Origin: a virus
Virus record (IMG/VR): IMGVR_UViG_3300017917_002031
Location: 1 to 25,797 of that record
DNA length: 25,797 bases
Strand: one strand, 5' to 3'
The translations under genes were made by a program, and so were the position numbers. Shown piece by piece: positions 1-25,797 of this stretch (its first letter is position 1; each line of letters starts with the position of its first letter). The notes under the pieces were generated by a model. The model ran no database searches. It was not told the DNA's origin and saw nothing but the letters and a program-made list of their open reading frames with translations.

Positions 1-183
1 ATTGTTGGAGCCAATATCTTCGGTTAGATGTTGTGAACGAAGGGCTTGCTCTTGGTTCTCTAAAAGAACAGCAGTAACCTTCTTACGGTAATCGTCACCG
101 ATAGATGGAAGGGCCTCGTGATTGAGGACCGGATTCCACTTTTCGGTCAAAATGTCATATGGGGTATTTTCTTGAAATTGCAT
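1..183 (-). CDS. 23: Major capsid protein gp23, N-terminal 61 residues (cut by window edge)
   Basis: This is the precursor of the protein that builds the T4-type head lattice; only its first 61 codons are in the window and the rest lies beyond base 1. The start MQFQENTPYDILTEKWNPVL resembles the T4 gp23 N-terminus (a KAELLNKWKPLL-like helix, then an ENQE segment). In T4 the first 65 residues are a propeptide removed by gp21 after an FLTE sequence. Here HLTEDIG at residues 53-59 lines up with that site, so a propeptide of about 56 residues is inferred. The start is supported by AGGAGAT about 10 bases upstream and by a late promoter motif at 212-218. It is the last visible gene of the head operon, downstream of protease and scaffold as in T4. 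Identification rests on the N-terminus plus gene order. Confidence 0.88.
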   Translation of the reverse strand, partial: MQFQENTPYDILTEKWNPVLNHEALPSIGDDYRKKVTAVLLENQEQALRSQHLTEDIGSNN

Positions 184-211
184 TTTAGTAATATCTCCTG
201 TGAGTTAAAAT

Positions 212-218
212 TATTTAG
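212..218 (-). promoter_or_regulatory. Late promoter motif CTAAATA for gp23
   Basis: On the minus strand this reads ACTAAATAATTTT, close to the T4 late -10 element TATAAATA. The last A is 28 bases from the gp23 start, which leaves a normal leader of roughly 20 bases carrying the AGGAGAT ribosome binding site (192-198). Promoter identity is inferred from recurrence of the motif upstream of other late genes in the window. Confidence 0.7.
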
Positions 219-230
219 TAAATTTTGTGT

Positions 231-1304
231 TTATACTTTCTTGTTGATTCTTGCAATTGCGCTAGCATAGTTTTCAACCAAAGTTGTTGGTATATTAGCT
301 GGTTGTGAGAATGTATCAACTGCATCAGCAACACGGGCTGGGGCAGGTCTTGTTCCGGTCATGTAATTTTCTTTGATGGCTACTAATTTTTCTCTATATT
401 CCTCTGGGCTTGAGAATTGAACGTTTTCCATCAAATTTTGCAACTTGGCAATTTGGGTATCTGCTAGGTCGCGAGTTTCTGCAACAAAGATTCCAGCACA
501 CTCTGTGAGTGAAACTTCTTTGCGTAGATTAATGTTTTCGTTGATGCTGCTGTTCAATTGGGTTTCCAATTCACGATTTTGAGCATAGATTTCATCGAGA
601 ACATTGTATTTTTCTGATGGAACATCAATGTAATGATTTTCAAACAAGTTCTTCAAACCACCAATGAAGTTTTCTGCAATCTGGGTTTTGATTCCTTGTT
701 CGACGGCAACTGCATTTTCAGTCATCCATTCTTCAACAACATAATCTAGATAATCATCGACCTTTTCGACCAATGCTTCTGTTACGTTGCTCAGTTCAGT
801 TTGTACACCTTCATCCAATTCAACCAAAACTCTTGAGAGGTGTTTTTCTACTCTATCTGTTACTGCTGCTTCAAAAATTGCTTCTAGCTTATTTACTAGA
901 GATGGAGAAACATCTTCGCCAAGAAGTTCTGCAATAGCAGCTCTGAAGTTTTCATTAACTTCTTTTTCTTCTTCGTTTTCTTCTTGGTCTATATCGTATT
1001 CATCTTCATCGGTTGGTCTTCTTTCGATTACTCTTGCAGCATCAATTCCTTGCTCAAGCTCTTCTGGATGTGCTCCTTTATCCAGGGCCTGACGATAAAC
1101 ACCTGTGATTGGAGTTCCGTCTTTCCCACTTGGAATGGAAGAGTATGCTTGTGTTACTGGAACACCGACTTCTACCGGTGATGGAATAAATGATCCTTTT
1201 CCTGACGTGTCGTGGTCGCTCTTGCCGGTCATGTCTACTGGAGCCTTACCCATTGATTGAGCAACGGCTTCTACTAGTGAGGTTTTGTTGTTTTTCTTTT
1301 GCAT
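231..1304 (-). CDS. 22: Prohead core scaffold protein gp22-like
   Basis: Probable main internal scaffold of the prohead, around which the capsid protein assembles and which the prohead protease then degrades. It lies between the protease gene and the capsid gene as gene 22 does in T4. The 357-residue product is hydrophilic, with a strongly acidic stretch at about residues 95-117 and long predicted helices from about 118 to 290 (heptad-like regions around NRELETQLNSSINENINLRK). It has matches to the T4 gp21 cleavage rule (L/I)xE before a small residue, for example LVE/A at residues 10-13 and IFE/A at 143-146. AAGGA lies 11-15 bases upstream of the start. T4 gp22 is shorter (about 270 residues). 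Assignment rests on position, composition and cleavage motifs more than on direct sequence likeness. Confidence 0.75.
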   Translation of the reverse strand: MQKKNNKTSLVEAVAQSMGKAPVDMTGKSDHDTSGKGSFIPSPVEVGVPVTQAYSSIPSGKDGTPITGVYRQALDKGAHPEELEQGIDAARVIERRPTDEDEYDIDQEENEEEKEVNENFRAAIAELLGEDVSPSLVNKLEAIFEAAVTDRVEKHLSRVLVELDEGVQTELSNVTEALVEKVDDYLDYVVEEWMTENAVAVEQGIKTQIAENFIGGLKNLFENHYIDVPSEKYNVLDEIYAQNRELETQLNSSINENINLRKEVSLTECAGIFVAETRDLADTQIAKLQNLMENVQFSSPEEYREKLVAIKENYMTGTRPAPARVADAVDTFSQPANIPTTLVENYASAIARINKKV

Positions 1305-1328
1305 TTCTATAGATCCTTAGTCTTTTAA

Positions 1329-1335
1329 TATTTAG
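1329..1335 (-). promoter_or_regulatory. Late promoter motif CTAAATA for gp22
   Basis: The minus strand reads AAACTAAATATTAAAAG in the 50-base gap between the 1355-2077 gene and the scaffold gene. The distance to the start codon is 24 bases, leaving room for a leader with AAGGA. It is the same heptamer as the gp23 promoter. Confidence 0.68.
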
Positions 1336-1354
1336 TTTAAAAATAATTTTAAAA

Positions 1355-2077
1355 TTATGGAAAAATTCCCAGCTTTTGGGCTTGTGTAGTTGTTTTTGCC
1401 AAATCCAATCTTCGTTTTAAATCTGAAAGTTGCAAATCTGAAATTTCTGTGGACGTTTTTGGTTTGAACTTTTCTGTTTCAGTTCTTGGTACTAATGGTC
1501 TGAACCATCCGTGTGTTCCAGATCCTTCCCAACGCAATGAAAGTTGATGTGGAGCAATATCTCCAACTTGCGCTTCCATAGAAGGTGCTCCGCTCAAAGT
1601 TTCAAGATCGGATGTCACCTTTCCAAATAAATTTCCAAGTGCTCCGCCCATGGCTGCGCTTCGTTTACTGCCACCCAAAAGATTTGAAGCACCTTGTGCC
1701 AGAGAGCCACCAAAGAAACGACCGACACCACCAGCTAATTTTCCACCCGCTGCAATGGTGGCTACATCTCCCAAACCCATCTTTGTTCCCCAAGGTGTTT
1801 TTAATTCTTGATTTCCTAAAAGTATTTCGTGCCAAGATTTATCTGGTTTTTGTTTTTCTGGGCTTGGCATCCCTTGACCACTTTGATTTGACGCCGAAGA
1901 AGACGTAGAATTATTTGGAAGCTCTTTCTTTTCTGAACTTTCCTCTTCTTCTTTTTTCTTTTTTTCTTCTGTTGGTGGAATACCAGAAGAAGCATCTTTT
2001 GCTTCTTGTAATTTTATATTTGAATTTAAAATTTGAATCAGTTGTGTTTTGACTGACTCATTTAACTCGTATTTCAT
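1355..2077 (-). CDS. Unknown head-module protein with Gly/Ala-rich segment and candidate prohead protease site
   Basis: I do not recognise this 240-residue protein; T4 has no counterpart between genes 21 and 22. Residues 1-25 look helical and end in LQE followed by Ala (23-26), which fits the (L/I)xE cleavage rule of T4-type gp21. Residues 34-80 are a low-complexity charged and Ser/Asn/Gln-rich linker (KKKKEEEE, NNSTSSSASNQSGQ). Residues 100-155 are a Gly/Ala-rich, weakly hydrophobic stretch with many small-xxx-small spacings (AAGGKLAGGVGRFFGG and so on). The C-terminus (176-240) is polar, with GTHGWFRPLVPR. It overlaps the protease gene by 4 bases (ATGA), so it is co-expressed with it. AGGA lies about 9-12 bases before the start. 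A cleaved internal head or ejected protein is a plausible inference, not established. Confidence 0.8.
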   Translation of the reverse strand: MKYELNESVKTQLIQILNSNIKLQEAKDASSGIPPTEEKKKKEEEESSEKKELPNNSTSSSASNQSGQGMPSPEKQKPDKSWHEILLGNQELKTPWGTKMGLGDVATIAAGGKLAGGVGRFFGGSLAQGASNLLGGSKRSAAMGGALGNLFGKVTSDLETLSGAPSMEAQVGDIAPHQLSLRWEGSGTHGWFRPLVPRTETEKFKPKTSTEISDLQLSDLKRRLDLAKTTTQAQKLGIFP

Positions 2078-2721
2078 CCAAGATTCCTAAAATATTGTTC
2101 AAATACCTTTACGATATTTTTGTCCAGAGTTTTACCACTAGATCTTTTAATGAGTTTACGAGCTTCTTCAGAGTGTCTTTCAGTCCAGCTATTATTTTCA
2201 TAGATCCATTCCTTTCCTTCCATTATTCCGTTCACAAATGCGCTTGGGGCAGATGGGTCTGCAACAATATCAATTGCAGCCAACATGAAATCTTCTTGAA
2301 CTTCTTGATATCCGTTCTTGGTCTTCAAAGAACCCATTCCACGAGTTGAAACACCTAATTGTGCTCCTTCTTGGATCAAGTTTTGAACAATACGACCCAT
2401 TGGGGTGTCAAGAATTTTTGCACGACCATAGATGTTTTTTCCATCTTCGTGCAATTCTTTTACAATGTGTGAAACGCGGTCCAAGTTTACAGATGGTCCG
2501 GTTGGGTGATTAAGTTCGCCCAAAGCACGGCCCTTTGCAACGTATTCTACGATATATCTTTTGCATTCTTTTAAAAGAATATTTTGTGGATAAATTCTTC
2601 CATTTCTATTCTTTACATCGGATTGCATAAAAATGCCTTCAATGAAAATATGCTTACTTCCATTGCCTACATTCTCTGTTACGTATTTAATATCTTCTGT
2701 TAGTTCTGTGATTAGTTTCAT
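2074..2721 (-). CDS. 21: Prohead core serine protease gp21
   Basis: This is the maturation protease of the prohead (peptidase family S21-like/U9). In T4 it cuts capsid, scaffold and core proteins at (L/I)xE sites before DNA packaging. Family landmarks are visible: the YPQNIL helix after NGRIYP (residues 41-50), the His motif GELNHP with H72, the Ser motif LGVSTRG with S125, and the following AIDIVADPSAPSAF (149-162). H72 and S125 are the likely catalytic pair. At 215 residues it matches T4 gp21 in size. The start overlaps the upstream gp67-like gene by ATGA and its end overlaps the next gene by ATGA, so translation is probably coupled. Short LxE-type motifs in the neighbouring gp22-like, gp68-like and 240-residue proteins are candidate substrates. 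Confidence 0.93.
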   Translation of the reverse strand: MKLITELTEDIKYVTENVGNGSKHIFIEGIFMQSDVKNRNGRIYPQNILLKECKRYIVEYVAKGRALGELNHPTGPSVNLDRVSHIVKELHEDGKNIYGRAKILDTPMGRIVQNLIQEGAQLGVSTRGMGSLKTKNGYQEVQEDFMLAAIDIVADPSAPSAFVNGIMEGKEWIYENNSWTERHSEEARKLIKRSSGKTLDKNIVKVFEQYFRNLG

Positions 2722-2876
2722 TGTTTGGGTCTCAATAAATTTTGTGCTACGATTTTATATTGGTCTTCCAAACGCTTTCCAACTTTTGTATAGAGAACTT
2801 TTGATATATTTTCTTTAAAAGCAACGGCGTTTTCTTGGATTACATTCTTTATTATCTGTCTAGTTTGATTTTTCAT
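2718..2876 (-). CDS. Small prohead core protein, gp67-like (52 residues)
   Basis: This short gene fills the gap between the 138-residue core gene and the protease gene and overlaps both by ATGA. The product begins MKNQTRQIIKNVIQENAVAF, is basic and fully helical in character, and has no Cys or Trp. AAGGA lies about 8-12 bases upstream of the ATG. T4 carries two small core genes, 67 and 68, between portal and protease, so position and composition suggest a gp67-type core protein. Residues 19-48 align without gaps to residues 23-52 of the upstream 138-residue protein with 10 identities in 30 (FKxNI, then L, K, E, Y and a final LL), suggesting the two are paralogues. Exact correspondence to T4 67 or 68 is uncertain. 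Confidence 0.72.
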   Translation of the reverse strand: MKNQTRQIIKNVIQENAVAFKENISKVLYTKVGKRLEDQYKIVAQNLLRPKQ

Positions 2877-3289
2877 TTCAAAAGTCCTTGTATTTTGTTA
2901 TAAAATTCAACGTGTTGTTTAAAAGAATCACCATTATTAAAAATTTCTGAAACCATTTTTTGTCGATTTTCGGAATTTAATGCTTCAAATAAATTTTTGA
3001 TTGCGCCTAAATCCGATTCAGTAATATTTAGCAGGCTTTTATTTTTAAATTCATATTTTCCTGGGTTAAAATTATTTACAAAATTTAAAAATTCTTGCAA
3101 TTCTGTTGTGTTTTGGGTTTGTTTTGTCGATTGCAACAACACATTAGAACATTGGATGTACAACTCTTCTATTGATTCATTTAGTTTAAAAGCCAAAGCG
3201 TCGATAATATTTTGCTTAAAATATTGATCTTCTTGTCTTGCAAGACCGTTTAAACCATTTTTTAATAAATTTTTTGTTACTGCATTCAT
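2873..3289 (-). CDS. Prohead core protein, gp68-like
   Basis: This 138-residue, mostly helical hydrophilic protein sits between portal and protease, where T4 has genes 67 and 68. The motif EDQYFKQNIIDALAFKLNES at residues 20-39 is of the type seen in small prohead core proteins of T4-like phages and recurs in the neighbouring 52-residue product. LFE followed by Ala (100-103) fits the prohead protease rule, as expected for a core component destroyed at maturation. The start overlaps the end of the portal gene (ATGA), so coupled translation is likely; there is no strong ribosome binding site of its own. Assignment is from position and character, not from a close match. Confidence 0.65.
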   Translation of the reverse strand: MNAVTKNLLKNGLNGLARQEDQYFKQNIIDALAFKLNESIEELYIQCSNVLLQSTKQTQNTTELQEFLNFVNNFNPGKYEFKNKSLLNITESDLGAIKNLFEALNSENRQKMVSEIFNNGDSFKQHVEFYNKIQGLLK

Positions 3290-4842
3290 TGTGGTGGTTG
3301 TCCTGCCTGTTGCTGTTGCATCATTGCTGCTGCCTGTTCTGCTTGTATGCGCTGTCTGTCTACTTGCATCTGCTTATCCAAGAGCTGCATATCTTCCTCT
3401 GTTTGCTTTAACACATTTCTGCGAATATATTCAGTTGAAAAATATTGACCGATGAAAGGTTGAACCATAGACAACATTTTTACACGTTCGCCCAAAATTT
3501 CTGCCTCTTTCAAATCCCAGAAATAATTATCTGTATTGTACACAAACTTGATTTGTGTTTTTAGTTCATTCCAGTCGTCATCGGTTACTACGCCCTTTAG
3601 CAGTAGTTGAACTCTCAGCAAATCTAGGAATAACTTAGTAAATTGATGACGAAGACGTTCGATGAATTTATAGAACTTAACTTCTTCTCTTGTAATTTCT
3701 ACAGAACGACCCATATTGAAACCAGTTGATTCTGATGTCAATCTGCTGATTGGTACATTCAATGAGTTGTACAACTTCTTCTTGAAGTATTCAACGTCTT
3801 CAACCTGTGACATGGCTTGACCACCGGGAAGAGTGCTGATTTCTGTTCCACGAGAACCTTCGCGACGTGGTAACCAATAATCTTCAAGCACAGACAAATG
3901 GTTACGTTCGTCGCGGATTTCACCAGTTGCTTGATTGTAGATTACACGGTTGCGGAAACGGCTCATCATGTCCCGCATGTATTGTTCGGCCTTTTGCTTT
4001 GGTAACTGGCCTACGTCTACGTAAAAGATTCTGCGCTCCGGTGCGCGGGCAATGCGGTAAACTAGAAGAGCATCTTCTAGTTGTCTAAGCATGTTTAAAG
4101 GTCTGATAGCCTTGTGCAAATAGCCCAAGACACGCTTTGTATTAAGATCAATTACACCGGAGGGCACATACGCAACGCTGTCTAATGACAGCTGAAGCCC
4201 GCCGGGACCAGTCATCATATAAGATTCTTTATCGGTGTTTGTATAAAGATAATATTCTTCAATATCCTTGATTATTTGTACGCTTTGCTTGTTTATGGTT
4301 TCCATTTGTTTATGGACTTTGCGTACTTTTTTGATTTTTAAAGGATCAATAGGTAATAGTTCTTTTATTCCTTCATTTGGCAATTCTTTGTCAATTACAA
4401 TGCTGTAGAATACCTTTGAATCTACATACCATCTTCTAAAAATTTCATAGCTTTTCCCACCAAAATCCAACAAATGCAAAACTCTGTCAAACTCTTTATA
4501 AATTTTAAATTTAATTCCTTCTGAAATTGGAAGATCCTTTAAATCCAATTTAACAGGTTTTCTATCTGTACCGGGTACTATAGATGCATTTACGATTTCA
4601 TCAATAGCGTTGTCAACCTCTGGATAAATTGACATGTTTCTATATTGTACTACAGAAGCATTTTCATCCCGAAGATTTGCTGCATAATCTAAAGCCGTAC
4701 CAAAAAATCCACCAGCTTCTACAGTTACGGTTCCATCAAATATTTCAGGTGCAGTAAACGATTGAATGGTTTTTTCTGCACGATCCACTTTCGTGGGTGC
4801 TGGCTTTTTTCCAAATTGTAATCCAAATAATTCTATTTCCAT
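3286..4842 (-). CDS. 20: Portal protein gp20
   Basis: This is the dodecameric vertex protein that nucleates head assembly and forms the channel through which the terminase pumps DNA. At 518 residues it is near the T4 gp20 length (524). The most conserved gp20 blocks are clear: YRIARAPERRIFYVDVGQLP (262-281), then RDMMSRFRNR, then LEDYWLPRREGSRGTEISTL (319-338) with GGQ and the EDVEYFKKKLYNSLNVP helix that follows. These blocks are the ones used for g20 marker surveys of cyanophages. The last 30 or so residues are a Gln/Ala-rich tail ending QQQQAGQPPQ. AGGAA lies about 8 bases upstream of the ATG. It follows two tail tube genes and precedes the core genes, as in T4 apart from the extra tube gene. 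Confidence 0.96.
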   Translation of the reverse strand: MEIELFGLQFGKKPAPTKVDRAEKTIQSFTAPEIFDGTVTVEAGGFFGTALDYAANLRDENASVVQYRNMSIYPEVDNAIDEIVNASIVPGTDRKPVKLDLKDLPISEGIKFKIYKEFDRVLHLLDFGGKSYEIFRRWYVDSKVFYSIVIDKELPNEGIKELLPIDPLKIKKVRKVHKQMETINKQSVQIIKDIEEYYLYTNTDKESYMMTGPGGLQLSLDSVAYVPSGVIDLNTKRVLGYLHKAIRPLNMLRQLEDALLVYRIARAPERRIFYVDVGQLPKQKAEQYMRDMMSRFRNRVIYNQATGEIRDERNHLSVLEDYWLPRREGSRGTEISTLPGGQAMSQVEDVEYFKKKLYNSLNVPISRLTSESTGFNMGRSVEITREEVKFYKFIERLRHQFTKLFLDLLRVQLLLKGVVTDDDWNELKTQIKFVYNTDNYFWDLKEAEILGERVKMLSMVQPFIGQYFSTEYIRRNVLKQTEEDMQLLDKQMQVDRQRIQAEQAAAMMQQQQAGQPPQ

Positions 4843-4861
4843 TATTCATTCCTAATAAAGA

Positions 4862-5461
4862 TTAATTGTCATTTGTAAACTTTACACCATTATTATAAAG
4901 TTCTATGTAATCGTAAACCATTATGACTGCAAACATATTTAATGCATTTGGATTATTCATGCTAAAGCTTATTGGCTGAATTGATGATGGCCAGCAACCT
5001 TGTAAAACAAAAGATTTTAAAGGAGCGGTATTTTCACCATTTAGTCCCAAATGATATATTGTCCAGTTTGTTGCCTTATAAAGCGCACTATCTACCGTGC
5101 TTGACGTAGCTCCCTGCTTAAACGAAATGTTTGTATGATTATCATTTATGGCGTTTTGCCATGCATGAAATTTTTTCCAAAGATTTCCCGAATCTGTGCT
5201 ATCATCCAAAACAGTAAAAGACCATGTGCCATAATCTTTTTCTCCAGGATAATAATATTTTCTACCAAAATAATCATAAGACTGAGATTTTGTAGAAAGT
5301 TGTGGTATCTGTGTAGATCTTACATGAAATTTAGTAAATGCTGCACTTTGAGCTACACTATTGGCGGGTGTAGTAAAAGATGGAATATTACCTTCAATGT
5401 AAAAACGATTTGCGCGAGTACCGCCGTTAAATCGTGTTTTAAAATTAGTAATTGGTTCCAT
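4862..5461 (-). CDS. Second tail tube protein, gp19 paralogue
   Basis: This 199-residue protein is homologous to the tail tube protein encoded next to it: both begin with ITNFK, two variable residues, then FNGGTRANR. Family features continue with YYYPGEKDYGTWSFTVLDDS (gp19 has a GDR...WTVTV block here), WKKFHAWQNAI and the C-terminal GCWPSSIQPISFSM followed by NPNALNMFAVIMVYDYIE, which matches the gp19 GLWP and final strand. It is somewhat longer than T4 gp19 (163) and is inserted between gp19 and portal, where T4 has nothing. It has its own AGGGAAT about 9 bases before the ATG and follows its paralogue by 3 bases. It may be a minor tube subunit, a tube-end protein or the main tube protein itself; the sequence does not decide between these. 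Confidence 0.85.
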   Translation of the reverse strand: MEPITNFKTRFNGGTRANRFYIEGNIPSFTTPANSVAQSAAFTKFHVRSTQIPQLSTKSQSYDYFGRKYYYPGEKDYGTWSFTVLDDSTDSGNLWKKFHAWQNAINDNHTNISFKQGATSSTVDSALYKATNWTIYHLGLNGENTAPLKSFVLQGCWPSSIQPISFSMNNPNALNMFAVIMVYDYIELYNNGVKFTNDN

Positions 5462-5464
5462 TTT

Positions 5465-6001
5465 TTATATTCCCTGTATGTATTTAATTTTATCAAATAT
5501 CATTTGAACTGTAAATGTAACCAAATCAGAAGAACCCATATTTAAATCTATTTGACCAATCACAGATGGCCAACATTTTCGTAATTCTATTTGACGCAAA
5601 ATGTCGGAACCATTTATGTCATATTGAGTTATTCTCCAAGTTTTTTGCAAAGATTGATATGTAACATCATTGGTTGTATGGGTTTTGTGGCCATCCAACA
5701 ATTCTTTCCAATAATTAAATGATCTCCACAAAGTATTATTATTTGAATCATCGTATACTGTTACAGACCAAGGTGAGTACTGTCTGTCTCCAGCATAATT
5801 TACAGGTCTGCCACGATATGGTACAGTTATAGTACTAACAACTGCCAAAGGAAATTGGGTTGCTACAATTTTAAATTGTGTGTCATATGGATCTGGTGGC
5901 AATCCAGGCCAACCGCCAATTATATCGACAGTATATCTGTTAGCTCTTGTTCCACCATTAAATCCACTTTTAAAATTGGTTATACTGTTTGTATTTGCCA
6001 T
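5465..6001 (-). CDS. 19: Tail tube protein gp19
   Basis: This is the subunit of the inner tail tube through which DNA passes. The 178-residue product has the gp19 signature GRPVNYAGDRQYSPWSVTVY (about residues 77-96; T4 has NRKINVAGDRTFDDWTVTV), then LWRSFNYWKELLDGH, an IELRKCWPSVIGQIDLNMGS block and a last strand VTFTVQMIFDKIKYI. It lies directly after the sheath gene as in T4 (18-19). The start is preceded only by weak purine-rich sequence, so coupling with the sheath gene 6 bases upstream is likely. It closely resembles the next gene, especially over the first 20 or so residues. Confidence 0.92.
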   Translation of the reverse strand: MANTNSITNFKSGFNGGTRANRYTVDIIGGWPGLPPDPYDTQFKIVATQFPLAVVSTITVPYRGRPVNYAGDRQYSPWSVTVYDDSNNNTLWRSFNYWKELLDGHKTHTTNDVTYQSLQKTWRITQYDINGSDILRQIELRKCWPSVIGQIDLNMGSSDLVTFTVQMIFDKIKYIQGI

Positions 6002-6007
6002 ATATTA

Positions 6008-7315
6008 TTACTGAGTCAAGTTTAGAGTGATAGTCAGACTCTCCGTACTCAATATCGGTCTTACAATTACAGTAACATTCAAAGTTGTGGAATTGTCTGT
6101 GTTGTTTGTGCCATCACATATAATTTGTGTTTTTGTCGTATCCAAATATGCTGCATATTTTTCTAAGTATGTTGAAATCTCAGAATTCAAACTTGATCTT
6201 GTTGTTGCATTATTTACAAGATACAGATATTTCAGAGCAATATTTGTAACATCATTATTTATTGCAATTTGTAAACGAGATGGTCCAATTCTTTCGGTTA
6301 TTGCAATTGTGGTTGATGTTCCACCTGTTGCACCAACTATATCTTGGCCCAAGAATTGTGGTGTGTTTGATACATAAAAATTAACTCTATTTGTTCTTAG
6401 AGTATTTTTAGAAGAAGTATCTTCCCATTTTACTGCATTGCTTATAAGTCCATTTAAAATGGTTGAACGATTTATACCAGCTACTGTTAGATACAATTCG
6501 TTATTGTCTTTTGCGCGAGCAAAAGCACCAGCAACATCTGAAACCGCTGGTAGGCTATACGTGATCGTGGTGCTTTGGACTACAGAATCTGTTTGCAATG
6601 AAGTTACAGTTTTATATCCAGAGATATTAAAAACTCTGCTTCCAAAATCAGAACCAGCAGAAACATCAGTTCCAGCAGGAACAAATGCAGTATACCCTGC
6701 CATGGATACGCTCGCACCAACTTGTCCAGTAGAATCTGCTGGTGTTGGAAAAATTCCTGTCAAATATGGTTTCGTGGTCAACCATGTGCATAGTGCAGTA
6801 TTGGTTGTGGTGCCCATCAAAACATCCAAAGACTTGTTATTATCAGTCTCATATTTGGCCAAACCAGTGGTGGATCCAGCGATTACTAATGTACCGCCGT
6901 AAGCCAAATAACTTATTGCATTCAAAAAATCATACCCAGCAGTCAATCCCGACAATGTTTGGTTTCCATTATTTTTAAAGAAACCATAAGTTCCACCTTG
7001 AGTTGTGGTAGAAACCAAGCAATAAGTAACTCCACCCAATTGATTTAAATTGGAAACTAAATCATTTGGATTGGTATATACAATGTATTGGGTTCCGGTG
7101 CTACCTAAAGCTGGAGAATATTTAAAAGCTCTTGAATATACTAACCATCCAAAAAGACCACCCGGATCTACTGAAGTTGCATTATTTTGACCATTAAAAT
7201 TTGGATTTACAAAAGTAGAACCCGCAATAAAACCAGCTAAAAGAGGTGTTCCTCTTGTTTCAGTTTGATACTGGCTGCTGTTAGTAAAAGAGCTTAATGA
7301 TGGGTTGGTGGGCAT
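6008..7315 (-). CDS. 18: Tail sheath protein gp18, short form
   Basis: This is the contractile sheath subunit. The 435-residue product has an N-terminal TRGTPLLAGFIAGSTF region and DPGGLFGWLVYSRAF. Its sheath core blocks are LPAVSDVAGAFARAKDNNEL (a PSGDVAGVYAR-type motif) and AGINRS. The C-terminal domain carries a polar ERIGPSRLQIAINNDVTNIA segment, a LNSEISTYLEKYAAYL helix, the ICDGTNNT turn and the closing IVRPILSTESLTITLNLTQ strand. T4 gp18 is 659 residues, so this sheath lacks most of the outer insertion domains and is close to the minimal sheath of simpler contractile tails. It sits between the large terminase and tail tube genes as in T4. AAGG lies about 8 bases upstream and a consensus late promoter lies at 7337-7344. 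Confidence 0.87.
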   Translation of the reverse strand: MPTNPSLSSFTNSSQYQTETRGTPLLAGFIAGSTFVNPNFNGQNNATSVDPGGLFGWLVYSRAFKYSPALGSTGTQYIVYTNPNDLVSNLNQLGGVTYCLVSTTTQGGTYGFFKNNGNQTLSGLTAGYDFLNAISYLAYGGTLVIAGSTTGLAKYETDNNKSLDVLMGTTTNTALCTWLTTKPYLTGIFPTPADSTGQVGASVSMAGYTAFVPAGTDVSAGSDFGSRVFNISGYKTVTSLQTDSVVQSTTITYSLPAVSDVAGAFARAKDNNELYLTVAGINRSTILNGLISNAVKWEDTSSKNTLRTNRVNFYVSNTPQFLGQDIVGATGGTSTTIAITERIGPSRLQIAINNDVTNIALKYLYLVNNATTRSSLNSEISTYLEKYAAYLDTTKTQIICDGTNNTDNSTTLNVTVIVRPILSTESLTITLNLTQ

Positions 7316-7336
7316 TTTGAACCTTTTTATCTAAAT

Positions 7337-7344
7337 TATTTATA
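7337..7344 (-). promoter_or_regulatory. Consensus T4-type late promoter TATAAATA for gp18
   Basis: The minus strand reads AAAATTATAAATAATTTAG in the gap between the terminase stop and the sheath start. It is an exact match to the T4 late promoter element TATAAATA. The last A is 22 bases from the gp18 ATG, leaving a leader of about 15 bases with AAGG. This is the best promoter match in the window. Confidence 0.78.
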
Positions 7345-7347
7345 ATT

Positions 7348-8997
7348 TTATGTAGGATACCAAACTACATTACCGTCTGAAAATTCTTTATTTTCATCTT
7401 CGCCACCATCCATCATAAACAAAATATTGTCGTCTTCTGGCTTTTTTGCTTCTTCGTAATTCATTTTTGCTGTTTCTATTAGATCTGCATAATATTCTTG
7501 GCGTGTCAACCAGGCAAAAAATACCAATGTCATTACTAAATCGTCGGTATGTCCTTCTTCTGCTTTATAGGTGTTTGAACGAGAAACAAAAGTGGTAAGT
7601 TCTTGTATAATACGCTCATCGTTTATTAAAATTTTATCTTCTTCTACCAATCGTTTTAAAATTGCACAACCTAATTTTTTAGTTTGGGCTGTAGTTCTCA
7701 AGCCCATTTCGCTCTTTCCTTGTGCAAATCCTTGAGATAAAACTTGTCCTTTACGGCCCATGATTCTGGTCATCAATAAATTTTCATAATTTAAATCATT
7801 ATATAAAATACTAGACACCTGGCCACCAATATCATTTGTTTCTATCAATACATAAGCATTGTTGTATTTTTCTCCAACTTTTTTAATAATTTGAGGAAAA
7901 TTAAATGGACTTATTGTGTTATTTCTATAGGTGGCAACAATTCGGTATGGACTCTCATTTCCTTCTATAACAGTAAATGCACTATAATCCGATCCCTGAC
8001 CTCTAGAAACATCTGCTTGCAAAAAATAAATTTTTTCTGGATCTGGATCAAAAAATATTTTTAAACCATCAGAATCTTCACTCAAGCATTCTTCGGGAGC
8101 AAGAACATTTAACTTTGTTGACGAAATAAGCGTATTAGCAGATCCCAAAAAACTGCAACCGTATTCTTGTTCAAATTGTTCTGGGCTTGTATTCGCAATT
8201 TGTTCTGATGCCCATTCGTCGTTTCGTTTAGGGCCACCCGGTGTGATTGGCACATCACGCCATGAAACTTCTACCGGAACAAATTTATTTTTAAGTTTAT
8301 GACCTTCGGGTCTATTTGCATCAACCCAAAGTTTATGAAAATGGTTCATTCCATTTGGCGTTGAAACAATAATAAGTTTGGTTGTCATACCTGCCGAAAT
8401 TGTCGGATAGGTAGATGAATAGAATTCTTCTGCAATATGTGACGGCAAGAAGGCGTATTCATCCAAAAGTAGAAGGTTGTATGAGCCACCACGAATGGCT
8501 GAGGACGACGTTGCATCGCAGACGACCCTAGACCCGTTTTCTAGTTTAAAGCTCGTCTTATTCCATTCTACGACTCCCTGCTGTAGGAAATGCGGTAGGT
8601 TCTCGTATGCGAGTTGCAGTTTAGCAAACAATTCGTCCTTTGCAGTCTTTAATTTGTTTGCAAGAATGGCACAACTGACAGATTGATTAAAAGTCACATA
8701 ATGCGTAATATAACCAATAACTGAAGTAGATTTACCAGACTGGCGAGGCCATTTGGAAATTACAAAACGATTTTTATGGATTGCATTTACAAATTTTTCT
8801 TGATAATCATATAATTTAAACGGCATTACGCCTTTATCAAGAGTTTTTACTTTTACATATTTACTGCAAAAATATACTGGATCATTTGCACATTTTAAAT
8901 ATTCTTCCAGCTGCTCCTTTGTATAAGGAATCTCTACGCCGGGAGGTTTTAGTTTTGGATTATTTCTATAACCTTGTTGGTTATTGTTTTGGCTCAT
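7348..8997 (-). CDS. 17: Terminase large subunit gp17 (ATPase-nuclease)
   Basis: This is the packaging motor and headful nuclease. N-terminal ATPase: adenine-binding DYQEKFV around residues 64-70, Walker A WPRQSGKST (83-91), Walker B LLLLDE with catalytic E180, and the coupling motif STPNG (212-216). C-terminal RNase H-like nuclease: acidic residues in QADVSRGQGSD (D328), LIETND (E385) and GHTDDLVM (D484/D485), matching T4 D401, E458 and D542. At 549 residues it is a little shorter than T4 gp17 (610). It overlaps the small terminase gene by 17 bases and has AGAGG about 9-13 bases before its ATG. All catalytic residues appear intact. Confidence 0.97.
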   Translation of the reverse strand: MSQNNNQQGYRNNPKLKPPGVEIPYTKEQLEEYLKCANDPVYFCSKYVKVKTLDKGVMPFKLYDYQEKFVNAIHKNRFVISKWPRQSGKSTSVIGYITHYVTFNQSVSCAILANKLKTAKDELFAKLQLAYENLPHFLQQGVVEWNKTSFKLENGSRVVCDATSSSAIRGGSYNLLLLDEYAFLPSHIAEEFYSSTYPTISAGMTTKLIIVSTPNGMNHFHKLWVDANRPEGHKLKNKFVPVEVSWRDVPITPGGPKRNDEWASEQIANTSPEQFEQEYGCSFLGSANTLISSTKLNVLAPEECLSEDSDGLKIFFDPDPEKIYFLQADVSRGQGSDYSAFTVIEGNESPYRIVATYRNNTISPFNFPQIIKKVGEKYNNAYVLIETNDIGGQVSSILYNDLNYENLLMTRIMGRKGQVLSQGFAQGKSEMGLRTTAQTKKLGCAILKRLVEEDKILINDERIIQELTTFVSRSNTYKAEEGHTDDLVMTLVFFAWLTRQEYYADLIETAKMNYEEAKKPEDDNILFMMDGGEDENKEFSDGNVVWYPT

Positions 8998-9424
8998 CTT
9001 TTACTACCTCTGCTTCCACAACATCTTTTTCAGTACTTCTTTCCTTGTTTAAAAGATTTTGCAAATCTTTTGTAGATCCAACAAATACAGAGTTATTAGT
9101 TTGTTTGATTTCAGTTTTGCTTGATGTAGTATCTTTAGCTTTTTTGTGTATATCCAACATGTTGTTGTTCAAATCTGCCATTGTTTTTAACAATATTGCA
9201 ACAACCTCAAATGCTCTTGGTGAATCCGATTCGGTGGCAACCTTAAGTGCACTCTCAAGAGCAACATTTCCGTTATTAATCAAATCTTTAATATTGTGTT
9301 GTGCTTGCTCGTAATCTTTTTGAAAATTATTTGAATTAAAAGTGCCACCAGTCAAAGATTTATTTTCTTTTTCTGGTAGATTTGATACATTAAAAAAGTT
9401 CGCCAAATTTTTATTAATATTCAT
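8981..9424 (-). CDS. 16: Terminase small subunit gp16
   Basis: This is the DNA-recognition and regulatory partner of gp17. The 147-residue product has the central coiled-coil region of the T4-type family: NGNVALESALKVATESDSPR followed by AFEVVAILLKTMADLNNNMLDIHKKAKD (the SxHPRAYEVLAxLIKTxxxxNxxLMEIHK pattern). The C-terminus is charged and ends KDVVEAEVVKDEPKQ. Its start overlaps the gp15 stop (ATGA) and there is no evident ribosome binding site, so coupled translation from gp15 is likely. Genes 15, 16 and 17 are in T4 order. T4 gp16 is 164 residues. Confidence 0.92.
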   Translation of the reverse strand: MNINKNLANFFNVSNLPEKENKSLTGGTFNSNNFQKDYEQAQHNIKDLINNGNVALESALKVATESDSPRAFEVVAILLKTMADLNNNMLDIHKKAKDTTSSKTEIKQTNNSVFVGSTKDLQNLLNKERSTEKDVVEAEVVKDEPKQ

Positions 9425-10095
9425 TGATAAAGACCAAAATCCAAACCAGCAGATACACCAACAGTATTTATTGTACTTGCTGGGAACACTTCTCCAAATA
9501 TAAAGGATTTTGCTGTAAAATTAATTGTTGATATGTTTATTCTTCGGCTAGAAAGATCGCCGTCATATCTTTCACTTATACTGTTTCCAGTCATTATAAT
9601 TGGAATAGTAAGATTTGAATGTACTGCATTCATGTCAATAGTAATAAAATGTTCTGGATTAAAGTAAGGAATTACTTGTTCCACAATTTGCAAAGTATCA
9701 TCTATATGTCTTGTATAGATAAACAAAGAAAAATTTACATTTACAGGAACTTCTTGAAAAATAGTATTTCCTGTTGTTTGACAATTTCCATTTACAGTGT
9801 TCAAGGAAGTTGTGCTTGAAAATTTATTTCTTCTTCTTGATGGATCAGTTGTTATTGAAGTTATGATATAACTTAATTTTGGTAATTGAGTTTCTATTCT
9901 GGTTTCATCCACTATTGAAGAAGGTTCAAGCAAACGACGAATAAACTTTTCTTGTGGAGAATACGTTATTGGCACACGAATCAAAAATGGGTCACCACCA
10001 TCTGGATTTACGTGCTCCACAACTATATTATTAAATAATGTTCCAAATGCAACCACAAGTTTTCTTAAATTTTTGTTGTAAAAGTGTCCAAACAT
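9421..10095 (-). CDS. 15: Tail completion and sheath stabiliser protein gp15
   Basis: This is the terminator ring at the head-proximal end of the tail, joining it to the neck. The start MFGHFYNKNLRKLVVAFGTLFNNI is nearly the same pattern as T4 MFGYFYN..R......G.LF.NI. It continues with IRVPITYSPQEKFIRRLLEP, LPKLSYIITSITTDPSRRRN, VNFSLFIYTRHIDDTLQIVE and QVIPYFNPEHFITI, each matching T4 gp15 blocks. YDGDLSSRRINISTINFT near the C-terminus matches the DGDNLSRRRIEW region. At 224 residues it lacks the Pro/Thr-rich tail of T4 gp15 (272). AAGGA lies about 11 bases before the ATG. Confidence 0.96.
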   Translation of the reverse strand: MFGHFYNKNLRKLVVAFGTLFNNIVVEHVNPDGGDPFLIRVPITYSPQEKFIRRLLEPSSIVDETRIETQLPKLSYIITSITTDPSRRRNKFSSTTSLNTVNGNCQTTGNTIFQEVPVNVNFSLFIYTRHIDDTLQIVEQVIPYFNPEHFITIDMNAVHSNLTIPIIMTGNSISERYDGDLSSRRINISTINFTAKSFIFGEVFPASTINTVGVSAGLDFGLYQ

Positions 10096-10106
10096 TGTGG
10101 TGTCCT

Positions 10107-10769
10107 TTAATTATCGCATGAAGCAAAAGGATTATTTGCATCAAACGTATATCCTTGTGCTTCTGTTGTTAGAATATCATTTATACCTGCTGTTGTTCCC
10201 AAACCATTGTTAATAGGAATTATAGTAGATCCAGAGAATCCTCTTGTATTTTCCATTACAGAATCTATTGCAGCGTTTTTGGTATTTACTTTTTCGTAAC
10301 TGTAAGTAAACAGTTCTGCTGTTATAAAATAAGAATATAATTTTCCCAACGGATATAATGGGTTTTCGTGTTCTACAAAATTAATTTCAAATAAAGATTT
10401 AGAAAGAGGAAAATAAATTAAATCACCTTCACGAGGTCTTATTATAGAAGAATCATTAGCAGTAATTTCTTCTTTGAATCTTCTTCTTGAAAAAACTAAA
10501 GATATTTTATCTTTTATTTCTAAACCAAATTGATTTATTATATCAGTTCCTTCAAAACCTTTATATGATTGAATATACATTTCAAGAATATAAGATTTTT
10601 CAAAAGAAGTTCCAGGATCTTCTCCAAATAATCTGTCTATATTTAAATATTTTCTTGGAACATAAACACAATCTTGGCCCATTCCTTGAATTATTTCTAT
10701 AGTAACACCTTCAATGAGATCTTGCTCATTTTGGTTTGTTGTGGTATTGATGTATGGATTTGTTGCCAT
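10107..10769 (-). CDS. 14: Neck protein gp14
   Basis: This is the head completion or neck ring that works with gp13 to close the packaged head and accept the tail. The 220-residue product has the gp14 landmarks: EQDLIEGVTIEIIQGMGQDC, VYVPRKYLNIDRLFGEDPGT, YIQSYKGFEGTDIINQFGLE, then RRRFKEEI and the very conserved REGDLIYFPLSKSLFEINFV with NPLYPLGK after it. The order 13-14-15 is as in T4. Only weak GGATA lies before the start, 2 bases after the gp13 stop, so coupling with gp13 is probable. Confidence 0.96.
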   Translation of the reverse strand: MATNPYINTTTNQNEQDLIEGVTIEIIQGMGQDCVYVPRKYLNIDRLFGEDPGTSFEKSYILEMYIQSYKGFEGTDIINQFGLEIKDKISLVFSRRRFKEEITANDSSIIRPREGDLIYFPLSKSLFEINFVEHENPLYPLGKLYSYFITAELFTYSYEKVNTKNAAIDSVMENTRGFSGSTIIPINNGLGTTAGINDILTTEAQGYTFDANNPFASCDN

Positions 10770-10770
10770 A

Positions 10771-11598
10771 TTATCCGATTAGTGGGTCCACCGGTAGTTC
10801 GTGTGTCTTCAAGAGTACAGTATCAATTTCTGCAAGTTCTCTGTTTGCTTCTTGCATCATTGCAGGTGCATTTAACTGAGCACCACCGGGCAAAGGAACT
10901 CCGCTATACTTTAATAAGTTTTGAGCCCATTGTTTTTTAAGAAGTGCTTGATAATATCTTTTGAATATACGGTCATTCCATGCTGCGGGATACAATTCTG
11001 GATCAATTTTTACATAAGCTTCAATCAAAAGATAACCATTTGGAAGCAATTTACTATGATCAGTATCTAAAAATAATCTTTGAGTTGTCTTAGTATATGT
11101 GAATGATGATGGATAATTAAAAACATCATTAACCAATTTCAAGTAGCTCATACCTTCCATATAGGAAGCCATCGGGCCTGAAGAAAATCCAGTTTGATTA
11201 AAATATAAACCAAAGAAGTCAAACAATGTCAATTGGTATCTCAAATCAAATATATAATCTCCAACTACATTCCCTGCTGGGTAACATTTGCTGATTGTGA
11301 CTATATCATTTGCAGTTGGCCAATAACCAGTTGTGCCGTCAGGATACGTTTTTATCTGTGCACCGAGAGCATTTCCAAATTGTGTAACATCAACGTACCG
11401 CAAATTTATATCATTGCTGTTTAATTGTTTAACAAATAAAGCTCTATTATTAAAATCAAAATGTCTGTCATTCATGTAAAATATAGCTTCCTCCAAGCGA
11501 TCTTCTGCTTGCTGAGGATCTACGTTTATCTGTACAACTGGAGCACCGAGTGCTCTAAAAGTATAATCTATGAATTCTTGGCGAGTGGCTATGCTCAT
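10771..11598 (-). CDS. 13: Neck protein gp13
   Basis: This is the neck connector ring that binds below the portal with gp14. The 275-residue product begins MSIATRQEFIDYTFRALGAP VVQINVDPQQAEDRLEEAI, the standard gp13 opening. It contains FDLRYQLTLFDFFGLY, a YLKLVNDVFNYPSSFTY region, the basic QRLFLDTDHSKLLPNGYLLIEAYVKIDPELYPAAWNDRIFKRYYQA block (split here at natural breaks), and KKQWAQNLLKYSGVPLPGG, all characteristic. There is no Shine-Dalgarno sequence; instead a late promoter motif ends 8 bases before the ATG, so the transcript starting there would have almost no leader. It opens the neck-packaging-tail run. Confidence 0.95.
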   Translation of the reverse strand: MSIATRQEFIDYTFRALGAPVVQINVDPQQAEDRLEEAIFYMNDRHFDFNNRALFVKQLNSNDINLRYVDVTQFGNALGAQIKTYPDGTTGYWPTANDIVTISKCYPAGNVVGDYIFDLRYQLTLFDFFGLYFNQTGFSSGPMASYMEGMSYLKLVNDVFNYPSSFTYTKTTQRLFLDTDHSKLLPNGYLLIEAYVKIDPELYPAAWNDRIFKRYYQALLKKQWAQNLLKYSGVPLPGGAQLNAPAMMQEANRELAEIDTVLLKTHELPVDPLIG

Positions 11599-11600
11599 GA

Positions 11601-11620
11601 TAAAAATATTTATGAATTTT
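11601..11620 (-). promoter_or_regulatory. Late promoter CATAAATA abutting the gp13 start
   Basis: On the minus strand the 20 bases are AAAATTCATAAATATTTTTA, identical to the 20 bases directly before gp4 (18581-18600, plus strand). The octamer CATAAATA is at 11607-11614 and its last A lies 8 bases from the gp13 ATG. With T4 spacing, the transcript would begin about 0-3 bases before the start codon. The element lies inside the 3' end of the Cys-rich gene. Confidence 0.68.
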
Positions 11621-12059
11621 TAAATAGTTTATTAAATTCATCAAATATTTTTTCATTCTCTTCGCTTCTATTTACAGATGCATCTATTGAATTTAAATTT
11701 TTTGGATCAAAATTTTCAACAGAATCTTTATGATGTTTTATAACATCATTATAAAAATTTGGGTCATAATTTGTAAACCCGGGCATTTTCATGGGGCAGT
11801 TCAATGTGGGGTAGTCTAGTTTAGAATACTCATCTTTACCTCTTACAAGCCAGGTGTGTTTATGATCTCCACAACCACAACCAGAACAATAAAAAAATGG
11901 GGAAGATTTGCTTTTTTTCAAATAAGGGCAGGGATTTATATCTTTGTTATTTCCATAACAAGATAAAACGCGAAGTTGTTTTGTGGGCAAATCAACACTT
12001 TTATTTGCAAATCCACGAGATGCGATTGACGCAGCCAACATCATTATTTTTTTAATCAT
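11610..12059 (-). CDS. Cys-rich putative metal-binding protein of unknown function
   Basis: I do not recognise a named family. The 149-residue product has a basic N-terminus with a short hydrophobic stretch (KKIMMLAASIA), then a conserved-looking core: C34, CPYL (C44), YCSGCGCGDHKH (C58, C61, C63, H66, H68), a KDEYSKLDYP segment and NCPMKMPGF (C88). Six Cys and two His within 55 residues suggest a bound metal, either a zinc-ribbon type fold or an iron-sulphur site. The C-terminal 50 residues are polar and probably disordered. It lies between the gpI/gp7-like baseplate gene and gp13, with no T4 equivalent. No clear ribosome binding site is seen; it follows the upstream gene by 2 bases. I have an impression that similar Cys-rich proteins occur in environmental T4-like phages, but could not check this. 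Confidence 0.75.
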   Translation of the reverse strand: MIKKIMMLAASIASRGFANKSVDLPTKQLRVLSCYGNNKDINPCPYLKKSKSSPFFYCSGCGCGDHKHTWLVRGKDEYSKLDYPTLNCPMKMPGFTNYDPNFYNDVIKHHKDSVENFDPKNLNSIDASVNRSEENEKIFDEFNKLFKNS

Positions 12060-12061
12060 TT

Positions 12062-12682
12062 TTATACACTCACATAAGTGACAACTGTACCTGCCGGAAT
12101 TACATAATATTCCAAAAACGTCTTATATGCATTTGGTATAGATCCATTTACAGTTATAGTCAAAAGCCCCGGAGAAGTTGTTTGTACGATTGTGCTATCA
12201 TAAGCATAACCAAACAATGAAGTTAAAACCCATTTAATTGCACTTGGTGTTCCCTTTACATCAAAATAGTGGCTATCTGCTTTTATTGCAAACTTTCTAA
12301 TATTTGGGAGTACGCTGGACAAATCCGAACTGAAATCACATTCAGGAAAATAATAATCGGCTAATGCTTCTAAAAATATAGAATTCATATAAGCTGGACT
12401 TCTTATGGTATTCCATTCTAGTTGTGCACCATAACCATATTCAATACTGAATAACCATCTTAAATAATTTTTAATAATTGTTGTAATATTTACTGTAGAA
12501 TCATTGTTTGCTTGACGCAAAATCCAAGAAGGAAATAATGATTCTATAGTAAGCTGATCACCTTTCCAATAATTACCTTGAACATTATAAAATTCTGAAC
12601 CATATTTTTGTTTGGCCAGATCTACTAATTTTTGTATCTTTCCCTGTAAAGATACTGGAAGATGGTTTAATAATAATATCAT
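12062..12682 (-). CDS. Baseplate wedge protein, gp7 N-terminal or P2 gpI-like
   Basis: This is a probable wedge subunit. The 206-residue product follows gp25 and gp6, the order seen in contractile tails generally (P2 W-J-I; T4 25 and 6, with 7 as the third wedge protein). It contains IRKFAIKADSHYFDVKGTPS followed by AIKWVLTSLFGYAYDS. This is the 'IRxFxxxKGTxxSIxxxLxxLFG' pattern found in gpI/gp7-type wedge proteins and related baseplate proteins of T4-like cyanophages. A short beta-rich C-terminus follows (TITVNGSIPNAYKTFLEYYV, then IPAGTVV). T4 gp7 is over 1000 residues, so this would be a minimal form. The start overlaps the gp6 stop (ATGA) and lacks a ribosome binding site, so it is translationally coupled. 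Confidence 0.6.
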   Translation of the reverse strand: MILLLNHLPVSLQGKIQKLVDLAKQKYGSEFYNVQGNYWKGDQLTIESLFPSWILRQANNDSTVNITTIIKNYLRWLFSIEYGYGAQLEWNTIRSPAYMNSIFLEALADYYFPECDFSSDLSSVLPNIRKFAIKADSHYFDVKGTPSAIKWVLTSLFGYAYDSTIVQTTSPGLLTITVNGSIPNAYKTFLEYYVIPAGTVVTYVSV

Positions 12683-13767
12683 AGACTATAAACTACATTT
12701 ATTCCTGCTAAAGTTTTATCAGACAAATATGTAGTGAGTGCACTTATATTTGTAGAAGATAAACCAGAAACATAAACTTTTACAGTAGATGGTGTCGTGG
12801 AGTTTGAAACTGTTATTAAAGTTTTATCAGATGTTCCATCTATACCAGATGCTGCAATTGCATTTTTAAAATCTTCTAATGTTACGCAACGTTTAAAACT
12901 ATTTGCATTGAAGGTAAATTTTGCTTTGGCCGTATTTAAATCCAACCCATCATAACCACCAGATGACGTTGACATATATGTTGATGTAATATACGACGGA
13001 ACACTTACAGAAGCATTATTTCCTGCAGTTCCATTAGAAATTACTGCTTGTATACTTACACGCTGATCAGTTCCAATTTGCATTGCATTTGGAAGATTAT
13101 TTGTAACTAAGTAATTTCCATCATATGAATGTGTTACTGTAAATATTTGTTGATTTCCAGAACTTGTATTGTTTCCTTTATCTACTCTAGTCCAATATGT
13201 TTTAATTCCTAGAGCAGTAACACTTTCTGTGTAAAAAGAAATTGTTCTGGGATCTACTTCTTTCGGTATGACACAAGATTGAGTTTTATAATCATAATTT
13301 GTATATATTGCAGTTCCTGAACCAGAATATAATGGAATATAATGACCAATTCCATCTGCGGGAATGCTATCTACATTATAGAAAAATAATGGAATACCAC
13401 TAGTGGATTGTGCATTAAAAGTAGTATACGGTAAAGCCCCACCGGGATAACTTGTAGACAATGTAGCATAACACACTGCGGATTGTGAATAAGGTATTAA
13501 GATCGAACTAAGAGATGCTGCAGAAAGAACACCTTCTACAATGTTTGCGGTAACTGGCCAAGAATTTACATAACCAAATTGTGCATATACACCAGAATAT
13601 GCAGTAGTTGTGGCTAAAATATTTACCAACAAATTTGCAGCCGTACCTTCGTCTGTAAAGTTGATATCAGCTAAATCTGGTTGTTGTTGAAAAAATGAAG
13701 ATAACGAATCAACAATATCATCAAAATCCAATGAAGCTACGTTTAAATTTTTAAGATTGTATGTCAT
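12679..13767 (-). CDS. 6: Baseplate wedge protein gp6 (gpJ-like), short form
   Basis: This is the wedge protein that with gp25 and gp7 forms the inner baseplate ring. The 362-residue product opens with FDDIVDSLSSFFQQQPDLAD INFTDEGTAANLLVNILATT, followed by YSGVYAQFGYVNSWPVTANI and VEGVLSAASLSSILIPYSQS. This is the gp6/gpJ pattern of a short region, a tall 'G(T/S)...LL(D/N)(V/I)LA..T.Y' helix and a surface-seeking loop. The later part has the DGLDLNTAKAKFTFNANSFKR CVTLEDF region and a ferredoxin-like end (STVKVYVSGLSSTNISALTT). T4 gp6 is 660 residues, so this is much reduced. GAGG lies about 10-13 bases upstream and the ATG overlaps the gp25 stop (TAATG). Confidence 0.85.
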   Translation of the reverse strand: MTYNLKNLNVASLDFDDIVDSLSSFFQQQPDLADINFTDEGTAANLLVNILATTTAYSGVYAQFGYVNSWPVTANIVEGVLSAASLSSILIPYSQSAVCYATLSTSYPGGALPYTTFNAQSTSGIPLFFYNVDSIPADGIGHYIPLYSGSGTAIYTNYDYKTQSCVIPKEVDPRTISFYTESVTALGIKTYWTRVDKGNNTSSGNQQIFTVTHSYDGNYLVTNNLPNAMQIGTDQRVSIQAVISNGTAGNNASVSVPSYITSTYMSTSSGGYDGLDLNTAKAKFTFNANSFKRCVTLEDFKNAIAASGIDGTSDKTLITVSNSTTPSTVKVYVSGLSSTNISALTTYLSDKTLAGINVVYSL

Positions 13768-14144
13768 TATGTATTAACCTCAATCAGACAATTGGCATTC
13801 TGTGTTTTTATTCCATCACGAATATAAAATTCAATACTAAATCTTATAAGGGTGTCATCTGCGTAGACCATAGATGTTTTGACATTTGTCAATGATGGAA
13901 TATTATTTTCAATTGAAGATGAAACAATTGTCTCAATAAGATGTTGATTTCCTTGGCGATCAAATAAATATTGAAAAAGATTGCATCCAAAATTGTGATT
14001 TAAATGTTCTCCCTTTTGTGTATTACAAACATTTTGTATTTGCTGTACATACATATTGTAATTAGTAACCACCGCTAAATCTTTTTTAGGAGATCCGGTT
14101 ATTACTTTTTGAAACAAAATATTAAAATCTTTAGTTCTGGCCAT
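13767..14144 (-). CDS. 25: Baseplate wedge protein gp25 (GpW/gp25 lysozyme-like fold)
   Basis: This is the small wedge subunit that starts sheath polymerisation. The 125-residue product contains TQKGEHLNHNFGCNLFQYLF (T4: TRKGSRPFDPEFGCDLSDQLFE), then ETIVSSSIENNIPSLTNVKT and a final strand pair DDTLIRFSIEFYIRDGIKTQ, all as expected for gp25. Length is close to T4 (132). The start ATG is preceded by no Shine-Dalgarno sequence; a CATAAATA late promoter element ends 6 bases upstream. It is adjacent to gp6, as in most contractile tail systems. Confidence 0.93.
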   Translation of the reverse strand: MARTKDFNILFQKVITGSPKKDLAVVTNYNMYVQQIQNVCNTQKGEHLNHNFGCNLFQYLFDRQGNQHLIETIVSSSIENNIPSLTNVKTSMVYADDTLIRFSIEFYIRDGIKTQNANCLIEVNT

Positions 14145-14150
14145 TCATAA

Positions 14151-14158
14151 TATTTATG
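14151..14158 (-). promoter_or_regulatory. Late promoter CATAAATA abutting the gp25 start
   Basis: The minus strand reads GCATAAATATTATGAATGG, where the second ATG is the gp25 start, 6 bases after the last A of the octamer. The promoter falls in the 18-base gap after the 244-residue gene. With T4 spacing the transcript would begin at or next to the start codon. Confidence 0.65.
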
Positions 14159-14162
14159 CAGT

Positions 14163-14897
14163 TTAATATTGACTATCTACAGCAAACTGCGTAAGCAATA
14201 AACGGCTTTCGTGTGTACCGCTATTGGTTATAACATGTTTTATACCAGATATCCAATATTTTCCATTAACAACAGAAGATTGTTCTTTTCCTGGATTTTT
14301 GCTGACACCTGTAGCATTTACTGCCACAACCATACCAACTTTAAATGCAAAATCTCCAGCAGTAGTTAATTCTACTTTAGGACCAAATTGAAGTGCATCC
14401 AAGAATTCAGCTCTTTTTACCGGAGCACTTGTTGGGGTGTTCCAAAATGTTGCAACATTTTGTCTTAATTTTACATACGCATCAAATTTTGGTCCAATGT
14501 CTGGACAAGTACAACTAAATGGTGATTCGGGCGATCCCCAAAGACATCCCAACCAATCTTTACCTAAATTTTGTTTTATTACTTCAATACATTCTTGGGA
14601 ATTATTTTGAAGAAGTAAATCAATTCCATTTGTTATTCCCTTATTATAAAGATAGGTGTTCGTCGGTCCTGTTCCGGGACCTGTCCAAATTCCACCCAAA
14701 GTGACACCAAGAGCATCTGCTGTTGCTTTTATATTTGGAAACCTATCAAAACAATTTTTTAATGTAGGGGGCGTTGAAGTTATTCCTCTGGTTATCTGAG
14801 CGTTTGCACAAAGATACCCATTTTTGGATGAAAAGGGCAACAATGCCGAATTGGGATTATTGCTTCCAAGAACCTTTTTTTGACCACCATTTATCAT
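14163..14897 (-). CDS. Putative baseplate hub-associated protein
   Basis: I do not recognise this 244-residue protein with certainty. The C-terminal 40 residues (VVNGKYWISGIKHVITNSGT, then HESRLLLTQF) resemble the closing strands of phage hub proteins of the gp27/gpD type, where an NGKY...V.H...G..Y.T.L pattern is common. The middle contains a helix (CIEVIKQNLGKDWLGCLWG), a Cys-containing loop SPFSCTCPDIGP and KFDAYVKLRQNVATFWNTP. It lies between the large hub candidate and gp25. TGAGG precedes the start by about 8-12 bases. It could be a hub half, a needle-bearing adaptor or a second hub ring; no peptidoglycan hydrolase motif is evident. Confidence 0.7.
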   Translation of the reverse strand: MINGGQKKVLGSNNPNSALLPFSSKNGYLCANAQITRGITSTPPTLKNCFDRFPNIKATADALGVTLGGIWTGPGTGPTNTYLYNKGITNGIDLLLQNNSQECIEVIKQNLGKDWLGCLWGSPESPFSCTCPDIGPKFDAYVKLRQNVATFWNTPTSAPVKRAEFLDALQFGPKVELTTAGDFAFKVGMVVAVNATGVSKNPGKEQSSVVNGKYWISGIKHVITNSGTHESRLLLTQFAVDSQY

Positions 14898-14906
14898 ATT
14901 TTTTCC

Positions 14907-16928
14907 TCAGCAGGTTCCGTCCACTACATTTTCTACAGTAAAGTAATAAAGATATTTTCCGAGATATGTATTTCCAACAAGATTGTTACTATTTAACAAC
15001 AAATCTGTATATGGCACAACATTCATTTTAACCAAGTGATTTATATTTCCAGAAGAAATATTGTAATTTGCAGATGTTACTCCAATAGGACGCCATTTAA
15101 AATTACTAGATGCTTCTGGGGAAACCCATCCCGGTGCCAAATAATTTGAGGAATAAGTTAAACCAAGCGGCCTTTCATTCAAATTGATTGCCCAAGTATC
15201 ATCTTGTGTATTATTTCCTTTCCATATTTTATCTTTTTCCCACTTTTCTATTTGATGGATATAATACGATGCGCCACCTGATGCAGACTGTAATGGTCCA
15301 GTAGATCCATATAGACTATTAAAATTTAATCTAACCCAATTGTATCTGTATGGACCATATGCTTGACCAGTGTTAACAGTATTGTCTAATTCATACTGCG
15401 TTAACATTGCAAAAAATGATTGTTCTTCTTTTGCCATGCAACATAAACTATACATTATAAAATTTTGTTTTTCAATTTTTCTTGAAAGTTCCAGTCTATC
15501 ATTTTCATATGTTCCAGTCAATCCAGCAAGAAATGTTGAATATCTTATATCAAGTATTTTTTGCAAATTTGTATATATTCCACCTATTCCGGAGGCAGTA
15601 AGAGTTGATTCATCTGGATGATGGGGGTGAATAGGAGTCATATCAAACATGTTTTTCCACATTTCGGGATTATCAACATATTGAAAATATCCGGTGCTTC
15701 CCATAAAATTTAAAGAAGCAAAACTTCTTTGATTTCCAAAATTTTGACTCAAATGCGTTAATTGTTGACCATCATTGACGGGATCCAATTCATTATAAAA
15801 TCCCCAATGGTTTTCGCATAAAATTTCATCTGAGCCCGGAGTAGATCCTTCTGTTCCTTTTGAAGAAATTATTTGAATATTATACTTTTGACCTTCATCT
15901 TGAAATTGATAACTGAGTATATCCGCTGAATAAGATAATCCACGTGGACCGGGAGGTACATCGTAAACTTTTGGAACTTTTCTTATATAGTGATAATTTT
16001 TTGAAATAAATTGATCATTTGGATCTGTTCTCAAATGATATATTTTTCTATAATTTTTTTCATCAGAAAGTTTTTGTACTACAGCATCCCCATCAAATAC
16101 ACCAAATCTAAGATAATTTTCATCTATTTTTTTATCAGAACTATTTTTATCATCTTCAATATTTTCACAAAAATATTTAAAATTTATTTTATTATCAAAA
16201 TCTGTCCAAAACAAAAATCTAGGAGAACCCGAAGCCCCAGATGGATATGATCCTCCATTAAACCGTTGTTTGGCTAATTCCGGAGTAGAACACGCAGCCG
16301 AAGCAAGATAATTCAAATATTGAAGTGGATTGTCAGTCGGACTTTCAATTCTGTACTCTTTTGGATTTAAAGTTTTATAAACAATGTAATTTGTTGTGTT
16401 GTCTATAACTGAATCCGGAGCCGTTTCATTTATAAGCTCTATTGGTTTAAATAAAATATAATTGTCAAGGTAATCAACCATTTCGTGAATTGTGCTAACT
16501 AAAGGTTTTTTCCAGTTGACAGGATCCAATGCCAACAATTCAGAGTTCAGAGAATGGTTTTGAAAATACTTATAAAATAAATTTGTAAAATAAATGCTGA
16601 CATAAACTTGTTCGGTTTTTGATGCTGCATTGTTTATGTATGCTGTAGAAGTTATATCAAAATAAGAATGATCGCCGCTTATGTATTGTAATTTAATTTT
16701 TACTATTTTTTTTAATTTTATAAATGAGACTATATCAGTTTGATCGCGAACAATTAGTGCCCCGGAAGGCAATATATCTGTAACGTTTTCTGTGAGCTCT
16801 ATACGTTCATATTGACATTGATCATTTCTTTTTGAAACATCTAATACTTCTTTTCGATCTACATCAACTAAAAAAATATTAGTTATAGTAGAATAGGCTG
16901 GATTAAATTTATTATCTGTGTTTGGCAT
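14907..16928 (-). CDS. Large baseplate protein, putative central hub (gp27-like)
   Basis: This 673-residue protein sits in the baseplate cluster between gp53 and the hub-associated gene. The N-terminal part (about 1-300) looks like a hub tube domain: NIFLVDVDRKEVLDVSKRND, YERIELTENVTDILPSGALI VRDQTDIVSF (a 'membrane-distal barrel' with displacement strand), a TIHEMVDYLDNYILFKPIEL segment and NPLQYLNYLASAAC followed by PRFLFWTDFDNKINFKYFCE. The last two match the gp27-type '[24 protein letters not shown]...N' pattern in layout. The middle and C-terminal parts are rich in Tyr, Asn and Trp, as in structural proteins. T4 gp27 is 391 residues, so this one would be enlarged. GGTGA lies just upstream of the ATG. 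Hub identity is an inference. Confidence 0.72.
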   Translation of the reverse strand: MPNTDNKFNPAYSTITNIFLVDVDRKEVLDVSKRNDQCQYERIELTENVTDILPSGALIVRDQTDIVSFIKLKKIVKIKLQYISGDHSYFDITSTAYINNAASKTEQVYVSIYFTNLFYKYFQNHSLNSELLALDPVNWKKPLVSTIHEMVDYLDNYILFKPIELINETAPDSVIDNTTNYIVYKTLNPKEYRIESPTDNPLQYLNYLASAACSTPELAKQRFNGGSYPSGASGSPRFLFWTDFDNKINFKYFCENIEDDKNSSDKKIDENYLRFGVFDGDAVVQKLSDEKNYRKIYHLRTDPNDQFISKNYHYIRKVPKVYDVPPGPRGLSYSADILSYQFQDEGQKYNIQIISSKGTEGSTPGSDEILCENHWGFYNELDPVNDGQQLTHLSQNFGNQRSFASLNFMGSTGYFQYVDNPEMWKNMFDMTPIHPHHPDESTLTASGIGGIYTNLQKILDIRYSTFLAGLTGTYENDRLELSRKIEKQNFIMYSLCCMAKEEQSFFAMLTQYELDNTVNTGQAYGPYRYNWVRLNFNSLYGSTGPLQSASGGASYYIHQIEKWEKDKIWKGNNTQDDTWAINLNERPLGLTYSSNYLAPGWVSPEASSNFKWRPIGVTSANYNISSGNINHLVKMNVVPYTDLLLNSNNLVGNTYLGKYLYYFTVENVVDGTC

Positions 16929-16937
16929 ATTTCACCA

Positions 16938-17786
16938 TTATCCAAATGTCACGACATTATTAATAATTTGTGTAAGCTTTCCTGGTAAAAATATTTTTAC
17001 ATATTTGTTGTTGTTAACAACAACTTCATAGTTTGTTTGTGTTGTCAAAAAACCTGTATTGGTCGATGGTGGTGGTGGGAATGCAGACGATACTTCTGTA
17101 TATGAGCTATCGCCATTGTCTGCACTAGCTATAACTGATCCCGAATCTTCTACATAAATAGCAGCTACTTCTTCAGCAGTTCCAGTTTTATTTATTGTAG
17201 TATTTTCTGTCCCTATTTGGTCATATGTACTGCCATCATTTTGCGTAGCTATTACTGCCAAGCTATCATTCCCAGATGCAATACTCATATCAAGCACAGT
17301 ACCACCAATTGAAGGTTTTGTTGTCATTCTTCCAGTATAGTAATCAGTTTTTTCTACAATAGTAAATGGACCATCTAGATTAAAATTTCCAACAGAAGAA
17401 TATTCCCATTTATTTCCATATGTTGAACCAGAATATGGAGTAATTATAGAAGTTTCTCCAATTACGAACGAAGGTGATCCGTAAAGAATTCCACGCAAAC
17501 CCGTCGTAATTTTATCTTGTGTTTCTGTTTTATACGTAGTTGGGTTTTGTGCGGTGAGAGAAAATGGATCTATTGTTTGATTTGCAAACAATATTAACCA
17601 CATAGAATTGTTGTCTTCGTATATGTTCTGTGACAGCTCAACCAGTGTTGTACTATTGTCAACCAAAGTATTTTGGGTTTGGGCCAAACTATAATTTATT
17701 TCACATCTTGTAAAAAAATCTGAAATAGTAAAATCACCTATTGTGGTGGAAAATGTTCTTTTAGGTAATTTGGAAAAATATTTCAT
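16938..17786 (-). CDS. 53: Baseplate wedge protein gp53
   Basis: This is the wedge component that links neighbouring wedges around the hub. The first 100 residues carry the gp53 pattern: MKYFSKLPKRTF, then ISDFFTRCEINYSLAQ and a LysM-like segment TTLVELSQNIYEDNNSMWLI with LFANQTIDPFSLTAQNP (46-82; T4 has ELANAIYGNPQLYWVLLMCNDNYDPYYGW). The rest is Ser/Thr/Gly-rich with beta character, including a poly-Pro stretch FPPPPSTNTG near residue 240. It is longer (282) than T4 gp53 (196), owing to this C-terminal part. It begins 3 bases after the gp48 stop, with no Shine-Dalgarno sequence. Confidence 0.85.
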   Translation of the reverse strand: MKYFSKLPKRTFSTTIGDFTISDFFTRCEINYSLAQTQNTLVDNSTTLVELSQNIYEDNNSMWLILFANQTIDPFSLTAQNPTTYKTETQDKITTGLRGILYGSPSFVIGETSIITPYSGSTYGNKWEYSSVGNFNLDGPFTIVEKTDYYTGRMTTKPSIGGTVLDMSIASGNDSLAVIATQNDGSTYDQIGTENTTINKTGTAEEVAAIYVEDSGSVIASADNGDSSYTEVSSAFPPPPSTNTGFLTTQTNYEVVVNNNKYVKIFLPGKLTQIINNVVTFG

Positions 17787-17789
17787 AAA

Positions 17790-18566
17790 TTAAGTTAAAT
17801 ATTTAGCGGCTATTTCTGACTTGGAAAGAACTTGATTCTCTTGAGGATCATATGTTCCTGTTTCAAATTCTTGAAATACCAAACCCAGCAACGTTATGTT
17901 TGAATGTCCAGTCGGAGTAAACCTTACAACGGGGTCTAATTCATCATTTTTTTTCACAATTACGGTTTTTAATACCATCGTTAACGGTCTACCCAAAAAA
18001 TCTCTAGAAATTTCATTACCACCCAAACCTTGCATACTAAATGCCCACAAATTTTGTGGATAAGATCTTTCGGGCAATCCAGATGCTACTGTTGGATAAG
18101 AACATTTATAAAATGTTCCAACCAAATTATCTATTGCATACGCCTCATTTGCATTTTTTGGAACTAAAATATATTGGAAAAAATATTGTTTTCTTCCTTC
18201 TGAAGTCATGGTCAATTCCGTCACATTACTAAATCTTCTAAAAGTTGATGTAGCAAATGTCTTTTCGTAATAAAATGTCGCTGGTTGAAGCAACCTAGCA
18301 GCCAAATTACTAAGTCCTCCGCTATTCGCCAAACCAGCTGCTGTTATAACTGGTGCAACTGGGTTATCATTGGATATGCCATATTCGTGCGCAACCTGAA
18401 ACCCCGGATCTTTTGGCATTGGTAATTTTACAACTTGTGTTGCGTTTGCACGAACTGCAGAAGGTGTTCTTTCAGTGCTTTTTAAAGAATATTGACTGCA
18501 ATAAAAATACATCCATCCAATTTGATCATTGGAATATGGAGCTAAAGGATATTGGTAAAAACCCAT
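17790..18566 (-). CDS. 48: Baseplate tail tube cap protein, gp48-like
   Basis: This is a probable cap between hub and tail tube. I place the start at 18566, giving 258 residues beginning MGFYQYPLAPYSNDQIGWMY, because 'YPL...NDxIxFxxxxY' is the usual opening in this family. The longer reading from 18719 would overlap gp4 antisense by over 100 bases and adds an unlikely Phe/Tyr/Leu-rich leader. Later features are KTFATSTFRRFSNVTELTMT, FYKCSYPTVASG and the C-terminal LGGNEISRDFLGRPLTMVLK with a FQEFETGTYDP segment. It is followed by gp53 and diverges from gp4. There is no ribosome binding site before the chosen ATG; a CTAAATA promoter motif ends 7 bases upstream. Family identity is moderately certain. 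Confidence 0.68.
   Translation of the reverse strand: MGFYQYPLAPYSNDQIGWMYFYCSQYSLKSTERTPSAVRANATQVVKLPMPKDPGFQVAHEYGISNDNPVAPVITAAGLANSGGLSNLAARLLQPATFYYEKTFATSTFRRFSNVTELTMTSEGRKQYFFQYILVPKNANEAYAIDNLVGTFYKCSYPTVASGLPERSYPQNLWAFSMQGLGGNEISRDFLGRPLTMVLKTVIVKKNDELDPVVRFTPTGHSNITLLGLVFQEFETGTYDPQENQVLSKSEIAAKYLT
17800..17806 (-). promoter_or_regulatory. Possible late promoter CTAAATA for gp53
   Basis: The minus strand reads GCTAAATATTTAACTTAATTTATG, the last three bases being the gp53 start. The motif also encodes the end of gp48 (A-K-Y-L-T-stop), so it may be coincidental. If used, it would give a leader of about 8 bases without a Shine-Dalgarno sequence. Confidence 0.4.
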
Positions 18567-18573
18567 ATATGAA

Positions 18574-18580
18574 TATTTAG
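18574..18580 (-). promoter_or_regulatory. Late promoter CTAAATA abutting the gp48 start
   Basis: The minus strand reads TTTTCTAAATATTCATATATG, with the gp48 ATG beginning 8 bases after the last A of the heptamer. It is back to back with the gp4 promoter: only the 6 bases 18581-18586 separate the two motifs. No other leader or ribosome binding site is possible between this motif and the start. Confidence 0.65.
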
Positions 18581-18600
18581 AAAATTCATAAATATTTTTA
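18581..18600 (+). promoter_or_regulatory. Late promoter CATAAATA abutting the gp4 start
   Basis: AAAATTCATAAATATTTTTA ends at the base before the gp4 ATG. CATAAATA is at 18587-18594, so the predicted transcription start falls at about 18600-18601, on the start codon. The same 20 bases occur at gp13 on the other strand. There is no Shine-Dalgarno sequence. Confidence 0.7.
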
Positions 18601-19023
18601 ATGGCATACAAAACCAAATATTTACCAAAAAATCCTAAAAAATATGTTGGTGATGTATCATCAATAACATGTCGTTCTTTGTGGGAAAGACATGTTTGTA
18701 AATTTTTAGATGAAAACAATCAAATAACAAAATGGTCATCCGAAGAAATAGCCATACCTTATTACAGTCCACTTGATAAAAAAATACACAACTATTATCC
18801 AGATTTTTTAATTGAAATGACAAATAATAATCAAAAAGAAGTATGGATGGTTGAAATAAAACCAAAGAAACAAACATATTTAAAAGAAAATGCATCCAAA
18901 AAAGAAGTAGCAACGTGGATTATTAATACGGCTAAATGGAATGCTGCAAAAGCATATTGTGATAAAAATGGTATGCAATTTAAAATTTTAACAGAAAAAG
19001 AACTTTTTTCAAATGCCAAATAA
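18601..19023 (+). CDS. 4: Head completion protein gp4 (T4 gp50/gp4), PD-(D/E)xK fold
   Basis: This acts after DNA packaging to make the head competent for tail joining. The start MAYKTKYLPKNPKKYVGD matches T4 MAYSGKWVPKNISKYRGD, so the ATG at 18601 is secure. Further matches are ITCRSLWERHVCKFLDEN (T4 ITYRSNWEKFFFEWLD), IPYYSPLDKKIHNYYPDF and the catalytic-type EIKPKKQT. This has the layout of a TnsA/PD-(D/E)xK nuclease: E29 in the helix, D68 in YPDF, and E85 and K87 in VEIKPKK. The closing NTAKWNAAKAYCDKNGMQFK ILTEKEL also matches T4. The 140 residues are close to T4 (150). It opens a plus-strand operon and its 3' end overlaps the next gene by 11 bases. Confidence 0.95.
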   Translation: MAYKTKYLPKNPKKYVGDVSSITCRSLWERHVCKFLDENNQITKWSSEEIAIPYYSPLDKKIHNYYPDFLIEMTNNNQKEVWMVEIKPKKQTYLKENASKKEVATWIINTAKWNAAKAYCDKNGMQFKILTEKELFSNAK

Positions 19024-19561
19024 TACAATAACAACCATTAAAGATTATTTTTCAAGACATGGCGGTCTTCAAAGAAACAATCGCTATCAAGTATATTTTG
19101 AAAATTTACCTTCTAGTATTGGATTGGGAGATAGTTCAGAAATTCAAGCACTGAATGTAACTCTTGGTGCAAGAGCAATTGATGCCGTGGCAGATAATCT
19201 TACCGGTTATGGACCAGGAAGAGCTATACCAAGAGCTCAAAAATTTGTCGGTGGAGTATTTTTAGCTTTTCCAGTTACAAACGATAACCACATAACTAAA
19301 TTATTCAACAATTGGTTTAATATACTTTATTCTGGTTATAGACAAGGAAACAATTTTTTAACCAATTACTATGATACTGTTGTAAAAAATACAAATATGG
19401 TTGTCCAATTGTTAGATCCAAATGGTGATGTAAATACTACATTTAAATTTTTTGAAGTGTATCCACTTGAAACTCAAACATTTGAATTTACAATGATGAG
19501 AAACAATGAATATTCTGTGTATCAGGTGTTGATGAATTACCGTGAATTTACTCAAGCATAA
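19013..19561 (+). CDS. Tail tube-fold protein, putative gp54 tube initiator
   Basis: This 182-residue protein has a tube-type N-terminus: ITTIKDYFSRHGGLQRNNRY QVYFENLP, comparable with ITNFK..FNGGTRANR(Y/F) in the two gp19-like proteins of this window. Further features are the RAIPRAQKFVGGVFLAFPVT strand pair, a NWFNILYSGYRQGNNFLTNY YDT helix-loop, and a FKFFEVYPLETQTFEFTMMR ending that corresponds to the GxWP..(L/I) region and last strand of gp19. In T4 gp48 and gp54 share the tube fold and start tube assembly at the baseplate. Since gp48 is encoded divergently nearby and gp26 follows, gp54 is the best guess; a third tube subunit is the alternative. The start lies inside gp4 with no ribosome binding site, suggesting coupling. 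Confidence 0.62.
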   Translation: MPNNTITTIKDYFSRHGGLQRNNRYQVYFENLPSSIGLGDSSEIQALNVTLGARAIDAVADNLTGYGPGRAIPRAQKFVGGVFLAFPVTNDNHITKLFNNWFNILYSGYRQGNNFLTNYYDTVVKNTNMVVQLLDPNGDVNTTFKFFEVYPLETQTFEFTMMRNNEYSVYQVLMNYREFTQA

Positions 19562-19571
19562 GGAATAAATT

Positions 19572-20228
19572 ATGATTGAATCTTTATCAAATCTTTTGCC
19601 AACTTACTCAACCACGCTTCCTTTTAGTAAACAAAAAGTGGATTTTACTCCATTTAAAGTAAAAGATGCAAAAAATATTTCTATAGTATTACAAGAAGAT
19701 AATAAAAAATTATCATTGATGTCTATGATTGGTGTATTAAAAAATTGCGTCAAAGACATTTCATTAAACGAATTGTGTTTGGCGGATGCTGAGTTTTTAT
19801 TTTTACAAATAAGATCAAAAAGCATAGAAGAATTTGTCATTCTTGTTTTTAACGAAAATAAAACAAAATTAAACATAAACGACATAAAAACAAAAAATAC
19901 CATTTCCACAAAACAAATTAAAATTGGAAAAGATATAACTGTTTTTTTGGAAACCCCAAAAATTAAAGATTTGATGGTTTTGGATACATTGGACAAAGAT
20001 GATATAATAAAATCCTGCATTAAAAAAATATCAGTACGGAATGAAATATACGAAGTAAATAAATTTATTCCAACTGAATTTAAAAATATGATAGATAATC
20101 TTCCAATTTCTTTTATAATGGAAGTAGAAGAATTTTTAAAAACTCAACCAGAACTATATGTTGAAATTGAATTCAACAATGAAAAAAAGGAGGTCTCTGG
20201 TATTTTAAATTTTTTTACTTATCGGTGA
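19572..20228 (+). CDS. 26: Baseplate hub assembly protein gp26
   Basis: This is a T4 gp26-family protein (baseplate hub assembly). Key region: VDFTPFKVKDAKNISIVLQE, then SLMSMIGVLKNCVKDISLNE LCLADAEFLFLQIRSKSIEE (the family's 'L.PF..K.EK.L..A.......I...I..CI...D...LP..D.E.LFL.IR.KS.GE'), and a long helical/strand C-terminus ending SGILNFFTYR. At 218 residues it is close to T4 gp26 (208). AAGGAAT lies about 7 bases upstream of the ATG. The same N-terminal layout is shared by tail assembly chaperones of simpler phages. The last 15 codons overlap an open -1 frame that carries a frameshift signal, so a longer fusion with the next ORF is predicted. Confidence 0.85.
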   Translation: MIESLSNLLPTYSTTLPFSKQKVDFTPFKVKDAKNISIVLQEDNKKLSLMSMIGVLKNCVKDISLNELCLADAEFLFLQIRSKSIEEFVILVFNENKTKLNINDIKTKNTISTKQIKIGKDITVFLETPKIKDLMVLDTLDKDDIIKSCIKKISVRNEIYEVNKFIPTEFKNMIDNLPISFIMEVEEFLKTQPELYVEIEFNNEKKEVSGILNFFTYR

Positions 20229-20269
20229 AATTTTTTGACTTGTTTGATTATTATAAAACAAATTTCACC
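20187..20269 (+). promoter_or_regulatory. Predicted programmed -1 ribosomal frameshift signal at the end of gp26
   Basis: In order: AAGGAGG at 20187-20193, within gp26 and with no start codon at a useful distance. Next is the slippery heptamer T_TTA_AAT at 20204-20210, in the gp26 frame and 10 bases after the SD-like element (the dnaX spacing). It is followed at once by T_TTT_TTT at 20210-20216, also in frame. A 7-base spacer (20217-20223) leads to a perfect 10-bp stem, GGTGAAATTT at 20224-20233 with AAATTTCACC at 20260-20269 and a 26-base loop. The -1 frame is open from 20183 (after TGA at 20180) to 20413, so a -1 shift at either heptamer gives gp26 residues 1-215 joined to 66 further residues, 281 in all. 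All elements are read directly; use in vivo is inferred. Confidence 0.72.
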
Positions 20270-20416
20270 TTAATAAATAATTTTTCTTGGAGATTGGAAG
20301 AACTTGAAAACATGTTATTCTGGGAAAGAGAAATTTATATTAAACTATTAAATGATTATAACGAAGAAGAGCGAATGAAGCGAATTCAACAAGAACAACA
20401 AGGGATGTTGATGTAA
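20225..20416 (+). CDS. Short -1 frame ORF after gp26, probable frameshift extension (tail assembly chaperone-like)
   Basis: The 63 residues from the GTG include LEELENMLFWEREIYIKLLN DYNEEERMKRIQQE, a helix with a W-x-R-E core typical of the T-part of tail assembly chaperone fusions; by position it could also be compared with T4 gp51, which follows gene 26. The GTG has no ribosome binding site, lies inside the predicted 10-bp stem and overlaps the gp26 stop (GTGA), so independent initiation looks weak. In the same frame the reading extends upstream through TAC TTA TCG into the slippery region. I therefore expect it to be made mainly as the C-terminal part of a 281-residue gp26 fusion. The stop (TAA) overlaps the next ATG. 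Confidence 0.72.
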   Translation: MKFFDLFDYYKTNFTLINNFSWRLEELENMLFWEREIYIKLLNDYNEEERMKRIQQEQQGMLM

Positions 20417-20946
20417 TGGAAAATAACCAAAAACTAGATTCTGGATTCAAATTAGACGTAACAGCAGATACATCTAAACAAACTACTAATATAGATGCAC
20501 CAGAAATTTTACCAAGTTCTTTTATATTCAAAGTAAATGATGTAAAAGCTCCGGATTCACACTATTATCAATTTCATTCACATGAACAGTTACCACAGTC
20601 TGCCTTAGTGGAATTTCAAAATTCTATTCAATTACCAGAACAAAAGTTATTTAATTTTAAAGAAGAAAAGATAAAAGTTGAAACACAAACATCAAAATCA
20701 TTGTTGAATGAAAAAAATGTTCAACTTAAAGTAAACCCAGAAGATGCTTTAAAAAAAGCAAACCAAATTGGTAAAAATTTAGACGCTGTTAAAAAAGATT
20801 TAGAAAATTTATCTCAAAATATGAGATATCCGGACAACAGAACAAACACTAGAGACAATTATGATGAAACTGTTACAATTCCGGCTGCAAACACAATATT
20901 TGAAAATAGAAAAACAAAAATGATAAAATATCCTGACTGGATATGA
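20416..20946 (+). CDS. Unknown protein ending the gp4-gp26 operon
   Basis: This 176-residue protein has no family I recognise. The first 95 residues are polar and low in hydrophobic residues (LDVTADTSKQTTNIDAPEI, FHSHEQLPQSALVEFQNSIQ). A helical stretch with coiled-coil potential follows at about 110-135 (NPEDALKKANQIGKNLDAVKK DLENLSQ). The C-terminus is short and conserved-looking, TIPAANTIFENRKTKMIKYP DWI. No Cys is present. It starts by TAATG overlap with the preceding ORF and ends at the bidirectional terminator, so it belongs to the gp26 transcript. A role in hub assembly or as a small structural component is possible only by association. Confidence 0.8.
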   Translation: MENNQKLDSGFKLDVTADTSKQTTNIDAPEILPSSFIFKVNDVKAPDSHYYQFHSHEQLPQSALVEFQNSIQLPEQKLFNFKEEKIKVETQTSKSLLNEKNVQLKVNPEDALKKANQIGKNLDAVKKDLENLSQNMRYPDNRTNTRDNYDETVTIPAANTIFENRKTKMIKYPDWI

Positions 20947-20971
20947 AAAAGGCCCCATAAGGGGCCTTTTT
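20946..20971. terminator. Bidirectional rho-independent terminator
   Basis: AAAAAGGCCCC-ATAA-GGGGCCTTTTT: a 6-bp GC stem (20951-20956 with 20961-20966), a 4-base loop and A5/T5 flanks, symmetric so that it works in both directions. It lies between the ends of the converging plus-strand gp4-gp26 operon and the minus-strand gp32 gene. It is the only strong terminator I found in the window. Confidence 0.95.
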
Positions 20972-20972
20972 C

Positions 20973-21830
20973 TTAGTCATTCTCCATTTCGGAGAAGTAC
21001 TTTAGAGGATCCTTTTCCTCCACTTCCTCATTAGCAACCGGATCTTCGTTTACATCATCCTCAATCGTCTTCTCTGTAAACTGGGCTCGGATATCGTCAC
21101 CAGTTGCCTTCTTAAGACGAGCCTGAAGCTCCTCAAAGCTCTTGAACTGGCTCTTATCAGTAAACTCCCGAAGAGAATACTGCTTCTTCCAAAGCTCCTC
21201 AAGCTTCTTGTCCTCACCACCAAAAAGTGGTGCCGGAGCTGCAAACTCAGAACGATCATAGTTGACATAACCACCGACATTACGAATCTTGATCTTGAAG
21301 TCTGCTCCCGTCCAGAAGTTGAACGGATCAACTGCAACCTCATCCTGGTACTCTGGGTGAGCCAATCCCTGGATCTTCTGGAAGATCTTTGTACCGTACT
21401 GGTAGAGGAAGTTCTTGCCCTTATTTTCCGGATTGGCTGGATCTTCTAGAACAAGGATGTTTGAAATATAAGTCAACTTACGCTTACGGTTACGAGCAAT
21501 GTTCTTGTCATCCTCGATTCCGCTATTCCAAAGTTCAGTGTTGGCCTGACAAATTGGGCACTTCTCACCAAGCGTAGTGGGGCAGTTTTCAAATAGCCAA
21601 CCACCCTTTCCCTTGAACGCATGGCTGTAAACTGCAACAAACGGGGCATCCTCGCCCTCAATCTCTGGCAGAAAACGAATTACTGCGTAACCGTTTCCTG
21701 ACTTGTCGATACCCGGCTTCCAAAGCCGGTCATCCTTGTAACTGTCCTTGGAGTTCATCTTATCAAGACGCTCCGAAAGATTTGCGACTGAGTTCTTACT
21801 CTTCTTCTTAAAATCTGAAAAACTTGCCAT
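20973..21830 (-). CDS. 32: Single-stranded DNA-binding protein gp32
   Basis: This coats ssDNA in replication, recombination and repair. N-terminal B-domain: basic KKKSKNS (8-14), comparable with the T4 LAST motif for cooperativity. Core: zinc site H70, C83, C91, C94 in SHAFKGKGGWLFENCPTTLG EKCPIC, matching T4 H64, C77, C87, C90; then ARNRKRKLTYISNILVLEDP and NPENKGKNFLYQYGTKIFQK, an OB-fold region, and FNFWTGADFKIKIRNVGGY. The C-terminal 30 residues are acidic (protein-interaction A-domain). At 285 residues it is near T4 (301). Codon use is unlike the neighbours, with many AAG, CTC and CTT codons, in keeping with high expression. It has a sigma70-type promoter and a hairpin in the leader. Confidence 0.97.
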   Translation of the reverse strand: MASFSDFKKKSKNSVANLSERLDKMNSKDSYKDDRLWKPGIDKSGNGYAVIRFLPEIEGEDAPFVAVYSHAFKGKGGWLFENCPTTLGEKCPICQANTELWNSGIEDDKNIARNRKRKLTYISNILVLEDPANPENKGKNFLYQYGTKIFQKIQGLAHPEYQDEVAVDPFNFWTGADFKIKIRNVGGYVNYDRSEFAAPAPLFGGEDKKLEELWKKQYSLREFTDKSQFKSFEELQARLKKATGDDIRAQFTEKTIEDDVNEDPVANEEVEEKDPLKYFSEMEND

Positions 21831-21844
21831 AATAGATTCTTTCC

Positions 21845-21861
21845 CCGAGGAACTACCTCGG
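21845..21861 (-). promoter_or_regulatory. Hairpin in the gp32 mRNA leader
   Basis: The transcript would carry CCGAGG-UAGUU-CCUCGG, a 6-bp stem with a 5-base loop, 14 bases before the ATG and directly followed by GGAAAGAAUCUAUU. The loop UAG could pair with downstream CUA, a weak 3-bp pseudoknot. T4 gp32 represses its own translation through a leader pseudoknot and an unstructured stretch, so this is a candidate autoregulatory site; that role is inferred. Confidence 0.55.
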
Positions 21862-21877
21862 CCTAATAGTTGTTAGT

Positions 21878-21905
21878 ATTATATATCGTACTTCTTGTCA
21901 GTCAA
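21878..21905 (-). promoter_or_regulatory. Sigma70-type promoter for gp32
   Basis: On the minus strand: -35 TTGACT (21900-21905), 16-base spacer, -10 TATAAT (21878-21883), with the transcription start expected near 21871, some 40 bases before the ATG. The -35 overlaps the gp33 stop codon. A host-type promoter fits early or middle expression of gp32, in contrast to the late motifs elsewhere. Confidence 0.75.
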
Positions 21906-22131
21906 CTGGAAGCTTCTTGGATTTGCTTTTTTTCAATAAATGTAATTCTTGGGCTTCTGATTGAATTTTTTCAATTAAAGGTTTAGTTAAAAGTTTTCCA
22001 GCAGCAGAAGGTTCTAAATTCATTTCCGATGCTAATTCCAAAACGCAATCCATAAATGTTAATTTTGTAGATTTAACTCTATCTATTACTTTATTTGAAA
22101 ATTTTTCTTTTGCGGCTTCATCTATGTACAT
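21898..22131 (-). CDS. 33: Late transcription coactivator gp33
   Basis: In T4, gp33 binds the beta flap of host RNA polymerase and the sliding clamp gp45, coupling late transcription to replication together with the sigma-like gp55. The 77-residue product has the family core: FSNKVIDRVKSTKLTFMDCV LELASEMNLEPSAAGKLLTK ('I..RV......L.YMDA(V/I)......(N/D)(I/L)(E/D)PE...KLL'), then PLIEKIQSEAQELHLLKKS, and a short hydrophobic-containing tail KKLPVD like the LP(I/L)-type ends of cyanophage gp33. It lies upstream of gp32 in the same direction. GTGGA precedes the ATG closely. Its presence agrees with the T4-type late motifs in this window. Confidence 0.85.
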   Translation of the reverse strand: MYIDEAAKEKFSNKVIDRVKSTKLTFMDCVLELASEMNLEPSAAGKLLTKPLIEKIQSEAQELHLLKKSKSKKLPVD

Positions 22132-22177
22132 ATTCCACTATACTCCACAAATAATTAAATTCAATAATTAATTTGAC

Positions 22178-22200
22178 CTAAATATTCTAGAACTATTTAG
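22178..22200. promoter_or_regulatory. Pair of facing late promoter motifs (inverted CTAAATA repeat)
   Basis: CTAAATA on the plus strand (22178-22184) and its exact inverted copy TATTTAG (22194-22200, that is CTAAATA on the minus strand) flank 9 bases centred on TCTAGA. The plus motif suits the gene at 22209: its start would lie about 18 bases before the ATG, with AGAGGAA as ribosome binding site. The minus motif points to gp33, 62 bases away. The two promoters face each other and would share the same DNA for binding. Confidence 0.62.
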
Positions 22201-22208
22201 AGGAACCC

Positions 22209-23159
22209 ATGACAACCGACGTTGATCCAAACATTGTTATTGAAACTGCTGGTTTAACTGCTTCTGTAGCAACAGACGTTGCTCAATTTGGTGGTGTTAC
22301 CGCCCACTTCCAAATTTTAAAGTTAGCACACGGAGTTACCGGTGTTGCCAGTGTAGTATCATCATCAAATCCCCTACCAGTAACTTTTTCTGGTGGCTTG
22401 ACCGCAAATGTCAGTGGTTTTGCAGGAACCGTAAATGTTCAAGGAGTCGTGAGCGGAACACCTGTAATAGTTTCCGGTACTGTTTTGGCTACTGGTGTGA
22501 CGGCTTCTCCGGTATACGTAAAAACCTTTACTGGATCACAAGTTGAAGTAACTGGTGGAAGAAATTTATCAAGAACAACAGATTCTGTTTCGGTTTATGG
22601 ACCGGCAGGATCAACATATCTTTATACTTCTTTAGTAGATTCTCAAGGAAATTCTCTCACGGTAACAAATGGTGCACTAAATGTAAACATTTCTGGTGCC
22701 ACAATAAACGCTACAATTCCCGCTACAGTAACTGTTGTTGGATTGAGTGGTGCTACCGCCGTAAATGTATCTGTAGGAAATACTGCAAACATTAATGATG
22801 CAAATATTTTAAACGGCATGACTGCCATCTATAGTCAAATAGTTGGCCTCAGAACAGATTTGGGTGGATTTGCAGTTATTCGTCCGACTGGTGCAACCGC
22901 ATATAGATTGACAGCCACAACAACAGCTGCCCAATTTAGTGGTTATACTTGTCAATCTGGAATAAATGTAAAAGCATCTTCCACGAATACAGATATCATT
23001 TATATTTCTGATTCCACAAATGCTCCGGCCGGATCTACAACAACTTTTGGATACGAACTTGATCCGGGAGAATCGTTATTCATTAATATAATCAATGCAA
23101 ACAAATTAACATATAGAGCAAAATCATCTTCACAAATTATAAGCTATCTCGCATCTTAA
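22209..23159 (+). CDS. Beta-repeat putative virion protein
   Basis: I do not recognise a named family. The 316-residue product is rich in Gly, Ser, Thr, Val and Ala with almost no charge. Residues 50-210 show loose repeats of the form VxVSGxV or NVNISGAT at roughly 8-12 residue spacing (FSGGLTANVSGFAGTVNVQG, SGTPVIVSGTVLATGVTASP, LNVNISGATINATIPATVTV), suggesting beta-helical or triple-stranded fibrous structure. The last 100 residues form a separate domain (YTCQSGINVKASSTNTDIIY ISD, then GYELDPGESLFINI) of a kind common in phage surface proteins. There is no signal peptide or membrane segment. AGAGGAA lies before the ATG and a late promoter precedes it, so it is expressed late: a head fibre, decoration or tail-fibre-associated protein is likely. 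Confidence 0.78.
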   Translation: MTTDVDPNIVIETAGLTASVATDVAQFGGVTAHFQILKLAHGVTGVASVVSSSNPLPVTFSGGLTANVSGFAGTVNVQGVVSGTPVIVSGTVLATGVTASPVYVKTFTGSQVEVTGGRNLSRTTDSVSVYGPAGSTYLYTSLVDSQGNSLTVTNGALNVNISGATINATIPATVTVVGLSGATAVNVSVGNTANINDANILNGMTAIYSQIVGLRTDLGGFAVIRPTGATAYRLTATTTAAQFSGYTCQSGINVKASSTNTDIIYISDSTNAPAGSTTTFGYELDPGESLFINIINANKLTYRAKSSSQIISYLAS

Positions 23160-23160
23160 T

Positions 23161-24465
23161 ATGTCCTCTCCACTAACAACGGTAAAGACCGCATATTCTT
23201 ATACCGCCAAATTTATTGGAAGCACACTGGATCCTTGTTTTACAAAAGGAAAACTTAATAGTTCTCCTGCAGTATACATAACAGGAAACTCATATTTTTT
23301 GGATTATTCTGAATGCCAAAATTCAGTAGATTTAAAATTTTTAAATCAATTTTTTTCTGGTTTAACTGGCGGTGACACATTTGGGTTTTCCGGTGGTTAT
23401 TATTACAACGACACTACAAACACAAAAACAGAGTGGGCTGGAGTCCTTCAATTATCTGGTAAAACTGGAACATATAACCAATACGTTTCCTGTACATCGG
23501 TTTCCAGCACTGCAGGACTCTGTTCTGGATATTATCTAAGCAAAAACTTTTTAAATCCATTTCAAATAACTGCAATAAAAGGAACTACTGCAAATATTTT
23601 AATTTCATATACACCAAAAAACACTCCATATAATTTGGAGTATCTTGGAATTTATGGTTCAAAATATGGATATGAAGAATATATTGAACTTGCAGAAAGT
23701 ACATCTAATATTGGAAGATTTAAAACTTCTAACTTTATTAAATTGAATGATAATAGCGAAGTAATTTACTTAAATTCATCTTTGACAAACGAAGATAGAT
23801 TTTTTAAAAAATCTACAATAAATTTACTTCAAAGAGGAATACCACCTCTTTCAATTTTGGCTTCTACTCAACTTTCAAACGGTGTTACAAAAGTTACAAA
23901 TTCATCCGGAACAAATTTAATTTTGATGGATAATCAAAATCAATATCAAAATGTTTTGCGCCAAGAACAAGATCCCACGAATACTTATTCTTATTATTCA
24001 AACAATACATTAAAGACGGTCAACAGTAATACAGAAGAGATTTCTAATCTTGGAAATTTGTCTTTAAATTACTCAAGAGCTTTCAATATAAAAGTAATAA
24101 GTAATTACGTTACCACATATAATGCGGACGCACTAAACATTACTCCGTTTACCGGTACAAATCAATATTATGATACAATCTATATTGATAATGTCATTGG
24201 AAATGCAATAACATTGGTAAGCGGATTTGGCACCAATCCAATTAAATTAGATTTTTCTGATGCTGTAAACAAAGGATGCATCATAGAATGCTTCCTGGAT
24301 TATAACTGCACTCAGCAATTAGATGGTGATTTTTATATGTTGGGTACACCGGGATATGAAGGTGCTTCGTTTATTTACCTATCCAACAGAACAACTGCAT
24401 CCCGAACATTCTATCTTAAGATAACCAAAAATGTAAGTAATATAATTCAAGTGATGTTCTCTTGA
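23161..24465 (+). CDS. Unknown, probable virion structural protein
   Basis: This 434-residue protein is of unknown family. It is beta-rich, heavy in Tyr, Asn, Ser, Thr and Gly, with scattered Cys (in SECQNS, YVSCTS, AGLCSGYY, KGCIIECFLDYNCTQQ). Short motifs include FFSGLTGGDTFGFSGGYYYN near residue 70 and TSNFIKLNDNSEVIYLNSSL near 195. No signal peptide, coiled coil or enzyme motif is visible. It starts 1 base after the stop of the beta-repeat gene, so the two are surely co-transcribed and perhaps partners in the same appendage. Its last 19 bases overlap the end of the converging minus-strand gene, with no terminator hairpin seen there. Confidence 0.8.
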   Translation: MSSPLTTVKTAYSYTAKFIGSTLDPCFTKGKLNSSPAVYITGNSYFLDYSECQNSVDLKFLNQFFSGLTGGDTFGFSGGYYYNDTTNTKTEWAGVLQLSGKTGTYNQYVSCTSVSSTAGLCSGYYLSKNFLNPFQITAIKGTTANILISYTPKNTPYNLEYLGIYGSKYGYEEYIELAESTSNIGRFKTSNFIKLNDNSEVIYLNSSLTNEDRFFKKSTINLLQRGIPPLSILASTQLSNGVTKVTNSSGTNLILMDNQNQYQNVLRQEQDPTNTYSYYSNNTLKTVNSNTEEISNLGNLSLNYSRAFNIKVISNYVTTYNADALNITPFTGTNQYYDTIYIDNVIGNAITLVSGFGTNPIKLDFSDAVNKGCIIECFLDYNCTQQLDGDFYMLGTPGYEGASFIYLSNRTTASRTFYLKITKNVSNIIQVMFS

Positions 24466-24731
24466 ATAAATTTTGGAGATGGTTTGGATCTCCAGTTATT
24501 ATAATACTCTAACATTTTTTCTTCAACATCAGCCGTAAAAAGATAAGCTTTTTCCGGCAAAATAAATCCATCTTGGACATTCGTATATGGCAACCATGTT
24601 GCCAAAACCAGCTTCCCATTTTCCATACTTATTATAACTGCTGCATCTTTTATGTAAAGACTTTTTCTTCTTTCATCACATTCTGCTATGATTTCTTCTC
24701 GTTCAGACAATTTTATAAATTTTACTTTCAT
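24447..24731 (-). CDS. Small Sm-like beta-barrel protein (putative)
   Basis: This 94-residue protein reads as a short barrel: MKVKFIKLSEREEIIAECDE, then SLYIKDAAVIISMENGKLVL ATWLPYTNVQDGFILPEKAYLF and a final helix DVEEKMLEYYNNW. The layout 'v.Ls.GEEIIg......d.i.l..P..v........l...pwlP......i.l....v......p...l...Y' is that of small Sm/Hfq-like proteins that I recall from T4-like cyanophages, where function is unknown. Here the Gly before EEII is replaced by Arg. GTGAGAT lies just before the ATG. It follows the CGC-motif gene by 6 bases and converges on the 434-residue gene. RNA binding is only suggested by the fold. Confidence 0.65.
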   Translation of the reverse strand: MKVKFIKLSEREEIIAECDERRKSLYIKDAAVIISMENGKLVLATWLPYTNVQDGFILPEKAYLFTADVEEKMLEYYNNWRSKPSPKFIQENIT

Positions 24732-24737
24732 ATAATC

Positions 24738-25193
24738 TCACTTTTTTGTTCCACAACCACAGCCTTTTTTGGGTAACATATTTCCCAAATCTTCTTCGGT
24801 GTGTTTTTTACTTTGAATCGGATATTTGTTTGTATTGCTTTCCAATTTATATAAATCATTGACCGTTGCTTCTTTAAAATAAATCAAAAAGTATGGAATA
24901 GCAAGAAAAGAATTGAATTTAATTCTTCTTTTTTCACAACCACAATTTCCTTTGGTTATTTTTATTATTATGTATTTTATACCAGTATACTTTGTTATAA
25001 ATTCAACGATATCACCCAAACCAATATATTTTTTAATTATTCCAAATGTTTTGTTTACAGAAAATGTTATCACTTTTTTATAAACAAAGTTTGGAGTTTT
25101 TAATTTAACAAAATCTTCATTTATAGAAGAATAAGTTTGACCATCATTATCACCGGTCACATTGGTATTAAATGTAAATCTTTCCAAAAACAT
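24738..25193 (-). CDS. Unknown protein with two CGC motifs
   Basis: This 151-residue protein has an N-terminal beta-rich part (RFTFNTNVTGDNDGQTYSS) and a central segment GLGDIVEFITKYTGIKYIII KITKGNCGCEKRRIKFN. The latter fits a short motif I associate with small phage hypothetical proteins ('GLGD.IE..T..TGIK..V.......CGC..R...LN'). The C-terminus ends MLPKKGCGCGTKK. The paired Cys residues could bind metal. CAGGAG lies 6-11 bases before the ATG. It sits between the Gly-rich structural protein and the Sm-like gene on the same strand. No function is proposed. Confidence 0.72.
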   Translation of the reverse strand: MFLERFTFNTNVTGDNDGQTYSSINEDFVKLKTPNFVYKKVITFSVNKTFGIIKKYIGLGDIVEFITKYTGIKYIIIKITKGNCGCEKRRIKFNSFLAIPYFLIYFKEATVNDLYKLESNTNKYPIQSKKHTEEDLGNMLPKKGCGCGTKK

Positions 25194-25206
25194 AAATTCT
25201 CCTGTT

Positions 25207-25214
25207 TATTTATT
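25207..25214 (-). promoter_or_regulatory. Weak late promoter candidate AATAAATA
   Basis: The minus strand reads GGAATAAATAAACAGGAG between the Gly-rich gene and the CGC-motif gene. It lacks the first T or C of the better motifs, and the expected start would fall within the ribosome binding site, so it is doubtful. Confidence 0.3.
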
Positions 25215-25217
25215 CCA

Positions 25218-25797
25218 TTATTGTATAGAGGCACAGAAAACATTTCCAGAGGAAATTGTTATGAATGATGGTGAATATATATGTATCAAAACATCATCAG
25301 TTGTGCTTTCATTATTACCGAAACCCTGAAATGCGACTTTTCCAAAGGTTAACCCTGCATATTCATCATATCTGTTAGCACCAATTCTATGCCATTTTGT
25401 TGACAAAGAATCTCCAATATCTGCAGCATATGCTGCGGTATTTCCAGAATCAAACAGATAATAATTTCCCCATTGTATTCCACCGTATGTGTATTGACCT
25501 AATAATTCATATGATGTTTTTAGTGGAGCATAATCAGCATCATTTATCCAAATTTGATTATACATGAATCCTTGTGATACAGAAGACAGTGTTTGATTTG
25601 GACAAGCTTTCCTCCATATCCAACCACCAGGACCTAAAATCTGTGATCCAGGATTACTGACTACACATTCATCATAAGAACAAGGTCTATTTCCATTCTC
25701 AGATCTTCCGCAAATAGAAGTATAGTATGATGATTCAACTTGGCCCAATCCGGCAACGCTTCCAGAATTTTGTCTTCCAGAACCGCCACCACCACAA
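25218..25797 (-). CDS. C-terminal part of a Gly-rich virion-type protein (cut by window edge)
   Basis: The reading frame is open to the window edge: the residues CGGGGSGRQNSGSVAG precede the TTG at 25748, so that TTG is not a real start and the gene continues outside. The visible part is about 193 residues. After the Gly/Ser-rich linker comes a domain with Cys and aromatic residues: YYTSICGRSENGNRPCSYDE CVVSNPGSQ, GGWIWRKACPNQT, QTLSSVSQGFMYNQIWIND, then YTYGGIQWGNYYLFDSGNTA and a C-terminal STTDDVLIHIYSPSFITISS. The style (Gly linker, Trp/Tyr/Asn-rich beta domain) is that of fibre-tip or adhesion proteins, but I do not recognise the family. It is the most upstream gene of the minus-strand group at the right edge. 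Confidence 0.75.
   Translation of the reverse strand, partial: CGGGGSGRQNSGSVAGLGQVESSYYTSICGRSENGNRPCSYDECVVSNPGSQILGPGGWIWRKACPNQTLSSVSQGFMYNQIWINDADYAPLKTSYELLGQYTYGGIQWGNYYLFDSGNTAAYAADIGDSLSTKWHRIGANRYDEYAGLTFGKVAFQGFGNNESTTDDVLIHIYSPSFITISSGNVFCASIQ

Follow-up and report, generated by a model that had tools for sequence, protein, structure and literature searches.

A putative dnaX-like -1 frameshift signal at the end of a T4-type gp26 gene in an environmental phage clade

Tail assembly chaperone genes have reportedly been identified in T4-like phages by Vladimirov, Gautam and Davidson (Virology 2022), whose abstract is said to describe a frameshift for several groups of T4-like phages and, for T4, two separate genes (26 and 51). 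In phage lambda the slippery heptamer is G_GGA_AAG, and in E. coli dnaX the internal Shine-Dalgarno (SD) sequence lies 10 nt from the heptamer. A 2016 review described the lambda-type G-T frameshift as conserved in long-tailed phages 'except T4' (PMC5009743). In its account of the 2022 paper, PMC10885494 says that some T4-like phages carry a short gene and a fused long gene and use no frameshift, and a passage of PMC12846349 notes that TAC-N genes in T4-like phages are known to have poly-T slippery sequences as their -1 signals. A preliminary description of the DNA analysed here had treated a connection of T4 hub-assembly proteins with tail chaperones as new; we dropped this idea of a first link between gp26 and the tail chaperones, as the passages of both papers that cite the 2022 work place it in that year. 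A frameshifted chaperone in T4-like phages is, then, already published, and what appears to be new is the clade, hitherto undescribed, and its three-part signal of the dnaX type, the hairpin of which has a 3' arm that is swapped between lineages. In the open-access literature searched, we found no description of nucleotide-level conservation of an internal SD together with a stem that swaps one arm.

The window, that is, the whole stretch of DNA analysed (25,797 nt), is a 25.8-kb virus record of a T4-type myovirus (IMG/VR IMGVR_UViG_3300017917_002031), with T4-type family matches to portal, tail sheath, baseplate, gp32 and late-regulator genes. Among cultured phages, the portal proteins nearest to that of the window belong to cyanophages and Pelagibacter phage Mosig and are ~49% identical to it, and the nearest cultured relatives of the window's clade share 26-29% identity in gp26. 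Scanning IMG/VR with gp26 yielded 70 loci with 46-70% identity across the protein, and an alignment query added more, to 26%. The named phages S-B68, S-CRM01, ACG-2014b, Ochrobactrum OC, Sinorhizobium phiM7, Vibrio D482, Agrobacterium Atu_ph04, Rhizobium RL2RES, KVP40-type V09, HTVC008M and P-SSM2 were also included. The features of the locus are listed in Table 1.

Table 1. Coordinates of the putative frameshift signal and the coding regions around it, in positions of the window.
Feature	Position	Strand	Evidence
gp19-like tail tube protein, directly upstream of gp26	19013..19561	+	PHROG 45 (E=5e-10); PF06841 (E=9e-4, below cut-off)
gp26-like gene, TAC-N short form, 218 aa, stop TGA 20226-20228	19572..20228	+	PF12322, PHROG 150, AF2 model
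SD-like AAGGAGGT, 15-16 nt upstream of the slip heptamer, not followed by a start codon; probable stimulator	20187..20194	+	GAG conservation
Slippery heptamer T_TTT_TTT, in phase with gp26	20210..20216	+	53/53 clade junctions; T_TTT_TT(C/T/A/G) in 67/67 other T4-like junctions
TAC-C, predicted gp51 C-terminal part, -1 frame, 66 codons post-slip, stop TAA 20414-20416	20216..20416	+	PHROG 634, PHROG 150 end, HMM frame
Stem 5' arm, 7 nt past the heptamer, overlapping the gp26 stop and the GTG	20224..20233	+	Pairing in 27 relatives; recoding test
Stem 3' arm; the L029-L066 lineage has a nearer arm instead	20260..20269	+	Pairing and topology comparisons

The preliminary description had placed two slippery heptamers in phase with gp26, of which T_TTT_TTT (20210-20216) is the sole conserved one. 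It was found in 53 of the 53 distinct junctions of the window's clade, and all 67 distant T4-like junctions carried an in-phase relative of it (53 TTTTTTC, 12 TTTTTTT, one TTTTTTA and one TTTTTTG), so that T_TTT_TTN is in phase in 120/120 distinct junctions. In the intact junctions it always lay 7-31 nt upstream of the gp26 stop; counted by gene, it was present within the last 31 nt of 116/116 distinct gp26 genes. Among other distinct ORFs of at least 100 aa from the same loci, 8 of 804 (~1%) had an in-phase T6 in their last 31 nt, and none combined T6 with a -1 extension that reached 50 codons, five apparent exceptions having been identified as gp26 of loci L151-L155. Matches to an HMM of the C-terminal domain fell in the -1 frame in 144 of 144 cases. 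The site, its frame, its conservation, the homology, the missing starts and the stem covariation were all read in silico; the occurrence of the shift and its efficiency are inferred. We give a probability of about 0.92 that T_TTT_TTT is, in comparative terms, a genuine site of programmed -1 frameshifting. The other heptamer, T_TTA_AAT (20204-20210), is indeed in phase and 10 nt past the SD-like element, but it recurs in only 6/53 clade junctions and in 0/67 elsewhere, and was rejected as a second slip site.

RNA polymerase, rather than the ribosome, could slip on the T7 homopolymer, which lies within an AT-rich genome, and mRNAs of changed length would then bring the C-terminal domain into frame; slippage of polymerase on long A/T runs is known, and both mechanisms are treated in PMC5009743. 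However, in 55 of the 67 distant junctions the run is six T's long and the next base is C, A or G, which is the tandem-codon pattern of ribosomal slippage, the run is always in codon phase, and the conserved SD-like element and 3' stem act on ribosomes. We regard polymerase slippage as extremely unlikely. The run could, alternatively, be the coding trace of a conserved Phe-Phe, with a stem formed by chance and with the 63-aa downstream ORF (ORF63) as a decayed or unexpressed remnant, given that the genome is AT-rich and that TTT is the usual Phe codon (266 TTT vs 27 TTC in gp26 bodies). Highly divergent phages, however, conserve the protein encoded in the -1 frame, all 120 junctions have the heptamer in phase and the stem has compensatory changes; conservation thus appears to have largely refuted the remnant already, and we find it hardly credible.

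The -1 frame of the window is open from 20183, as first described. This open stretch, which takes in both heptamers and the SD-like element, is not needed: in 7/53 clade relatives a -1 stop stands beside the T-run; the same is seen in 3/67 other junctions. Since these stops touch the heptamer, the frame must be entered at the heptamer or downstream of it. ORF63 could instead be a separate gene, started at GTG 20225 by coupling with the gp26 stop that it overlaps (GTGA). TAATG-type overlaps are known in other phages, and in the distant groups an ATG or GTG lies no more than 36 nt from the slip site at 53 of 63 junctions; it often overlaps the stop, and annotators begin gp51 there. The GTG of the window, however, is a by-product of its TGA stop; the usual clade stop, TAA, gives GTA, and an ATG or GTG within 36 nt past the slip site was found in just 9/53 clade junctions. 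It also lies inside the 5' arm of the stem, as had been pointed out, and would be sequestered there. The first start codon of HTVC008M comes 60 nt after the slip site, past conserved residues, and ACG-2014b has none near the junction. Moreover, a separate gene leaves unexplained both the invariant in-phase heptamer and the open -1 codons before the GTG. Relatives, the comparison that the preliminary description had called for, all keep the in-phase site and the -1 extension, most of those in the clade without a start. GTG 20225, absent from most relatives, was rejected as an independent start, and we consider a separate gene very unlikely. Coupled initiation may be an addition to the frameshift in the distant groups, where nearby starts are frequent.

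The SD-like AAGGAGG at 20187-20193 had been located correctly. The Glu codon within its AGGAGG is GAG in 51/52 clade junctions, compared with 86/760 (11%) in the gp26 body, and a set of representatives agreed (29/30). Judged by this codon choice, AGGAGG is conserved at the nucleotide level in the clade. In the distant groups a GAGG lies ~9-10 nt upstream of the heptamer and the preference is weaker (GAG in 38/58 vs a background of 32%). The SD-like element probably stimulates the frameshift.

Downstream of the heptamer we confirmed the 7-nt spacer and the perfect 10-bp stem (20224-20233 with 20260-20269), which is more stable than synonymous recodings of the peptide (p=0.01). The 3' stem beats such recodings in 42/52 clade junctions and 41/65 others, as well as in 24 of the 30 representatives. 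Across 27 relatives with the topology of the window, 97.4% of cells are paired, vs 23-66% when the partner is slid. Compensatory changes are seen at columns 18-57 (G-C to A-U) and 21-54 (G-C, G-U and A-U), and one double change ties the second base of the stop codon (TGA/TAA) to a synonymous Phe position of the -1 frame. Another lineage (L029, L038-L040, L043, L048, L057, L062, L065 and L066) has the 5' arm unchanged and a nearer partner for it (CGGTAAGAT-6 nt-ATCTTACCG), giving a loop of 6 nt in the local stem vs 26 nt in the long-range one. When the two topologies were cross-tested, neither fitted the lineage of the other. Five clade lineages (L028, L042, L051, L055 and L068) keep T7, and a significant 3' stem was not found in them, which is a point against the signal as described; in L028 and L051 the gp26 stop is also farther from the slip site (25-31 nt). 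Counted from the first base of the P-site codon, the stem starts at 13 nt in the window and at 11-12 nt in the local form. The dnaX and HIV stems pause ribosomes in vitro at 11-12 nt from the P-site codon (PMC7282821), and we count the 13 nt of the window against the model.

Like the SD-like element, the 3' stem is a likely stimulator of the shift. We lean, by a little, towards a three-part dnaX-like signal as the driver of the shift in this clade, with the 5' arm of the stem kept on the gp26 stop and the 3' arm exchanged between lineages. Under that reading, the exchange of the 3' arm implies that selection holds the ratio of short to long chaperone rather than a given structure, and the swap would serve as a natural experiment in the maintenance of a frameshift level.

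Together, gp26 and the -1 extension would make a long form (TAC-NC) of 281 residues, the length originally given. ORF63 matched PHROG 634, 'baseplate hub assembly catalyst' (gp51), with E=1.2e-15, a profile also matched by residues 147-246 of T4 gp51. Read with the upstream -1 codons, it matched the tail end (231-278 of 282) of PHROG 150, which is the profile of gp26 itself; a match to Pfam DUF6760 was weak (E=0.1). ORF63 matches the profiles of both proteins because T4 gp26 and gp51 are, by their profile coverage, paralogues, a short and a long form. Indeed, PF12322 is matched full-length by T4 gp26 (216 bits) and T4 gp51 (178 bits), and PHROG 150 is covered at 14-235 by gp26 and at 13-280 by gp51, its C-terminal end by gp51 only. 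On this homology ORF63 encodes the C-terminal portion of a protein like gp51, which supports the chaperone reading of the preliminary description. T4 genes 26 and 51 are two separate, divergently oriented genes. The window has a single gene with a -1 extension, in the same domain order as the long form, and it and most other T4-like groups examined would obtain both forms from one gene by frameshifting. AlphaFold2 modelled the extension as a helical hairpin (pLDDT 82, pTM 0.49).

Hundreds of public records of cyanophages, pelagiphages, vibriophages and rhizobiophages list a short gene next to gp26 as 'gp51' or 'hypothetical'; such genes are probably pieces of a single frameshifted protein that has been mis-annotated or missed. 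In HTVC008M, gp51 (L159 1282-1419) is annotated near the internal ATG 60 nt past the slip site, and in ACG-2014b (L074 2188-2371) the C-terminal domain is unannotated and left as an intergenic gap.

The short form itself is homologous in sequence to T4 gp26/gp51: the 218-aa ORF matched Pfam PF12322 T4_baseplate with E=3e-27 and PHROG 150 with E=4e-28. Its AlphaFold2 model had a confident fold (mean pLDDT 90). In the structure search proposed earlier, the fold of gp26 had no significant match in the PDB, where the HK97 tail chaperone (gp13, 2OB9) came at rank 20 (E=1.9, probability 0.30, TM(target) 0.36, not significant). Its matches in a viral model library were T4-type gp26/gp51 and a Citrobacter phage Moon model named 'Tape measure chaperone' (E=2e-4). 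Sequence profiles gave chance matches only against the PDB, and an NCBIfam profile search gave nothing useful. The fold evidence for a chaperone role is therefore weak, and the argument is carried by sequence homology and gene anatomy. The position of gp26 after a tail tube gene is that expected of tail assembly chaperone genes. No tape measure gene was directly downstream in the clade members examined, which counts against a chaperone; in HTVC008M a putative tape measure gene lies two genes downstream. We infer that gp26 here is very likely the short form of a tail assembly chaperone.

After the TAC-C stop comes an ORF of 139-204 aa in the clade members examined (20416-20946 in the window, with a TAATG overlap), preceding gp32, which is on the other strand. 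A family search of this ORF gave no significant match; its conserved place, where other phages have the tape measure gene, suggests a tail-assembly partner. The convergent genes are separated at 20947-20978 by a strong G+C hairpin flanked by T-runs (aaaaaggccccataaggggccttttt), which resembles a bidirectional terminator. The window also encodes at least two tail-tube-like (gp19/PHROG 45) proteins, at 4862-5461 beside the sheath gene and at 19013-19561 beside gp26, and the second copy may be a tube initiator or another specialised copy. At 18601-19023 lies a head-closure protein (gp4-like, PHROG 218) with a clear TnsA-like/PDDEXK endonuclease domain (PF08722, E=2e-21).

In the mechanism that we propose, elongating ribosomes would meet T_TTT_TTT near the end of gp26, while the internal AGGAGG pairs with 16S rRNA behind the ribosome and the hairpin, overlapping the gp26 stop, stands 7 nt ahead; both would probably hold the ribosome or pull it back. 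In a fraction of ribosomes both tRNA-Phe would re-pair one base back and 66 more codons would be read in the -1 frame, yielding the 281-residue TAC-NC with its gp51-type C-terminal helical domain. Unslipped ribosomes would terminate three codons on and yield gp26 (TAC-N). On the model of lambda gpG/gpGT, short and long forms together would coat the tape measure protein and bring in tail-tube subunits.

The likeness to dnaX lies in the combination of an internal SD, a slippery heptamer and a 3' hairpin. The heptamer is A_AAA_AAG in dnaX and T_TTT_TTT in the window, the SD spacing 10 vs 16 nt and the stem spacer 5 vs 7 nt; we count the longer SD spacing against the model, and the dnaX gene and its purpose are unrelated to those of the window. 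The lambda gpG/gpGT system is alike in that the chaperone is extended by a C-terminal domain through a -1 shift at the 3' end of its gene and that the short form dominates. The heptamer differs, however, no sequence homology was detected, and the tape measure gene is not directly next in the window's clade. In phage T4 the proteins are homologous, gp26 being the short and gp51 the long form over PHROG 150; unlike the window, T4 places them in two divergent genes, and therefore needs no frameshift. The closest system is that of the T4-like chaperones of 2022, which, in the papers citing that work, has the same genes, a short gp26 and a long gp51, a poly-T slippery site and, in some phages, two genes. 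The window differs in belonging to an environmental clade with its nearest cultured relatives at 26-29% gp26 identity, and would add to the T4-like phages with frameshifted tail chaperones a well-defined environmental clade for which the comparative evidence of a functional site is strong.
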